From Rhodobacter sp. (GTDB lineage Bacteria > Pseudomonadota > Alphaproteobacteria > Rhodobacterales > Rhodobacteraceae), in the NCBI GenBank assembly GCA_027484145.1, contig JAIXUH010000007.1:1-64000 (forward strand): a stretch of 64,000 nt of DNA. The letters run 5' to 3'. The notes under the pieces were generated by a model. The model did not search any database. It had not been told where the DNA came from and saw only the letters and a program-made list of their open reading frames with translations. A program made the position numbers and the translations under genes. Of the stretch, positions 1 to 64,000 are shown piece by piece (position 1 is the first letter of the stretch; every line of letters starts with the position of its first letter).

Positions 1-887
1 CCGTAATCGGTGATGTTGGTGACGCGGCCCTTGTGGACCGAACCCAGCGGATAGGCCTTTTCAACGGCATCCCACGGATCTTCCTGCAGCTGCTTCATGC
101 CGAGGCTGATACGGTGGGTTTCCTTGTTGATCTTGATGACCTGCACTTTGACAGTTTCACCAATGGCAAGGATTTCCGACGGGTGGTTCACACGGCGCCA
201 TGCCATATCGGTCACGTGCAGCAGGCCGTCAACGCCGCCCAGATCAACGAACGCACCATATTCGGTGATGTTCTTGACCACGCCATCCACGGTCTGACCT
301 TCGGTCAGGTTGCCGATGACTTCGGCACGCTGTTCGGCTCGCGATTCTTCAAGGATTGCACGGCGCGAGACAACGATGTTGCCACGGCGACGGTCCATTT
401 TCAGAATCTGGAAGGGCTGCTTCATGCCCATCAGCGGGCCAGCGTCACGCACGGGGCGGACATCGACCTGCGAACCGGGAAGGAAGGCCACAGCGCCGCC
501 CAGATCGACCGTGAAGCCGCCCTTGACGCGGCCAAAGATCGCGCCTTCGACGCGGGTCTCGTTCGCATAGGCCTTTTCCAGACGGTCCCATGCTTCTTCG
601 CGGCGGGCCTTGTCACGGCTGATGACAGCTTCGCCACGGGCGTTCTCGACGCGGTCCAGATAGACCTCGACTTCGTCGCCGATATTGATGTTCGGCTGTT
701 CGCCGGGGTTCGCGAATTCTTTCAGATCAACGCGGCCTTCCATTTTGTAGCCGACGTCGATGATGGCCTGACCTGCCTCGATGGCGATCACGCGGCCTTT
801 GACAACCGTGCCCTCTTCGGGCGTGTCAATCTCGAAGCTTTCCTTCAGCAGGGCTTCGAAGTCTTCCATGGTAGCTTTAGCGCACAT
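1..887 (-). CDS. rpsA: 30S ribosomal protein S1, C-terminal part cut off by window edge
   Basis: Ribosomal protein S1 binds mRNA on the 30S subunit and helps initiation on structured or weak-SD messages. About 295 N-terminal residues are visible. Successive S1/OB-fold repeats can be read, for example GTVVKGRVIAIEAGQAIIDV, then VDGVVKNITEYGAFVDLGG and the start of a fourth, LGSVHKGRVTNITDYG at the window edge. The start chosen is the ATG giving MCAKATMEDFEALL; an in-frame ATG six codons later (869) would give MEDFEALL. The alphaproteobacterial S1 is usually about 550-570 residues, so roughly half lies outside. In relatives it directly follows cmk; here a plus-strand DoxX-like gene lies between them. 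Confidence 0.97.
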   Translation of the reverse strand, partial: MCAKATMEDFEALLKESFEIDTPEEGTVVKGRVIAIEAGQAIIDVGYKMEGRVDLKEFANPGEQPNINIGDEVEVYLDRVENARGEAVISRDKARREEAWDRLEKAYANETRVEGAIFGRVKGGFTVDLGGAVAFLPGSQVDVRPVRDAGPLMGMKQPFQILKMDRRRGNIVVSRRAILEESRAEQRAEVIGNLTEGQTVDGVVKNITEYGAFVDLGGVDGLLHVTDMAWRRVNHPSEILAIGETVKVQVIKINKETHRISLGMKQLQEDPWDAVEKAYPLGSVHKGRVTNITDY

Positions 888-1083
888 ATGCAGTTTGTCC
901 TTTGCAACGGTTTTCTGGCCATGCGGTTGGCTCCGCCGGTCTTGTCATGGTTCGGGCTAAATCCCACGGCCCCGGTAAACCGGCTGGGCGGGGGGTCTTG
1001 CCTGAATGTGGGGGCCTATAGCCCTTTCGCGCCTTGCTGGCAAGGGAAAGGCTGTCACCGGTTGACGTGACCCGCGGTTAAAG

Positions 1084-1099
1084 TTAGCACTATCGCTAA
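1084..1099. promoter_or_regulatory. Possible operator dyad before the DoxX-like gene
   Basis: TTAGC-ACTATC-GCTAA is an inverted repeat of five-base half sites ending 17 bases before the ATG of the DoxX-like gene. TetR/MarR-type repressors commonly bind dyads of this kind and DoxX genes are often so controlled, but no regulator gene is adjacent. Five-base arms can arise by chance. Confidence 0.25.
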
Positions 1100-1116
1100 G
1101 TGTAATCACAAGGTGC

Positions 1117-1506
1117 ATGATGGCCAAAGTGAACGCATCCACCCTCGGCTGGGCAATGTCAGGCTTCTTTGCCCTGTTCATGCTGGGCGCCTCTGTCGCG
1201 CCCAAGCTTGCGGGCCTGCCCATCGCCGCCGACACCATGGCCGCGCTCGGCTGGCCTGATGCGCCAATCCGGCTGATCGGGGTGCTGGAACTGGCCTGCA
1301 CCCTGTTGTTCCTCTATCCGCCCACCGGCCTCTTGGGGGCCTGCCTGACCATGGCCATCCTCGGCGGGGCGATGGTCACGCAACTGCGCGCGGGCAGCCC
1401 CTTGGCCAGCCACACGCTGTTCGGCCTTTATCTGGGCGTGGTCATGTGGGGCGGCCTGATCCTGCGCGATCCGCGCATCCGCGCCGTGTTCCCGCTGACG
1501 CGTTAA
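1117..1506 (+). CDS. DoxX-like small membrane protein
   Basis: 129-residue integral membrane protein with about four hydrophobic segments: roughly residues 8-28, 48-66, 68-90 and 100-118. The glycine-rich helices and the conserved type of E in the second helix ([15 protein letters not shown]) fit the DoxX/DoxX-like family, whose members are often linked to thiol or oxidative stress and quinone chemistry, though most have no defined function. AAGG sits five bases before the ATG; the second codon is also ATG. It stands alone on the plus strand between two minus-strand housekeeping genes, and its last four bases overlap the 3' end of cmk. Confidence 0.75.
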
Positions 1507-2111
1507 CGCGCCGCCCGCCGCCGCCCGGCGTCCAGCCGCGCCTCGATATGCGCCACCGCCGCCGCAATCGCCGCCTCGACCGGCAGGTCCGACGTATCGA
1601 GCACCAACGCATCCTCCGCTGCTTTCAACGGCGCATCGGCGCGGCCCATGTCGCGGGCATCACGCTCCACCACTTCGGCCAGCACGCGCCCCTCGTCGCC
1701 GCCCACCTCCAGCCAGCGGCGGTGCGCGCGCACCACAGAGCTGGCGGTGACATAGAGCTTCACCTCCGCCTCCGGGCAGATCACCGTGCCAATATCGCGC
1801 CCGTCCAGCACAGCCCCCCCCTCGCGCCGCGCAAACCGGCGCTGAAACGCCACCAACGCCGCCCGCACCGCCGGAATCGCCGCCACCACGCTGGCCGCCT
1901 GCCCCGCTTCCAGTGACCGCAGATCCCCCCGCGCCAGATCCTCGGCAGACAGCGACACCGCTGCCGCCACCGGATCGCCGCCCTTGGCCCCCACGGCCCG
2001 ATACAAAAGCCCCGTGTCCAGATGGGCAAAGCCGAACCGCGCCGCCACCGCCCGCCCGATCGTGCCCTTGCCCGCCGCTGCCGGCCCGTCGATTGCCACC
2101 GTAAAGATCAT
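1503..2111 (-). CDS. cmk: Cytidylate kinase
   Basis: Phosphorylates CMP and dCMP with ATP to the diphosphates in pyrimidine nucleotide salvage and synthesis. The 202-residue product starts [19 protein letters not shown], with the P-loop GPAAAGKGT at residues 9-17, and carries the family segment [20 protein letters not shown] and the arginine-rich lid ERDARDMGR. The longer ORF (219 residues) adds an unlikely upstream extension, so the ATG at 2111 is preferred. It is divergently oriented to the PLP enzyme at 2234 with 122 bases between starts. In relatives aroA, cmk and rpsA are contiguous; here the three are separated by plus-strand genes. Confidence 0.95.
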
Positions 2112-2233
2112 GCGTCCCCTCACACCCGCTTTTGCCCTCTCATAAGACGCACGCGCCGCCAAAGGAAGGCACCTTGCCAGTGCCCGCCCGATCTGCCGAT
2201 AGTGCCGCCAGACACCACCGAAGGGGAACCACC

Positions 2234-3451
2234 ATGGCAGACGACACCCGCACCAATCACCCCGGCTGGGGCGATGCCAGCCTTGCCATCCATGCCGGTG
2301 AACCGGTGGACCCGCACACCCGCGCCTCCTCGCCCAACCTCGTGATGTCGGCCACCTTTGCCCCGACCGAGGTGCCGGGTTTCTCCGCCCGCGATGGCCA
2401 CGGCTACGAAGGCTATGTCTATGCCCGCGTTGGCAGCCCCACCGTGGCGCAACTGGAAACCAAACTCGCCGCCCTCGAACGCGCCGAAGCCGCCCTGTGC
2501 TATGCTTCGGGCGTGGCGGCAGGCCATGCGCTGATCATGGGGCGGCTCTCGGCGGGTGATCACATCATCCTGCCCGAATCAAGCTATGTCGGCATTGCCG
2601 AACTGACGCGCGACACCCTGCCCCGCTTTGGCGTGCAGGCCAGCTTTGCCGATACCACGAACCCTGCCGCCGTTGCCGCCGCGATCCGGCCCGAAACAAA
2701 GATGCTGTGGATCGAATCGCCCTCGAACCCCACGATGCAGGTGTCAGACATCCGCCTTCTGGCCGACCTCGCCCATGCGCGCGGCGTGCGCGATGTGGCG
2801 GTCGATTCCACCTTTGCCACGCCGCTGGCCACCCGCCCGCTCGAACTCGGGGCCGATTTCGTCGTCCACTCCCTCACCAAATACATCGGCGGCCATGGCG
2901 ATGCGATGGGGGGTGCCGTTCTTGGCCGCAAGGCCGACCTTGCCGCCTTGGGGCTCGAGACGACGGTGCATTTCGGCGGCATCCTGTCGCCCTTCAACGC
3001 ATGGCTCATCCTGCGCGGCGCAGGCACCCTGCCCCTGCGGATGGAGGCGCATCAGGCCCGCGCCCTTGCCGTGGCCCAGCATCTGGAGGCGCATCCAGCA
3101 GTCAAGCGCGTGTTCTACCCCGGCCTGCCCTCGCACCCACAGCACGCCCTTGCCCGCGCCCAGATGAAGAACTTCTCCGGCATGCTGACCTTTCAAACCC
3201 ATGAATCCGGCCCCGCCGTCGCCGCGCGCATGGTCGAACGGCTGCAAATGGTGCACTTCGCCGTGTCCTTGGGCCATCACCGCAGCCTGATCTGCTGGAT
3301 CGGCACCAATGACATCAACACCTCCAGCTTCCGCCACGACGGCCCCGCCATGACCCGCTTCCGCGACTGGATGGGCGACGGCGTGTTCCGCATGTCGGTC
3401 GGCATCGAAGACGCAGAAGATATCTGCGCCGACCTTGATCTGTGCCTGTGA
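2234..3451 (+). CDS. Cys/Met metabolism PLP-dependent enzyme (trans-sulfuration family)
   Basis: 405-residue fold-type I PLP enzyme of the cystathionine gamma-synthase / beta-lyase / methionine gamma-lyase family, acting on sulfur amino acids in the cytoplasm. Family landmarks: YARVGSPTV near residue 62, the substrate/PLP region [28 protein letters not shown], and the Schiff-base lysine K216 in [16 protein letters not shown]. The C-terminal [18 protein letters not shown] matches the conserved SVG(I/L)E helix. AGGGGAACCACC precedes the ATG at 2234. Which reaction it catalyses (gamma-lyase, beta-lyase or synthase) cannot be settled from sequence reading. Monocistronic; a GGGCCG/CGGCCC hairpin lies at 3462-3480. 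Confidence 0.88.
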
Positions 3452-3461
3452 TCAGACGTTC

Positions 3462-3480
3462 GGGCCGCATCCTTCGGCCC
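3462..3480 (+). terminator. Weak hairpin after the PLP enzyme gene
   Basis: GGGCCG-CATCCTT-CGGCCC begins about ten bases after the stop codon. There is no T run after it, so it is either a weak terminator or an mRNA 3'-end stabiliser. Confidence 0.3.
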
Positions 3481-3535
3481 ATGTAACCGGTGCAAAGGCC
3501 AGCGGTCTGCCGGATCAAAACGAAAAGGGGCCTGA

Positions 3536-4117
3536 ATGCCTTGGAGTTTGGATGAACTTGGCCGCAGCGACGAAGTCGATATGGCCTATGCCGAAGGGCA
3601 GGCGCTGCCGCGCAACCTGTCCAAACCCACCACGAAACTGGACACGGCCCTGTGGCCGGTCAGGGTGTTCATCGCGCCCGACTGCAAGAACCCGGTGATC
3701 CCGGACTATACCAAGGGCCCGGCCATCGGCGTCGTCGTGGTCAGCGCAGCCTTCCGGCAACTGGTCGAAAGCCTTGATCCCCTGCCCCATCACTTCATTC
3801 CCATGCACATCACCTTTCCCGACGGCAGGGTGCAGACCGATACGCATTTCATCTTCAAGCTGGGCCAGTTCGTCGAAGGCGGCATCATTCCGGAACAGTC
3901 TGAAATCCGGGTCAACATGTGGCAAGGCGAAGTGTCCCATTACGGGGCCACGACCCTGTCGCCCCGCCTTATGTGGCGGGCCGAGGCTGTGGCAGGCCGC
4001 CACATCTGGGCAGACCGCCATCTGCCCGCCACGGTCGTCGTCTCCGACACACTCTTTGCCCGCATGAAGGCGCAGAACATGACCGGCTTTCTGGCGATCG
4101 AGGGGCGGATCGCCTGA
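3536..4117 (+). CDS. Imm11/DUF1629-like protein (possible orphan immunity protein)
   Basis: 193-residue soluble protein without signal peptide. The C-terminal stretch RHIWADRHLPATVVVSDTLF followed by MKAQNMTGFLAIEG resembles the signature of the DUF1629/Imm11 family (a basic, W-containing loop, then a hydrophobic strand and an LTGL-like turn). Imm11 members are predicted immunity proteins of polymorphic toxin systems, but many occur as orphans. Start: ATG at 3536, preceded by AAAAGGGGCCTGA. No toxin gene, secretion marker or other immunity gene lies beside it; neighbours are a PLP enzyme and a small membrane protein. The family call is from motif memory, and the biological role is inference. 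Confidence 0.6.
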   Translation: MPWSLDELGRSDEVDMAYAEGQALPRNLSKPTTKLDTALWPVRVFIAPDCKNPVIPDYTKGPAIGVVVVSAAFRQLVESLDPLPHHFIPMHITFPDGRVQTDTHFIFKLGQFVEGGIIPEQSEIRVNMWQGEVSHYGATTLSPRLMWRAEAVAGRHIWADRHLPATVVVSDTLFARMKAQNMTGFLAIEGRIA

Positions 4118-4450
4118 CCCCGCGCAGGATGCCTCGGGCAAGGCAGGCACGCAGGATGCGGCCAGATTTCCCAGTTTGGGCGAGACCAGCATGATCTGTC
4201 GTCGAACTCTGCGACATGGCCTTTGCCGCCGTCCATCAAGTCCATGCGATGCGGGCCCCTGCACGGGGCAGCCAAACGGGCAGCGTCAGCAGCACCTATG
4301 CAAGCAGCATAATGTTAAGAAAGCCGAGCCCTTATGGCTCGTCTGGGCAAGCACGGCCGGGTGATCGACCGTCTACCGCCACAGCCGCCTTGCACCAGAT
4401 CGTGCAACTCAACATGCTGTATCCAATGCGGTGGCAGGTCAGGATTTGCG
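4118..4450. other. Intergenic region with no recognised gene
   Basis: 333 bases between the Imm11-like gene and the small membrane protein gene. The ORFs of the track here (for example 4216-4887 +, 3515-4264 -) are overlapping shadows with no family resemblance I recognise. I see no clear hairpin-T-run terminator or tRNA. It may contain the promoter of the 4451 gene; it could also be eroded remains of an accessory gene. Confidence 0.4.
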
Positions 4451-4897
4451 ATGAAGAACTTTGCCCTGAAAACCGGGATCGATGCGCGGATCGTCTGGTT
4501 CATCCCGCTGGCAACCGCCCTGACTGTTGTGGTCTATCTCGCGCTCACCTGGGTGGTGTCGGGCGCGTGCCAACTTCCAGACGGTCAGATGCTGCCGGTG
4601 CTGCTGGTCTTCGCGGTTTACCTGATGCCCTTCACCCTGCCTTTCGCCCTCGGCAGTTGGGTGCTGGCCCGGCTGCTGTGCTGGAAAGCGCGCCTGTCCG
4701 AACACCGCTCAGCCATGCTTTCGGGTTTCCTCGCCGGTCTGGCTGCCACAACCGTACCGGTGCTGTGGTATATGCCCCAAACCATCAGGGCAGGCGTCAT
4801 CGCCCTTTCCCTGCCCGGCGCATTTGGCGGTCTGCTGGCAGGCGGTATCGTCTATTGGCCGGGCTGGGCGCTGCTCCCATGGGTTAACAAAGGGTAA
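4451..4897 (+). CDS. Small integral membrane protein of unknown function
   Basis: 148 residues, beginning MKNFALKTGIDARIVWF. Four hydrophobic stretches are evident: about residues 14-36, 47-68, 88-104 and 111-135, so it is probably a four-helix inner-membrane protein. I do not recognise a family. The ORF extends upstream to 4334, but the ATG at 4451 starts directly before the first charged segment and helix and gives a normal topology; no strong Shine-Dalgarno is visible. The gene converges on aroA and is followed by a 17-base palindrome that also occurs after ychF. Confidence 0.55.
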   Translation: MKNFALKTGIDARIVWFIPLATALTVVVYLALTWVVSGACQLPDGQMLPVLLVFAVYLMPFTLPFALGSWVLARLLCWKARLSEHRSAMLSGFLAGLAATTVPVLWYMPQTIRAGVIALSLPGAFGGLLAGGIVYWPGWALLPWVNKG

Positions 4898-4938
4898 AAA
4901 TACCCGCGTAACCCATTGAAATCATGTAGCTGACGGCC

Positions 4939-4955
4939 TGTCCCTGCGTGGGACA
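4939..4955. repeat. TGTCCC-TGCGT-GGGACA palindromic element, copy 1
   Basis: A perfect hairpin with six-base arms and a five-base loop, extended here to CTGTCCC/GGGACAG. It lies between the 3' ends of the converging membrane-protein gene and aroA. The identical 17 bases occur at 22169-22185, immediately after ychF. It has no T run, so it may be a bidirectional transcript end or a short dispersed repeat. Confidence 0.6.
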
Positions 4956-4962
4956 GACCCGA

Positions 4963-6309
4963 TTATCCCCGGCGGATCGCGGCCCCAAGGCCGTTCATCA
5001 GCCCCTCGAAAATCGGGAACGACGTCATGATCGGGCTGGCATCATCGACCGCGATCGGCCGCTTGCTGGCCATCCCCGCCACAAGGAAGGACATGGCGAT
5101 CCGGTGGTCCAGATGGGTGGCGCAGGTGGCCCCCCCCGGCATCCCGCCCGCCCCCATGCCGTGAACGATCAGGGTGTCCTCGTCCTCCTCGACCTTCACC
5201 CCGCAGGCTTCCAATCCGCGGGCCATCGCGTCGATCCGGTCGCTCTCCTTGACCCGCAGCTCCTTGACCCCCCGCATCACGGTCTTGCCCGTTGCGAACG
5301 AGGCAACGATCGAAAGGATCGGATATTCGTCGATCATCGACGGCGCGCGGGACGGCGGCACCTCGATGCCCTTCATGTTGCCGCTGAATTTTACCCGCAG
5401 GTCCGCCACCGGCTCGCCACCCTCTTCACGCGGGTTCTGGAACTCGATCTCGGCCCCCATCTCGGACAGGGTGATATACAACCCGTTGCGGGTCAGGTTC
5501 TGGCTGACACCTGGCACCATGATGTCAGACCCCGGCACGATCAGCGCCGCACAGGTGGGAAACGCCGCCGACGACGGATCGCGCGGCACCGCTACCGACT
5601 GAGGCCGCAATTCCGGCCGCCCCTTCAGCGTGATGATGTGCCCCTCGGCCCCCTTTTCCACATGCAACTCGGCCCCAAAGCCCAGAAGCATCCGCTCGGA
5701 ATGGTCGCGAGTCGGTTCCCGCTCGATCACCACCGTCTCACCCGGCGCATTCAGCCCGGCCAGCAGCACCGCCGATTTCACCTGCGCTGAGGCGACGGGC
5801 AGCGCATAGCGGACCGGCACAGGGTTGGCCGCGCCCACCACGGTCATCGGTAAGCGCCCGCCTTTGCGCCCGTAGGCCTGGGTGCCGAACAAAGACAGCG
5901 GGTCCGTCACCCGCCCCATCGGGCGCTTGCGCAGCGACGCGTCGCCCGTAAAGGTCGCGGTCATCGGCGTGGTGGCCATCGTGCCCATGATCAGCCGCAC
6001 CCCGGTACCCGAGTTGCCGCAATCGATCACATCCGCCGGTTCCGAAAACCCGCCCACGCCCACACCATACACTGACCATGCGCCCGGCCCGTGCTGCGTG
6101 ACGGTCGCGCCAAAGGCCCGCATCGCCTTGGCCGTGTCCAGCACATCCTGCCCTTCCAGAAGGCCGGTGATCTTTGTCTCACCCACCGCCATGGCCCCGA
6201 AGATCAGCGCGCGGTGCGAAATGGACTTGTCGCCCGGCACTTCGGCCACGCCTGTCAGCGGCCCGCTTGCGGCAGAGGTCATCGGTTGCGCGGTGCCATG
6301 GCCAGACAT
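4963..6309 (-). CDS. aroA: 3-phosphoshikimate 1-carboxyvinyltransferase (EPSP synthase), class II type
   Basis: Transfers the enolpyruvyl group of PEP to shikimate 3-phosphate, the sixth step of aromatic amino acid synthesis. 448 residues from [10 protein letters not shown], with GAGGAGAGAG just upstream of the ATG. Landmarks: [13 protein letters not shown] near residue 25, [29 protein letters not shown], the conserved [13 protein letters not shown] with the catalytic-loop aspartate, [10 protein letters not shown] and [16 protein letters not shown]. The four motifs used to define glyphosate-tolerant class II enzymes (GDKS, SAQVK, RDHSE, NLTR) are all present, as in the CP4 type. Tolerance itself is inference. 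Separated from cmk by three plus-strand genes. Confidence 0.96.
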
Positions 6310-6411
6310 GTTCGTCTCTCTCCTCAACGTGATCGGGGGCCTGATAGCGCAAGCAGCGGCGGCGGTCCATGGGGCCTTGATGCGCAGGCCGCCTGACGCA
6401 TATCACAGGAC

Positions 6412-7479
6412 ATGAATCGCAGACGCTTTATCAGGGGAACCGCCATCCTGTCCGCCCTCGGGCTGGCCGGGGGCGGTGCAGGCATGGCCATATCATCCGC
6501 ACGCAACCGCTATTATGCTGGCCCGCCGTCAGACCATTTTGATGGCGTGCGGTTCTTCAACCCCGAAGGCGTGCCGCCGGGCGGGTTCACCGACCTGCTG
6601 AAATGGCAGTTCAATGGCGCGCGGCAGAAGTGGCCCGAACGGGTGCCGCTGGCCGCCACCGCCAAACCTGCGGCCAAGGTGCAGGATCTGACCATCACCA
6701 TGGTGGGCCATGCGACCATGCTGATCCAGACGGCAGGCCTGAACCTGCTGACCGATCCGGTCTGGTCGGATCGCGCCTCGCCCCTCGCCTTTGCCGGGCC
6801 AAGGCGGGTGATCGCGCCGGGCATTGCCTTTGACGACCTGCCCCGCATCGATGCGGTGCTGCTGAGCCACAATCACTATGACCACCTTGATCTTGCCACG
6901 TTGCAGGCCCTGCACGCGGCGCATCGCCCGCAGATCATCACACCCTTGGGCAATGATGCCCTGATCCGCGCGGCGATTCCCGACGCAACTGTCACCGTGG
7001 GGGACTGGGGGCATCAGGTAGCGCTTGGGCCGCTGACACTTCATTTTGAACGTTGCCACCACTGGTCAGCCCGTGGCATGGGCGACCGATCGATGGCCCT
7101 ATGGGCGGCCTTTGTGATTGACGGTCCGGCGGGGCGCATCCTGCACATCGGCGACACCGGGTTTGACCAGGGCCGCCCCTACCGCGACCTGCCGGGCAAG
7201 CATGGGGCCATCCGCGCGGCCATCCTGCCCATCGGGGCCTATGAGCCGCGCTGGTTCATGCAAGGCCAGCACCAGAACCCGGACGAGGCGGTGCAGGGCT
7301 TTCACCTCTCGGGTGCCGCCTATGCCGTAGGGCACCACTGGGGCACGTTTCAGTTGACCGATGAGGCGCGCGACGCCCCGCTGACGGCGCTGGACGCGGC
7401 CCTTGCGAAGCATGCAGTTGCGCCAGACAGGTTCCGCCCGCTGGCACCGGGCGAGGTCTGGGCCATTCCGCCGGTCTGA
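6412..7479 (+). CDS. Metallo-beta-lactamase fold hydrolase with probable Tat signal (UlaG/NAPE-PLD-like)
   Basis: 355 residues. The N terminus MNRRRFIRGTAILSALGL has a twin-arginine-like RRRF followed by a hydrophobic stretch, suggesting Tat export or membrane anchoring. The MBL metal motif is SHNHYDHLDL (about residues 152-161), preceded by TMVGHATMLIQTAGLNLLTDP, with later metal ligands in FERCHHWSAR, HIGDTGFD and VGHHWGTFQ. The order and the LTDPVWSDRASP segment fit the UlaG / N-acyl-phosphatidylethanolamine phospholipase D-like branch. The substrate is unknown; lipid or phosphodiester hydrolysis is only a family-based guess. Its start lies about 100 bases from the divergent aroA start, so the two may share a promoter region. 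Confidence 0.8.
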   Translation: MNRRRFIRGTAILSALGLAGGGAGMAISSARNRYYAGPPSDHFDGVRFFNPEGVPPGGFTDLLKWQFNGARQKWPERVPLAATAKPAAKVQDLTITMVGHATMLIQTAGLNLLTDPVWSDRASPLAFAGPRRVIAPGIAFDDLPRIDAVLLSHNHYDHLDLATLQALHAAHRPQIITPLGNDALIRAAIPDATVTVGDWGHQVALGPLTLHFERCHHWSARGMGDRSMALWAAFVIDGPAGRILHIGDTGFDQGRPYRDLPGKHGAIRAAILPIGAYEPRWFMQGQHQNPDEAVQGFHLSGAAYAVGHHWGTFQLTDEARDAPLTALDAALAKHAVAPDRFRPLAPGEVWAIPPV

Positions 7480-7494
7480 GCCCCTGCGAGCGGA

Positions 7495-8190
7495 TCAGCC
7501 CGCGCGGCGGAAGGTCAGATAATGCGGCAGGCGGTCTTCGCGCAGGGCCTTTTGTTCATAGCGGGTGGAAATCCAATCCTCCCACGCCTGCCCTAGGCCC
7601 GATTGTGCGATCAGGTCAAACCCTGCCTGCGGCACCTCTTCCAGCGTCTGGCGGACGTAATCGGAGATGTCGGTTGCCACGCGGAACTCGGCCCCCGGTT
7701 TCATCGCGCGGGCCAAGAGGGCCAGATACCCCGGCGTAACAAAACGGCGGCGGTGGTGGCGCGCCTTTGGCCACGGGTCGGGATAGTTGAGGAACACCTT
7801 GTCCAGACTGGCCGCCGGCAACACATCGAACAGGTCACGCACATCGCCCGGATGGATGCACAGGTTGGTCACCCCGGCCTGCCGGATCTTGCCCAACAGC
7901 ATGGCGATGCCGTTCACGAAAGGCTCGGCCCCGATCAGGCCGATACCGGGATAGCGCGCCGCCATATGCACCAGATGCTCGCCCCCGCCAAAGCCGACCT
8001 CAAGCCATACCGGGCGGTCGCCGAAGAGTGCAGGCAGGTCAAGTGGCGTACGGGCCGGGTTTTCAGCTGGGCTGACGCCCTTGAGGCTGAGCGCCTCCAG
8101 ATCCTGCGCCAGATAGTCCTTCTGGCTGGCGCGCAGGGTCTTGCCATGCACACGGCCATAGAAATTCCGACGCTCTGCAGTTTCCGTCAT
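7495..8190 (-). CDS. trmB: tRNA (guanine-N7-)-methyltransferase
   Basis: Uses SAM to methylate G46 of the tRNA variable loop. 231 residues starting MTETAERRNFYGRVHGK. The SAM-binding motif is VWLEVGFGGGEHLVHMA, and the family-specific NYPDPWPKARHHRRRFV follows. The ORF runs 42 codons further upstream without family-like sequence, so the ATG at 8190 is used. In relatives trmB lies immediately downstream of metK; here a plus-strand ChaC-like gene and a minus-strand lipoprotein gene lie between metK and trmB. Confidence 0.95.
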   Translation of the reverse strand: MTETAERRNFYGRVHGKTLRASQKDYLAQDLEALSLKGVSPAENPARTPLDLPALFGDRPVWLEVGFGGGEHLVHMAARYPGIGLIGAEPFVNGIAMLLGKIRQAGVTNLCIHPGDVRDLFDVLPAASLDKVFLNYPDPWPKARHHRRRFVTPGYLALLARAMKPGAEFRVATDISDYVRQTLEEVPQAGFDLIAQSGLGQAWEDWISTRYEQKALREDRLPHYLTFRRAG

Positions 8191-8255
8191 GCCTGCCACC
8201 CGTGCCCAAGATCGCGGCGTGGTGTCAGAACGCAAGGCTATGGTCAAGCGGTGCG

Positions 8256-9002
8256 CTACTGCAAGCGCGCCGGAACGGGCTTGCCCGCCTGCCGGAACAT
8301 GCGCCGTTCCGCCCAATCAAGATAGGTCATCAGGCGCGGCATCGACGGGTTGTGCGTGGCGATGAAGAACTTGGTGCCGCGCATAGCGGATTTCTTGATG
8401 TAGTCGGGCAACTCCGCGATTGCGGTGTCGGGAACGGCAGCCTTGGTGGCTTCGGGCGGCACGTTGGCCTCGCTCCACCTTGGGCCGCCCAGCCAGACGG
8501 CCGAGAACATCAGTTGCGCCTTGGGCACAGGCGTGCCCCCCGCCACCAACCCGTCGTAGAACATGCGGTGCACCTCTTGCCACGGGCGCGACTGATAACG
8601 CGGCCCCGCCTCATTGCCGATGCCGCAATAGGCATCATGCAGGGCAGCGGCATTCACGAATTCGGGCGAGCGCGGGTCACCGACGATGGGAATGAACAGA
8701 TCGGGGATCGAGGCGCCATCGGTCAGGGTGCGGGTGGGGGCAATCCAAGTTGCGGCCTTGGCATCGACGAAATCCAGCCGGTCCACGGTGGGAAAGAACT
8801 GCAGGCTGCGACCGGGAAGGGAGACAGGGGCGGGTGAAAGCCGGACGGGCGAGTTGCGGAAAAAGCAGTTCGCGGCGGGCTGGCATTCGCCCGCCAAACC
8901 GGGGCCATCCGGATTCGGCGCCACCTTTGGGGCCGGGGCACAAGCCGACATCAGCCCAATCAGGCCGAACCATCCCAAAACCAACGCCAGCTTTGCCATC
9001 AT
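8256..9002 (-). CDS. Predicted lipoprotein with DUF1353-like domain
   Basis: 248 residues beginning MMAKLALVLGWFGLIGLMSAC: a short charged start, hydrophobic core and lipobox LMSAC, so a lipoprotein anchored after signal peptidase II cleavage. The mature part contains the block TLTDGASIPDLFIPIVGDPR followed by ALHDAYCG, which is the typical DUF1353 arrangement (DGAS-P ... HD-C). DUF1353 also occurs in phage proteins; its biochemical role is not known. The second codon ATG (8999) is an alternative start. Upstream is a divergent region of 257 bases shared with the ChaC-like gene, with no strong signals I can read. Confidence 0.68.
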   Translation of the reverse strand: MMAKLALVLGWFGLIGLMSACAPAPKVAPNPDGPGLAGECQPAANCFFRNSPVRLSPAPVSLPGRSLQFFPTVDRLDFVDAKAATWIAPTRTLTDGASIPDLFIPIVGDPRSPEFVNAAALHDAYCGIGNEAGPRYQSRPWQEVHRMFYDGLVAGGTPVPKAQLMFSAVWLGGPRWSEANVPPEATKAAVPDTAIAELPDYIKKSAMRGTKFFIATHNPSMPRLMTYLDWAERRMFRQAGKPVPARLQ

Positions 9003-9259
9003 GCCATCCCGCACCATCCGAACGAATCGTAAGGCCAAACCGGGACGGGCGCAATGAATGGGTGAATTTCACAACAAACCTATGGCCTTAACAGAACAGG
9101 TCCGCCAGTGCCGCGGATCAGGACAGCATCACGCAGGACCGGGCCAATTTGCCCGGCCGCGTGGAAATTCAAGGCTGATGGTGGTATGCTGATCCGGCAC
9201 CGGACTAGCGCCGCCCTGCGCGGCTGTTGCACCGAACCAAAACGCAAGGATGCCGGACG

Positions 9260-9946
9260 ATGCGAAAGATGTCCCTGACGCCCGCCCATATCGCCCGCGT
9301 GCATCGCGTGGTGGCGGACGAACCTGCGGCAGCCGGGCCGATGCACACCGATGCCGACTATGCCGCGCGGGTGAGCGACATTCTGGCCAGCCATCCCGCC
9401 CCTGACCGGCCTACTGGCCTGTTTGCCTATGGGTCGTTGATCTGGAAGCCCGAGATCCCCCACACGGCCGAGACGCGCGCCCGCGTTCACGGCTGGCACC
9501 GGTCCTTTTGCCTGCGGCAGGTGCGCTATCGCGGCACGCCCGCCTTTCCGGGCCTGATGATGGCACTGGACCGTGGCGGCAGTTGCACCGGGGTGCTGTA
9601 TACCCTGCCCGAGGCTGATCTGCCCGGCCAGCTGGACCGGTTGTTCCGCCGTGAATTCACGGTCAAGCCGATCACGAACATGCCGCGGTGGATCACGGTG
9701 GATGTCGGGGGGCAACGCCAGCCGGCGCTCGCCTTTGTGATGAACCGGGCCTCGGCCAATTATGCCAAAGGGTTGACGCCAGAAGCTGTGGCTGACGTTC
9801 TGGCCCGGTCCTGCGGGCATGTCGGCAGCGGGGCCGAGTATCTGTTCAACACCGTCAGCCATCTGGAGGCCAAGGGCATCCACGATACCGGCTTATGGGC
9901 GTTGCAGCGGCTGGTTGCGGACCGGATCGACGCGCGCGCAGATTGA
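9260..9946 (+). CDS. Gamma-glutamylcyclotransferase, ChaC family
   Basis: ChaC-type enzymes cleave glutathione into 5-oxoproline and Cys-Gly in the cytoplasm. 228 residues. The glycine-rich gamma-glutamyl binding loop is FAYGSLIWKPEI (about residues 55-66), followed by the family segments HGWHRSFCLRQVRYRGTP and GVLYTLPEADL, and near the C terminus YLFNTVSHLEAKGIHD. The predicted catalytic glutamate lies in the LFRREF region. AAGGA nine bases before the ATG at 9260 supports this start; ATG at 9269 is possible. It converges on metK, with a hairpin between. Confidence 0.85.
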   Translation: MRKMSLTPAHIARVHRVVADEPAAAGPMHTDADYAARVSDILASHPAPDRPTGLFAYGSLIWKPEIPHTAETRARVHGWHRSFCLRQVRYRGTPAFPGLMMALDRGGSCTGVLYTLPEADLPGQLDRLFRREFTVKPITNMPRWITVDVGGQRQPALAFVMNRASANYAKGLTPEAVADVLARSCGHVGSGAEYLFNTVSHLEAKGIHDTGLWALQRLVADRIDARAD

Positions 9947-9985
9947 CCTGACGCGCATAATGGCCGGGCCGGGCCACATGGGGCT

Positions 9986-10008
9986 GCGGTTTTTCTGCGA
10001 AAAACCGC
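9986..10008. terminator. Hairpin between converging chaC-like and metK genes
   Basis: GCGGTTTTT-CTGCG-AAAAACCGC is a perfect nine-base stem. The A/T part of the stem gives short T runs on both strands, so it could end transcripts from either side. A related sequence, ATATTTCGCAGAAAAATC, lies 40 bases further at 10045-10062 in inverted orientation of the TTTCTGCGAAA core. Confidence 0.5.
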
Positions 10009-10068
10009 CCCCGCCCCAGCACGGATGCGGCAGGGCGGGAACGAGATATTTCGCAGAAAAATCGGGCA

Positions 10069-11235
10069 TCAGACGGCCTTCTTCAGGGCTTCGACCAGAT
10101 CGGTCTTTTCCCACGAAAAGCCGCCGTCCGCCTCGGGCGCGCGGCCGAAATGGCCATAGGCGCTGGTGCGGGCATAGATCGGGCGGTTCAGACCCAAATG
10201 GGTGCGGATGCCGCGCGGGGTCAGGTCCATGCATTCGGCCACAGCGCGTTCGATGGCCGAGGCTTCGACCTTGCCCGTGCCATGCGTGTCGACATAGATC
10301 GACAGGGGCTTGGCCACACCAATCGCATAGGACACCTGCAGCGTGCAGCGGTCAGCAAGGCCTGCGGCGACCACGTTCTTGGCCAGATAGCGAGCGGCAT
10401 AGGCGGCCGAGCGGTCCACCTTGGTCGGGTCCTTGCCGCTGAACGCACCACCGCCATGCGGGGCCGCACCACCATAGGTGTCGACAATGATCTTGCGCCC
10501 GGTCAGGCCCGCGTCCCCATCCGGCCCGCCGATCACGAAGGTGCCGGTCGGGTTGACCCACCATTCGGTGTTCTCGGTGATCCAGCCCGAGGGCAGAACC
10601 TCGCGGATATAGGGTTCGACAATCGCGCGCACATCGGCGCTGGTCTGGCTTTCATGCGCATGCTGGGTCGACAGCACGATCGAGGTTACCTCAACCGGAA
10701 CGCCATCTTCATAGCGCAGCGACAGCTGGCTTTTTGCATCGGGGCGCAGCGTGGGCTCGGCCCCGGATTTGCGCACTTCGGCCAGACGACGCAGGATGGC
10801 ATGGGCATACTGAATCGGGGCCGGCATCAGTTCCGGGGTCTCGCGGCAGGCATAGCCGAACATGATGCCCTGATCGCCGGCACCATCCCGGTCAACGCCC
10901 TGCGCGATATGGGCCGATTGCGGATGCAGATAGTTCTGCACCTCAAGCGTGTTCCAGTGAAAGGCATCCTGCTCATAGCCGATGTCCTGCACGCAGCCGC
11001 GCACAATCTCGTCGACGCGGGCCATCATGGCATCCAGATTGGCTTTGTCGGCAAGGCCAACCTCGCCGCCGACGACCACACGGTTCGTCGTGGCAAAGGT
11101 CTCACAAGCGACGCGAGCATAGGGTTCCTCGGTCAGGAAGGCATCGAGGATTGCATCGGACACACGGTCACAGACCTTGTCAGGATGCCCCTCGGACACA
11201 GATTCCGAGGTAAAGACGTAATTCTTGCGAGACAT
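10069..11235 (-). CDS. metK: S-adenosylmethionine synthetase
   Basis: Makes SAM from methionine and ATP in the cytoplasm. 388 residues, normal for the family. Visible motifs: [20 protein letters not shown] at the N terminus (methionine/ATP binding), [51 protein letters not shown] and the C-terminal GHFGR. The start is fixed by a GGAGC ribosome binding site seven bases before the ATG, which also forms part of the riboswitch described separately. The gene follows lnt on the same strand but has its own promoter overlapping the lnt stop codon. Confidence 0.98.
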
Positions 11236-11242
11236 GGGAAAC

Positions 11243-11287
11243 GCTCCGTTGGGTTATCCCCGTCACGCCAGGAAGCCGTTGTGACGG
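11243..11287 (-). promoter_or_regulatory. SAM/SAH riboswitch in the metK leader
   Basis: Read on the minus strand, the leader has CCGTCAC-AACGGCTTCCTGGC-GTGACGG, then GGATAACCCAAC and GGAGC. The P1 stem CCGTCAC/GTGACGG (seven pairs), the loop ACGGCTTCCTGGC and a downstream GGAGC that can pair with loop GCUUCC as a pseudoknot match the SAM/SAH riboswitch class known from Rhodobacterales metK leaders. In that class the ligand-stabilised pseudoknot hides the Shine-Dalgarno sequence. Here GGAGC is seven bases from the ATG, so metK translation should be repressed when SAM (or SAH) is abundant. Confidence 0.9.
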
Positions 11288-11298
11288 TTTATCCGTGT

Positions 11299-11327
11299 CC
11301 CCTAGCGTTGCGTCACACGAACGTCAA
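11299..11327 (-). promoter_or_regulatory. Probable sigma-70 promoter of metK
   Basis: TTGACG - 17 bases - TAGGGG on the minus strand. The predicted start point falls a few bases before the riboswitch P1 stem. The -35 box overlaps the stop codon region of lnt. Confidence 0.5.
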
Positions 11328-12817
11328 GAAGCCATGGGTCTGGGTCGCAAGAGAGCCAGCAGACCGAGACCCAGAATCATCGCCCAAGCCCAAAGGTCGC
11401 CAGAGCGGGCATAGGGCGTGGGCGACAGCCCCGGCGGCAGGCCTTGCACATCCAGAAAGCTCGCCTCGCCAAAGGGCAGGCGCTGGTTGACGCGGCCAAA
11501 AGGATCAATCACCGCCGTGATGCCGGTATTGCCGACACGCACCAGCGGCAGGCCCATTTCGATGGCGCGCAACCGTGACAGTTGGAAGTGCTGGAACGGC
11601 CCGGTCAGGGTGCCGAACCACGCGTCATTGGTGATCTGCAGCATCCAGTCGGGGCGTTCGCTGGCCGCGCGCGGGATGCCGGGAAACACCGCCTCATAGC
11701 AGATCAGCGGCAGAACCTTGCCGATCTTTGGACCAAGGTTCAGGATCTGCGGCCCGGTGCCCGCCGAATAGCCATTGCCCACCTGAGCCGCAAAGGCGCC
11801 GATGCCGAACCAATCCTGCATCAGATCGCCCAAGGGCATGTATTCGCCAAAGGGCACGAGGTGGTGCTTGTCATAGGTGTGGCTGACCTCTCCTTGCCCT
11901 TCGATTACGCGAAGGCTGTTCCAGCCACGATCCCCCTCAACCCGCTGAATCCCCAAGGCGACGGGGTTGCCGCCCGCGGCATCAGCCACGATGCCGGCCA
12001 CTTCGGGGGCGTACTCCAGCAGATAAGGCACGGCGGTTTCCGGCCAGATCGTAAGGTCAGCCGGAGTGCCGGCGCGCGTGAAATCCAGTTGGCGCTGAAA
12101 CAAGCTGCGCGCCTGATCGGGGTCCCATTTCAGATGCTGCTCGGCATTGGGCTGCACCAGGCGCAAGGACACATCGCGCAGCGGCAGGTCGGCCCCGGCG
12201 CTGCGCCACATGCCAAAGCCCAGTGTGCAGATAATCAGAACCGACGCCGCAGCAGTGCCCCACCGCAGATGGATCAGCGGCAGTGTGGCCAAAACAAGGG
12301 TCAGCACCGTCAACCCGGTGGCCCCGACGATGGCCACCAGTTGTTCCACGGGCGACCCCAGCCACAGATGCCCCAGTTGCGCCCAGGGAAAGCCGGTGAA
12401 CACATGGCCGCGCGCCAGTTCCACGGCGGCCAGCAGCGCCGCCAGACCGAACACCCGGTGGCGAAACCGCACCGCAAGCGCCGAGGCCGCGGCCCAGAAC
12501 AGGCCCAGACCAAAGGCCATCATCGGCAGCGCAAAGGGCGCCATCCAGCCATAGGCCCATGGATCAACAAAGAACGGCGACACGATCCAGTTCAGGTAGG
12601 CCGCGAAATACCCCGCCCCCACGAACCAGCCCGCCCAGAAACCGCCCGCCACGGTGGCAGGCCGTGTCATGCGGAACATCGCCCAGACCAGTGCCGGAAA
12701 GGCCAGATACCATGCCAGAAGCGGCGCTTGCGACAGGGCTATTGCCGCCCCTGCCAAGGCATCAACCCCGGCGTTGCGCCAACCCGGAAAACCGGCCGAA
12801 CGTCTGACAGGCGTCAA
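11324..12817 (-). CDS. lnt: Apolipoprotein N-acyltransferase
   Basis: Adds the third acyl chain to the N-terminal cysteine of lipoproteins at the periplasmic face of the inner membrane. 497 residues: about six N-terminal transmembrane helices (residues 15-215), a nitrilase-like periplasmic domain, and a final helix (WAWAMILGLGLLALL). The catalytic Glu-Lys-Cys triad is readable as E260 in TIWPETAVP, K317 in YDKHHLVPFGEYMP and C373 in LICYEAVFPG. The first four bases overlap the end of corC (ATGA-type), indicating translational coupling within the phoH-ybeY-corC-lnt series. Confidence 0.96.
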   Translation of the reverse strand: MTPVRRSAGFPGWRNAGVDALAGAAIALSQAPLLAWYLAFPALVWAMFRMTRPATVAGGFWAGWFVGAGYFAAYLNWIVSPFFVDPWAYGWMAPFALPMMAFGLGLFWAAASALAVRFRHRVFGLAALLAAVELARGHVFTGFPWAQLGHLWLGSPVEQLVAIVGATGLTVLTLVLATLPLIHLRWGTAAASVLIICTLGFGMWRSAGADLPLRDVSLRLVQPNAEQHLKWDPDQARSLFQRQLDFTRAGTPADLTIWPETAVPYLLEYAPEVAGIVADAAGGNPVALGIQRVEGDRGWNSLRVIEGQGEVSHTYDKHHLVPFGEYMPLGDLMQDWFGIGAFAAQVGNGYSAGTGPQILNLGPKIGKVLPLICYEAVFPGIPRAASERPDWMLQITNDAWFGTLTGPFQHFQLSRLRAIEMGLPLVRVGNTGITAVIDPFGRVNQRLPFGEASFLDVQGLPPGLSPTPYARSGDLWAWAMILGLGLLALLRPRPMAS

Positions 12818-13734
12818 GATGCGACGTCGTCCTGCTGAGCGACCGGGTCGGTGCCGCCCGGAAGCCGCACGCGCAACCGCTTGATCCGGCGCGGATCGGC
12901 ATCGACCACCTCGAATTCGACGCCGCTTTCGTGGGTGACGATCTCGCCCCGCGATGGCACCCGGCCCGTGCGCAAGAACACGATGCCACCCAGCGTGTCG
13001 ATCTCTTCGTCATCCTCGCCAATCCGCAGCGACATGCCGATGGCACGTTCGAATTCATCCAGCGGCACCGTGGATTGCGCCAGAAACACGCCAGGCTTTT
13101 CCTCTTTCCACAAAGCACCTTCGTCTTCGTCGTGCTCGTCCTCGATCTCGCCGATCACGGTTTCGATCAGGTCTTCGATGGTGACAAGGCCATCGACCCC
13201 GCCATATTCATCAATGACAAGCGCCATGTGCACGCGTTCGCGCTGCATCTTTTGCAGCAACACACCAATCGGCATGGAGGGCGGCGCATACAGCAGGGGG
13301 CGCAGCAGTTTGCGCAGCGAAAACCGCCCCGTCGCGCCAAAGCCATGCTGCAAGGCAAGGTCTTTCAGCAGTACAAGGCCCTGTGGATGGTCCATCGTGC
13401 CCTTGTAAACCGGAATTCGGGAAAACCCATGTTCGCGAAACACCGCGACCAGTTCATCGCGGCCGATGTCCAAGGGAACGGCGATGACTTCGGCCTTTGG
13501 CACGGCCACGTCGTCCACCCGCATCCGCCGCAGGTTGCCCAGACCGGGAACTGAAGCGCTGCCGGGCGAATCAGCCGCACTTTGCGTGCCCCCGCTGTCT
13601 TTGGCGTTGGAATCAGACCCTGAAAATGCGCCGAACAGACGGCCCAGAAATCCTCGCTGGGGTGGTTCCGCGTCTTCTTGGGTCATGCTTTGCGCGCTTT
13701 GCGCGGCGCTAGACCCGTCGCTGCTACTGCCCAT
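12814..13734 (-). CDS. corC: CorC/HlyC-type CBS-domain protein
   Basis: 306 residues. A low-complexity, Ser/Asp-rich N terminus of about 70 residues is followed by two CBS domains (VDDVAVPKAEVIAVPLDIG to about residue 200, including YGGVDGLVTIEDLIETVIGEI) and a C-terminal CorC_HlyC domain (about 215-295, with GGIVFLRTGRVPSRGEIV). The CBS pair usually binds adenine nucleotides; the protein has been linked to magnesium/cobalt efflux and is annotated hemolysin-like without evidence of a toxin role. There is no membrane domain, so this is the soluble CorC-like form. It sits between ybeY and lnt, the conserved location. Confidence 0.92.
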   Translation of the reverse strand: MGSSSDGSSAAQSAQSMTQEDAEPPQRGFLGRLFGAFSGSDSNAKDSGGTQSAADSPGSASVPGLGNLRRMRVDDVAVPKAEVIAVPLDIGRDELVAVFREHGFSRIPVYKGTMDHPQGLVLLKDLALQHGFGATGRFSLRKLLRPLLYAPPSMPIGVLLQKMQRERVHMALVIDEYGGVDGLVTIEDLIETVIGEIEDEHDEDEGALWKEEKPGVFLAQSTVPLDEFERAIGMSLRIGEDDEEIDTLGGIVFLRTGRVPSRGEIVTHESGVEFEVVDADPRRIKRLRVRLPGGTDPVAQQDDVAS

Positions 13735-13775
13735 CTTTCCTTTTCCGACAATGCACCCAACCTTTGGGCGCGGTT

Positions 13776-14279
13776 TCAGTATGGGTCATCAACCCCAAGA
13801 ATGGCAAGTATTGCCACTTCATGCGTCTCCATGATGACGGCATCTTGCTCGGTCACATGGTCAAAGCCCAGCAAATGCAGAAATCCATGCACGACAAGGT
13901 GCGTCACATGGTCTGCCATCGGCTTTTCCGCCACCTTCGCCTCGGCTTCGCAGGTCTCATAGGCAATCGCGATATCGCCCAGTTCTTCGGGCATCTCGGC
14001 GCTGCCAGCCACGGGCATGTCCGGCGACTGGCCCGGTTCTTCGGGCGCGCGTTCCTCGGATGGCCAGCTCAGCACATTCGTCGGCTGCGGCTTGCCGCGG
14101 AAATCGGCGTTCAACTCGGCAATGCGCGCGTCATCGCAGCCCATCAGGCAGAGGGTAAAGCCAACCTGCGCAAGGCCAAGGTGTGACAGGGCCGCGCGCA
14201 CGGCCCGGTCAGACAATGCCTCCAGCCCGAAACTGGCCCAGCGGTCATCTTCGATGATGCAGTCAACTAGCGGTTCCAT
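13776..14279 (-). CDS. ybeY: Endoribonuclease YbeY (16S rRNA maturation)
   Basis: Zinc-dependent RNase needed for 16S rRNA 3'-end maturation and ribosome quality control. 167 residues. The metal-binding signature is HGFLHLLGFDH (three histidines) near residues 130-140, preceded by TNVLSWPSEE and ELGDIAIAYET. The stretch between (residues about 75-95, EERAPEEPGQSPDMPVAGSAEM) is a longer acidic linker than in E. coli. It lies between phoH and corC on the same strand. Confidence 0.95.
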   Translation of the reverse strand: MEPLVDCIIEDDRWASFGLEALSDRAVRAALSHLGLAQVGFTLCLMGCDDARIAELNADFRGKPQPTNVLSWPSEERAPEEPGQSPDMPVAGSAEMPEELGDIAIAYETCEAEAKVAEKPMADHVTHLVVHGFLHLLGFDHVTEQDAVIMETHEVAILAILGVDDPY

Positions 14280-14404
14280 GGGTGCGCCCTATCGCAGCCA
14301 GCCCGAATTCGCAATTGGCGCAGAGGTATCGGTCCGCCAAAGCGGTGCACAAATGCAAATGGCCGGATCAGATGCGACCCGGCCATCAGTGTTTCGGGCA
14401 GCGA

Positions 14405-15412
<1,008 letters not shown>

Positions 15413-15592
15413 GGAGGTCTCCTTCTGTCTAGGGACTGTATGAAGTGTGCGCCCGGTCACATGATCTGGCAAGCGTCGATTTGGTATGCTGCAGAGTTTG
15501 CATCGCGCGATGGCACAGCAATGTGACAGGTGCAAAGAAATGCGGCAGCGGCCGTTTTGCCTTTTGATCAGATAAGGTCGGCGGACCGAATG

Positions 15593-15624
15593 AAAAGGGG
15601 CCGCAGGTTTCCCTGCAGCCCCTT
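15593..15624 (-). terminator. Strong rho-independent terminator after the OmpA/lipoprotein operon
   Basis: On the minus strand AAGGGGCTGCAGG-GAAA-CCTGCGGCCCCTT followed by TTTCATT: a 13-pair stem with one G-U pair, a GAAA tetraloop and a T run. It starts 26 bases after the lipoprotein stop codon. Confidence 0.85.
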
Positions 15625-15650
15625 GAATGTGCTGTGCCGATGGCTGGCAA

Positions 15651-16040
15651 TCAGTTGGCTTGGCGGCGCACCACGGTGCGGATGCCATGGCCCGAAACGC
15701 GGTCCTGAATCCCTTCGGTGCCGGTCTGATAGTTCTTCAGAACAGTGCCGGGCGGATACAGGTTGTTGCAGATCGGCAGTCCCGTTGCCGGGTCATAGCG
15801 CGGCGAGGAATAGCCTTCCAGACCGTCATCCATGATCCAGTTCTGGCAGCCATCGGGGTCATAGGCGATGGCGGCGGTACCGTTCAGCAGCACGCCGGTA
15901 TCGCGCCCCTGATCCTGCCCCGTCGCAATGACCGAGTCTGCGCCGCGATAGCGTTCGGTGCCTTCAAAGCTTTCGCCGACACAACCGCTCAGGCCAAAGG
16001 CGGCAACGAGGGCCGCACCAATTTTGAATGTGCTGGTCAT
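15651..16040 (-). CDS. Small lipoprotein sharing a module with the adjacent OmpA protein
   Basis: 129 residues beginning MTSTFKIGAALVAAFGLSGC, a lipoprotein signal with lipobox GLSGC. The mature region contains PDGCQNWIMDDGLEGYSSPR and then DPATGLPIC, clearly similar to DDGCMHWWADGGLEGYMVPR and NPHNGKPVC in the upstream OmpA protein, including the two cysteines. A GAGGGA site precedes the ATG at 16040. The gene starts five bases after the OmpA stop codon, so both are one operon ending at a strong terminator. The module is unnamed to my knowledge; a role in outer-membrane or peptidoglycan attachment is inference from the partner. Confidence 0.75.
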   Translation of the reverse strand: MTSTFKIGAALVAAFGLSGCVGESFEGTERYRGADSVIATGQDQGRDTGVLLNGTAAIAYDPDGCQNWIMDDGLEGYSSPRYDPATGLPICNNLYPPGTVLKNYQTGTEGIQDRVSGHGIRTVVRRQAN

Positions 16041-16045
16041 GTCCC

Positions 16046-16615
16046 TCACCACCTGTAGCAAATGACTTCGACGCGGCGATTCTTCTGCATGCCGGCCGCC
16101 GTGGAGTTTGACGCGACGGGCTCACGCTCGCCAAAGCCAAGCTCACGCTCAACCGTGCCACCCACCGAACGCGCCACGTTGGCAACCGCACGGGCGCGGT
16201 TCTTGGACAGGCGCATGTTGTATTCATCCGATGCGCGGCTGTCGGTGTGGCCATAGATCGCGTAGCCAAAAGCGCCCGCCTGCTGGAAGAACGACTTCAG
16301 CCGCGACCGGCCAGAAGCCGTCAGGGTTGCGCTGTCAGTGGCAAACAGCGTGTCGGTGTTTTCAACAAGGCAGGTGTTCTTTTTCAGGCAGACGGGTTTG
16401 CCGTTGTGCGGGTTCCGGCGCGGCACCATGTAGCCTTCAAGGCCACCATCCGCCCACCAGTGCATGCAGCCGTCATCATCGACCCATACACCCCATTCAA
16501 TCTTTCCGGTGACCTCGGGTGCAGATTGCGCCATTGCGCCCGTCGCGACCGACAGACCTACCGCAAGCGCCGCCCCCCCAAGGATCATCCGCAATGCTTT
16601 GGAAAAAAGTTCCAC
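16046..16615 (-). CDS. OmpA-family peptidoglycan-associated protein
   Basis: 189 residues. Signal peptide MELFSKALRMILGGAALAVG...AMAQ (about 29 residues), then an approximately 45-residue Trp/Cys-containing module (WGVWVDDDGCMHWWADGGLE), then an OmpA C-terminal domain with DTLFATDSATLTASGRSRL, YGHTDSRASDEYNMRLSKNR and RRVEV near the end. The OmpA domain binds peptidoglycan through the conserved D and R of the NxxLSxxRA helix, giving periplasmic or outer-membrane attachment. There is no beta-barrel segment. It is the first gene of a two-gene operon; the 208 bases upstream hold its promoter, plus a CGTTTCC/GGAAACG dyad at 16775-16793. Confidence 0.88.
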   Translation of the reverse strand: MELFSKALRMILGGAALAVGLSVATGAMAQSAPEVTGKIEWGVWVDDDGCMHWWADGGLEGYMVPRRNPHNGKPVCLKKNTCLVENTDTLFATDSATLTASGRSRLKSFFQQAGAFGYAIYGHTDSRASDEYNMRLSKNRARAVANVARSVGGTVERELGFGEREPVASNSTAAGMQKNRRVEVICYRW

Positions 16616-16774
16616 AGCCGCAGCCCCCTTCTTTGTGACTTATTCGAGCAGACTTATGGCCGACAGGATTGCCGTCGAGAAAATGTGAAGTAAAGCGAAA
16701 TCTGAACAATTCAGGGCATTTAAATGGCAACTCGGCGCCGCCCCAGATCAGATTACAGGCCCCGGCACGGGTAT

Positions 16775-16793
16775 CGTTTCCAATTGGGAAACG
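16775..16793. repeat. CGTTTCC-N5-GGAAACG inverted repeat
   Basis: Perfect seven-base arms around AATTG, about 30 bases after the miaB stop and 160 bases before the OmpA gene start (both minus strand). It lacks a proper T run. It is either a weak transcript end for miaB or a binding site upstream of the OmpA operon. Confidence 0.35.
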
Positions 16794-16823
16794 CAAAATC
16801 CATAAGACCGTTGCCTGTGGATA

Positions 16824-18134
16824 TCACGAAATCCTGACCGCCGACAAAGAGTTGGAACCCGAAGCTAACACCCTGACGCGGACCAGTTCGCCCACTTTGC
16901 CGACGGGATCGTCCACGTGAACAGCATGAAGGTGATCAGATTTGCCGACCATCTGGCCCGGCTGCCGACCTGATTTTTCATACAGGACGCCCACATCGCG
17001 GCCGACCATGGCTTGCTGTCCGGCGCGCTGCTGTTCGGTGATCAGCGTTTGCAAAACTTGCAGCCGTTCATCCGCGACCGCAGCCTCGACCGGGGCCTTT
17101 TCCGCCGCGGGTGTGCCCGGACGCGCCGAATACTTGAAGGTAAAGGCCTGCCCGAAGCCGACCTGCCGGATCAGATCCAGCGTATCGAAAAAATCGGCAT
17201 CCGATTCACCGGGGAAGCCAACGATAAAATCCGAGCTGAGCAAAAGATCAGGCCGCACGGACCGGAACCGATCAATCAGTCGCAGGTATTGGTCGCGCGT
17301 GTGCTTGCGGTTCATCGCTTTTAACACCGCATCGCTGCCCGACTGCACCGGAAGATGCAGATAGGGCATCAGTTGCGGCACATCGCCATGCGCGGCAATC
17401 AGGTCATCATCCATGTCATTGGGGTGGCTGGTCATGTAACGGATGCGGTCCAGACCGTCGACATCCGCAAGCGCCCTGATCAGGCGGCCCAAAGTCCATG
17501 CGCCCCCCACTCCCTCGCCATGATAGCCGTTGACGTTCTGGCCCAGCAGCGTGATCTCGCGCACCCCGCGCGACACCAGATCGCGCGCCTCACTCAGAAT
17601 GCGGGCCACCGGGCGGCTGACCTCGGCCCCGCGGGTATAGGGCACGACGCAAAAGGCGCAGAACTTGTCGCAGCCTTCCTGCACCGTCAGAAACGCCGTC
17701 GGCCCGCGCAGCGCACGGCGTTCGGGCAGATGGTCGAACTTGTCTTCGGGCGGGAAATCGGTGTCGACCTGCGGCCCCTTGGCGCGCACAAGCGCCGGAA
17801 GCCGATGATAGGCCTGCGGGCCGACCACGATATCGACCAAGGGCATGCGGCGCTGAATCTCGGCCCCTTCGGCCTGCGCCACGCAGCCAGCGACGCCGAT
17901 CTTCAGGTCAGGCCGCGCGTCTTTCAGCGGGCGAAGGCGGCCAAGGTCGGAAAACAGCTTTTCGCTGGCCTTTTCGCGGATGTGGCAGGTGTTCAAAAGC
18001 ACCATGTCGGCATCTTCGACCACCTCGGTCGTGACATAGCCTTCGGCGCCCATGGCCTCGGCCATCCGCTCACTGTCGTAGACGTTCATCTGGCAACCAT
18101 AGGTCTTGATGAACAGCTTCTTTGGTTCCGACAT
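16824..18134 (-). CDS. miaB: tRNA-2-methylthio-N6-dimethylallyladenosine synthase
   Basis: Radical-SAM methylthiotransferase that converts i6A37 to ms2i6A37 in tRNAs. 436 residues from [20 protein letters not shown]. Three parts are visible: the UPF0004 domain with cysteines at [17 protein letters not shown] and VAGCVAQ; the radical-SAM core with [17 protein letters not shown] (CxxxCxxC); and a C-terminal TRAM domain ([27 protein letters not shown]). A GTG three codons upstream (18143) is an alternative start. Confidence 0.97.
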
Positions 18135-18205
18135 CGGCGTCACCCCGTTGGATCAGCGCCGGGTTCTACACGACCCCGCCCCCGCCTGCAACGCAGGGGC
18201 TGCGC

Positions 18206-18625
18206 TCAGGCGCCATCCACCACAATGCCGGGCGCATCGCGGGCGAACTGGGGCTGGTCGGGCGGGACGGTGTAGAAGCACCCCATGTCCGCCACAAAGA
18301 TATGCGCGCCCGGTCGCAGCGGGGTGCCATCGTCAAACGCCCCGGCAAGGATCGCCACATTGGCCTCGGTTTCGGCCTTCCAGAACAGCGCACTGCCACA
18401 GGTGCCGCAAAATCCGCGCCGCGCAAAGGCCGATGACGCATACCAGCGCAACGTGTCCGCCGTTTCCAGCGTCAGACTGTCCCACGGCACAGAGGTCGCC
18501 GCATAGTAAAGCCCGGTCTGGCGGCGGCATTGGCTGCAATGGCAAAAGATCACCTCGCGCAGCGGCGCTTCGGTATGGAACCGGACCGCGCCACACAGAC
18601 ATCCGCCTTTGCTGACATCGCTCAT
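18206..18625 (-). CDS. GFA-family (glutathione-dependent formaldehyde-activating-like) zinc protein
   Basis: 139 residues. Zinc-binding cysteines in three groups: GGCLCGAVRF, FCHCSQCRRQTG and RGFCGTCGSALFW, the order of the GFA family. The founding member promotes the reaction of formaldehyde with glutathione, but most paralogues like this one have no defined substrate. Starts MSDVSKGGCLCG; GAAGGGAAGGGG precedes the ATG. The longer track ORF up to 18982 is antisense to the next gene and not credible. Confidence 0.85.
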   Translation of the reverse strand: MSDVSKGGCLCGAVRFHTEAPLREVIFCHCSQCRRQTGLYYAATSVPWDSLTLETADTLRWYASSAFARRGFCGTCGSALFWKAETEANVAILAGAFDDGTPLRPGAHIFVADMGCFYTVPPDQPQFARDAPGIVVDGA

Positions 18626-18789
18626 CGCCGCCCCTTCCCTTCGGCCCCCGCAGACCGCCACTGTGACAGTCCCGCCTGCCCTGCCCCACCTAACGGCGAC
18701 CCTTGCCCCACCACCCGCGACATGGGCTTGCAACTGCGCCCCGCATGGCTGATTCTGTGGCCAAGCCACCAACAGGATGCGTCCGCCCG

Positions 18790-19659
18790 ATGCGCTATAC
18801 CTCATTGACCGAGTTTCTGACCACGGCCAAGCCTGCCCTTGCCAAGGGTCCGGTTGCTCTTGTGATGGCCGAGGATGACGTCGAGGTGGACACCACCCTG
18901 CGCCACCATCAGACGGCGGGGTTTCGCGAGGTTGTGCTGCTGGCCCCGCCCGAGATTGTGCTGCCGGAAAAGATCGACGCAACCGTGCATCGGGTGAACC
19001 ATGACGTGCATGCCGAAGGCGCGCTGGTTGACGCAGTCAACCGGGTGATCGAGGCCGCGCCCGGCATCTGGCTGTTTTACTGCTACAACGCCGAGTATCT
19101 GTTCCACCCGTTTTGCGAAACGCGCAACGTCCGCGAACTGGTGGCCTTTCACACCGAAGAGCGGCGCGAGGCGCTGCTGACCTATGTCATCGACCTCTAT
19201 GCCGGGGATCTGAACCAGCACCCCAATGCGGTATCGCTGGAAGATGCGCATCTGGACAAGTCGGGCTATTACGCGCTTGGCCGCCCGGATGTCGCCAATC
19301 ACAATCATCCGCGCGAACGCCAGCTTGAGTTCTTTGGCGGCCTGCGGTGGCGGTTCGAAGAGCACGTCTTTCCCCATCGCCGCAAGATTGACCGCATCTG
19401 CCTGTTCCGCACCAAGCCGGGCCTGAAGCTGCGCGCCGATTACACGCTGTCGGATGAAGAGATGAACACCTATGCCTGCCCGTGGCACAACAACATTACC
19501 ACGGCCTTGGCGTCATTTCGCACCGCCAAGGCCCTGCGCACCAACCCCGGTTCGCGGTTTGACATCCGCGATTTCCGCTGGCGCAATTCGACGCCGTTTC
19601 AATGGCATTCGCAGCAGTTGATGGACCTTGGCCTTATGGAGCCGGGCCAGTGGTTCTGA
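18790..19659 (+). CDS. Glycosyltransferase family 2-like protein (Rhodobacterales type)
   Basis: 289 residues from MRYTSLTEFLTTAKPALAKG. An N-terminal alternating strand-helix region (VALVMAEDDVEVDTTLRHHQTAGFREVVLLAPPE) looks like the nucleotide-sugar-binding half of a GT2 fold; it continues with CYNAEYLFHPFCETRNVREL and LSDEEMNTYACPWHNNITTAL. No membrane segment is evident. I recognise the type as a widespread Rhodobacterales protein annotated glycosyltransferase; the acceptor and product are unknown. Start is uncertain: no strong ribosome site precedes 18790, and an in-frame ATG at 18745 exists. It converges on trpA. Confidence 0.65.
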   Translation: MRYTSLTEFLTTAKPALAKGPVALVMAEDDVEVDTTLRHHQTAGFREVVLLAPPEIVLPEKIDATVHRVNHDVHAEGALVDAVNRVIEAAPGIWLFYCYNAEYLFHPFCETRNVRELVAFHTEERREALLTYVIDLYAGDLNQHPNAVSLEDAHLDKSGYYALGRPDVANHNHPRERQLEFFGGLRWRFEEHVFPHRRKIDRICLFRTKPGLKLRADYTLSDEEMNTYACPWHNNITTALASFRTAKALRTNPGSRFDIRDFRWRNSTPFQWHSQQLMDLGLMEPGQWF

Positions 19660-19675
19660 CCCTACCGCGCGCGGT

Positions 19676-20467
19676 TCAGGCCGCGTGCGCGCCTGCCGCA
19701 AGGGCCGCGACATTCGCCAGCACTTCGGCCACGGGCTTGCCTTCGCCGATGTCTTTCACGATGGCAGACCCCACAACGCAGCCATCGGCCACGCCCGCAA
19801 TCGCTTTGGCCTGTTCCGGCTTTGTGATGCCAAAGCCCACGATCACCGGCAGGTCGGTGCTCGCCTTGATCCGCGCCACTTCGGGGGCCACGTCCCCGGC
19901 CTGCGCCGCAGCAGCGCCCGTGATTCCCGTGATCGACACGTAATAGACAAAGCCGCTGGTGTTCTGCAGCACCTTGGGCAGACGCTTGGCATCAGTTGTC
20001 GGCGTGGCAAGACGGATGAAGTTCAGCCCGGCCTTTTGCGCGGGGATGCACAATTCGCTGTCCTCTTCCGGCGGCAGGTCAACGACGATCAGACCGTCAA
20101 TCCCCGCCGCAACTGCATCGGCCAGAAACAGGTCCACGCCGCGCGAATAAATCGGGTTGTAATAGCCCATCATCACGATCGGCGTCACCGCGTCATCCTT
20201 GCGGAAGTCACGGACCATTTGCAGTGTCTTTTCCAGCGTCTGCCCGCCTTCCAGCGCGCGTTGCCCTGCCAGTTGAATGGTCGAGCCATCGGCCATCGGG
20301 TCGGTGAAGGGCATGCCCAACTCGATGATATCCACGCCCGCCGCAGGCAGGCCCTTCATCACCGCAAGCGAGGTGGCAACATCCGGATCACCCGCCATGA
20401 TGTAGGACACGAACGCCTTCTTTCCCTGCGAACGCAGCCGCGCGAAGGTGTCGTCAATTCTGGTCAT
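19676..20467 (-). CDS. trpA: Tryptophan synthase alpha subunit
   Basis: Cleaves indole-3-glycerol phosphate to indole and glyceraldehyde 3-phosphate and channels indole to TrpB. 263 residues from [20 protein letters not shown]. Landmarks: YIMAGDPD, the catalytic glutamate in [15 protein letters not shown], the catalytic aspartate in [22 protein letters not shown] and [13 protein letters not shown] with GSAIVKDI (phosphate site). trpB is not in the window; trpA here has no same-strand partner close by, as it is followed by a converging gene and preceded by a VOC gene ending 81 bases upstream. Confidence 0.97.
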
Positions 20468-20548
20468 GGCGTGATCTTTCCGTCCCTGTGATATCGTCCC
20501 GACGCATCGCACGGGACCGCAGGGAAAATCAATGGCGCAGGTGACGGA

Positions 20549-20962
20549 TCATGCCTCAGGGCCCGGCGTCGTCACCATCCATGATGTGCCAAAGCGGTCT
20601 GTCAGCATCCCGAAGCCCGTGGCCCAGAATGTGGCCCCATAGGGCATCAGGACGGTGCCCCCTGCGGCAAGGGCATCAAACACCCGCTGACCGCTGGCCA
20701 CGTCAGGCACGGTATGGCTGATCGTGACGCTGGCCTGCGGCACACCTTCCATACCGGGCGGATAGTCCGAGGCCATCAGCACCCGCCCATCCACGGTGAA
20801 AGACGCATGCATCACCAGATAGGATACAGCCATTTCGGGCGAGGGATCAGGCGCCTCGGAATACCGCATCATCATCATGTCCGTCGCCCCGAACAGTGCG
20901 GCATAGGCCGCCATCGCCTCGGCGCAGTTGCCCTGAAAGTGCAGATAGGGATCAAAAGCCAT
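20549..20962 (-). CDS. VOC-family (PhnB-like) protein
   Basis: 137 residues beginning MAFDPYLHFQGNCAEAMAAYA. The PhnB/3-demethylubiquinone-methyltransferase-like glyoxalase-fold family is recognised from FQGNCAEAMAAYAALFG, the internal HASFTVDGRVLMASDYP and the C-terminal FWATGFGMLTDRFGTSWMV. Despite the family name these are small dimeric vicinal-oxygen-chelate proteins of mostly unknown function. An AGGAGG site lies five bases before the ATG at 20962, which is therefore preferred over the ATG at 20965. Confidence 0.82.
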   Translation of the reverse strand: MAFDPYLHFQGNCAEAMAAYAALFGATDMMMMRYSEAPDPSPEMAVSYLVMHASFTVDGRVLMASDYPPGMEGVPQASVTISHTVPDVASGQRVFDALAAGGTVLMPYGATFWATGFGMLTDRFGTSWMVTTPGPEA

Positions 20963-21015
20963 CATCACCTCCTTTGTTTTGCCGATGATGGACCAAGAAG
21001 TGAGTCGGGCATAGC

Positions 21016-21044
21016 TTGATAACCCGCCCTGCCCCGCATAGAAG
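21016..21044 (+). promoter_or_regulatory. Possible promoter of ychF
   Basis: TTGATA - 17 bases - TAGAAG, with the -10 box 26 bases before the ATG of ychF. Read by eye. Confidence 0.35.
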
Positions 21045-21070
21045 CGGCGCGTTCGCCAAGGGAGAGTCCG

Positions 21071-22168
21071 ATGGGTTTCAAGATGGGTATCGTGGGTCTG
21101 CCGAATGTCGGCAAGTCGACCCTGTTCAACGCGCTGACCCGCACCGCCGCCGCGCAGGCCGCGAACTTTCCCTTCTGCACGATCGAGCCGAACGTGGGCG
21201 AAGTGGCCGTGCCTGATGCGCGGCTGGACAAACTCGCCGCCATTGCAGGCAGCAAGCAGATCATCCCCACCCGGATGACCTTTGTCGACATCGCCGGTCT
21301 GGTGCGGGGCGCGTCAAAGGGTGAGGGCTTGGGCAACCAGTTCCTCGCCAACATCCGCGAATGCGACGCCATCGCCCATGTGCTGCGCTGCTTTGAAGAC
21401 GGCGACATCACTCATGTCGAGGGCCGCATCGACCCCGTGGCCGATGCCGAGACCATCGAGACGGAACTGATGCTGGCCGATCTGGAATCGATCGAGCGCC
21501 GCCTTGCCAACCTCGCCAAAAAGCTGCGCGGCGGCGATCAGGACACGCTGGATCAAGACCGCCTGCTGAAAGCCGCCCTTGCCGCGCTCAGCGACGGCAA
21601 ACCCGCCCGCACGGTGAAGATCGCGGCCGAGGATGACCGGCAGTGGCGGATGCTGCAGCTTTTGACCGCAAAGCCGGTGCTGTTCGTCTGCAACGTCGAG
21701 GAATCCTGCGCCGCCAACGGCAACAGCCAATCCGCCCGCGTGGCCGAGATGGCCGCCAAACAAGGCGCGGCATCGGTGGTCATCTCGGCCCGGATCGAGG
21801 AGGAAATCTCGCAACTCGCCGCCGATGAGGCCGCGATGTTTTTGGAGGAGATGGGCCTGCAGGAACCGGGGCTGGACCGCCTGATCAAGGCGGGCTACGC
21901 GCTGCTGGGCCTGCGGACCTATTTCACCGTCGGCCCCAAGGAGGCCCGCGCCTGGACGATCGAGGCGGGTTGGCTGGCCCCCCGCGCGGCAGGCGTGATC
22001 CACGGCGATTTCGAGAAAGGCTTCATCCGGTCGGAAACCATCGCCTATGAGGACTATATCGCCGGAAATGGCGAGGTGGGGGCCAAGGAAGCCGGCAAGT
22101 TCCGCGTCGAGGGCAAGACCTATGAGGTCAAGGACGGCGACGTGCTGCACTTCCTGTTCTCGGGCTGA
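21071..22168 (+). CDS. ychF: Redox-regulated ATPase YchF (Obg-like)
   Basis: Obg-family P-loop NTPase that prefers ATP and associates with ribosomes. 365 residues. G1 motif GLPNVGKST at residues 9-17, then the switch region NFPFCTIEPNVG, G3 DIAGLVRGASKGEGLGN, a coiled-coil insertion (about 130-200) and a C-terminal TGS-like domain (TYFTVGPKEARAWTIEAG to KDGDVLHFLFSG). GGGAGAG precedes the ATG. A TGTCCC/GGGACA hairpin element begins right after the stop codon. Confidence 0.97.
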   Translation: MGFKMGIVGLPNVGKSTLFNALTRTAAAQAANFPFCTIEPNVGEVAVPDARLDKLAAIAGSKQIIPTRMTFVDIAGLVRGASKGEGLGNQFLANIRECDAIAHVLRCFEDGDITHVEGRIDPVADAETIETELMLADLESIERRLANLAKKLRGGDQDTLDQDRLLKAALAALSDGKPARTVKIAAEDDRQWRMLQLLTAKPVLFVCNVEESCAANGNSQSARVAEMAAKQGAASVVISARIEEEISQLAADEAAMFLEEMGLQEPGLDRLIKAGYALLGLRTYFTVGPKEARAWTIEAGWLAPRAAGVIHGDFEKGFIRSETIAYEDYIAGNGEVGAKEAGKFRVEGKTYEVKDGDVLHFLFSG

Positions 22169-22185
22169 TGTCCCTGCGTGGGACA
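22169..22185. repeat. TGTCCC-TGCGT-GGGACA palindromic element, copy 2
   Basis: Identical over 17 bases to 4939-4955. It starts immediately after the ychF stop codon and so probably lies at the 3' end of its message. Followed by CCTTTCC rather than a true T run. Confidence 0.6.
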
Positions 22186-22272
22186 CCTTTCCTATCGTTT
22201 TGAAACAATCGGTTACGGTTTCGGATTAACCGTTTGTTGATGATTGGGGCGGATGGCGGCCCCACACCCTCT

Positions 22273-22293
22273 CCCTCCCCACAAGGGGTAGGG
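22273..22293. repeat. CCCTCCCC-ACAA-GGGGTAGGG hairpin repeat
   Basis: Near-palindrome with one bulged T in the 197-base gap between the converging ychF and HTH-TPR genes. Sequences of this CCCTCCCC-ACAAGGGG kind are common short intergenic repeats in high-GC proteobacteria; only one copy is seen in this window. Confidence 0.4.
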
Positions 22294-22365
22294 AAGCGCG
22301 CTTGGGCAGCGTTAAGCGGATCTGGCCGCGTCGATCAGGGCCTTCAGGCGGTCACATTCGGCAAG

Positions 22366-23070
22366 TTAATGGTAGTTGCCGTCTTCCGAGAACACTTCGC
22401 GCGCGAGGGCGAGATGATGGCGGGCGGTGTCCAGATGGGTTGCGTTTGGCGTCAGCGCGTGCCGCGCAAGGGCGAGGTCGGCAAGGTTCCATTGGGTTTG
22501 CGCCCAAAAGAAAGGGACAATCTCGCGGGTCCGCTGTATCAGGGAAGCAGCAAACGCCGACGCCGCATCCTCGACAATCGCAAAGTCGCCTGCAACCTCT
22601 CCCAGCCAACGCAATGCGAAACCAAGATTGTTCTGCGACGCTGCCCATTCCATCGGCGCAGCCTTTTGCGTGCGGACGGTGAGAGCGGCGAAGTGTGCAT
22701 CCATAGCCTGTCGCAGTAGCGCGGGGTCGGCACAGTGTTTGCCAAGGTATTGCAAGGCGACACCAAGGTTGTTTTGCGATGTAGCCCATTCATTTGGCGC
22801 CGTCTGAGACGTATACACGGTGAGGGTGGCACGATGAGCCTCGACAGCCCATTGCATCAGGTCAGCGTCATCGGTCCGGTGACCGAGTTCTTGAAGGGCA
22901 GTCCCAAGGTTGTTCTGCGCCATTGCCCAGTCCAGCGGCCCAACATTTTTTGTCCAGACTTGAAGGCACGCCCGATGGGCATTGATTGCCTGTGAAAGCA
23001 AGCTGTAGTCGGCGTTGCGTATGCCAAGTTCACTTAGGGCGCTGCCTAAGTTGGTTTGGAAAATTGCCCA
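22366..23070 (-). repeat. Five tandem 141-bp repeat units (TPR array)
   Basis: The 3' part of the HTH-TPR gene consists of five units of exactly 141 bp (47 codons; the last includes the stop codon), 705 bp in all. In the protein each unit opens WAxxQxNLG-AL. At DNA level the segment CAAGGTTGTTCTGCG or a close variant recurs at 22623, 22764, 22905 and 23046. Confidence 0.9.
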
Positions 23071-24018
23071 GTCATGCGGATTGCGTTGACGCGGGGTGAT
23101 GGTTAGAGCTTTTTCAAAGGCGTTGCGGGCGCGGGTCAGGTGGCCGCCGCCGGATTGCGTTTCGCCGATAGCGCGGTGGCAGTTGCCGAGGTCGTTCAGG
23201 GCAGCTGCAATCTGTAGCCGCTTGGCACGATCAAGGTTGATGCGGGCAAGTTCGAGGGCGAGAGCAAGATCGAAGGGGTCGCCCAGCCGTTCACCTTGCT
23301 CACGCGTTTGAATGACTAGGTTCTGAATGGCATTGAACAAACCGCCCGGCGGGGCCGACGCACGTAGGCGGGCGATCAGGCGTTTCGCGGCGGTGGCGGG
23401 GTTGTTGCGCAGGCGGTCCTGTTTCAGGGCGGCCTCGTGCAGCCCTTCCAGTTCCGCCTCTTTCGCCTTGATCGCAGCATCCAATGCCTCGCCCGCCTCC
23501 TCTCGCAGGCCCTGATCGTTCAGGTCGGCCACGCGGCGCAGGATGGCGGCGAGGCGGTCATCAAGGTTGTGCAGGCGGTCGAGTTCGGCGCGCATGTCGG
23601 CCGCCGTCTGCAGGGCGTTGCGCAGGCCGGTGTAGGCGGTGGACAGGTCGAGAAACCTGCCACCCGCGAATTCATAGGCAAGTGCGATCACCAAAGCCTC
23701 GGCCTGCGGGGCGGCAGGGTCGGCATCGTTGCGGCGGATCAGGTTTTCAGCGACGCGGTCCTCTCGCGTCACCTCATCTTCCTGTGCGGGTGCAAAAAGG
23801 AGCGGGCGCGTGACGGATTCCGGCAGGTCGAGGACGCGCGCAAGGTTGCCGATGGTGAGCGCGGACAGTGGCCGTTTGCCGTTTTCGATCTGGCTGACAT
23901 AGCCTTTGCGTTCGGGATTGTTGAGGGCGGTCTGGGCAAGGGCTTCCAACGTCCAGCCCTTGCGGACACGCGCCTCGCGCACGTGGTTGCCAAACTCCCT
24001 CAGACCCTGCGGTGTCAC
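22366..24018 (-). CDS. XRE-type HTH protein fused to a tetratricopeptide repeat array
   Basis: 550 residues from a GTG start (VTPQGLREFGNHVREARVRKG). Residues about 5-65 form an XRE/Cro-type helix-turn-helix (LEALAQTAL ... KGYVSQIENGKRPLSALTIGNLARVLDLPE). A helical middle region with a probable coiled coil (DEALDAAIKAKEAELEGLHEAALK-like) follows. From about residue 265 come TPR units, the last five exactly 47 residues long, with the motif WA-xx-QNNLG-AL-xx-LG. Arrays of this WAxxQNNLG type often accompany CHAT or STAND proteins, but no effector domain is fused here. Probably a ligand- or partner-sensing repressor. The base composition looks lower in GC than the neighbours. The start is uncertain because the ORF continues upstream. 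Confidence 0.75.
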   Translation of the reverse strand: MTPQGLREFGNHVREARVRKGWTLEALAQTALNNPERKGYVSQIENGKRPLSALTIGNLARVLDLPESVTRPLLFAPAQEDEVTREDRVAENLIRRNDADPAAPQAEALVIALAYEFAGGRFLDLSTAYTGLRNALQTAADMRAELDRLHNLDDRLAAILRRVADLNDQGLREEAGEALDAAIKAKEAELEGLHEAALKQDRLRNNPATAAKRLIARLRASAPPGGLFNAIQNLVIQTREQGERLGDPFDLALALELARINLDRAKRLQIAAALNDLGNCHRAIGETQSGGGHLTRARNAFEKALTITPRQRNPHDWAIFQTNLGSALSELGIRNADYSLLSQAINAHRACLQVWTKNVGPLDWAMAQNNLGTALQELGHRTDDADLMQWAVEAHRATLTVYTSQTAPNEWATSQNNLGVALQYLGKHCADPALLRQAMDAHFAALTVRTQKAAPMEWAASQNNLGFALRWLGEVAGDFAIVEDAASAFAASLIQRTREIVPFFWAQTQWNLADLALARHALTPNATHLDTARHHLALAREVFSEDGNYH

Positions 24019-24162
24019 TATGTGTAACCTTTGATCTACTGCCTGACTCTTTGTGTCATCCGGGTGGTCCTGACCAGACCTGCCCGACCGCGTAAATTTG
24101 GGATTGTCGCGACACGACCTCAACTTAGGCGGGCCCGCTGCATCATCGCAAAGGAAAAATCG

Positions 24163-24336
24163 ATGACGTGGCTGAATGTGCTTCTGGACGGACTGAATGC
24201 AATCCTGTGGCTGGGAACGGCACAGGGGATCAACGCGCTGCTTGCGCTGACCTGTGTGTTGGCGGCGATGGGGGCGTCGCCGCGGGTGATCTTGTGGCTG
24301 ACCGCGCTTTTGCATGTGGTCTTGATGGGCCTGTGA
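24163..24336 (+). CDS. 57-residue membrane peptide of unknown function
   Basis: MTWLNVLLDGLNAILWLGT opens a peptide with two hydrophobic segments (about residues 4-35 and 39-56) and almost no charged residues. AAGGA lies eight bases before the ATG. It is divergent from the HTH-TPR gene (144 bases between starts), which may regulate it. I recognise no family. It resembles small hydrophobic stress or toxin-like peptides only in general composition. Confidence 0.5.
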   Translation: MTWLNVLLDGLNAILWLGTAQGINALLALTCVLAAMGASPRVILWLTALLHVVLMGL

Positions 24337-24426
24337 CGGCGTGATCCGCGCGTTGTGCAAAGCGGAGGGATAGGTGCGCCTTTCCCTCTTGCCGCCCCTG
24401 CGCGGGTTGTTTAAATGAGGGTTGTC

Positions 24427-24516
24427 GGAAGCGTGGCTGAGAGGCCGAAAGCACTCGGTTGCTAACTGAGCGTAGGGGGAACCCTACCGTGGGTTCGAAT
24501 CCCACCGCTTCCGCCA
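24427..24516 (+). tRNA. tRNA-Ser (anticodon GCT)
   Basis: 90 bases including an encoded CCA. Acceptor stem GGAAGCG/CGCTTCC, anticodon stem CTCGG/CTGAG around loop TTGCTAA with anticodon GCT at 24461-24463, long class II variable arm CGTAGGGGGAACCCTACC, T arm GTGGG-TTCGAAT-CCCAC. Reads AGC/AGT serine codons. Confidence 0.97.
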
Positions 24517-24690
24517 CACTCCCTTGCGATGAGCGTTGAACTGGCTGGCGTGACGCGTGTTGCGGTGGCTACCGGTGGGCGCGGGTCAGTTGCGGCATGG
24601 GTCAGGGCCGGGGGCGCGCCTCTTTCATCCTCCCGTCTGGTCGGCAGGCATGGTATCAGCGGGCCAGGGGAGCGGGGCTTTGGGGGCATC

Positions 24691-26496
24691 ATGGCGGGCA
24701 TGTTCAAATCCCTGATCGGGGGCGCCTTGCTGGCGGGCGTGGTGCTGTTTGGCCTTGTGGTCGAGCGGATGGCCACCCGCAATGCATTGGCCGACGGGCT
24801 GGACCGGGCCGAGACGACCCTGCGCCAGACGCTGAACGGGCTTGAGGGGCATTTGCGGCGGTTCGAGGCCTTGCCCGCCCTTCTGGCGCGGAACCAGAGC
24901 GTTCGCGACGTGCTGGCTGCGCCCGATGACCCGGCCCGCCTTGCGGCGATGAACGCGTGGCTGGCCGAGACGAATGCGCTGATCGAGGCGTCGGACCTGT
25001 ATCTGATCGATCTGGCGGGCACCACGATCGCCGCCTCGAACCATGCGCGCAGTGACAGCTTTGTGGGCCAGAACTTTTCGTACCGGTCCTATTTCACCGA
25101 GGCGCGTGACGGGCGATCGGGGCATTTCTTCGCGCTTGGCACCACCTCGGGCGTGCGGGGGTATTACTTTGCCTCGCCGGTGCAGGATGAGGGCGGGCAG
25201 ATCGTCGGGGTGCTGGCCCTGAAGATCGGGGTGGATGAGATCGAAGCCGCGTGGCGCGCCCGTGACTACCGCATCCTTGTCAGCGATCCGGACGGGATCG
25301 TGTTCATGTCAACCGATCCGGGGTGGCTGTACCACGGGCTGTTGCCGCTGGCCCCGGACCAGTTGGCGCGGATCACGGCGTCACGGCGCTATGCCGATGC
25401 CACGCTGAGCGCGCTGCAGGTCCAGCGGACCACCACGGGCGGCGTGCAACTGATGCGGCTGGCCGATGCGGACGGGTCGGCGCATGAGTATATCGCGACC
25501 GAGCGGGCAATGCCGCAGGCGCGCTGGACGGTGCGGGTGCTGCTGGATACCGCGCCGATCCGGGCGCAGGCGCGGCTGGTGGTGCTGGCCTTTGCGCTGC
25601 TTTTGACCGTCGCGCTGTTGCTGGGCTGGACGGTGCTGCAGCGCCGCGCGCGGCTGGCCGAGCGGCTGGCCATTCAGGCGGCGGCGCAATCAGATCTGGA
25701 GCGACAGGTGGCGGAACGGACGGCCGACCTGACCCGCGCCAACGACGACCTGCACCGCATGCAGGCCGATCTGGTGCAGGCGGGCAAACTGGCCGCGCTG
25801 GGGCAGATGTCGGCCGCGCTGAGCCATGAGATCAACCAGCCTCTAGCGGCCGCGCGCAACTATGCGGAAAGCACGGGGTTGTTGATCGACCGCAACGATC
25901 TGCCGCGCGCCAAGGAAAACGTGGGGCAGATTCTGACGCTGATCGACCGGATGGCCGCGATTGCCCGCCATTTGCGCAACGTGGCCCGCAAGCCCAATGA
26001 GCCGTTGAAGGCGGTTGATCTGCGCGCCGTGGTCGCCGACTCGGTCGTTATCGCGCGAACCCGGCTGGATGCGGCCGATGCCACGGTCTCGCTGGCGCTG
26101 CCCGATGATCTGCCACCGGTACAGGGCGGGCCGGTGCGCCTGCAGCAGGTGATCGTCAACGTGCTGTCGAACGCGGCCGATGCGGTGGAAGGCACGGCTG
26201 ACCGCCGCATCGCCATTTCGGCCCAAACGACGGCAGAGGATGAGATTACCCTTTTGATCCGCGACCATGGCCCCGGTGTGGCCCCGGCCATTGCCGACCG
26301 CATCTTTGACCCGTTCTTTACCACCAAGCAGGTGGGGTCCGGCCTTGGGCTGGGATTGTCGATCAGCTATAACATCATGAAGGATTTCGGCGGCGACCTG
26401 CGGCTGGCCAACCACCCCGACGGCGGCGCCGAATTCCGGCTGGTGCTGCGGCCCGCCCGTTCGCAGGCCCCGTCAAAGGCTTTGGCTGCGGAATGA
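24691..26496 (+). CDS. C4-dicarboxylate-type sensor histidine kinase (DctB-like)
   Basis: 601 residues. First transmembrane helix about 6-24; periplasmic double-Cache-type sensor region about 28-285 with the DctB-like NFSYRSYFTEARDGRSGHFF and GYYFASPV; second helix about 292-312 (VVLAFALLLTVALLLGW); a coiled linker; HisKA with phosphoacceptor H379 in ALSHEINQPLAAARNYAES; HATPase with NVLSNAADAVEG, DHGPGV and GSGLGLGLS. Predicted to sense a carboxylate outside and phosphorylate the adjacent regulator. The ATG at 24691 (MAGMFKSL) sits right before the first helix; the ORF upstream to 24529 looks non-coding. Its stop overlaps the next start (ATGA). Confidence 0.88.
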   Translation: MAGMFKSLIGGALLAGVVLFGLVVERMATRNALADGLDRAETTLRQTLNGLEGHLRRFEALPALLARNQSVRDVLAAPDDPARLAAMNAWLAETNALIEASDLYLIDLAGTTIAASNHARSDSFVGQNFSYRSYFTEARDGRSGHFFALGTTSGVRGYYFASPVQDEGGQIVGVLALKIGVDEIEAAWRARDYRILVSDPDGIVFMSTDPGWLYHGLLPLAPDQLARITASRRYADATLSALQVQRTTTGGVQLMRLADADGSAHEYIATERAMPQARWTVRVLLDTAPIRAQARLVVLAFALLLTVALLLGWTVLQRRARLAERLAIQAAAQSDLERQVAERTADLTRANDDLHRMQADLVQAGKLAALGQMSAALSHEINQPLAAARNYAESTGLLIDRNDLPRAKENVGQILTLIDRMAAIARHLRNVARKPNEPLKAVDLRAVVADSVVIARTRLDAADATVSLALPDDLPPVQGGPVRLQQVIVNVLSNAADAVEGTADRRIAISAQTTAEDEITLLIRDHGPGVAPAIADRIFDPFFTTKQVGSGLGLGLSISYNIMKDFGGDLRLANHPDGGAEFRLVLRPARSQAPSKALAAE

Positions 26497-27836
26497 AGCA
26501 GACAGTCCTTTTGATTGACGATGATGAGGCGATGCGCCGTTCGACCGAGCAGGCGCTGGAGCTTGCCGGTTTTTCGGTGCAGTCGCTGTCCAGTGCCGAA
26601 CAGGGCCTTGCGCTGATCAGCCCCGGCTTCAATGGCGCGGTCATTTCCGACATCCGCATGCCCGGCATGGATGGGATGAGCCTGCTGGAGCGCCTGACCC
26701 TTGCCGACCGTGACCTGCCCGTGATCCTGATCACCGGCCATGCCGAGGTCAGCCTTGCGGTGGAGGCGATGCGGCGCGGGGCCTATGACTTCATCGAAAA
26801 GCCGTTCAGCACGCAGGCGCTTGCCGCCGTGCTGCGCCGCGCGTTGGACCGCCGCGCGCTGGTGATCGAAAACCGCCGCCTGCGGGCCGCCGCCGGGCAG
26901 CGCGATGATCTGGAGGCCCGCCTGCCCGGACGCAGCAGCGCGGTGATCGACCTGCGGCGTCTGGTCCGCACCCTTGGCCCGTCTGAGGCCGATGCGCTGA
27001 TCACCGGGCCAACCGGCGCGGGCAAAGAGGTGGTGGCGCAGGTCATGCACGACCTTTCGCCGCGCGCAGGCCGCCCCTTTATTGCCATCAACTGTGCCGC
27101 CCTGCCCGCGCAACTGATTGAACGTGAGTTGTTCGGCCACGAGGCTGGTGCCTTTCCGGGGGCCATGCGCCCGCGCTTTGGCCGCTTTGAACATGCGCGC
27201 GGCGGCACGATCCTGCTGGATGAGATCGGGTCCATGCCGCTGGAGTTGCAGGCCCGTCTGCTGCGGGTCTTGCAGGACAGGGTCATCATGCGGCTGGGGT
27301 CGAATGATCCCATCGCGCTGGATGTGCGCTTTCTGGCCACGTCAAAGGCCGATCTGGCGCAAGCCGTGGCGACGGGGGCATTCCGGCAAGACCTGCTGTA
27401 TCGGCTGGCCGTGGCAACCGTCCGCGTACCGCCGCTTTCGGCCCGCCGCGAGGATATTCCGCTGTTGTTCCTGCAACTGGTCCGCGAAGCCGCCGCCCGC
27501 CACGGGGTCGAAGACCGCGTGCCGGAACCCGAATTGCTGGCCGACCTTTCCGCCCGCGACTGGCCCGGCAACGTGCGCGAATTGCGCAACGCCGCCGACC
27601 GCTTTGTGCTGGACCTTGACTGGATGGAAGGGGCGGGGTCGGCCACGCCCCGTCTGGCCGAGCGTGTGGCGGGGTTTGAACGAAGCGTGATTGCGGGGGC
27701 CATCGCGGCGCATCGGGGACATCTTCGCAAGGTCTACGAATCGCTCGGGATCAGCCGAAAGACGCTGTACGAGAAGATGCAAAAGCACGGGCTGGACCGC
27801 CGCCTGATCGTCGACGGGGACGAGGCCGAAGGCTAG
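26493..27836 (+). CDS. DctD-type AAA+ response regulator with altered sigma-54 loop (GAFPGA)
   Basis: 447 residues. Receiver domain 1-120 with phosphoacceptor D53 in VISDIRMPGMDG and K in EKPFST; AAA+ domain about 140-370; Fis-type HTH at the C terminus (HLRKVYESLGISRKTLYEKMQKHG). Walker A reads GPTGAGKE (consensus GESGTGKE), Walker B GTILLDEIGSMPLE. The loop that contacts sigma-54 reads GAFPGA (residues 219-224) where GAFTGA is near-invariant. This suggests weakened or sigma-54-independent activation. Overlaps dctB-like by four bases and lies 204 bases before tctC, its likely target. Confidence 0.88.
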   Translation: MKQTVLLIDDDEAMRRSTEQALELAGFSVQSLSSAEQGLALISPGFNGAVISDIRMPGMDGMSLLERLTLADRDLPVILITGHAEVSLAVEAMRRGAYDFIEKPFSTQALAAVLRRALDRRALVIENRRLRAAAGQRDDLEARLPGRSSAVIDLRRLVRTLGPSEADALITGPTGAGKEVVAQVMHDLSPRAGRPFIAINCAALPAQLIERELFGHEAGAFPGAMRPRFGRFEHARGGTILLDEIGSMPLELQARLLRVLQDRVIMRLGSNDPIALDVRFLATSKADLAQAVATGAFRQDLLYRLAVATVRVPPLSARREDIPLLFLQLVREAAARHGVEDRVPEPELLADLSARDWPGNVRELRNAADRFVLDLDWMEGAGSATPRLAERVAGFERSVIAGAIAAHRGHLRKVYESLGISRKTLYEKMQKHGLDRRLIVDGDEAEG

Positions 27837-27847
27837 GCGCGCGCCGA

Positions 27848-27898
27848 TGGGTGGAAATCCACCCAGCCGTTCAGGCGGGTTGGGGCCATTTCCACCCA
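27848..27898. promoter_or_regulatory. Two 18-bp dyads, probable activator sites upstream of tctC
   Basis: Site 1 (27848-27865) is the perfect palindrome TGGGTGGA-AA-TCCACCCA. Site 2 (27881-27898), TGGGGCCA-TT-TCCACCCA, keeps the right arm exactly and five of eight bases of the left arm. The centres are 33 bp apart, about three helical turns, so both face the same side. They lie about 145-190 bp before the tctC ATG, a usual position for enhancer-type sites of NtrC/DctD regulators. No TGGCAC-N5-TTGC promoter was found between them and tctC. Confidence 0.6.
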
Positions 27899-28040
27899 AA
27901 TTGCCCCATGCTGCCCGCAGAACCCGCCGCTGGACGCCCGGTTTCTTTTGCCAGCCCCCCCGAAATGCGCCCCCGTAAGCACAACCGTGCCGGGGAGGAA
28001 AACCGCACGGGGCAACATTGGCCACGTCTGGGAGGACACC

Positions 28041-29018
28041 ATGGCATTGACGACGAAACTCGCCGGCCTCGCCGCCGGCGCGGTGATGGCCGCATCTGCA
28101 GCCATCGCGCAAACCTATCCCGACCGGCAGGTCACCATGGTGGTGCCCTTTGCCGCCGGAGGCCCGACCGATACGGTGGGCCGCCTGATCGCCGAACGCA
28201 TGTCGGCGGACCTTGGCCAGCAGATCATCGTGGAAAACGTGGGCGGCGCGGGCGGCACGCTGGGCGCAGGGAATGTGGCAACCGCCGAGGCGGATGGCTA
28301 CACCGTGCTGTTGCACCATATCGGCATGGCCACCAGCGCCACGCTGTATCGCAACCTTGCCTACAATCCGCTGGAAGCCTTTGAATATGTTGGCCTTGTG
28401 ACCGAGGTCCCCATGACCATCGTCACCCGCAAGGATTTTGAACCGACCGATTTTGCGTCGTTCATCACCTATGTGAAGGAAAACGCCGACACCATCACCA
28501 TGGCCAATGCCGGCATCGGGGCGGCCTCGCATCTGTGCGGGATGCTGTTCATGCAGGCGATCAAAGCACCGATCGTGACCGTGCCTTACAAGGGGACCGG
28601 GCCTGCGATGACGGAACTGCTGGGCGGTCAGATCGACATCATGTGCGACCAGACCACCAACACCGCCGAACAGATCAAGGGTGGCACGATCAAGGCCTAT
28701 GCCGTGACAACGCCCGCCCGACTGGACATCTTCCCCGACCTGCCGACGGTGGCCGAAGGTGGCTTTCCGGGCATGGAAGTGTCGGTCTGGCACGGCCTTT
28801 ACGCGCCCAAGGGCACCCCGGCCGAGGTGATTGACCGCCTGTCAGCCTCGCTGCAGTCGGCCTTGGCTGATCCGGAGATCGCGGCAAAGCTGGCAGAACT
28901 GGGCACAGCCCCTTCGCCCGCCACGGATGCGACGCCTGCCGCGCTGAAGGCCAAGCTGGAGGGCGAAATCGCCCGCTGGAAGCCGATCATCGAAACTGCC
29001 GGCGTTTACGCCGACTGA
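28041..29018 (+). CDS. tctC: Tripartite tricarboxylate transporter substrate-binding protein (TctC family)
   Basis: Periplasmic solute-binding protein that captures a carboxylate (tricarboxylate or related acid) and delivers it to the TctAB membrane part. 325 residues with signal peptide MALTTKLAGLAAGAVMAASAAIAQ. Typical family blocks: YPDRQVTMVVPFAAGGPTDTVGRLIA, ENVGGAGGTLGAGNVA, VPYKGTGPAMTELLGGQIDIMCDQ and FPDLPTVAEGGFPGMEVSVWHGLYAPKGTP. GGGAGGACACC precedes the ATG. First gene of tctC-tctB-tctA; the actual substrate cannot be deduced from sequence. Confidence 0.93.
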   Translation: MALTTKLAGLAAGAVMAASAAIAQTYPDRQVTMVVPFAAGGPTDTVGRLIAERMSADLGQQIIVENVGGAGGTLGAGNVATAEADGYTVLLHHIGMATSATLYRNLAYNPLEAFEYVGLVTEVPMTIVTRKDFEPTDFASFITYVKENADTITMANAGIGAASHLCGMLFMQAIKAPIVTVPYKGTGPAMTELLGGQIDIMCDQTTNTAEQIKGGTIKAYAVTTPARLDIFPDLPTVAEGGFPGMEVSVWHGLYAPKGTPAEVIDRLSASLQSALADPEIAAKLAELGTAPSPATDATPAALKAKLEGEIARWKPIIETAGVYAD

Positions 29019-29033
29019 TCGCAGAGCAAAAAA

Positions 29034-29058
29034 GGGGGGCGCACATCCTGCGCCCCCC
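29034..29058 (+). terminator. Intercistronic hairpin between tctC and tctB
   Basis: GGGGGGCGCA-CATCC-TGCGCCCCCC, a ten-pair stem 16 bases after the tctC stop and about 30 bases before tctB. GTTTCG follows. Probably a partial terminator or mRNA stabiliser that lets the binding protein be made in excess over the membrane subunits, as in many solute-binding transporter operons. Confidence 0.7.
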
Positions 29059-29087
29059 GTTTCGATGGGCGAGGGGAGGCGCTTTTC

Positions 29088-29552
29088 ATGAAAAACATAA
29101 CCGTCGACTGGACCGATGCCATGGCCGGTCTGATCTTTATCCTGTTCGGCCTGCTGTTCGGGGTGCAATCGCTGGGGCTGGAAATCGGCACGGCCTTTCG
29201 CATGGGGCCGGGGTATTTTCCGCTGGTGCTGTCGGGCATCCTGTTGGTGCTGGGCGGGCTGATCGTGTTCAGCGCGATCCATGACCGGGGTGGCGAAGGC
29301 GTGGGCAAGATGGCGTGGCGGGGGCTGTTCTTCATCCTGCCGGCGCCGATCTTTTTCGGGCTGACCGTGCGCGGCCTTGGCTTTGTTCCGGCGATTTTCC
29401 TGACCACGCTGGTGGCGGCGCTTGCCTCGTTCAAGATGCGGCCCCTGTGGGCGCTGGTTCTTGCGGGTGCGGTCACCGTCTTTGCCACTTTGGTGTTTTC
29501 ATACGGCCTTGGCCTGCCCTTCCGGCGCTTTGGCCCCTGGCTTGAATTCTGA
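29088..29552 (+). CDS. tctB: Tripartite tricarboxylate transporter TctB family protein
   Basis: Small membrane subunit of the TTT carrier. 154 residues with four transmembrane helices (about 12-30, 43-63, 80-100, 117-145), the canonical TctB topology, and the early GTAFRMGPGYFPLVLSGILLVLG segment typical of the family (RMGPGYFP). Sits between tctC and tctA with nine bases to the tctA ATG, so cotranslated with it. Confidence 0.9.
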   Translation: MKNITVDWTDAMAGLIFILFGLLFGVQSLGLEIGTAFRMGPGYFPLVLSGILLVLGGLIVFSAIHDRGGEGVGKMAWRGLFFILPAPIFFGLTVRGLGFVPAIFLTTLVAALASFKMRPLWALVLAGAVTVFATLVFSYGLGLPFRRFGPWLEF

Positions 29553-29561
29553 GGCGCATAC

Positions 29562-31067
29562 ATGGACCTGCTTTCAAACCTTTCGCTTGGCTTTGCCACA
29601 GCCGCCTCGCCCGAGAACCTGCTGTTTTGCCTGATCGGGGTGATCCTTGGCACATTGATTGGCGTTTTGCCCGGCATCGGGGCCACGGCGACCATCGCCA
29701 TGCTGCTGCCGATCACCTTTCAGCTGGAACCCGTGTCGTCGCTGATCATGCTGGCCGGGATTTATTATGGCGCGCAATACGGCGGCTCGACCACGGCGAT
29801 CCTGATCAACATGCCGGGCGAAAGCTCGTCCGCCGTGACGGCCATTGATGGCTATCAGATGGCGCGAAGGGGCAAGGCTGGCACCGCGCTTGCCGTGGCG
29901 GCGCTTGGGTCGTTCTTTGCCGGCACCGTGGCCACTCTGCTGGTGGCGCTGTTTGCCCCGCCCCTGACCGCCATCGCCCTGAAATTTGGCGCGGCCGAGT
30001 ACTTCAGCCTGATGCTGCTGGGCCTTGTCTCGGCCATTGCACTTGCGCACGGGTCCATCCTCAAGGCGCTTGCGATGGTTGTCCTTGGCCTGATCCTTGG
30101 GCTGGTCGGCACCGACATCTATACCGGCGCACCACGCTTTACCTTTGGCATCACCGAATATGCCGATGGCCTCAGCTTTGTGGCGCTTGCCGTCGGCATC
30201 TTCGGCATCGCCGAAATCCTGCGCAACCTTGAGGGCGATCAGGACCGCACGGTGCTTGGCACCAGCCTTGGCGGGCTGCTGCCCTCACGCGCGGATCTGA
30301 AGCGGATGGTGGCCCCGATGTTGCGTGGTACGGCGGTGGGGTCCATCCTTGGCATTCTGCCGGGCGGTGGTGCGGTTCTGGCAGCCTTTGCCTCCTATAC
30401 CATTGAAAAGCGCCTGTCGGATCACCCTGAAGAGTTTGGTCAGGGCGCGATTGCCGGGGTAGCCGGGCCGGAATCGGCCAATAATGCCGGGGCGCAAACC
30501 AGCTTTATCCCGCTGTTGACGCTGGGCATTCCGGCGAACCCGGTAATGGCGCTGATGGTGGGCGCGATGATCATTCAGGGCATTGTGCCGGGGCCGAACG
30601 TCGCCAGTGAACAGCCCGAGTTGTTCTGGGGCATCATCGCCAGCATGTGGATCGGCAACCTGATGCTGGTGGTGCTGAACCTGCCACTGATCGGGCTCTG
30701 GGTCAAACTTCTGAAAGTGCCGTATCATGTGCTCTTTCCGGTGATCATGGCGTTCTGTTCTATCGGGGTTTATTCGGTCAACTCGAACGTGTTTGACCTT
30801 TACGCCGTCGCGTTCTTTGGCCTGATGGGCTATGTCCTGCTCAAACTGCGGTGCGAGCCTGCGCCATTGCTGTTGGGCTTTGTCCTTGGCCCGATGCTGG
30901 AGGAAAACCTGCGCCGTGCCATGATCCTTGGCCGGGGGGACCCGACGATCTTTGTCGCGCGCCCCATCAGCCTGACGCTGCTGTTGCTGACACTGGCCGT
31001 TCTGGTGGTGATGTTCCTGCCGTCGATCCGCAAAAAGCGCGAAGAGGTGTTCGTCGAAGCCGACTGA
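29562..31067 (+). CDS. tctA: Tripartite tricarboxylate transporter permease TctA
   Basis: Large membrane subunit that moves the substrate with an ion gradient. 501 residues, about 12 hydrophobic segments. Family motifs: IGVLPGIGATATIAMLLP near residue 35, YYGAQYGGSTTAILINMPGE, GILPGGGAVLAAFASYTIEK and the later AGPESANNAGAQTSFIPLLTLGIP. These glycine-rich repeats are the hallmark of TctA. Followed by a GGGCGGCC/GGCCGCCC hairpin. Confidence 0.95.
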   Translation: MDLLSNLSLGFATAASPENLLFCLIGVILGTLIGVLPGIGATATIAMLLPITFQLEPVSSLIMLAGIYYGAQYGGSTTAILINMPGESSSAVTAIDGYQMARRGKAGTALAVAALGSFFAGTVATLLVALFAPPLTAIALKFGAAEYFSLMLLGLVSAIALAHGSILKALAMVVLGLILGLVGTDIYTGAPRFTFGITEYADGLSFVALAVGIFGIAEILRNLEGDQDRTVLGTSLGGLLPSRADLKRMVAPMLRGTAVGSILGILPGGGAVLAAFASYTIEKRLSDHPEEFGQGAIAGVAGPESANNAGAQTSFIPLLTLGIPANPVMALMVGAMIIQGIVPGPNVASEQPELFWGIIASMWIGNLMLVVLNLPLIGLWVKLLKVPYHVLFPVIMAFCSIGVYSVNSNVFDLYAVAFFGLMGYVLLKLRCEPAPLLLGFVLGPMLEENLRRAMILGRGDPTIFVARPISLTLLLLTLAVLVVMFLPSIRKKREEVFVEAD

Positions 31068-31076
31068 ACCTGCCGG

Positions 31077-31100
31077 GGGCGGCCGGTTTTCTGGCCGCCC
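31077..31100 (+). terminator. Hairpin after tctA
   Basis: GGGCGGCC-GGTTTTCT-GGCCGCCC, nine bases after the tctA stop codon. No T run follows, so termination efficiency is unclear. Confidence 0.5.
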
Positions 31101-31198
31101 ATCAAGTTATGGTCATCGCAGCGTAAATCACGCAGATGTGCTTGATCGCTGCGATGATCGCTTTACACTGCCCCGACCGTTTTGGTGTGGAGTGTGGA

Positions 31199-31999
31199 AT
31201 GCCCTTGGTTAAATCTGTTGCCCTTTCCGTGGTTTTGTCTGTCTTTGCCAGCAGTGCGTTTTCGGCCTCGTGCTCTGACACGGGTGGCAAGTATGAGGCG
31301 TGGAAGCCTGAAATCGCAGCCGAAGCACAGGCAGCAGGCGTTGGCGAAAAGGGCATCGCCGCCCTGATGAACAGCAGCTATTCCAAGGCGACGATCGCGG
31401 CCGATCGGAACCAGAAAAGCTTCAAATACAGCCTTGATAAGTTCATGCAGGTGCGCGGCGCCGATACGATCGTGAAGCAGGGCCGTTCGAAAAAGACCAA
31501 GAATGCCGGTTTCTTTGCCTCGCTTGAAGATCAGTATGGTGTTCCGGCCGGGGTGATCATCGCGATCCACGGCATGGAAACCGGGTTCGGCGGGTTCATG
31601 GGCGATACCAACGTGATCTCGGCCATTGCGACGCTGGCCTATGATTGCCGCCGCAGCGACTTTTTCACCCCGCATCTGATTGCGGCGCTGAAACTGGTGG
31701 ACCGCGGCACGATCAGTCCGAAATCAGTGGGTGCCAAGCATGGCGAGTTGGGCCATACGCAGTTCCTGCCGGGCAATGCGCTGACCTATGGCGTGGACGG
31801 CAACGGCGATGGCCGGGTTGATCTGAACAACCAGACGGACGCCCTCGCCTCGACTGCCAACTTCCTGCGTCAGAAGGGCTGGCGTCCAGGGGCGGGCTAC
31901 CAGCAGGGCGAGCCGAACTTTGCCGTGATCAAGCAGTGGAATGCTGCCACTGTCTATCAGCAGGCGATTGCCATCATGGGCGGCAAAATCGACGGCTAA
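31199..31999 (+). CDS. Lytic murein transglycosylase, MltB-like (SLT_2)
   Basis: Cleaves peptidoglycan glycan strands to 1,6-anhydromuropeptides in the periplasm. 266 residues with signal peptide MPLVKSVALSVVLSVFASSAFS. The catalytic glutamate lies in IHGMETGFGGFMGDTNVISA; GHTQFLPGNALTYGVDGNGDGRVDL matches the conserved calcium-binding-like segment of MltB enzymes, and ALASTANFLRQKGWRPG follows. It has no lipobox, so it is a soluble periplasmic form, and is shorter than E. coli MltB because it lacks the C-terminal part. The ATG at 31199 is at the start of the signal sequence; the upstream extension to 31136 is not plausible. Confidence 0.9.
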   Translation: MPLVKSVALSVVLSVFASSAFSASCSDTGGKYEAWKPEIAAEAQAAGVGEKGIAALMNSSYSKATIAADRNQKSFKYSLDKFMQVRGADTIVKQGRSKKTKNAGFFASLEDQYGVPAGVIIAIHGMETGFGGFMGDTNVISAIATLAYDCRRSDFFTPHLIAALKLVDRGTISPKSVGAKHGELGHTQFLPGNALTYGVDGNGDGRVDLNNQTDALASTANFLRQKGWRPGAGYQQGEPNFAVIKQWNAATVYQQAIAIMGGKIDG

Positions 32000-32054
32000 G
32001 CCGCACTTTTTACCCTTGCACAGTTTCGGCCGCTGGCTTATCCAGCGCGCCAGT

Positions 32055-32129
32055 GGCCCGTTCGTCTATCGGTTAGGACACCTGGTTTTCAACCAGGTAA
32101 GAGGGGTTCGACTCCCCTACGGGCTGCCA
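32055..32129 (+). tRNA. tRNA-Glu (anticodon TTC)
   Basis: 75 bases including encoded CCA. Acceptor GGCCCGT/ACGGGCT (one G-U pair), D arm TCGTCTATCGGTTAGGAC, anticodon stem CCTGG/CCAGG with loop TTTTCAA and anticodon TTC at 32088-32090, T arm AGGGG-TTCGACT-CCCCT. Confidence 0.96.
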
Positions 32130-32202
32130 CTTCCCCATGAATTTCACGAATACCTTGGCGTCGTTGCTGACCAAGGGTTTGCGCTGCGTCGCGCCGGGTT
32201 CT

Positions 32203-32802
32203 TCAGGCGATCAGGCGATAGTGCACTTCGGTCGGGATGCAATCTGCGCCGTTGATCGGGATCATGTCCTGCGGGCAGGTGGACAGGACAACGATGCAAT
32301 CCATCACGGCGCGCAGGGTGACATGGTCGCCCGGTTTGCACAGCGGCGTGCCCCAGGTGATCTTGCCATCGTCTCCCACTGGGATGTTCATCCACAGGTT
32401 CAGCGGCGCAGGACAATCGGGCGCGCGCAGATCGATCTGGCGCAAGGCGGCATGCAGATTGTCAGTGCAGTTGTCGTGATAGACCGTGCAGCCAAGGCTG
32501 GCATAGCGATGCACGTCGCAGGCCGCGATCAGAGTATCGTGCCGTCCAGGGCTGGTATCATCCTCCAACACCAGAATGGGGCGGCGGCGATTGGTCACCA
32601 GACCATCACCCTTGGCCGGAAAGATCCCTTGCAGCGTGGCGCGCAGGTGTTCCATCGACATGAATTCCGACAGGTCATCGGCGTTGAAGCACCATGTGTC
32701 CACCACCTGCTGACCATGGGTGTTGATGATTTGAAGGGCCTGACCCGCCTCAAGACGGATGGCCCGGCCGCGGCGTGCGGGAACGACATGCAATTGCGTC
32801 AC
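32203..32802 (-). CDS. DUF1989 / urea carboxylase-associated-like protein
   Basis: 199 residues. Signature blocks of the DUF1989 family: INTHGQQVVDTWCFNADDLSEFMSMEH-like N-terminal half, then CDVHRYASLGCTVYHDNCTDN (conserved Cys, His and Asp/Asn residues, possibly metal-binding) and PAPLNLWMNIPVGDDGKITW. Family members sit beside urea carboxylase or aminomethyltransferase-like genes elsewhere; here it is alone, so the role is open. GTG at 32802 is chosen because GAAGGA lies eight bases upstream; the track start (TTG at 32820) is less likely. Confidence 0.75.
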   Translation of the reverse strand: MTQLHVVPARRGRAIRLEAGQALQIINTHGQQVVDTWCFNADDLSEFMSMEHLRATLQGIFPAKGDGLVTNRRRPILVLEDDTSPGRHDTLIAACDVHRYASLGCTVYHDNCTDNLHAALRQIDLRAPDCPAPLNLWMNIPVGDDGKITWGTPLCKPGDHVTLRAVMDCIVVLSTCPQDMIPINGADCIPTEVHYRLIA

Positions 32803-33149
32803 GGTCTGTATCCTTCCCAAAGCGGCCGATCCATGGCCTGATACAGTGTGCGGGGCGGGCGAAGGGGGGTCAAGCGTCGGTTATGTGCCTGTTTCGCGGG
32901 CATGGTGCCCGGTGGCGCCCCCTGCACCGGGCCGCGGGCAAGATGCCGCGCACTGCTGTGGCACGCGCCATCTGAACGGCACAGCCTGTTATCAACGGCT
33001 TAAGAGGCCCCCGCATCCAGCGGCGCGCTTTTTGCACAAAGTTCGGCAAGCATCTGAATTTGCGAGGCATTCTCATGCTGGAACCCTGTCTTGAACCATG
33101 GCCCCTGCCCTGTTAGAGCCGCGGTCAGATCCTGTCGCAAAGGGCCGTG
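32803..33149. other. Divergent intergenic region
   Basis: 347 bases between the divergent DUF1989 and CDF exporter genes. Apart from a candidate promoter for the exporter (33091-33119) I find no gene, tRNA or strong hairpin. It should contain the DUF1989 promoter. Confidence 0.5.
33091..33119 (+). promoter_or_regulatory. Possible promoter of the CDF exporter gene
   Basis: TTGAAC - 17 bases - TAGAGC, about 30 bases before the ATG at 33150. Read by eye. Confidence 0.35.
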
Positions 33150-34037
33150 ATGTCATATGTTCTCAAACTTGCCATTGGCAGCATCCTTGTCGGCCTTATC
33201 GTCCTTGGGCTGAAGCTGCTGGCATGGTGGATGACGGATTCGGTGGCCCTGCTGTCGGATGCGCTGGAAAGCACGGTCAATGTGGCCACAGCGATTGCCG
33301 CCGTGATCGCGATCCGCATCGCCGCGCTGCCCGCTGATGCCAACCACCCATATGGCCACCACAAGGCGGAATTCTTCAGCGCCATTCTGGAAGGCGTGAT
33401 GATCATCATCGCCGCCATGCTGATCCTGCGCGAGGCCTATCATGGCCTGATGAACCCGGTCGTGCTGAATGCCCCGCTGCAGGGGCTGTTGGTCAACGGG
33501 GCGGCCAGTGTGCTGAATGCCCTGTGGTGCTGGGTGCTGATTTCGCAGGGGCGGCGGCGGCGCTCTCCGGCGCTGGTGGCGGATGGCAAGCACCTGCTGT
33601 CTGACGTGATCTCTTCCGTCGGGGTGACCTTTGGCGTGCTGATTGCCATCGTGACCGGTTGGGCGGTGCTGGACCCGTTGATGGCGGGGCTGGTGGCAAT
33701 CAACATCTTGTGGTCGGGCTGGAAGGTGATGGTCAGTTCGATGAGCGGGCTTTTGGATGAATCCGTGCCGGACGAAACCCTGCTGGCCGTGCGCGAGATC
33801 ATCTCGGTCGAGGCGGTTGGCGCAGTCGAGGCGCATGACCTGCGCACACGCCACGCAGGCGCGGCCACGTTCATCGAGTTTCATCTGGTGGTGCCGGGCG
33901 ATCTGACCGTCACCGCCGCGCATGAGATGTGCGACCGGGTGGAAACCGCGCTGAAAAAGCGGGTGCCAGACTGCATCGTGACGATCCACGTCGAGCCGGA
34001 ATACAAGGCCAAGCACAGCGGAATCGTGGTGCTGTAG
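33150..34037 (+). CDS. Cation diffusion facilitator (CDF) family exporter
   Basis: Proton-driven efflux of divalent metals such as Zn2+, Fe2+ or Mn2+ across the inner membrane. 295 residues. Six transmembrane helices in the first about 200 residues, with SVALLSDALESTVNV in helix 2, the loop ADANHPYGHHKAEFFSA, and the helix 5 metal-site sequence VADGKHLLSDVISSVGV (H-x3-D). The cytoplasmic C-terminal domain (about 205-290) contains HDLRTRHAGAATFIEFHLVV and IHVEPE. The helix-2 motif reads LSDAxES rather than HxxxD or DxxxD with a second aspartate, which would matter for metal choice. ATG at 33150 follows an in-frame GTG. Confidence 0.88.
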   Translation: MSYVLKLAIGSILVGLIVLGLKLLAWWMTDSVALLSDALESTVNVATAIAAVIAIRIAALPADANHPYGHHKAEFFSAILEGVMIIIAAMLILREAYHGLMNPVVLNAPLQGLLVNGAASVLNALWCWVLISQGRRRRSPALVADGKHLLSDVISSVGVTFGVLIAIVTGWAVLDPLMAGLVAINILWSGWKVMVSSMSGLLDESVPDETLLAVREIISVEAVGAVEAHDLRTRHAGAATFIEFHLVVPGDLTVTAAHEMCDRVETALKKRVPDCIVTIHVEPEYKAKHSGIVVL

Positions 34038-34099
34038 CGGGAACGCGTTGCGCGACAGAACGCGGCGTTTGCACCGCAAGGGACGGCCCGGGAATGACC

Positions 34100-35761
34100 C
34101 TAGCGCCCGTCCGCCGCTTGTGTCCGCAAGGCTTCGGCACGGGCCACGGCGGCCAGATCGGCCACAAAGCTGACCATTGGCTCGGCCACGCCATGGGTGG
34201 CCAGCATGCGCCGCACATCTGGGCGGCATCCGGCCAGATAAAGGGTTCCCCCCTTGCGCGCGACCTTGCGGGCCAGCAACTCAAAGGACCGCGCGCCTGT
34301 TGAATCGATGAACGGCACGGCGGAACACTCTACCGCAAGCGCCTTTGGGTGGTCGGCGATCTGATCCAGCAAGACACCCAGCCGTGCGACCGCCCCGAAA
34401 AACCATGGCCCCTTCAGGTGATAGATCACGATATCGCCCGCCACCGACCCGTCACCCACGGGCATGGGCGTAGAGGCCTCGACCGTGGTGCTGTCTGACA
34501 TCCTGTGAATGAACACCAGCCCGCCAAGGGCGAAGCCGACGATGATCCCTTCGGTCAGGTCCCAGAACACCACGATCAGAAAGGTGGACAGCAAGACAAC
34601 GGCATCCGCCCGCGAATGGCGGATCAATTGCCACATCGCCTCTTTGTCGGCCATGTTCCACGCCACGATGGCAAGAAGGCCCGCGAAAGCCGCCAATGGC
34701 ACATGCGCGGCCCAAGGGCCGATCAACACCATGAAGGCAAAGACGATCAGCGCATGGATCATGCCGGCCACCGGGCCGCGCGCGCCTGACCGCAGGTTCG
34801 TCAGGGTGCGGGCGACGGCCCCGGTGGCATAAAAGCCGCCAAAGCAGGCCACGGCAACATTCGCCACCCCCTGCGCAACCAGTTCGATGGCCGACCTGTG
34901 CCGCGCCCCCGAGACGCCATCCGCCACCACCGCCGACAACAAGGCCGTGATCGCCCCCAGCAAGGTAAAGCTAAGCGCAAAGGGCAGCGCGGCCATGACC
35001 TTTTCCGTGCTGAACACGGGAAGTGAGGGCGCAGGCAGGGTGCTTGGCAGATCGCCGAAACGATCGCCAACGGTGACAACATCCAGACCCGCCACTTCAT
35101 TGGCAAGGGTGATCACGACAATGCCGATCAGCAGGCTTGGCCACTGGGGTTTGTATCGTTTCAGCAGCGAGATCAGCAAAATGGTCGCCGCCGCCACGGC
35201 CAACGCCTGCAGGTTGACCGTGTCCCGCGCCTGCCACAGCACCGCCAGTTTGTCGACAACGGCGGCAGGCTCGGCCCCGGTCAGGGTCAGGCCGAACAAC
35301 TCTCTAATCTGGCTGATAAAGATGATCAGGCCAATGCCGGCGGTAAAGCCCACGGTGACAGGATAGGGAATGAATTTGATATAGGACCCAACCCGCAGAA
35401 ACCCCGCCACCACCAGCAGGAACCCCGACATGAAGGTGGCCAGCAGCAGCCCATCCACCCCGATGGAGGCAACGCAGGCCGATACGCTGACGATAAAGGC
35501 CCCGGCTGGCCCACCGATCTGAAATCGTGATCCGCCAAGGGCCGAAATCAGAAACCCGCCGACAATGGCGGTGATCAGCCCCCGCTCGGGGCCGACGCCG
35601 CTGGCGATGGCAATCGCCATCGAAAGGGGCAGTGCCACGATGGCCACGGCCAGCCCGGCCATGGCATCCGCCCGCAGATCACGCCAGCCATAGCCCTCTC
35701 GCAACACGGTCAGCAGTTTGGGCAGAAACTCGGGTGGATGGTGGGGCGTTGCGTCTGACAT
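34100..35761 (-). CDS. SulP-family anion transporter with STAS domain
   Basis: 553 residues. Membrane domain about 25-410 with the SulP features ADAMAGLAVAIVALPLSMAIAIASGV, FQIGGPAGAFIVSVSA and YPVTVGFTAGIGLIIFISQI; a C-terminal STAS domain about 425-545 with AVECSAVPFIDSTGARSFE. SulP proteins carry sulfate, bicarbonate or dicarboxylates across the inner membrane; the substrate cannot be called. Converges on the CDF exporter gene; 74 bases from the start of the divergent HugZ-like gene. Confidence 0.92.
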   Translation of the reverse strand: MSDATPHHPPEFLPKLLTVLREGYGWRDLRADAMAGLAVAIVALPLSMAIAIASGVGPERGLITAIVGGFLISALGGSRFQIGGPAGAFIVSVSACVASIGVDGLLLATFMSGFLLVVAGFLRVGSYIKFIPYPVTVGFTAGIGLIIFISQIRELFGLTLTGAEPAAVVDKLAVLWQARDTVNLQALAVAAATILLISLLKRYKPQWPSLLIGIVVITLANEVAGLDVVTVGDRFGDLPSTLPAPSLPVFSTEKVMAALPFALSFTLLGAITALLSAVVADGVSGARHRSAIELVAQGVANVAVACFGGFYATGAVARTLTNLRSGARGPVAGMIHALIVFAFMVLIGPWAAHVPLAAFAGLLAIVAWNMADKEAMWQLIRHSRADAVVLLSTFLIVVFWDLTEGIIVGFALGGLVFIHRMSDSTTVEASTPMPVGDGSVAGDIVIYHLKGPWFFGAVARLGVLLDQIADHPKALAVECSAVPFIDSTGARSFELLARKVARKGGTLYLAGCRPDVRRMLATHGVAEPMVSFVADLAAVARAEALRTQAADGR

Positions 35762-35835
35762 GATCCAAGGCTAGCCATTGCGTGATGCCAGCAAGCGCCC
35801 GCCAGCCCGCGCTGTCAACGCCCAAGGAGAAGGCC

Positions 35836-36327
35836 ATGGCCACACGCCCCGACCCTGTCGCCGCCGCCGATGATGATGCCCGCGCCCTTGCCCGCAGCCT
35901 TTTGCAACTGGGCCATGCCAGCCTTGCCTATCTTGAGGCGGAAACCGCCTCGCCCGGCATCAGCCGCATCAGTTTTGGCTGCGGCCCGGATGGCACCCCC
36001 ATGACGCTGATCTCGGCGCTTGCGCCGCATTTCGCCGGATTGCGGGCGCACCCACCCTGTGCGGTGATGCTGGGCGAGCCGGGGCCGAAGGGCGACCCGC
36101 TGACCCACCCCCGGCTGATGTTGCGGGCGACGGCCAGTTTCATCGCGCCGGATGATCCCGCGCGACCCGCCTTGCGCGATCATTGGCTGACCCACCACCC
36201 CAAGGCCAAACTTTACGCCGACTTTGCCGATTTCGCCTTTGTCCGCCTGACGGTTGCGACGGCGCTGCTGAACGGCGGTTTTGCCCGTGCCTATCGGCTG
36301 ACGCCGACCGATCTTGGCACGGGCTAG
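35836..36327 (+). CDS. HugZ-like FMN-binding split-barrel protein
   Basis: 163 residues from MATRPDPVAAADDDARALAR; AAGGAGAAGGCC precedes the ATG. Strand-rich pattern of the pyridoxamine-phosphate-oxidase-like split barrel, with MTLISALAPHFAGLRAHP, GEPGPKGDPLTHPRLMLRA, HWLTHHPKAKLYADFADFAF and LNGGFARAYRL. This last set is characteristic of the HugZ heme-utilisation branch, in which the GGFARA segment and a C-terminal histidine take part in heme degradation. The protein ends soon after (TPTDLGTG), so the full HugZ C-terminal heme part is absent; heme use is inference. Confidence 0.75.
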   Translation: MATRPDPVAAADDDARALARSLLQLGHASLAYLEAETASPGISRISFGCGPDGTPMTLISALAPHFAGLRAHPPCAVMLGEPGPKGDPLTHPRLMLRATASFIAPDDPARPALRDHWLTHHPKAKLYADFADFAFVRLTVATALLNGGFARAYRLTPTDLGTG

Positions 36328-36342
36328 GGTCACGCCTGCTGT

Positions 36343-38631
36343 TCAGGTCGGGTTGTCACAGCGGATCGTGGCCAGCACGCGGCCCCGGACGGGGCTTGGC
36401 CATCGCAACTGAACCTGCCCCTGCCCGGCGCCCTGTTCATTCAGCACATAGGGCATGGCAAACTGCGCCACGTTGCTGCTGTTGGTGATGGCACCTTCGG
36501 CCACGATGGATTGGGTGTTGCGCGCCCTTGCGCCAAACGGCATGAACGGCGCGCTGTCCACCACCCAGGTATCGGCGGCGGTGTTCTGCGTATGCTCGAT
36601 CGTCAGAGGGCTCATGGCCAGTTGCGCCACGCCATTGAACGCATTCGCCCCGAAAATCACGTTGCGAAAACGCCCGTAATCCAGCGTGCCGTTGGTGGTG
36701 TCCACGCCTTCGGCCCGGTCAATGGTGCCATTCAATGTGCGGAAACTGTTGTCCGACACGCTGAGTCCGTGAACAAACTGCCCCGACCCTTTTGGTGCAA
36801 TGACAATCCAGCGGAACCACGGGGCCACGTCGCTGGCAAAGAAATGGTTCGCCACAACCGACAAACCGCCAAAACTGAACCCGCTGGTGAAGTCGGGGTC
36901 GGCATCATATTCGTTGGACCATTCGATCCAGCAGTTGTCGACGTAATTGCCGGTGAAGGTGGTGCGCGGGTTGGTCTGGGCCAGCACCAACCCGGCCCGA
37001 CGGACGCCCACGCTCGCATTGTCGCCCTGAAAGAAGTGGTTGCCGATGAACATATGCCCGCCGCCACCCACCACCGCGAAATGGGCAAACCGCACGATCC
37101 GGTTTGACCGCACCTTCACGTCGTTTGCGTTGACGTTCATGGCAATTGTCGTGCGGTCCTGCGCCAGCGTTGCCTGTTCGTTTGACCAGAACTGGCAATC
37201 ATCCACCATCAACCCCTGGCAGCCGGATCCGATCGAGGTGATGCCACGGTCCTTCGGGCGGTTGAACACGCTTTCCGCGACGCGAATGGCAAGACCCACG
37301 CGCGGCAGCATGATGCCGCTGGCAATGCCGTTGCAGTTCAGGTCCATCCGGTCGATCTCGAACCGCGACAGGTCATCAAAGCCCGAGAAATCCAGCAGAT
37401 AGCGATAGCGGCTGAAGGTATAGGTCCGCGTGCCAGCCCCGCCCCACAAAGGCTGGCTGATATCGACCGTGCCCGCGCCCACGTTCTTGGCGGTCACGTA
37501 AACCTCGCGGCCAACGCCGGTGCCGCTGACACGCGCCCCGATTTCGATGGTCGAGATATTGGTCACCCCTGACAGACGCAGCGGGCTTGCCGGGGAATAG
37601 CTGGCGACAGCCGTCACAACCCCGGTGTTCCATGCGGGCCCGGCCACCGCATTCAACTGCCCGTTCGTCAGGAACCGGCGCTGTGCAAAGGTCGTCAGGC
37701 CGCAAATCGCCGCCACATCCAGCGGGGCCACAAGGTCCACCCGACGATCCGACAGGTCAAGCGCCACATGGTCGGTGAAATAGAACAGGGCCTGCAACGC
37801 CTTGCGAAAGCCCAGAAGTTCGCTGCCAAAGGCGCTGGTATAGGTATCCAGATCATAGTTTCGCGTCAGCGCAAGGCGGACCGAATCCGGCTGGATGACC
37901 GTGCCCTGAAACCGGATCGGGTTTTCAATCGTCAGGTTGCCCGCGATCAGATAGGTGCCCGCCGGAACCGTGATCGTGCGCCCCTGCGCCGCCGCGTCGG
38001 CCGCATCAAAGGCGGCCGTGTCGTCGGCCACGCCATTTCCCACCGCGCCATAGTCGCGCACATCCACCGCATCAAAGATGTCGCGCAGATAGATGCCGGT
38101 GACATCCTCCACCTCGATGTCATCAATCCGGACCACGCCCCCCGTGGGGCCGGTCAGGTCCAGCCCAAGGTGCCCGTAAACCGCGCTGACACCCCATGCC
38201 ATGGTCACGCCGCCGCGCGCGCCTGCGCCGATGATGGCGCGCAATTCGACCACCTGACCATATTGCGACAGTTGCACCGACGGCCCCACCTGCACCACAC
38301 CCGGCACGTTCGACCCGTTGCTGCGGGCGGCATAGCCGGCAATCCGCACCGCCGGAAAGGCACCCGAGATTGCCTTGACCCGCACCGTGACCTGCAGATA
38401 CAGCCCCGGCTGCATCGGGATCTGCTGAAAGCAGCGCAGTTTCTGGGTGGCTTGCGTCTTTTGCAACTCCATCGCGCCGCCAAAATCCTGATCTGCGGGC
38501 ACAAAGGCTGCGTTTGGCTGCGCGGCATAAGACCCCTGCCCTGCAAGGCCGTCTTCGCGCGACCACAGATTCAACCCAGCTGCAAACGGTGGTGGCATCA
38601 GAACCAGCCCGTCGGTAATCGCCTTGTTCAT
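36343..38631 (-). CDS. Pectate-lyase-fold (GH28-related) parallel beta-helix protein
   Basis: 762 residues, no signal peptide (starts MNKAITDGLVLMPPPFAAGL). N-terminal about 190 residues look like a carbohydrate-binding or attachment jelly-roll; VDVRDYGAVGNGVADDTAAF at about 195 is the classic entry of the Pectate_lyase_3 superfamily, followed by many beta-helix coils (IGSGCQGLMVDDCQFWSN, VRSNRIVRFAHFAVVGGGGH) up to about 650 and a small C-terminal domain. Widely conserved in Rhodobacterales. Spike-like function is possible: phage tailspikes and gene transfer agent head spikes use this fold. Followed upstream by a glycosyltransferase gene on the same strand (67 bases apart). Confidence 0.75.
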   Translation of the reverse strand: MNKAITDGLVLMPPPFAAGLNLWSREDGLAGQGSYAAQPNAAFVPADQDFGGAMELQKTQATQKLRCFQQIPMQPGLYLQVTVRVKAISGAFPAVRIAGYAARSNGSNVPGVVQVGPSVQLSQYGQVVELRAIIGAGARGGVTMAWGVSAVYGHLGLDLTGPTGGVVRIDDIEVEDVTGIYLRDIFDAVDVRDYGAVGNGVADDTAAFDAADAAAQGRTITVPAGTYLIAGNLTIENPIRFQGTVIQPDSVRLALTRNYDLDTYTSAFGSELLGFRKALQALFYFTDHVALDLSDRRVDLVAPLDVAAICGLTTFAQRRFLTNGQLNAVAGPAWNTGVVTAVASYSPASPLRLSGVTNISTIEIGARVSGTGVGREVYVTAKNVGAGTVDISQPLWGGAGTRTYTFSRYRYLLDFSGFDDLSRFEIDRMDLNCNGIASGIMLPRVGLAIRVAESVFNRPKDRGITSIGSGCQGLMVDDCQFWSNEQATLAQDRTTIAMNVNANDVKVRSNRIVRFAHFAVVGGGGHMFIGNHFFQGDNASVGVRRAGLVLAQTNPRTTFTGNYVDNCWIEWSNEYDADPDFTSGFSFGGLSVVANHFFASDVAPWFRWIVIAPKGSGQFVHGLSVSDNSFRTLNGTIDRAEGVDTTNGTLDYGRFRNVIFGANAFNGVAQLAMSPLTIEHTQNTAADTWVVDSAPFMPFGARARNTQSIVAEGAITNSSNVAQFAMPYVLNEQGAGQGQVQLRWPSPVRGRVLATIRCDNPT

Positions 38632-38698
38632 GGCGCTGAACCCTTTCCTGTCACATTTCGGAACGGGGCAGACCTACGAACAAAAGCTTAACGCCGGA

Positions 38699-39883
38699 TC
38701 AGGGCTGCGCGCGCTGCTCCTGCCGCTGGGTCCACCGCCGCTCGGCGCGATGCAGCATCCGGCGGGTGAACTCGGTCTCAAAATCATGGAAATGCGCGAA
38801 TTCCAGCGCAATGGCCGCATGGCTGCCAACATGCCCCGGCGTCCGGGAAAGGGCAGTGATCCGGTCAGCCATCGCCGCATGGTCGGCCATGGCAACCACC
38901 CAACCGCTGCCCGAATCCTTTTGCATTCCCAACCACATGGCATTGTCATAGCCAATGACCGGCACACCGCAGCCCATCGCTTCCAGATAGGTGCAGGACG
39001 GGTCAGATTGCCGATGGCATGACAGGAACACGTCAGCATTGGCGCGCATCCATGGCACCAGTTCCGACTCGAAATCGACCGGGGCATGCAGCCGCAGCCG
39101 CCCCTTCAGCGCGGCAGCTCCGTCGCGCAGCGCGGCCTCCAGAGACCCGGTTCCGAACACGTCCAGCGTAAAGTTGGCCCCGCGCGACACCAACCCCTGC
39201 ACGATGGGCAACAGATCCTGCGCCCCCTTCATCGGCTCCAACCGCCCGGAATGCACCAGCCGCAAAGGGCCACCTGCGGCCAGATGGTCGGCTTTTGCGG
39301 CCATCTCGTCCGGCGTTGCCATCATGTCGCGCCGCATCCGGCCGTCCAGATACAGGATCGTATTGCTGTTCAGCGGACGATAGGCCTCATAGGCCGGATA
39401 GCCATTGGCCTGCAGCCCCGCCGCTTGGCGAAACGCCTTGCGGCGGCGCACCTCCATCCGCAGGTTCCACAGCATGGACCACAGCTTGCGCGGCAGGCTC
39501 AGGCTTCGGTCCAGCCCGACGATCCGCAGGCGCGTGCCGATTGTGTATTCCACCGAATAGACCACCGGCAACTTCCCCTGCCCGGCAAGGGCCAGCGTCT
39601 CTACCATATCAGCCGAGGCCGAGATGCTGTTGTGTGACGCCAGCAGGTCCGCTGGCAGCGGCGCCCCCGCATCCAGCACCACAAAGTCAAACCCCAACCC
39701 GTCGGCCGCATACTCGGCACCGAACGGGATGTGCTGGCCGTGATCCCACAGCACGGCGGTAATCTCGCCGGGCCACAGCGCCTTGTGCAGGCGCATCCCT
39801 TCAACGAACTTCTTGTCCATCCGGAACCGCCCGTCTGGCAGACGGTTCACCGGGGCGGGGACAATCATCAAGAGGCGCGGCAT
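38699..39883 (-). CDS. GT4-type glycosyltransferase
   Basis: 394 residues from MPRLLMIVPAPVNRLPDGRF. GT-B fold: N-terminal half without strong motif, C-terminal half with LRLVHSGRLEPMKGAQDLLP, FTLDVFGTGSLEAALRDG and the donor-site DVFLSCHRQSDPSCTYLEAMGCGVPVIGYD (E-x7-E-like pattern of GT4). Predicted to add sugars to an extracellular polysaccharide or lipid carrier, acceptor unknown. Lies upstream of the beta-helix protein in the same orientation. Confidence 0.85.
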   Translation of the reverse strand: MPRLLMIVPAPVNRLPDGRFRMDKKFVEGMRLHKALWPGEITAVLWDHGQHIPFGAEYAADGLGFDFVVLDAGAPLPADLLASHNSISASADMVETLALAGQGKLPVVYSVEYTIGTRLRIVGLDRSLSLPRKLWSMLWNLRMEVRRRKAFRQAAGLQANGYPAYEAYRPLNSNTILYLDGRMRRDMMATPDEMAAKADHLAAGGPLRLVHSGRLEPMKGAQDLLPIVQGLVSRGANFTLDVFGTGSLEAALRDGAAALKGRLRLHAPVDFESELVPWMRANADVFLSCHRQSDPSCTYLEAMGCGVPVIGYDNAMWLGMQKDSGSGWVVAMADHAAMADRITALSRTPGHVGSHAAIALEFAHFHDFETEFTRRMLHRAERRWTQRQEQRAQP

Positions 39884-39949
39884 GGGTCTTCCGGCATGGT
39901 GTCTCACGCGCAGCCTTGGGGCCAAGGCGGCGTTGCGTCAAGGGTGGTG

Positions 39950-40546
39950 CTACACCCCGGTGAACGCAGCCGGATAGATCAGGGTTTCCTCCGGCACATC
40001 ATCACCGGGCCGCGCAATCAGCGTCAGATGTAGCGGATAGGGCGAAGTCAGCCGCGCCGCGCGGTGCATTGAAAAACCCGCGCGGGCATAGAATGAGGGT
40101 TTGCCGACGACGACCAGTGTCGGTGGCTCGTCACCGTGCAGCAAGCCCACCCGAGCGAGCATCTGTGTATGCCAGTCCCGGCCTTGGGCGAAATCTTCGG
40201 CATATTCCCGCACAAGCCGCGACCCAAAGCGAAAGCTGCCACGGGTCCGCTCGTCACGGGCAAGCGCGCCATTTTGCCATGCGGAAAGCACTGCGACAGG
40301 CCCCAGACAAAACCAATTCTGCGGCGCGACCATCCGGCTGATCGCCATATAGGCACCAATGCGGCTTTGCCCCGTTTCCCGGTCTGGCCAGCATTTCACG
40401 ATATCCAGCACGATCGCGCCATCTGCCCGCAGGCGGTGAACCAGATCGGCCTCGTCCCGCCTGCCGAAGGCCGCCGCCAAGAGGGCGTCGATTTCGTCAA
40501 ACTCTTGCGGCCTTGCCCGCCGCGACGTGTCGGGGCCGACAACCAT
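39950..40546 (-). CDS. GNAT-family N-acetyltransferase
   Basis: 198 residues. The N-terminal PQEFDEIDALLAAAFGRRDEADLVHRLRADG and the block NWFCLGPVAVLSAWQNG match the YhbS-like GNAT subgroup; VVVGKPSFYARAGFSMHRA is the C-terminal motif (F-Y-x-R-x-GF). The typical Q/RxxGxG acetyl-CoA loop appears replaced by GPVAVLSAWQNGALARDERTR, so CoA binding is less certain. GGAG six bases before the ATG at 40546 sets the start. Ends 67 bases from the GT4 gene; its start is close to the groL terminator. Confidence 0.72.
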   Translation of the reverse strand: MVVGPDTSRRARPQEFDEIDALLAAAFGRRDEADLVHRLRADGAIVLDIVKCWPDRETGQSRIGAYMAISRMVAPQNWFCLGPVAVLSAWQNGALARDERTRGSFRFGSRLVREYAEDFAQGRDWHTQMLARVGLLHGDEPPTLVVVGKPSFYARAGFSMHRAARLTSPYPLHLTLIARPGDDVPEETLIYPAAFTGV

Positions 40547-40560
40547 CACTCACTCCAAAC

Positions 40561-40590
40561 GAAAAGGGCGCCCCTTATGGGACGCCCTTT
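40561..40590 (-). terminator. Rho-independent terminator of groESL
   Basis: On the minus strand AGGGCGTCCC-ATAA-GGGGCGCCCT followed by TTTTCG, about 25 bases after the groL stop codon. Confidence 0.85.
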
Positions 40591-40612
40591 CCTATCATGC
40601 CTTGGGGGCAGA

Positions 40613-42274
<1,662 letters not shown>

Positions 42275-42324
42275 CTAAGATGTTGAATTGGAAAGCGCGC
42301 TCAGGCGAAGGCCGAGCCGTAGCC

Positions 42325-42612
42325 TCAGGAAATGATCCCGAGGATGTCGCTTTCTTTCATGATCAGCAGTTCTTCGCCGTTCAGCGTCACTTCCGTGCCC
42401 GACCATTTGCCGAACAGGATGCGGTCGCCGGATTTGACCGACGGGGCGATCAGTTCGCCCGAGTCCTTGCGAGCGCCTTCGCCCACGGACACGATCTCGC
42501 CTTCTGCAGGCTTTTCTTTTGCGGTGTCTGGAATGATCAGGCCGCCTTTGGTTTTGTCTTCGCCTTGAATGCGACGGACGAGCACGCGGTCATGCAATGG
42601 TGTGAATGCCAT
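42325..42612 (-). CDS. groS: Co-chaperonin GroES
   Basis: Forms the seven-subunit lid of GroEL. 95 residues from [18 protein letters not shown], with the mobile loop [19 protein letters not shown] and the closing [17 protein letters not shown]. The ORF in the track starts 14 codons earlier, inside the CIRCE element, and is rejected for the ATG at 42612. First gene of groESL. Confidence 0.99.
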
Positions 42613-42647
42613 CTGAGAACACTCCCTAGGTTCCAGGTTGAGGTCGT

Positions 42648-42674
42648 TTAGCACTCGCCGGTAGTGAGTGCTAA
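42648..42674. promoter_or_regulatory. CIRCE element (HrcA operator) of groESL
   Basis: TTAGCACTC - 9 bases (GCCGGTAGT) - GAGTGCTAA: a perfect match to the CIRCE consensus. Located between promoter and groS, 35 bases before the start codon. The HrcA repressor binds it and releases during heat shock; hrcA is not in this window. Confidence 0.97.
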
Positions 42675-42682
42675 CGAGGCCT

Positions 42683-42711
42683 CAGATAGGCAACGACTGC
42701 CTCCATGTCAA
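42683..42711 (-). promoter_or_regulatory. groESL promoter
   Basis: TTGACA - 17 bases - TATCTG on the minus strand, directly before CIRCE so that the repressor would cover the start point. The -10 region CCTATCTGAG also fits the RpoH-type consensus CYTATNTNNG, so heat-shock sigma may share this promoter. Confidence 0.65.
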
Positions 42712-42810
42712 CTCCCCGGCGTGCAAATTCAGCCATGCGCCGCGCCGCATTTTCCCTTGGCATGGCCCCTTGCGGGTGCCACCCTTGGGTACAACACAAC
42801 CGAGGTTCGT

Positions 42811-43791
42811 ATGCGCGCGCTGATCGCTGCCCTGTTTCTTCTTGCCAGCCCGGCCACCGCCGAATGCATCGGGCAAAATCTGCTGGAAACCATGCCTGCC
42901 CCGGCGCGCGACGCCCTCGAATCAGCCGCGCGCGCTGTGCCCTACCCGGAAGGCAACTTCTGGCTGGCGCGCAAGGACGACATGCAGGTCACGCTTGTGG
43001 GCACCTATCACCTTGGCGACCCGCGCCATGACGCCAATTTCGCAGCCCTTTCCCCCCGGATCGTCAAGGCGGCAACCGTCCTGGTCGAGGCGGGCCCGGA
43101 TGAGGAAAAGGCGCTGATGGACCGTGTGGCGCGCGATCCTTCGGTGATCGTCAGCCAAGGCGCGACCTTGCCCGAACTTCTGACGCCCGCAGACTGGACC
43201 CTGCTGTCCGAGGCGCTGACCAAGCGCGGCATCCCGCCCTTCGTGGCGGCAAAATTCCGCCCTTGGTATGTCACGATGATGCTGGCCATTCCGGCCTGCG
43301 ATCTGAAAGATATCGGCATCGCCAAGGGCTTGGACGGGATGGTGATCGAATATGCCACCGCCATCGGCCGCCCCGTCCGCGCGCTTGAACCCTATGACAC
43401 GGTGTTTCGCCTGTTCGATTCCATGACGTTGGACGAGGTGATGGGCCTGATCCGGTCGACCCTTGCGATGGAAGACCGCGCTGCGGATTACTCCGTCACG
43501 CTGGCCGACACCTATTTTGACCAGAAGTCGCGGCTGATCTGGGAGTTGATGCGCGCCGAGTCTTTGGCCTTGCCCGGATACACCCCCGAAAAGGTGGCCG
43601 CCGAATTTGCTGCGATGGAAGAGGCGATGATGTCGGCCCGCAACCGCGCGTGGATTCCTGTCATCGAAAGGGCCGCACAGGATGGTCCGGTGTTTGCCGC
43701 CTTTGGCGCACTGCACATTCCCGGCCATGATGGCGTGGCCGCGCTGATGGAACGGGCGGGTTGGACGCTGGAACGTCTGCCCGCACCATGA
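42811..43791 (+). CDS. TraB/GumN family protein
   Basis: 326 residues with a signal peptide (MRALIAALFLLASPATA). The family hallmark is the first conserved block FWLARKDDMQVTLVGTYHLGDPRH, with a GT-HLG motif, and the last one DGPVFAAFGALHIPGHDGVAALMERAGW with the GA-HL-G motif. TraB/GumN proteins are predicted metalloproteases (Tiki-like) or inhibitors of unknown physiological role; here a periplasmic location is likely. The ATG at 42811 starts the signal peptide; the ORF upstream to 42664 overlaps CIRCE and is not coding. ATGA overlap with the next gene. Confidence 0.85.
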   Translation: MRALIAALFLLASPATAECIGQNLLETMPAPARDALESAARAVPYPEGNFWLARKDDMQVTLVGTYHLGDPRHDANFAALSPRIVKAATVLVEAGPDEEKALMDRVARDPSVIVSQGATLPELLTPADWTLLSEALTKRGIPPFVAAKFRPWYVTMMLAIPACDLKDIGIAKGLDGMVIEYATAIGRPVRALEPYDTVFRLFDSMTLDEVMGLIRSTLAMEDRAADYSVTLADTYFDQKSRLIWELMRAESLALPGYTPEKVAAEFAAMEEAMMSARNRAWIPVIERAAQDGPVFAAFGALHIPGHDGVAALMERAGWTLERLPAP

Positions 43792-44543
43792 CCATCGCCC
43801 CCGAACTCGCTGGCCACCGGGTCATCCGGCTGACCTTTCTGGATTGCGGCAGGTTCTGCGTGACATCCGGTCCGCGCGTGATCGGTATTCCTGCCTATCT
43901 GATCGAAACCGACCGTGGCGCGAAGATCCTTGTCGATGGCGGCTTTCCGCCCGCCTATACGCAGGCCGAAGCGGCATCCATCGCTGATGGCCTTGCCAGT
44001 TTTGGCCATCTGATTGACCATGGCGCCCAGTATCAGGTTCCGGCCCAGCTTGCAGCCTGTGGCCTTGCCATGTCGGACCTGACGCTGCACATCCTGACCC
44101 ATGGTCACATTGACCACGTCGGCGCGCTGCCGTTGATCCACTGCCCCCTGATCCTGACAGCGGCCGAACGGGCAGATCCGGTGCCGCGCTATTTCGGGGC
44201 GGCCCGCCCCCTTGTCTGGCCGGACGTGGAAACCCGGATGGTCACCGCCAAAACCGACCTGTGTCAGGGCCTGACCCTGCTGCCCACCCCCGGCCACACG
44301 CCGGGACATCTTTCGGTGCTGGTGGACTTGCCGCAATCGGGATGCGTGATTCTGGCCGCCGATGCCATCAACCGCCACAGCGAACCCGCCGAGGGGTTTG
44401 CCGACGCGGCCGATCCGGCGGCAGCGGCCCACAGTGCCGCCTTGCTGTTCGCCCACCGTGACGCAACCGGCGGGCGGATCATCTATGGCCATGACCCCGC
44501 ACAATGGCCTGCCCTGCCAAAAGCACCGGCCTGCCTGACGTGA
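43788..44543 (+). CDS. MBL-fold hydrolase (lactonase-like)
   Basis: 251 residues. The metal motif is LTHGHIDHVGAL (HxHxDH), after IETDRGAKILVDGGFPPAYT, with later ligands in PTPGHTPGHLSVLVDLP and VILAADAINRH and IIYGHDPAQW. The layout (long N-terminal strand region, then HxHxDH near residue 106) resembles N-acyl-homoserine lactonase-like members of the superfamily, but lactonase activity is only a possibility. The ATG overlaps the TraB/GumN stop (ATGA), so the pair is translationally coupled. Confidence 0.78.
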   Translation: MTIAPELAGHRVIRLTFLDCGRFCVTSGPRVIGIPAYLIETDRGAKILVDGGFPPAYTQAEAASIADGLASFGHLIDHGAQYQVPAQLAACGLAMSDLTLHILTHGHIDHVGALPLIHCPLILTAAERADPVPRYFGAARPLVWPDVETRMVTAKTDLCQGLTLLPTPGHTPGHLSVLVDLPQSGCVILAADAINRHSEPAEGFADAADPAAAAHSAALLFAHRDATGGRIIYGHDPAQWPALPKAPACLT

Positions 44544-44629
44544 CGCGCGGGCGCGCCACCCGGTCATGCACCTGTGGGCGGCCTGTTGCCGCACTGCAGC
44601 ATCCACACAAGAGTCACATCCGGCCCCGC

Positions 44630-44658
44630 GTGACAAAACCCTGCCAGCGGCCTATAAG
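44630..44658 (+). promoter_or_regulatory. Probable promoter of the pyrophosphatase gene
   Basis: GTGACA - 17 bases - TATAAG, ending 32 bases before the ATG of ppaC. Good -10 match, weaker -35. Confidence 0.45.
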
Positions 44659-44690
44659 GCGGGCAATTCCCCATCCCACGAAGGCATATC

Positions 44691-45611
44691 ATGACCACGC
44701 TCGTTTTTGGCCACAAATCCCCCGATACCGATTCGACCGGCTCGCCCATCATCTGGGCTTGGTATCTGTCCGAGGTTAAAGGCACCCCTGCCAAGGCCGT
44801 TCTGCTGGGCGAACCCAACACCGAAGCGGCCTTTGTGCTGCGGCACTGGAACTTGGCCAAGCCCGAGTTCATCGCCGACGTCACGGCGGATGATAAGGTT
44901 GTCATCGTCGACACCAACAACCCCGCCGAACTGCCGCCGTCGATCAATGATGCCAAGATTCAGGCCATCATCGACCACCACATGCTTGTGGGCGGCATCA
45001 AGACCAAGACCCCGATCGACATCACCATCCGCCCGCTGGCCTGCACCGCCACCATTATGCATGACCTGATAGGGGCCGATCTGGCCAAGGCACCGACGTC
45101 GATCAAGGGGGCGATGCTCTCGTGCATCCTGTCTGACACGCTGGAATTCCGCTCGCCTACCACCACGCCACATGACAAGGCCGTTGCCGAAAAGCTGGCG
45201 GCGGATCTGGGTGTGAACATCAGCGAACTGGCGACCGCCATGTTCGAAGCCAAATCCGATGTGTCCGAGTTTTCGGACGCGGTGCTGCTGCGGATGGATT
45301 CCAAGGAATACAACGTGGCGGGCAAGGAACTGCGCGTGTCCGTCCTTGAAACCACGGCGCCCAAGGTTCTTCTGGACCGCAAGGCCAGCCTGATGGCCTC
45401 GATGGTGGATGTGGCGAAAGAAGATGGCGCCGATCAGGTGCTGCTGTTCATCATCGACATCCTCAAGGAAGAAGCCACGCTTTTGGTGCCGAACGATCTG
45501 GTCAAGCAAATGGCCGAAGCCTCCTTCGGCTGCACGGTCACCGGGGATACCGTTGTTCTGCCGGGCATCATGTCGCGCAAGAAACAAATCATCCCGTCGC
45601 TGAAACTGTAA
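44691..45611 (+). CDS. ppaC: Manganese-dependent inorganic pyrophosphatase (family II)
   Basis: Hydrolyses PPi to two phosphates in the cytoplasm. 306 residues. DHH-family metal motifs: FGHKSPDTDST at residues 7-17, VIVDTNNPAEL, IIDHHMLVGGI (DHH) and the DHHA2 C-terminal block with FLL-like IMSRKKQIIPSL (the SRKKQ/RKKQ signature binding PPi). Length is typical. A GAAGGCATATC ribosome site precedes the ATG. Ends at a strong terminator. Confidence 0.97.
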   Translation: MTTLVFGHKSPDTDSTGSPIIWAWYLSEVKGTPAKAVLLGEPNTEAAFVLRHWNLAKPEFIADVTADDKVVIVDTNNPAELPPSINDAKIQAIIDHHMLVGGIKTKTPIDITIRPLACTATIMHDLIGADLAKAPTSIKGAMLSCILSDTLEFRSPTTTPHDKAVAEKLAADLGVNISELATAMFEAKSDVSEFSDAVLLRMDSKEYNVAGKELRVSVLETTAPKVLLDRKASLMASMVDVAKEDGADQVLLFIIDILKEEATLLVPNDLVKQMAEASFGCTVTGDTVVLPGIMSRKKQIIPSLKL

Positions 45612-45632
45612 AGCGACAGGCAAGTTGAACAG

Positions 45633-45660
45633 GGGCCGGGACTTTATCCCGGCCCTTTTT
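45633..45660 (+). terminator. Rho-independent terminator after ppaC
   Basis: GGGCCGGGA-CTTTA-TCCCGGCCC-TTTTT, a nine-pair perfect stem followed by a T run, 22 bases after the ppaC stop codon. Confidence 0.92.
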
Positions 45661-45723
45661 CTTGGCATCGCCTTTGCCGCGACGAAGTCTGCCCCAAATG
45701 ACCGACAGCCGGAAAGGCCCGCC

Positions 45724-46599
45724 ATGACCGAAATCATCCGCTCGCTTGCACAGATCGCTGAACGATACGACGCCCTGTTTTGTGACCTGTGGGGGTGCCT
45801 GCACAATGGTGTGGCCCCGTTTCCAGCCGCAGTATCGGCCCTTCAGTCGTTTCGGGCGGGCGGCGGCAAAGTTATCTTGCTGACCAACGCACCGCGCCCG
45901 AAATCAAGCGTCATCAAACAGTTGGAAAGAATGGGCCTGCCGCGCGATACATGGGATGACGTGGCCACGTCGGGCGATGCCAGCCAATACGCCATGCTGT
46001 CGGGGGCCGTCGGGCAAAAGGTGTTCCACATCGGCGCCGTCAAAGACGAACCTTTCTTTGCCGATTTCGGCGATGATCTGGCCGATCTTGCCGCCCGTTC
46101 CACCACCACCCGCGTGCCGCTTGATCAGGCCGAAGGGATCATCTGCACTGGCCTTGCCGACGATGTGACCGAAACACCGGACGATTACCGTAGCACCTTG
46201 CTGTATGCCAAGGCCAAGGACCTGCCGATGCTTTGCGCCAACCCTGATATCATCGTCGATATGGGTGAACGGCGTCTCTATTGCGCCGGGGCCCTGGCGC
46301 AGGCTTACGAAGAGATGGGCGGCCGCGTGATCTATTTCGGCAAGCCGCATCCCCCGGTGTATGATCTGGCCCGGGCCCGCCTTGGCCTTGATGACCCGCG
46401 CATCCTGTGCGTGGGCGACGGCGCGCCCACCGATGTGCAGGGTGGCATCGCCGAGGGGCTGGATACGCTGTTCATCACCGGCGGTATTGCCGCTGCGTCC
46501 TTTGGCCCCGATGCGGCCAACCCCGATCCTGCCCTGCTAAAGGCATGGTCGCAGGAACAGCAGCTTTCGCCCACCTTTGCCATGGGTCATCTGCGCTAG
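45724..46599 (+). CDS. HAD-superfamily hydrolase, TIGR01459 type
   Basis: 291 residues from MTEIIRSLAQIAERYDALFC. HAD motif I is CDLWGCLHNGVAPF (D-x-W-G variant used by the NagD-like IIA subclass), motif II VILLTNAPRPKSS, motif III IYFGKPHPPVYDLA with the conserved lysine, and motif IV ILCVGDGAPTDVQGG. It belongs to the TIGR01459 HAD-IIA family typical of alphaproteobacteria. Likely a phosphatase of a small phosphorylated metabolite; substrate unknown. Confidence 0.9.
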   Translation: MTEIIRSLAQIAERYDALFCDLWGCLHNGVAPFPAAVSALQSFRAGGGKVILLTNAPRPKSSVIKQLERMGLPRDTWDDVATSGDASQYAMLSGAVGQKVFHIGAVKDEPFFADFGDDLADLAARSTTTRVPLDQAEGIICTGLADDVTETPDDYRSTLLYAKAKDLPMLCANPDIIVDMGERRLYCAGALAQAYEEMGGRVIYFGKPHPPVYDLARARLGLDDPRILCVGDGAPTDVQGGIAEGLDTLFITGGIAAASFGPDAANPDPALLKAWSQEQQLSPTFAMGHLR

Positions 46600-46667
46600 G
46601 GCATAATTGATCGCGTAACATTATTGCGCCATTAGGTGCATTATTGAAAATACATTGCGCAGCAAGA

Positions 46668-46696
46668 TTGCGCCGCGTCGCGGCATTTGCTAGGGT
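46668..46696 (+). promoter_or_regulatory. Possible promoter of the MaoC-type gene
   Basis: TTGCGC - 17 bases - TAGGGT, with the -10 box 30 bases before the ATG at 46727. The region upstream (46605-46670) is strikingly A/T-rich for this genome, with repeated ATTATTG and TTGCGC words. Confidence 0.4.
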
Positions 46697-46726
46697 CCCC
46701 AGCAACCAGCCAAGGGAATCGCACAG

Positions 46727-47170
46727 ATGTTGGACAACATGCCGCGCGGCACGATCTGCATCGAAGATCTTGAAATCGGAATGATGCGCCATCTGACCAA
46801 ACTGGTCACGGATCGCGACATCGAGTTGTTTGCCGAGGTATCGACCGACCGCAACCCGGTGCATCTGGATGAGGCCTATGCGCAGGACACGATTTTTGCC
46901 GGGCGCATCGCCCATGGCATGCTGACTGCTGGCCTGATCTCGGCCGTCATTGGCGAACAGCTTCCGGGGCATGGCACGGTCTATCTGGGCCAGTCGTTGC
47001 GGTTTATGGCGCCGGTCCGTCCGGGCGATACCGTGCGCGCCGAAGTCACGGTTACAGCAATCGACCATGCGAAACGGCGGGTTACCCTTGAAACCCATTG
47101 TCTGGTGGGTAAAACGGTTGTCTTGAAAGGCGAAGCGCTGGTTCTGGCGCCAAGCCGCAAGTTCGACTGA
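46727..47170 (+). CDS. MaoC-family (R)-enoyl-CoA hydratase
   Basis: 147 residues, a single hot-dog domain. The hydratase-2 motif is FAEVSTDRNPVHLDEAYAQD...FAGRIAHGML, containing the catalytic Asp-His pair (D44 region of TDRNPVHLD) as in PhaJ. Such enzymes hydrate trans-2-enoyl-CoA to (R)-3-hydroxyacyl-CoA for PHA synthesis or related acyl-CoA metabolism. The C-terminal VTLETHCLVGKTVVLKGEALVLAP is the typical last strand pair. No PHA genes lie next to it. Confidence 0.88.
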   Translation: MLDNMPRGTICIEDLEIGMMRHLTKLVTDRDIELFAEVSTDRNPVHLDEAYAQDTIFAGRIAHGMLTAGLISAVIGEQLPGHGTVYLGQSLRFMAPVRPGDTVRAEVTVTAIDHAKRRVTLETHCLVGKTVVLKGEALVLAPSRKFD

Positions 47171-47209
47171 CGGGGACCGGAACGCCGGGCGCCCCAGACC
47201 CGGGGAAGA

Positions 47210-48133
47210 ATGCTGGTTCATCATCATTGGCACGGCCTTGACGCCACCACGCGCGGTTCTTCCTGCGCGATGGGAAACTTTGATGGCGTGCATCTGGGCC
47301 ACCGGGCCGTGATCGACCTTGCCCGCACGGATGCGCCTTTGGGCATAGTCACGTTCGAACCCCACCCGCGCGAATACTTCGCCCCCGATGCCCCGCCATT
47401 CCGGCTGATGAATGCCGAAGCGCGGGCGAACCGGCTGGCGAAACTGGGCGTGCAGCACATGTTCGAACTGCCGTTCAACGCGGCCCTTGCATCCCTTGGA
47501 CCCGAGGAATTTGCGCGTGACGTGTTGGCAAACGGGCTTGGCGTGTCGCATGTCGTGGTCGGCTCCGACTTTTGCTTTGGCAAGGGCCGCACCGGAAAGG
47601 CCAATGATCTGAAGACACTGGGGGAAACATATGGCTTTCGGACCACCATTGCCGACCTGATCCGTTCGGGGGGCGGGCCCATCTCCTCGACCGCGATCCG
47701 GCAGGCGCTGTCGGATGGCCGCCCGCGTGATGCCGCCGCCATGCTGGGCCACTGGCACCGCATCGAGGGTGAGGTGATGCATGGCGAAAAGCGGGGCCGC
47801 GAGTTGGGCTATCCCACCGCGAACATGTCCGTGGCGGGCCTGCACCTGCCGCGCCTTGGCGTTTATGCGGTCAAAGTCGACGTGCTGACCGGCCCGCACA
47901 AGGGCAATTACGGCGGCGCGGCCAGCCTTGGGGTTCGGCCGATGTTCGGGGTCAACCAGCCCAACCTTGAAACCTTTCTGTTCGACTTTTCGGGCAATCT
48001 GTATGGCGAGCATCTGTCGATCGCCTTTGTCGATTACCTGCGCCCCGAAATGAAGTTTGACGGCCTGCCCGGCCTCATCACGCAAATGAATGCCGATTGC
48101 GACCGCGCCCGCGACATTCTGACCGCGCTCTGA
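47210..48133 (+). CDS. ribF: Bifunctional riboflavin kinase / FAD synthetase
   Basis: Phosphorylates riboflavin to FMN and adenylylates FMN to FAD. 307 residues: N-terminal FAD synthetase part with MGNFDGVHLGHRAVI near residue 21 (nucleotidyltransferase HxGH-like), SDFCFGKGRTGKAND and PISSTAIRQAL; C-terminal riboflavin kinase domain from about 185 with GRELGYPTANMSV (PTAN motif) and GVYAVKV, FVDYLRPEMKFDG. Normal domain order and length. Confidence 0.96.
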   Translation: MLVHHHWHGLDATTRGSSCAMGNFDGVHLGHRAVIDLARTDAPLGIVTFEPHPREYFAPDAPPFRLMNAEARANRLAKLGVQHMFELPFNAALASLGPEEFARDVLANGLGVSHVVVGSDFCFGKGRTGKANDLKTLGETYGFRTTIADLIRSGGGPISSTAIRQALSDGRPRDAAAMLGHWHRIEGEVMHGEKRGRELGYPTANMSVAGLHLPRLGVYAVKVDVLTGPHKGNYGGAASLGVRPMFGVNQPNLETFLFDFSGNLYGEHLSIAFVDYLRPEMKFDGLPGLITQMNADCDRARDILTAL

Positions 48134-48174
48134 TTCTGCTGGTGAAACCCCCTGCCCCAAGGCACCCTGTCCCG

Positions 48175-48624
48175 ATGACCCTGCGCGCGAAATACTGGGA
48201 ATCCGTCCCGCTGACCAAGATGACCCCCGAAGAATGGGAGGCATTGTGCGACGGCTGCGGCAAATGCTGCCTGAACAAGATCGAATACGAAGATACGGGC
48301 GAGGTTGATTTCACCCGCATCGCCTGCCGCCTGCTGGATGGGCAAACCTGTCGTTGCACCAATTATGACATCCGTCGCCAGTTCGTGCCTGATTGTGTGC
48401 AGCTGTCGCCCAAGACCTTGCCCAAGATCGCCTATTGGATGCCGCGCACCTGCGCCTACCGCCTGCTTTACGAAGGCAAACCCCTGCCCGAATGGCACCC
48501 GTTGCTGACGGGTGATCCCGAAAGCACGCACAGGGCCGGGGCGTCGGTGCGCGGCTGGACGATCCCCGAATTCGAGGTGGATGAAGATGATTGGGAAGAT
48601 TACGTGATCGAGGAAAAGCCCTGA
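48175..48624 (+). CDS. YcgN-family cysteine cluster protein (UPF0260)
   Basis: 149 residues. Cysteine cluster LCDGCGKCCLNKIEYEDTGEV near residue 25, then ACRLLDGQTCRCTNYDIR and ...VPDCVQL and RTCAYRLLYEGKPLPEWHPL. This is the conserved YcgN/YkgJ-like pattern, thought to bind zinc or an iron-sulfur cluster, function unknown. The ATG at 48175 gives MTLRAKYWESVPL, the usual start. Its stop codon overlaps the threonine aldolase ATG (TGATG). Confidence 0.9.
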   Translation: MTLRAKYWESVPLTKMTPEEWEALCDGCGKCCLNKIEYEDTGEVDFTRIACRLLDGQTCRCTNYDIRRQFVPDCVQLSPKTLPKIAYWMPRTCAYRLLYEGKPLPEWHPLLTGDPESTHRAGASVRGWTIPEFEVDEDDWEDYVIEEKP

Positions 48625-49655
48625 TGTTCTTCGCCTCTGACAATACCTCAGCCGCCGCGCCGTCTGTCATGTCCGCTGTCCTTGCCGCGAACGAAGGCTA
48701 TGCGCGCGGCTATGGCGCCGACCCGATCATGGCGCGCGTGACGGCTGAGTTGCGCGCCATGTTCGAGGCCCCCGATGCGGTGGTGCATCTGGTGGCTACG
48801 GGTACAGCCGCCAATGCCCTTGCCCTTGCCACGTTCATCCAGCCTTGGCAGGCCGTGTTCTGCCATCGCCATGCCCACATCGCCGAAGACGAATGCGGCG
48901 CGCCGGAATTCTTCACCAATGGCGCCAAACTGGCCCTTGTCGATGGGGCCCATGGCAAGATGACACCCGAGGCCCTGACACAAGCCCTTGGCAGCACGGG
49001 GGAAAGCGGCGTGCACGGTGTGCAGCGCGGCATCCTGTCGCTGACCAACGTGACCGAGGCCGGCACCGTCTACACCCCAGCCGAGATTGCGGCCCTGACC
49101 GCCCTTGCCAAGGAAAGGGGGCTGCCTTGCCACCTTGATGGCGCGCGTTTTGCCAATGCGCTGGTGGCCACGGGGGCCACGCCCGCGCAGATGACATGGC
49201 AGGCCGGCATTGATGCGGTGTCGTTTGGCGGCACCAAGAATGGCTGCCTTGGGGTCGAGGCGGTGGTGATCTTTGACCCGGCCAAGGATTGGGAACTGCA
49301 GTTGCGCCGCAAGCGGGGCGGGCACCTGTTTTCCAAGAACCGCTTTCTTGCGGCCCAGATGGAGGGTTACCTGCAGGACGGGGCTTGGCTGCATCTGGCA
49401 GAGCATGCCAATGCCATGGCCACACGCCTTGCCACAGGGTTGGCCGCCATTCCGGATGCCACCCAACGCCATCCGGTGCAGGCCAACATGATGTTCCCCG
49501 AATGGCCCGAAGGCACGCACGAGCGTCTGGAAGCGGCAGGCGCCGTCTATTACCGCTTTCCCGCCCCTGCGGGACGCGAGGGCGCGCGGTTGGTCACCTC
49601 GTGGTCAACCACCGAGGCTGACGTGGATGCCTTTCTTGCTGCTTTCGCCACTTAA
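48624..49655 (+). CDS. ltaE: Low-specificity L-threonine aldolase
   Basis: PLP enzyme that splits threonine or allo-threonine to glycine and acetaldehyde. 343 residues from MFFASDNTSAAAPSVMSAVLA. Motifs: GYGADPIMARVTAELRAMF, HIAEDECGAPEFF, CHLDGARFANALVATG (PLP-binding aspartate), and the Schiff-base lysine in DAVSFGGTKNGCLG. Typical length for family. Translationally coupled to the YcgN-like gene through TGATG. Confidence 0.93.
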   Translation: MFFASDNTSAAAPSVMSAVLAANEGYARGYGADPIMARVTAELRAMFEAPDAVVHLVATGTAANALALATFIQPWQAVFCHRHAHIAEDECGAPEFFTNGAKLALVDGAHGKMTPEALTQALGSTGESGVHGVQRGILSLTNVTEAGTVYTPAEIAALTALAKERGLPCHLDGARFANALVATGATPAQMTWQAGIDAVSFGGTKNGCLGVEAVVIFDPAKDWELQLRRKRGGHLFSKNRFLAAQMEGYLQDGAWLHLAEHANAMATRLATGLAAIPDATQRHPVQANMMFPEWPEGTHERLEAAGAVYYRFPAPAGREGARLVTSWSTTEADVDAFLAAFAT

Positions 49656-49658
49656 GGG

Positions 49659-50498
49659 TCAGCATGCCTCCAGATGCATCTGAACCGACCGCGCCACCAC
49701 GCCGGCATGGGTGATCGGCACCATATGCCCGGCCCCCGGCACCACCAAGCGCGTTGACTGGGCAAAGCGGCGGTGCAACTCCGTCTGCACTGCATCAATG
49801 ATCGGCGGGCTATCGGCCCCTTCGACCAGCAACACCGGAACACCGACAGATTCGATCCGCAGATAGGCCAGAAGGCCCGCCGCATCATCCAGCAGAACCG
49901 GGTTCTGCGCGACGATCAGATGAATACGGTCAATGATATAGCTGCGTTGCCGCTCGGGCAGGTCGGCCAGAGACTCTCCCGTGCCCCAATCCGCATGGAA
50001 CATGGCAGCGGCCTCTTCACGCCGGCCTTCCAGCAGCACACGCGCGAAATCCAGATGCTGGGCGCGGAACGGCGCATAGGCCGGATGCTCGGCCGCGCGG
50101 GCGGCGGCAAAGATCACAGGCTCGACCAGCGTCAGGCTGCGCACCAGATCGGGGCGTTCCAGTGCGATCCGCATTGCCAGCGTTCCGCCGAAGGAATGAC
50201 CGATCAGGTCAATCGGGGCGCCATTGCCCAGTCGTTCGGCCAATCCGGTTGCAATGCGCGTGGATAGCCCGTGCAGATCGGCCTTGCCATCCCAATCGGC
50301 GGCCTTGCCATGGCCCGGCTGGTCAAAGCCAACCACCGTCAGCCCGGTCAGTTTTTCGGCAAGCGCCGACCACGCCCCGGAATGCGCCAGCGAACAATGC
50401 AGCGCCAAGAGCGGGCGCGCGCCGCCACGGTCCCAGGTCCGGGTGGGCACTTGCCCCTGATCGGCCGGCAAAAGGGCAAGGTCTTCTGGCATCAGCAT
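49659..50498 (-). CDS. Alpha/beta hydrolase
   Basis: 279 residues. Alpha/beta-hydrolase fold: oxyanion-hole region [21 protein letters not shown], the nucleophile elbow [17 protein letters not shown] (G-H-S-F-G), the acid in [12 protein letters not shown] and the histidine in [14 protein letters not shown]. No signal peptide, so cytoplasmic. Substrate unknown. Converges closely on the threonine aldolase gene (three bases between stops). An in-frame ATG two codons later is an alternative start. Confidence 0.85.
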
Positions 50499-50664
50499 TA
50501 TCCGAACAAGGGCGTTTTGGCTGCCGAGCCGTCCTGCCGCCAGAACCTCTCATTGCCCGCGATCAAAGTGGTTCGCCGAATACACCGCAAAAGGCCCGAT
50601 TTTCAAGCGTTTTCGCGGCTTGCTCGGTCATCTGGGAACATCGCTCCAACAGATCGGCCACGTC

Positions 50665-50680
50665 GGCCAATCAATTGGCC
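50665..50680. promoter_or_regulatory. GGCCAAT-CA-ATTGGCC dyad upstream of prs
   Basis: A perfect 7-2-7 inverted repeat 87 bases before the prs ATG, in the 268-base divergent region between prs and the alpha/beta hydrolase gene. Could be an operator for either gene. No regulator in the window has a known match. Confidence 0.35.
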
Positions 50681-50766
50681 CCGTGACCAACAGGTCAGGT
50701 TTGCAAGGCCCCCGGCGGGTGGTAAGCGGTGTCACAATTTCGATTCCGTGGCCCCGGAGACAAAAA

Positions 50767-51786
50767 ATGCCCGCCATCACAGAACCCAAGCTGATCACCG
50801 GCAATGCGAACACGTCGCTTGCCAAAGCCATCGCCCGGCGCATGTCGGTACATCGTGGCATGTCCGTCGGGTTGGTGGACGCGCGGGTCGAACGCTTCAA
50901 TGATCAGGAAATCTTTGTCGAGGTGTTCGAGAACGTGCGTGGCGAAGACATGTATGTCATTCAGTCCACGTCGAACCCGGCCAATGACAACCTCATGGAA
51001 CTCTTGATCATGACCGATGCGCTGCGCCGGTCGTCGGCGGCCCGCATCACCGCCGTGATCCCCTATTTCGGTTACGCCCGCCAAGACCGCCGCGCCAAGG
51101 CCCGCACACCGATTTCCGCCAAACTGGTGGCCAACCTGATCGAAACCGCCGGGGTTGACCGGGTTCTGACCCTTGACCTGCATGCGGCACAGATTCAGGG
51201 GTTCTTCGACATTCCGGTCGATAACCTTTATGCAAGCCCGGTTTTCGCTCTGGATATCGAGCATCACTTCAAGGGTCAGATGGATGATCTGATGATTATC
51301 TCGCCCGATGTTGGCGGTGTGGCGCGGGCGCGCGAACTGGCCAAACGGATCAATGCGCCCCTGTCCATCGTCGACAAACGGCGCGAAAAGGCAGGCGAGA
51401 TTGCCGGCATGACCGTGATCGGCAATGTCGAAGGCAAGAAGTGCATTATCGTCGACGACATCTGCGATACCGCCGGCACCCTGTGCAAGGCCGCCGAAGT
51501 GCTGATGGAAAACGGCGCCGTCGAAGTGCACAGCTATATCACCCATGGCGTGCTGTCCGGCCCCGCGGTCGAGCGTGTTCAGAATTCGGTCATGAAATCA
51601 CTGGTCATCACCGATTCGATTGAACCGACCGAAGCGGTGAAAACGGCGCGAAACATCCGCATCGTGCCAACCGCCCCGATGTTTGCGCAGGCCGTGCTGA
51701 ACATCTGGAACGGCACCAGCGTGTCATCGCTGTTTGAAACGGAAACCCTCGTTCCGATCTATGAAGGCATGTATCAGCGCACCTGA
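50767..51786 (+). CDS. prs: Ribose-phosphate pyrophosphokinase (PRPP synthase)
   Basis: Makes PRPP from ribose 5-phosphate and ATP for nucleotide, His and Trp synthesis. 339 residues from [20 protein letters not shown], with GGAGACAAAAA before the ATG. Motifs: [19 protein letters not shown], the flexible/catalytic segment [33 protein letters not shown] and the PRPP-binding loop [18 protein letters not shown]. Slightly longer than the roughly 315 residues of E. coli Prs because of a C-terminal and internal extension. The ORF upstream of 50767 is not coding. Confidence 0.97.
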
Positions 51787-51793
51787 GGCGCGC

Positions 51794-52144
51794 TCAGGCG
51801 ATGTCCCAGTCATCCTCGTCCCGCACAGGGCCGAGGGCGACCCAATCGGCACGAATACGGGCCACGCGGGTATCGCCCCATGTCTTGAACACCAGGTGAA
51901 ACCCCTTTTCCGTGACATTTTCGGCCATCAGGTCGGCACGGGCATTGGTGCCATGCGCAATGTCCCACATCGAAATGCTGACCGTTACTGCAGGGGCTTC
52001 GTGGAAGGGATCCTTGAACGTCACGATATGACGGCTTTCGCGGTCGCCTGACCCGGTCCACATCACACCGCCATCGGCAAAATCCGAAAACATCACCCGC
52101 GATCCTTGTTGGATGCCGATGCTGCCTGTTGAAAATCGTCTCAT
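51794..52144 (-). CDS. H-type lectin domain protein
   Basis: 116 residues, no signal peptide. The sequence GSRVMFSDFADGGVMWTGSGDRESRHIVTF, DPFHEAPAVTVSISMWDIAH and LVFKTWGDTRVARIRADWVALG follow the H_lectin fold known from discoidin and snail agglutinin, where it forms trimers that bind GalNAc. In bacteria such single-domain proteins are of unknown purpose. I start it at ATG 52144 (MRRFSTGSIGIQQG) because family members begin just there; ATG 52162 or 52159 would add six or five residues and no clear ribosome site separates them. Lies between converging prs and the atp operon terminator. Confidence 0.8.
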   Translation of the reverse strand: MRRFSTGSIGIQQGSRVMFSDFADGGVMWTGSGDRESRHIVTFKDPFHEAPAVTVSISMWDIAHGTNARADLMAENVTEKGFHLVFKTWGDTRVARIRADWVALGPVRDEDDWDIA

Positions 52145-52204
52145 GCCAGTGGTCTTCATCATCAAACACTCTAGCAGAATAAATCGGCAAAAATCTGGCC
52201 AAAA

Positions 52205-52235
52205 ACAAAAAGGCCCCCAGTTTCGGGGGCCTTTG
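52205..52235 (-). terminator. Rho-independent terminator of the atp operon
   Basis: On the minus strand GGCCCCC-GAAACT-GGGGGCC followed by TTTTTG, about 26 bases after the atpC stop codon. Confidence 0.9.
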
Positions 52236-52257
52236 TCATTACAAGATCACGCGGTGC

Positions 52258-52644
52258 TTAGTGGCTGGTCGCTGCACGCAGCGCCAGCATGTCGGCCACC
52301 ATCTTTTCAGCGGCGTCCTTGTCCTCGGCAATCGCTGCGGCGGCTTTGGCTTCGGCAACCATCGCATCGAACATGGCCGAGTCAGCCTCCTCCACCGGCA
52401 CCGCACGTTCGGCCAAAACCGATACGCCCGATGCGCTGATTTCGGCAAACCCGCCTGTCACGATGTAGGACTTGGTCCCTTCAGACGAAACCGCCTTCAG
52501 GATACCGGGGCGCAGGGTGGTGATGGTGGGGGCATGCCCCTCCATCGCCGTCAGGTCGCCATCGGCACCCGGAATCTGCACCTCGGACGCCTGAACCGAC
52601 GCGAGGCGCCGTTCAGGGCTGACGAGGTCGAACTGAACTGCCAT
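52258..52644 (-). CDS. atpC: F1Fo ATP synthase epsilon subunit
   Basis: Part of the F1 central stalk, linking gamma to the c ring and inhibiting ATP hydrolysis. 128 residues: N-terminal beta-sandwich [20 protein letters not shown]...[19 protein letters not shown] (the ...GVMGH/MEGH-type loop), then helical hairpin rich in alanine ([22 protein letters not shown]). Last gene of atpHAGDC, 10 bases after atpD. Confidence 0.96.
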
Positions 52645-52654
52645 GGTTTCCCCC

Positions 52655-54981
<2,327 letters not shown>

Positions 54982-55001
54982 ATCCCTGTCCTTTCAGACG
55001 C

Positions 55002-56540
55002 TTAAGCGAAAGTCTTGGCGAATTCAGCGATAGCGTCTTTAAGCTTTTGCTCGTCCGCGCCTTTGATCTTCGGGTCCGATTTGGTCAGCCAGTCCAGAAT
55101 GTCCTTACGCTGATTGCGCAGGAAGGACAGCAGGCCTGCTTCAAAGCGGCCAACATCCTTGACAGCCACTTTGTCGAGGAAGCCCGAGGTGCCCGCATAG
55201 ATGACGCAGACGATTTCCGCGTTGGTCAGCGGCGAATACTGGTTCTGCTTCATCAACTCGGTCAGACGCGCGCCACGGTTCAGCAGTTGCTGGGTCGAGG
55301 CGTCAAGATCCGAACCGAACTGGGCGAAAGCGGCCATCTCGCGGTACTGGGCGAGCGAAAGTTTCACCGGGCCAGCCACGGTTTTCATCGAGTTGGTCTG
55401 AGCCGACGACCCCACACGGGAAACCGACAGACCGGTGTTCACAGCCGGACGGATGCCCTGATAGAACAATTCGGTTTCAAGGAAGATCTGGCCGTCGGTG
55501 CTCGAGATCACGTTCGTCGGAATAAAGGCCGACACGTCACCACCTTGGGTTTCGATGATCGGCAGCGCCGTCAGCGAGCCCGAACCGAAGTCGGCGTTCA
55601 GCTTGGCCGAACGCTCCAACAGGCGGCTGTGCAGATAGAACACGTCGCCCGGATAGGCTTCACGTCCCGGCGGACGGCGCAAGAGCAGCGACATCTGGCG
55701 ATAAGCCACGGCCTGCTTGGAGAGGTCATCATAGATGATCAGCGCATGGCGGCCGTTGTCACGGAAGAATTCCGCCATGGCGGTTGCCGCATAGGGGGCA
55801 AGGAACTGCATCGGCGCCGGGTCAGATGCGGTCGAAGCCACAACGATGGTATAGGCCATCGCGCCGGTTTCTTCGAGCTTCTTCACCAACTGGGCCACGG
55901 TCGAGCGCTTTTGCCCGATGGCGACATAGATGCAGTAAAGTTTCTTCGACTCGTCGTCGCCAGCAGCCTCGTTATAGGCTTTCTGGTTCAGGATGGTGTC
56001 CAGTGCCACGGCGGTTTTGCCGGTCTGACGGTCACCGATGATCAGTTCGCGCTGACCACGGCCAACCGGGATCATGGCGTCGATGGCCTTCAGGCCGGTC
56101 GCCATCGGCTCGTGAACCGACTGGCGCGGGATGATGCCAGGTGCCTTGACGTCGGCCACACGGCGCTCGGTCGCGGCGATCGGGCCCTTGCCGTCGATCG
56201 GGTTGCCAAGGCCGTCAACAACGCGGCCCAGAAGGGCGTTGCCAGCGGGCACGTCCACGATGGACTTGGTGCGCTTGACGGTATCGCCTTCCTTGATGTC
56301 CTGGTCAGAACCGAAGATAACGATACCGACGTTATCCACTTCAAGGTTCAGGGCCATCCCACGGATGCCGCCCGGGAATTCCACCATCTCGCCAGCCTGG
56401 ACGTTATCCAGCCCATGCACACGCGCGATGCCGTCACCGACGGACAGCACACGGCCCACTTCGGCCACTTCAGCGTCTTGGCCAAAGTTCTTGATCTGCT
56501 CTTTCAGGATCGCAGAGATCTCAGCAGCCTGAATTCCCAT
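55002..56540 (-). CDS. atpA: F1Fo ATP synthase alpha subunit
   Basis: Non-catalytic nucleotide-binding subunit. 512 residues from [21 protein letters not shown]-loop [62 protein letters not shown] and the arginine finger region [17 protein letters not shown]. The first ATG overlaps the atpH stop (TGATG), so translational coupling is expected. Confidence 0.99.
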
Positions 56541-57100
56541 CACCCAACCTCTTTCATTGCATTCTGGAGCGCCGCGAGCTTTGCCTTGACCGACGTGTCG
56601 ATCATGGTGGAGCCGAGCTTGACGACAAGACCACCGATGAGGGACTCATCGACGGCGGTTTTCAATTTCACGTCCTTGCCAACGCGCGCTTTTAGCGTCG
56701 CGGCGAGTTTGTTGGCCTGATCGGCGGTCAGCGCGGCGGCCGAGGTCACTTCGGCGGTCACTTCGCCTTTTTCATTGGCAATGCGCGCGGCCAGATCGAC
56801 CAGAAGCTGCGGCAACACGAACAGGCGGCGCTTGGCGGCCATCAGCAGCAGGGTGTTTGCGGTCAGCACCGACAGCTTCATCTTGGCCGCGATGGCCCCG
56901 ATGGCGTTCGACTGATCTTCACGGGTGACGACGGGCGAGGCAATCATCGTCCGCAGGTCAGCACTGGCGGAAAGCGCGGCAGTCAGCGCGTCTGCGTCGG
57001 CTTCAAGGGCCGGAATGGCCTTTGCTTCCTTTGCCAGCTCAAACAGAGCTGAAGCATATCGCGCGGCGATGCCGGAGGAGATCGAAGCTGGTTCGGACAC
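56540..57100 (-). CDS. atpH: F1Fo ATP synthase delta subunit
   Basis: Peripheral stalk subunit binding the top of the F1 head. 186 residues from a GTG start: [38 protein letters not shown] lies six bases before it. C-terminal [33 protein letters not shown] is the conserved family end (GG-x-V-x-G). The nearby ATG (57105) is out of frame. First gene of atpHAGDC; Fo genes (atpIBEF) are not in the window, as is usual in Rhodobacterales. Confidence 0.96.
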
Positions 57101-57158
57101 GTCATCCCTTCCGTTGTTTTTGGCCCGGTTCCGGTTGGTTCCGTCCGTGGCCGCCAAT

Positions 57159-57180
57159 GGCGCATAAGGTGATATGCGCC
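57159..57180 (-). promoter_or_regulatory. Leader hairpin in the atpH 5' UTR
   Basis: GGCGCATA-TCACCT-TATGCGCC on the minus strand: a perfect eight-pair stem, 59 bases before the GTG start and just downstream of the promoter candidate. Could be a 5'-end mRNA stabiliser or a protein-binding site. Confidence 0.45.
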
Positions 57181-57194
57181 TTGAATTTGGCGCG

Positions 57195-57223
57195 TCTCTA
57201 GCAGAGCGTTGCTTACCCCGCAA
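57195..57223 (-). promoter_or_regulatory. Possible promoter of atpHAGDC
   Basis: TTGCGG - 17 bases - TAGAGA on the minus strand. The start point would fall a few bases before the leader hairpin. Confidence 0.35.
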
Positions 57224-57462
57224 CCGGGTTGGTCGCCAATTCGTGAACGTTATGCTCAACAATTCCGTCATGTTACCGCTGCACCGCAGCAAGTGCGTCG
57301 TTTTGAAGCCGGGGCCACACCTTTACGTTGGGTCAGAGCGGGAATCACAGGCGCTGGTTTCTGCGGACTTGTCCCCAGAATCGCTTGCACAAGTTCGCCG
57401 TCCCAAGATGAAATTCTGATGACGGCCGCGCTAAGCGGCGGGCCACTCGGGGGCGCCCGCGC

Positions 57463-58215
57463 CTACAGCCCGCCGCGCGGTGTGGGCACCGGCTGGCCCA
57501 CGCCTTCCAGCACCCGCAAGGGCCGGCGCATGGCGCTGACCAAGGTGCCACGCGTGGGCGCATAGACCTGCTTTGTCGCCTCGACGATCAGCACGCCACC
57601 CACCAGCCATGGCACTTTGCGGCCCATCCGCTCCCAGAAATCGGCCGTTTGCAGCCAGAACCGCCCCATCGATGGTGGGGCGAAGAGTGCAGCCACCGCG
57701 CGTTCTGGGGTGAAGTCATGCCGCTTCAACTGCCCCTCAAGCTGGCCAATGCTGTAGGGGCGGCCAAAACCAAACGGTGTCCCGTCGCGCCGCGACCACA
57801 GCCCCGACCGGTTGGGCACAATGAACAGCGCCCGTCCGCCGGGCCCCAGCACGCGATGCGCCTCCTCCAGAACCGATGTCGGCTGTTCTGATGTTTCCAG
57901 CCCATGCATCAACACCAGACGGTCCACCAGCCCGGTGGGCAAGGGCCATGCCGTCTCTTCGCACAGCACGCTGACGTTCTCCATGCCCGCAGGCCATGGC
58001 ATCACCCCCTGCGGCCCCGGCATCAGACCGATCACGCGACGCGCCTCGGCCAGATAGGGGCGCAGGAGCGGCACGGCAAACCCGAACCCTGCCACCGTCA
58101 GCCCCGGCGCGGGGGGCCACAATGACACCACCTGATCACGGATCGCGCTTTGCGCCACGCGGCCAAGCTGCGTGCGGTAGTAGAAGTTGCGCAGATCAAG
58201 AACATCAAGGTGCAT
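57463..58215 (-). CDS. Class I SAM-dependent methyltransferase-like protein
   Basis: 250 residues from [20 protein letters not shown]. Rossmann-type core: [29 protein letters not shown] (motif I, with GFGFA instead of GxGxG), [23 protein letters not shown], and [24 protein letters not shown]. Known Rhodobacterales proteins of this form sit beside gloB, as here (divergent, 164 bases apart). Target unknown; the final part has a hydrophobic segment near [13 protein letters not shown]. Confidence 0.8.
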
Positions 58216-58379
58216 GGGGTGCGTCAGTCTCGGGGGCAGAAGGCCCGGCACGATCATAGCCAAGAACGCGGCAGACGCCATCCGGCATCACCGCACACTG
58301 GGCTGCGGGGCCAGCCCTCTGGCCCGGCCCGCCGAACCACCCTACTGTGCACTCTGCACACGAAAGGAATCCTGCCGCC

Positions 58380-59147
58380 ATGACGCTGACCCTTGTGACG
58401 ATTCCCTGCCTGAAGGACAATTATGCCTATCTGATCCATGATCCCGTCAGCGGCGAAACCGCCTGTGTCGACGTGCCCGAGGCGGCGCCGATCCTGACGG
58501 AACTTTCTGCGCGGGACTGGCGGCTGACCGACATCCTGATCACGCACCATCATAGCGATCATATCGACGGCGTGGCGGAACTCCGGGCCGCCACGGGGGC
58601 CATGGTCCTAGGTGCCGCAGCCGATGCCCACCGTCTGCCGCCGCTTGACCTTGCCCTGACCGAAGACAGCAGCTTTTCCATCGGGTCAGATTTTGCCCGC
58701 GTCATCGACGTGCCCGGCCATACGGTGGGCCACATCGCTTTCTACTTCGCCGACGCTGGCCTTGCCTTTACCGCCGACAGCCTGATGGCCGGGGGTTGCG
58801 GTCGCCTGTTCGAAGGTACGGCGGCGCAGATGTGGTCCAGCCTGTCAATACTGGCGGCCTTGCCCCCGCAGACGCTGATCTGTTCGGGCCATGAGTATAC
58901 GGCCTCCAACCTGCGTTTCGCGGCAACCCTTGAACCCGACAATCCGGCGCTTATCTATCGTATCGACCGGGTGGCAGCAGCGCGTGGAAACGGGCAGGCG
59001 ACCGTCCCTTCGACCCTGTCCGAGGAACTGGCGACAAATCCTTTCCTGCGACCACATCAGGCGCAGATCAGGGCTTCTGTTGGCATGCCTCATGCAACCG
59101 ACGCGGAGACCTTTGCCGAAATCCGCAAGCGCAAGGACAGGTTCTGA
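58380..59147 (+). CDS. gloB: Hydroxyacylglutathione hydrolase (glyoxalase II)
   Basis: Hydrolyses S-lactoylglutathione to lactate and glutathione in methylglyoxal detoxification. 255 residues from MTLTLVTIPCLKDNYAYLIHD. Metal motif THHHSDHIDGVAEL (HxHxDH), then VPGHTVGHIAFYF, TADSLMAGGCGRLFEG (GCGR-FEG is specific for glyoxalase II) and CSGHEYTASNLRFA. C-terminal HAGH_C domain with ELATNPFLR. AAAGGAA precedes the ATG region. Confidence 0.96.
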   Translation: MTLTLVTIPCLKDNYAYLIHDPVSGETACVDVPEAAPILTELSARDWRLTDILITHHHSDHIDGVAELRAATGAMVLGAAADAHRLPPLDLALTEDSSFSIGSDFARVIDVPGHTVGHIAFYFADAGLAFTADSLMAGGCGRLFEGTAAQMWSSLSILAALPPQTLICSGHEYTASNLRFAATLEPDNPALIYRIDRVAAARGNGQATVPSTLSEELATNPFLRPHQAQIRASVGMPHATDAETFAEIRKRKDRF

Positions 59148-59325
59148 CGACGCGCCGCCCACTGGATGATCACTTTTCGTGTGACAAACGCATCATCTGG
59201 TCACGACGCGATAATTCTTCTTGAAGTGCGGCAAATAAAACCGAACTTTAAGGCTATGAGGCCACGGTTGGTTGAGGCCCTTGCGTAAAGGCCAGACCTG
59301 CCCCGAGAAACAGGAGCACGACAGA

Positions 59326-61644
59326 GTGCCTTCGTTTTCAACCACGCTCGAGCAAGCGATTCATGGGGCCTTGGCCCTTGCCAACGCACGCCGCCACGAA
59401 CTTGCCACGCTGGAACACCTTCTTCTGTCGCTCATCGATGAACCCGATGCAGCGCGCGTGATGAAGGCGTGCTCGGTCAATCTGGATGATCTGCGCAAAA
59501 CGCTGATGGATTTCATCGACGATGATCTGTCAACGCTGGTGACAGATGTCGAAGGGTCCGAAGCTGTTCCGACAGCGGCATTTCAGCGGGTCATCCAGCG
59601 CGCCGCCATTCACGTGCAGTCCTCGGGCCGCAATGAGGTGACGGGTGCCAATGTTCTGGTCGCGATCTTTGCGGAACGCGAATCCAACGCGGCCTACTTC
59701 CTGCAAGAGCAGGACATGACCCGGTATGATGCGGTGAACTTCATCGCGCATGGCGTGGCAAAAGACCCGTCCTATGGCGAAAGCCGCCCCGTTCAGGGCG
59801 CGGATGAGGCGCAGGAAACCCCCAAGGCCGAGGCGGGCGATGCCAAGGAATCGGCGCTGTCGAAATACTGCGTCGATCTGAACGTCAAGGCGCGCAAGGG
59901 CGATGTTGACCCCCTGATCGGCCGCGACGCCGAGGTAGAGCGCGCGATTCAGGTTCTGTGCCGCCGCCGCAAGAACAACCCGCTTCTGGTGGGCGACCCC
60001 GGCGTGGGCAAGACCGCCATTGCCGAAGGTCTGGCCTGGAAAATCATCAAGAAAGAAGTGCCCGAGGTTCTGGCCCACGCCACAATCTTCTCGCTCGATA
60101 TGGGCGCGCTTCTGGCCGGCACCCGCTATCGCGGCGACTTTGAAGAGCGTCTGAAAGCCGTAGTCAAGGAAATGGAGGATCACCCCGACGCGATCCTGTT
60201 CATCGACGAGATTCATACGGTGATCGGCGCAGGTGCCACGTCCGGAGGCGCCATGGATGCCAGCAACCTGCTGAAACCCGCGTTGCAGGGTGGCAAACTG
60301 CGCTGCATGGGTTCCACCACTTACAAAGAGTTCCGTCAGCACTTTGAAAAGGACCGCGCCCTCAGCCGCCGGTTCCAGAAGATTGACGTGAACGAGCCGT
60401 CGATCCCGGATGCGATCAAGATTCTGATGGGTCTGAAGCCGCATTTCGAAGAACACCACGACCTGCGCTATACCGCCGATGCCATCAAGTCGGCGGTTGA
60501 ACTGGCGGCACGCTATATCAATGACCGCAAATTGCCCGACTCGGCGATTGACGTGATTGATGAGGCGGGTGCCGCGCAGCACCTGCTGTCAGAGTCGAAG
60601 CGCCGCAAGGTGATTGGCACTAAAGAGATCGAGGCCGTCGTCGCCAAGATCGCCCGCATCCCGCCCAAGAATGTCTCCAAGGATGATGCAGAAACACTGC
60701 GTGATCTTGAAAAGACCCTCAAGCGCGTGGTGTTCGGGCAGGACAAGGCGGTTGAGGCCCTGTGCTCGGCCATCAAGCTGGCCCGTGCGGGCCTGCGTGA
60801 GCCTGAAAAGCCCATCGGAAACTACCTGTTTGCAGGGCCGACAGGCGTGGGCAAGACCGAAGTGGCCAAGCAACTCGCTTCGTCGCTGGGTGTGGAACTC
60901 TTGCGCTTTGACATGTCGGAATACATGGAAAAGCATGCCGTTTCCCGCCTGATCGGTGCGCCGCCCGGCTATGTCGGCTTTGATCAGGGCGGCATGTTGA
61001 CGGATGGCATCGATCAGCACCCGCATTGCGTGTTGCTCTTGGACGAAATGGAAAAGGCCCACCCGGATGTCTACAACATCCTGCTGCAGGTCATGGACCA
61101 TGGCAAACTGACCGACCATAACGGCCGTTCGGTCGACTTCCGCAATGTCATCTTGATCATGACCTCCAACGCCGGGGCGTCTGACATGCAGAAATCCGCC
61201 ATCGGCTTTGGTCGTGACAAGCGCACGGGTGAAGACACCGCCGCCATCGAGCGGACGTTCACGCCCGAATTCAGGAACCGTCTGGATGCCGTCATCTCCT
61301 TTGCCTCGTTGGGCAAAGAGGTGATCCTGCAGGTGGTCGAAAAGTTCGTCATGCAGCTTGAGGCCCAGTTGATGGACCGTGGCGTGCACATCGAACTGAC
61401 GCCCGAGGCCGCTCTGTGGCTGGGTGACAAGGGCTATGATGACAAGATGGGTGCGCGTCCGCTTGGCCGCGTGATTCAGGAACACATCAAGAAGCCGCTG
61501 GCCGAAGAACTGCTGTTCGGCAAGCTGCAAAAGGGTGGCGTTGTTCGTGTGGTGACAAAGGGCGACGGGATCGAGCTTGAGATTCAGGAACCCGCCAAAC
61601 CCCGCCTGACTGGCAGCAAACCACCGCTGCTGACGGCTGAATGA
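59326..61644 (+). CDS. clpA: ATP-dependent Clp protease ATP-binding subunit ClpA
   Basis: AAA+ unfoldase that feeds substrates to ClpP. 772 residues from a GTG ([19 protein letters not shown]), with CAGGAG ten bases upstream. N domain 1-150, D1 with Walker [17 protein letters not shown] and [15 protein letters not shown]2 with Walker [43 protein letters not shown] and the ClpP-docking loop region ([19 protein letters not shown] tripeptide). It lacks the ClpB middle coiled coil. clpS, usually just upstream, is not present here. Confidence 0.97.
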
Positions 61645-62594
61645 CCCGTCTTTGGTTACTTTTGGCAATGGCCCCTGCGCAAGCAGGGGCCATTGAACTT
61701 ACCTTCCCCCTCGATTGTGTGCTGGGCGAAACCTGTCACATCCAGCAATTCATGGATCGTGACCCAAGCGCCGCGTTCACCGACTTTACCTGTGGGCCGC
61801 TGGCCTATGACGGGCACAGCGGCACTGACTTTGCCCTGCCCACCCTGCGCGCGATGGAGGCGGGCGTCACCGTTCGCGCGGCGGCGGCTGGCACGGTCAA
61901 GGGTGTCCGCGACGGCATGCCCGATATCTCGATCCGCGATCCGGCAGCCCCCGCCCTTGCCGGGCGCGATTGCGGCAATGGCCTTGTGATTGACCATGGC
62001 GACGGCTGGGAAACGCAATACTGCCACATGGCCAAAACCAGCCTGCGCCATCAGGCCGGTGACCGCGTGGCCGTGGGTGAGGCCTTGGGCCGCGTTGGCC
62101 TGTCGGGCAACACCGAATTCCCGCACCTGCACCTGTCCGTCCGCAAGGATGGCAAAGAGATTGACCCCTTTGATCCCGATGGCGCCACTGGCTGTGGCGA
62201 AGGCCCCGATGCCCCGCTGTGGTCGCCTGCTGTCGGCTATACCCCCGGCGGCATTATTGGCACGGGCTTTTCCGATCACATCCCTGAGTGGGAGGCGATC
62301 AAGGCCGGTCTGGAGAACCCGCCCCTGACCACGACGTCCCCTGCCCTTGTGATCTGGGCCAGCCTCTTTGGCACACGGGCCGGGGATCAGCTTGCTTTTG
62401 TTCTGGCAGGGCCAGACCAGCAACTGCTGGAAGAACGCGTCACCCTTGACCGGACACAGGCGCAAAGCTTCCGCGCCGTTGGCAAACGTTTGCGCCAGCC
62501 GAACTGGTCTGCGGGCAACTATGATGGGACCATCACGCTTTTTCGTGGCGATGCCGCCATCGATACCGCCACCATCAGCTTCACCTTGCGTTAG
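61641..62594 (+). CDS. M23-family (LytM) peptidoglycan peptidase
   Basis: 317 residues; signal peptide [17 protein letters not shown]. LytM domain about 55-190: DGHSGTDFALP supplies the H-x3-D zinc ligands, and FPHLHLSVRKDG the HxH motif, so the active site looks intact and it may be a true endopeptidase. ENPPLTTTSPALVIWASLFG and the remainder form a strand-rich C-terminal domain of unknown function. The ATG overlaps the clpA stop (ATGA), so it is coupled to clpA. Confidence 0.88.
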   Translation: MTRLWLLLAMAPAQAGAIELTFPLDCVLGETCHIQQFMDRDPSAAFTDFTCGPLAYDGHSGTDFALPTLRAMEAGVTVRAAAAGTVKGVRDGMPDISIRDPAAPALAGRDCGNGLVIDHGDGWETQYCHMAKTSLRHQAGDRVAVGEALGRVGLSGNTEFPHLHLSVRKDGKEIDPFDPDGATGCGEGPDAPLWSPAVGYTPGGIIGTGFSDHIPEWEAIKAGLENPPLTTTSPALVIWASLFGTRAGDQLAFVLAGPDQQLLEERVTLDRTQAQSFRAVGKRLRQPNWSAGNYDGTITLFRGDAAIDTATISFTLR

Positions 62595-64000
62595 CGTTCG
62601 GTCAGCTTCAACTCGATGCGGCGGTTCTGGGCGCGTGCCGCCTCGCTGTCGCCCGTCGCAACCGGGCGATATTCACCAAATCCGGTCGCGGCCAGACGGT
62701 TGGGCGGAAAGCCCAGTTCATCTTGCATGAACCGCACCACCGACAGCGCGCGCGCCTGACTAAGCTCCCAGTTGTCGGCAAAGGCACCAGCACCTGACAG
62801 CGGCACATCATCGGTGTGCCCGTCAACCCGGATGATCCAGTCAATCCCGTCGGGGATGGCTGCGCGCACATCATTCAGCGTCGCCACCACCCCGGCAATC
62901 TGCGCCCGCCCTTCGGGGGCAAGGTCAGCCGCCCCCGGTTGGAACAGCACTTCGCTGGAAAACACGAAACGGTCGCCGACAACCCGCACCCCTTCGCGCC
63001 CGGCCAGCAATTGCGACAACTGGCCGAAAAACTCGCTGCGGAACTTCTCAAGGTTCAGGTTCTCGGCCTCAAGCCGCTTGCGTTCGGCCTCTTCCAACTC
63101 GGCGCGGCGCTTTTGTTCCGACGCCACCTGCGCCAAGGCCGCATTCAACTGGCTGCCCAGATTGTTCAGTTGCACCTGTGCGTCGGCATCGCGGGCGGCG
63201 GCCTCATCCAGAACCGATTGCAACGCGCCAAGCTGGCCGCGCAAGGCATTGATCTGCTGGTTCAACAGCGCCACTTCGCGGGCGGCCTGAAGTGACTTTT
63301 GCTGTTCTTCCGTCAGCGCCCGCTCTGCGGCGGCAAGGGCGGCGGAACGCTGATCGGTATCGGTCACGGCCTTTGCCGCCTCGGTCTGCGCGGCAGCAAG
63401 CAGTGTCAGGGTATCCTCGGCTTCTTGCCGCTGCGCCTCAAGGGCCAGCGTCATCGCCGTCAGTTCGGTCTGCGCCCCCGCCAGCTTGGCCTGCAACGCG
63501 GCAACGGCCGCCGCATCGGCAAGGCGCGCGGTTTCCTCGGCTGTAAGCGCGGTCTTGGCAACCTCAAGCTCTTGGGTCCGCGCGGCAAGTTCAGCCGCAT
63601 CAACCGATTGCTTGGCCTGCAGATCGGCCAACATCGCCTCAACCGCCTCACGCCGCGCGGCCGCAAGGCGCGCCTCCTCGGTGGTTTTGTCGACTTCCGT
63701 GCGCGCCTGCGCAAGCGCCAGTTGCAGCGCCTCTTGCTGGGTGATCAGCACCGCCTTGGCGGCCTCCAGATCGGCAACCGTTGCGGCAAGCCCCGTCGCC
63801 TGCCCCCGCGCAGCATCGCGTTCGCCTTCGGTCGTGACCAGTCGCGTGGACAGCGACGCCACCTCTTGCCGTGCGGCATCGCGTTCGGCCAGCAGGCTGG
63901 CCACCTGCGCCTCGAAACTGGTGATTCGCCCCTCCGCCGCAGAAAGCTCGCTTTCGCGGGACGCCAGTTGCCCGGTCAGTGACGCGATCAGCGATGTCTG
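62591..64000 (-). CDS. Coiled-coil/OmpA-domain peptidoglycan-binding protein, N terminus cut off by window edge
   Basis: About 469 C-terminal residues are visible; the frame remains open through base 64000 (QTSLIASLTGQLASRE...). A very long Ala/Glu/Gln-rich coiled coil (more than 280 residues, periodic AALEA/AAAR type) is followed by an OmpA domain: RFVFSSEVLFQPGAADLAPEG, VDGHTDDVPLSGAGAFADNW, ELSQARALSVVRFM and RRIELKLTER. In relatives such proteins have an N-terminal membrane helix and adjoin an ExbB/MotA-like gene, so it may be a MotB/TolR-like stator-type anchor; that gene would lie beyond the window. Overlaps the M23 gene end by four bases. Confidence 0.85.
   Translation of the reverse strand, partial: QTSLIASLTGQLASRESELSAAEGRITSFEAQVASLLAERDAARQEVASLSTRLVTTEGERDAARGQATGLAATVADLEAAKAVLITQQEALQLALAQARTEVDKTTEEARLAAARREAVEAMLADLQAKQSVDAAELAARTQELEVAKTALTAEETARLADAAAVAALQAKLAGAQTELTAMTLALEAQRQEAEDTLTLLAAAQTEAAKAVTDTDQRSAALAAAERALTEEQQKSLQAAREVALLNQQINALRGQLGALQSVLDEAAARDADAQVQLNNLGSQLNAALAQVASEQKRRAELEEAERKRLEAENLNLEKFRSEFFGQLSQLLAGREGVRVVGDRFVFSSEVLFQPGAADLAPEGRAQIAGVVATLNDVRAAIPDGIDWIIRVDGHTDDVPLSGAGAFADNWELSQARALSVVRFMQDELGFPPNRLAATGFGEYRPVATGDSEAARAQNRRIELKLTER

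Follow-up and report, generated by a model that had tools for sequence, protein, structure and literature searches.

What could join a DNA-binding protein that ends in a regular array of TPRs to the tiny open reading frame (ORF) that faces it across a short intergenic region? The question is raised by a locus in a 64,000-nucleotide stretch of Rhodobacter sp. contig JAIXUH010000007.1 (assembly GCA_027484145.1), hereafter called the window. The initial annotation had proposed, from the window alone, that a helix-turn-helix (HTH) domain fused to TPRs acts as a sensor-repressor and that the divergent ORF encodes its membrane-active target. The gene structure on which this proposal was built is confirmed. 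Pfam recognises both an XRE-type HTH (HTH_3, E=1.1e-7, residues 13-67) and TPRs (TPR_10, E=3.8e-8) in the 550-residue product of the leftward gene, and the 57-residue ORF lies divergently from it, the two start codons being 144 bp apart (Table 1). In profile comparison the HTH resembles the restriction-modification controller proteins C.BclI and C.AhdI, while in alignments the middle region of the protein is also present in TPR paralogues that carry no HTH. The AlphaFold2 model is all-helical (mean pLDDT 83, confidence being low mainly in residues 76-151 and at the C-terminus) and displays a superhelical TPR fold, the best of the 50 PDB matches listed being LGN/Pins, kinesin light chain (KLC) and designed or consensus TPRs; no RRNPP receptor is among these 50.

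Table 1. Features of the regulator-peptide locus (positions in the window)
Feature	Positions	Strand	Basis and remarks
XRE-HTH/TPR sensor-regulator gene	22366-24018	-	550-aa ORF, GTG start; Pfam, AlphaFold2, homologues
TPR array, five 47-residue units (four clear, one degenerate)	22372-23076	-	lag-47 self-identity, unit table
Helical middle region (residues about 85-265)	23224-23766	-	alignments; helices in predicted model, confidence low at residues 96-151
XRE-type helix-turn-helix domain (residues about 9-67)	23818-23994	-	Pfam HTH_3; profile comparison
10-bp-phased direct repeats (TGTCA 24013, TGTAA 24023, TGACT 24044, TGTCA 24054)	24013-24061		probable operator; overlaps HTH start codon
Small palindrome TGTCGCGACA	24105-24114		direct reading of loci, no separate statistic
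GC palindrome GCGGGCCCGC	24129-24138		centre 29 nt before peptide ATG, just upstream of Shine-Dalgarno site
Shine-Dalgarno-like AAAGGA of peptide gene	24150-24155	+	sequence; AAGGA-like site recurs across loci
Hydrophobic peptide gene, 57 residues, type A	24163-24336	+	ORF, profile matches, pN/pS, model

The period of the TPR array is exact, since self-identity of the protein reaches 43% at a lag of 47 residues, as against 4-11% at all other lags between 30 and 60. The array had been described as five units of exactly 141 bp. The 47-residue period stands and four units are clear (residues 315-502), but the fifth is degenerate, being 15-19% identical to the others. The accompanying claims of DNA-level conservation and of recent internal duplication do not survive closer comparison. 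The 15-mer CAAGGTTGTTCTGCG is exact only at 22905 and is imperfect at 22623, 22764 and 23046, its recurrence there being due to conservation of the QNNLG motif at the protein level. Compared pairwise, the units share 32-59% of their DNA and 26-47% of their third positions, different codons are used at 8 of the 24 residues that are identical between the first and second units, and Tandem Repeats Finder detects no array at these repeats. Recently duplicated units are therefore rejected by codon comparison, and the repeats are old. A separate locus, L087, contains a long series of 47-residue TPR units that are nearly identical (7077-9080), a pattern that suggests active repeat expansion at that place.

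The peptides collected from related loci fall into two alignable types. Type A, that of the window, comprises 50-58 residues with the consensus MxWxLxxxLxxxxTAQxxNLxFAxLCLxAAxGxxPRxxAxLxAxLYxxL. Type B, mostly 54-65 residues long, usually has a lysine-rich start followed by CHRAxYAxLAxxHGxGCxxxxKPExYxPxAxLYxxLAxRG. For all peptide pairs above 45% identity, pN/pS lies between 0.25 and 0.67 with pS between 0.53 and 0.96, figures that are raw proportions near saturation and hence rough, overstating the ratio. Because pN/pS is this low while pS is near saturation, the ORF is under purifying selection as a protein. Its predicted fold, of moderate confidence (pLDDT 74), consists of an N-terminal helix (residues 2-15) and a helical hairpin (20-35 and 40-56). 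Hydrophobic in sequence and helical in the predicted model, the peptide may have a membrane role. The family has no model in Pfam, PADLOC or PHROGs, and its NCBIfam and Pfam matches are few, weak and limited to single members; those to ZnuA-like, holin, YbjQ and other models were dismissed as isolated, weak and inconsistent.

Co-conservation of the two genes was assessed with profiles of both peptide types in 397 Rhodobacteraceae genomes, essentially one per genus, and with the type-B profile in a second set of 385 genomes spread over the class. Profile matches reach E=1e-30 across about 27 genomes, and in the 397 genomes the strong ones lie almost only beside XRE-HTH sensor genes. The type-A profile finds 13 strong places (E<1e-7), the next match falling at E=0.002. 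Four of them were outside the model: the peptides of L175 and L176 face HTH-TPR genes beside gatB (frameshifted in L176), and the other two are at ychF, where the L131 peptide adjoins an HTH-TPR gene that has decayed and L177 retains an N-terminally truncated peptide remnant and no HTH gene. With the type-B profile, 19 places were found in 16 of the 397 family genomes and one in the class-wide set. Eleven of the places, one of them from another family, had not been used for the model, and nine of these face an HTH sensor gene (L085, L123, L201-L206, L209), the partner being frameshifted in L085, split in its reading frame and partly masked in L202, and running off the contig in L205. The two others are L207, where the gene opposite the peptide is a TPR fragment that has lost most of the HTH, and L208, at a contig end. 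For both types together, 11 of the 15 outside-model matches face an HTH sensor gene (three of them broken), two adjoin modules that have decayed, and the last two are an orphan remnant and a match at a contig end. The reverse test started from the regulator: a peptide is found beside 18 out of 18 HTH-bearing homologues with an undecayed HTH region, divergent and about 100-170 bp upstream in every case. L139-L142, found by the HTH query, have the peptide as well; since the type-B model was built with them, they are not blind for it. The HTH-less TPR paralogues L086, L088, L089, L090, L091 and L132, which serve as a negative control, have no divergent peptide ORF upstream, and G253, G314, G348 and G429, where the match starts after the HTH, gave no strong peptide match in the type-A and type-B profile searches. 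Peptide profiles thus find HTH genes and HTH genes find peptides, and the pairing conjectured from the window is strong both ways and across unrelated neighbourhoods: regulator and peptide are co-conserved in scattered marine-type Rhodobacteraceae.

Three insertion sites recur, with neighbours named by sequence reading: ychF (the window, L082, L083, L122, L125, L129, L131, L177), gatB (L130, L175, L176, L123, L201, L203, L205) and tldD/cysQ (L087, L128, L206). The gatB site also hosts the non-HTH TPR paralogue L132. Two modules per genome are present in G035, G069, G285 and G358; a search for a close pair in Shimia, the genus of G302, yielded no second intact copy. At L203 (G285:C12), a second XRE-HTH gene adjoins the module (3382-4842 of the flipped locus). 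The six HTH-less paralogues, one of which (L091) is in the same genome as the window (G000:C25, about 74-76 kb), differ in their N-terminal region, which includes a hydrophobic stretch; they may be versions with a membrane effector fused in cis.

The intergenic DNA carries two conserved elements. Near the HTH start, autocorrelation over 34 loci gives z=13 at a lag of 10 bp and z=5 at 20 bp, all other lags being at or below 2.7; in the window alone the lag-10 signal is modest (z=1.6). The repeated core is locus-specific (GTCA, AACT or GTAAC). The four-mer content of the repeat region correlates with HTH identity (r=0.39, permutation maximum 0.23), shared ancestry contributing to this correlation, whereas the corresponding value for peptide identity is 0.08. 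This difference argues that the phased repeats are the probable operator of the HTH protein. Closer to the peptide gene lies the second element, a perfect palindrome 10 bp or more in length. It is present in 25 of 35 loci, as against 2.9% of random positions, with its centre 22-39 bases ahead of the peptide ATG; over all loci, inverted repeats reach z=7. Its sequence varies widely from locus to locus (for instance GGCGGGCCCGCC, GACCTGCGCAGGTC, AACAGAGCGCTCTGTT and AGCTGGGCCCAGCT) and follows the HTH only loosely, since the palindromes of L083 and L126 differ while their HTH domains are 79% identical. Because self-complementarity extends through the centre, a simple RNA hairpin with an unpaired loop does not account for the element; a binding site for a dimeric protein would, and so would an RNA that pairs with another copy of the same RNA. 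Between 22000 and 24700, Rfam reports no known RNA family above cut-off except the tRNA. In several type-A loci TGTC-N0-2-GACA recurs at the place that matches the small palindrome of Table 1.

The part of the regulator that follows the HTH is exchangeable. Among loci the sensor arm consists of 47-residue TPRs, 50-residue TPRs, TPR_12 repeats (a strong array in L141, from Cohaesibacteraceae) or a NACHT/STAND-like ATPase (L142, from Pseudooctadecabacter, whose sensor region gives weak, below-cut-off matches to AAA_16 and NACHT). L129 and L201 have peptides that are 72% identical and HTHs that are 38% identical. Over the collected loci, the distances between peptides and between HTHs correlate with r=0.32 (permutation maximum 0.20-0.25).

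The two-way pairing, the HTH-less negative control, pN/pS, the phased repeats, the exchange of sensors and the recurrent sites together lead to a hypothesis that I regard as evenly poised between right and wrong, namely that the pair is a two-gene switch in which the HTH-TPR protein represses a membrane-active peptide until the TPR arm senses a ligand. The divergent promoter region of 144 bp would be bound by the HTH-TPR protein at its 10-bp-phased direct repeats; once bound, the protein would repress its own gene as well as the peptide gene. The TPR arm, replaced elsewhere by another TPR array or by the NACHT/STAND-like ATPase, would bind a protein or peptide ligand. Ligand binding would free the operator, the 57-residue peptide would be made, and its helix and helical hairpin would insert into the inner membrane, disturbing it. 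What I infer is that the regulator represses, that its arm senses a ligand, and that the peptide inserts into the membrane and is toxic; the HTH protein could be an activator instead of a repressor. The L207 peptide, kept despite a mostly deleted HTH, looks awkward for a strongly toxic peptide, and the conserved palindrome is outside what the switch explains. A role in cell defence or in the stress response would suit a module whose arms are exchangeable, whose distribution is patchy and whose insertion sites recur. A more specific proposal, possible but doubtful, is that of an undescribed conflict module of Alphaproteobacteria, in which interchangeable HTH-fused arms would guard one tiny membrane-active peptide family via the phased-repeat operator, so that detection of an invader would trigger transcription of a membrane killer. 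PADLOC returned only HTH- or controller-type matches for the regulator, none for the peptide and no matching defence system.

One alternative is a toxin-antitoxin pair, in which the HTH-TPR protein would also bind and neutralise the peptide, part of which would lie in the TPR groove. LGN/KLC-type TPR superhelices are known to bind extended peptides, and the predicted HTH-TPR fold matches this type. The correlation between peptide and HTH distances agrees with such an interaction, as do the peptides of L131 and L177, which are without their N-terminal part where the HTH gene is decayed or gone. However, like peptides occur with unlike arms (TPR versus NACHT-like) or with unlike HTHs (L129 and L201), which a tight protein pair would not readily allow, and L207 has a peptide without most of the HTH. 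The arrangement also differs from that of type II systems with an XRE antitoxin: although both are two-gene modules with an XRE regulator and a patchy distribution, sometimes in two copies per genome, the genes studied here are divergent in every locus examined and not co-transcribed from one promoter, a hydrophobic helical peptide takes the place of an enzyme as small partner, and the XRE regulator, at 400-1300 residues, is a sensor. With regard to type I systems, the peptide is hydrophobic by its sequence and helical by its predicted model. Neutralisation of the peptide by its regulator seems rather unlikely.

A second alternative reverses the roles, the peptide being the sensor: as a membrane protein it would tether the HTH-TPR protein, and under envelope stress it would let the latter go to regulate other genes. 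The hydrophobic hairpin, the often cationic N-terminal helix, the ability of TPR arms to bind short helices and the compactness of the divergent pair would suit such a role. Yet the arm is exchangeable while the peptide is conserved, the opposite of what is expected if the arm recognises the peptide, and I hold this scheme to be unlikely. A third alternative comes from the Rgg regulators of groups I and II, in which a short hydrophobic SHP peptide gene is divergent from an XRE-HTH/TPR receptor (PMC13361665). By analogy, the peptide would be a pheromone that is exported, processed and re-imported to bind the TPR arm and switch the HTH. The layout is the same, with an XRE-HTH fused to C-terminal TPRs and a small hydrophobic peptide gene next to it. 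However, the conserved peptide of 50-65 residues with its helical-hairpin region seems unlike a short pheromone, the PDB matches listed include LGN, KLC and designed TPRs but no RRNPP receptor, and peptides are conserved beside unrelated sensor arms, the NACHT-like ATPase included. The TPR units, of 47 or 50 residues and replaceable by other TPRs or by that ATPase, also set the module apart from RRNPP systems, which surveys have covered only in Firmicutes and viruses (PMC10075063), whereas the present pair is from Alphaproteobacteria. Pheromone signalling is thus improbable. Finally, that the small ORF is a chance one in a regulatory region where only DNA is conserved would accord with its lack of a Pfam, PADLOC or PHROGs family, but is contradicted by pN/pS below 1 across the peptide family, and by the profile E-values, the conserved start spacing and the Shine-Dalgarno site, which make it extremely improbable.

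The switch hypothesis has relatives among known systems. TPR sensors of the WAxxQNNLG type occur in conflict proteins (CHAT, STAND and similar). The regulator shares this TPR type, and the NACHT/STAND-like L142 uses the same HTH and peptide; unlike those proteins, however, it has no effector in cis, the candidate effector being the separate divergent peptide. For the small inner-membrane peptides TisB and DinQ, which are under SOS control, a transcription factor is reported to guard the gene (PMC8309996, PMC3567139). A repressor-guarded small membrane peptide would be the common feature, whereas the regulator studied here is dedicated, divergent and fused to its own sensor arm, and none of the library families matches the peptides. 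Both membrane peptides guarded by a repressor and pairs of an XRE-TPR protein with a peptide are known kinds already. The regulator-peptide pairing itself was not found described in the open-licence papers searched, which is weak evidence, and the pair is probably an undescribed two-gene switch controlling a membrane-active peptide. Proteins below 60 residues escape annotation, and here the profile of a small peptide leads to its regulator in different genera. Should the peptide be membrane-active, an exchangeable protein sensor would be coupled directly to transcription of a membrane effector, and TPR and NACHT/STAND-like sensing would be linked to a peptide encoded in trans. About 35 natural promoter regions are available for matching operator sequence to HTH sequence.

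The initial annotation had also placed the module next to tRNA-Ser, in a segment of different base composition. The tRNA-Ser(GCT) is located at 24427-24516, but its link to the module did not hold: the nearest congener, G005, keeps the tRNA and the 48 bp upstream (91% identity over 24379-24516) without the module, and has about 650 bp of unrelated DNA between tRNA-Ser and ychF. The gene pair is absent from all 15 congeners, two of which give weak TPR matches. A tRNA-integrated island was rejected, as the module is on the 5' side and not at the tRNA 3' end, and G005 has the tRNA without it; judged by these sequence comparisons, the tRNA-Ser neighbourhood is incidental. The segment has a GC content of 61.0%, as against 62.8 ± 2.0% for stretches of the same size (25th percentile), and a compositional island was discarded because this value is in the normal range of the window; GC3 of the HTH-TPR gene is 0.69 versus 0.76-0.84 for its neighbours. 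A phage or plasmid element was likewise rejected, there being no match in phage records and a sole, partial match in plasmid records (41%, HTH part only, in a 2.8-Mb Methylobacterium replicon); the peptides match neither phage nor plasmid records. A tRNA-Trp called by ARAGORN at 21446-21515 on the minus strand falls within ychF (21071-22168), and the call is a probable false positive. To the right of tRNA-Ser (24529-31067), sequence reading points to a sensor histidine kinase (24529-26496), a sigma-54-type response regulator (26493-27836) and genes that resemble those of a tripartite tricarboxylate transporter (TctC/B/A).

Follow-up and report, generated by a model that had tools for sequence, protein, structure and literature searches.

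Gene content of the locus

The locus lies in a 64-kb stretch of Rhodobacter sp. DNA, which was analysed at its full length and is called the window here. Its genes stand in the order DctB-like kinase, DctD-like regulator, tctC, tctB and tctA, and the full gene set of a TTT importer is present (Table 1). The periplasmic part of the kinase is a double-Cache domain (PF02743) whose nearest solved structures are the DctB sensor domains 3BY9 (3e-43), 2ZBB and 3E4O, and the receiver of the regulator matches DctD 1QKK. These matches bear out the original prediction of a DctB/DctD-like pair that precedes a TctCBA operon. The nearest solved chains of TctC are BugD 2F5X (2e-107) and 6HKE (1e-75), the latter of which we take to be the malate-binding MatC of Rhodopseudomonas palustris. 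BugD 2F5X was crystallised with aspartate (PMC5812351).

Table 1. Positions of genes, domains and predicted sites in the window
Feature	Position	Strand	Basis and remarks
DctB-like sensor histidine kinase (dCache_1, HisKA, HATPase_c)	24691..26496	+	Pfam; ORF could begin upstream at 24529
DctD-like response regulator (receiver, AAA+ Sigma54_activat, Fis-type HTH_8)	26493..27836	+	Pfam
GAFPGA codons, in place of the sigma-54-contacting GAFTGA loop	27147..27164	+	Regulator sequence
Fis-type helix-turn-helix HTH_8, regulator residues 395-432	27675..27788	+	Pfam PF02954
Operator site 1 (predicted)	27848..27865	.	Perfect dyad TGGGTGGA-AA-TCCACCCA, 8/8 arm pairs; palindrome score 25.4; kept in relatives
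Operator site 2 (predicted)	27881..27898	.	Imperfect dyad TGGGGCCA-TT-TCCACCCA, 6/8 arm pairs; palindrome score 18.8
tctC, TTT periplasmic receptor	28041..29018	+	PF03401 3e-57
tctB	29088..29552	+	PF07331
tctA	29562..31067	+	PF01970

A palindrome pair is conserved behind the regulator gene

Two dyads had been described between the regulator stop codon (27836) and the tctC ATG (28041), and both are present exactly as described, 33 bp apart. Within the window alone they stand at the level of chance. One perfect 8-2-8 dyad was found in the 64 kb where 1.6 are expected from base composition, dyads with 6/8 arm pairs occur at 372 positions, and when the local 150 bp were shuffled 200 times the 33-bp direct repeat was matched in 37 cases. 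Significance from the single sequence was thus rejected; the dyads are significant because they are conserved among relatives of the regulator. Site 2 of the window is a weak site.

The collection of regulator relatives covered the genus and 397 genomes of the family, and the DNA downstream of each relative was read. A palindromic matrix was fitted to the 74 members that lack AFTGA and converged on GATGGGTSGA-NN-TCSACCCATC. Two such palindromes 31-33 bp apart, placed just after the regulator stop codon, were detected in 47 of the 74 relatives and in 2 of 370 dinucleotide shuffles, the model having been trained on the same loci that it scores and the spacing lying outside the fit. The spacing is 32 bp in 30 relatives, 33 bp in 16 and 31 bp in one. 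At least one site above threshold occurs in 62 of the 74 loci; the correctly spaced pair is absent in 27 and any above-threshold site in 12, mostly distant relatives. The right half of the palindrome (TCCACCCAT) is its most constant portion, and site 2 often has a degenerate left arm (for example TGTTACGA). The dyads are better described as a palindrome of 20-22 bp, GATGGGTSGANNTCSACCCATC, that occurs as a tandem pair with a spacing of 32-33 bp. The distance from the sites to the receptor start codon downstream of them is about 150 bp (median 153 bp).

Conservation upstream of orthologous tctC genes, which the original prediction had proposed as a check, was found in L065, L066, L076, L077 and L078. 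The importer gene behind the regulator and the pair varies. The clade of the window has TctC there, most other relatives have TAXI-TRAP and the rest DctP-TRAP. Most relatives of the pair thus stand before genes of a TAXI-TRAP or DctP-TRAP importer, and the link to a TTT operon is not general; the conserved unit is the regulator with its sites, not the importer with the sites. In one locus (L173, genome G273) the regulator and dyads are kept, no importer lies directly downstream and the next gene is convergent.

Loss of the sigma-54 contact loop and promoter element

In the window regulator the sigma-54-contacting loop is lost while the AAA+ core is retained, as in other GAFTGA-less proteins of the NtrC class. 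Its Walker A and Walker B motifs, arginine-finger region and Asp53 are intact, and these are kept together with the helix-turn-helix in nearly all members, which argues that the regulators are not decaying genes. A clade of 69 members, all without the loop threonine, is one branch of the regulator tree (SH-aLRT 98), and the trait changes about three times on the tree. Among more distant relatives, L135, L136, L137, L139 and L140 show further, apparently separate losses of GAFTGA, that of L135 being a deletion.

The state of the loop goes together with the promoter type. A -24/-12 site between regulator and receptor was detected in all five AFTGA members (scores 12.5-20, p<=0.01) and in none of the 74 non-AFTGA members (Fisher 4e-8 over the 79 members, uncorrected for kinship). 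No sigma-54 promoter was found in the window gap, where the best -24/-12 score, 0.4, is reached by 74% of shuffles. One member without the threonine, L114, gave a score of 11.9, which was rejected as a gap promoter since the stretch in which it falls, 1.4 kb long, contains another gene. The same 32-bp repeat was seen in three of the five AFTGA members, clearly in L132 and L138 and weakly in L133, and the paired arrangement therefore probably predates the loss of the threonine.

The presence of rpoN was scored by its DNA-binding domain (PF04552). Of 78 regulator-carrying genomes, 34 gave no detectable match to this domain, and among the 67 nearly complete ones the number is 30. One of the genomes in which rpoN was undetected, G324, has a regulator 83% identical to that of the window, a TctC and a perfect dyad. 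The window genome has two rpoN-like genes (G000:C3:353031-353507 and G000:C38:55526-55966).

Other occurrences of the dyad and a dctA gene

Across the 397 genomes, the exact dyad TGGGTGGANNTCCACCCA is regulator-adjacent in six (G000, G384, G314, G255, G324 and G261) and occurs at two sites in G338. The remaining exact matches are limited to G266 and G077, inside what looks like one coding sequence; by eye, translation of the flanks gives one protein segment, WVDFHP, in both genomes. At L158 and L163 the exact dyad inside the coding sequence encodes WVDFHP, and several one-mismatch matches (TGGGTGGATTTCCACCCG) may belong to the same gene. Exact half-site pairs were detected in four other genomes (G348, G078, G431 and G018). 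In the window genome, scans for the exact pair and for near-exact dyads gave this locus only.

The regulator of G338 is 71% identical to that of the window. The TTT operon that follows it is now broken into stop-bearing fragments by decay, and the local sites are lost; the remnants, with many stops, lie at L172:9318-10300, right after the intact kinase-regulator pair. On another contig of the same genome, an unlinked dctA is preceded at 155 bp by two perfect dyads with a spacing of 33 bp; its product is assigned to NCBIfam PRK01663 with 687 bits (cut-off 513). No homologous regulator was found beside this dctA in the 12 kb read, and no sigma-54 site was detected (best score 0.3). Away from regulator-adjacent loci, the only genome in which the perfect pair turned up has the regulator as well. 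This distribution and the dctA case support the regulator as the binder and point to a signal of the C4-dicarboxylate class. The ligand sensed is probably of this class, with dctA a likely target in G338.

Proposed mode of regulation

The sites are very probably operators of the adjacent regulator. On the comparison of loci, we consider it probable that this DctD-type protein binds them in tandem and activates tctCBA through the housekeeping polymerase and not through sigma-54. The DctB-type kinase would sense an external carboxylate and phosphorylate Asp53 of the regulator. Regulator dimers would then bind both sites cooperatively, three helical turns apart and some 150 bp before the tctC start codon, from where they would activate transcription by the sigma-70 polymerase. 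The regulator lineage has lost the GAFTGA threonine and its target promoters the -24/-12 element, and these two losses argue that activation does not proceed via sigma-54. A consensus scan found no good sigma-70 hexamers between the sites and tctC. Use of sigma-70 is documented for the GAFTGA-less relatives R. capsulatus NtrC, HupR and Caulobacter NtrC (PMC3162934, PMC10274813, PMC12421884).

The original prediction had called the dyads the enhancer-type site of the AAA+ regulator. Their assignment to this regulator is upheld, while the sigma-54 sense of the term is not. A classical enhancer, with tctC transcribed by a sigma-54 polymerase that the regulator remodels, would fit the DctD-type architecture with its tandem upstream sites, the two rpoN genes of the window genome and the sigma-54 promoters that GAFTGA-type outgroups carry at the same place; GAFTGA-less mutants of Caulobacter NtrC also raise some sigma-54-dependent mRNAs (PMC12421884). 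Against this stand the GAFPGA loop, the lack of a -24/-12 element in the gap and the same arrangement in genomes without detectable rpoN, and changes at the Phe or Thr of the loop mostly abolish sigma-54 activity (PMC3162934). We regard sigma-54-dependent transcription of tctC as highly improbable. That the regulator binds both sites and represses tctCBA, or works in both modes according to its phosphorylation state, is unlikely but has precedents: TyrR and PhhR, which lack GAFTGA, can act as repressors, and Caulobacter NtrC is both an activator and a repressor. The distance of the sites from the receptor start codon is far for simple occlusion, and importers are usually induced by the kinase with which they are paired.

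The dyads might also be bound by a protein other than the adjacent regulator, and in some TAXI loci another conserved palindromic block, TTGCGCAA, does lie close to the promoter. The pair remains beside the regulator whichever importer follows, and its perfect form away from the regulator is confined to a regulator-carrying genome, which makes another binder very unlikely, if slightly less so than the sigma-54 enhancer. The least probable alternative is an RNA hairpin that would act as a terminator or attenuator in the gap from the regulator gene to tctC. The two sites of the window do fold at -31 kcal/mol (z -5.7), as do those of L065 and L118, but any two copies of a palindrome can pair, no T-tract follows the fold, and the fold is missing in L067, L097 and L115 although these keep the site pair. 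A hairpin was rejected as a conserved feature since it is not common to the relatives that keep the pair, and the hairpin of the window is for the same reason a by-product of the two palindromes.

Activation by way of the housekeeping polymerase, our preferred reading, leads to a bolder proposal, which we regard as doubtful. An ATP-driven enhancer-binding protein may have been naturally converted, across the family, from sigma-54 to the housekeeping polymerase, with the operator spacing kept, the threonine replaced by Pro or Ala, and the ATPase still driving or gating sigma-70 open-complex formation from afar.

Relation to known systems

The window system resembles DctB/DctD, the C4-dicarboxylate two-component system of rhizobia and Vibrio, in its sensor domain, receiver, domain order and tandem upstream sites, and in the predicted operators before dctA in one relative genome. 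It differs from DctB/DctD in having neither GAFTGA nor a sigma-54 promoter, in standing beside TTT or TRAP importers and in that rpoN is dispensable. With the GAFTGA-less sigma-70 activators NtrC and HupR of R. capsulatus it shares an NtrC-class AAA+ protein that has lost the sigma-54 contact and kept the ATPase core, and sites that lie far upstream. The window regulator belongs to a DctD-like subfamily, and a point substitution of Thr to Pro or Ala stands here where R. capsulatus NtrC has a loop deletion; unlike NtrC and HupR, its lineage has predicted local carboxylate-importer targets. Caulobacter NtrC is likewise GAFTGA-less with the ATPase kept and works at sigma-70 promoters, but it is a global nitrogen regulator with an eight-residue loop deletion. 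TctDE and BctDE are also two-component pairs that adjoin tctCBA, whereas the window regulator is of the NtrC class, with a DctB-type sensor and an AAA+ domain, and not of the TctD type.

That GAFTGA can be lost with a change to sigma-70 is already known, and Francke and co-workers noted about 110 deviating homologues in which Pro is preferred at the Thr position (PMC3162934). We found no paper on this DctD-like lineage. As far as the literature found goes, what appears to be new is the lineage with its predicted operator palindrome, the retained spacing, the exchangeable importers and the independence of rpoN. The family offers a replicated, tree-placed case of an enhancer-binding regulator leaving sigma-54, with outgroups that have both GAFTGA and -24/-12 and a large clade that has neither, with nearly half of the carrier genomes lacking detectable rpoN and with paired sites on both sides of the change. 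Pairs of close relatives thus offer a direct test of why the ATPase stays intact after the loss of sigma-54. The palindrome can be used to find regulon members such as dctA, and such regulators should not be annotated as sigma-54 activators.

Further conserved blocks near the sites

TAXI loci including L067-L073 have a conserved TTGATTGCGCAAAC block that follows site 2 at about 25 bp, and more distant loci have GTTTGCGCTAAC-like palindromes; both lie in the interval from the predicted operators to the TAXI gene. These blocks look like a second operator, perhaps that of a LacI-type repressor. Two other patterns, both read by eye and given as leads only, are a TTTGC-N23-TG block common to the TctC loci and TTGAGT-N18-TTTCT, which is common to seven TAXI loci.
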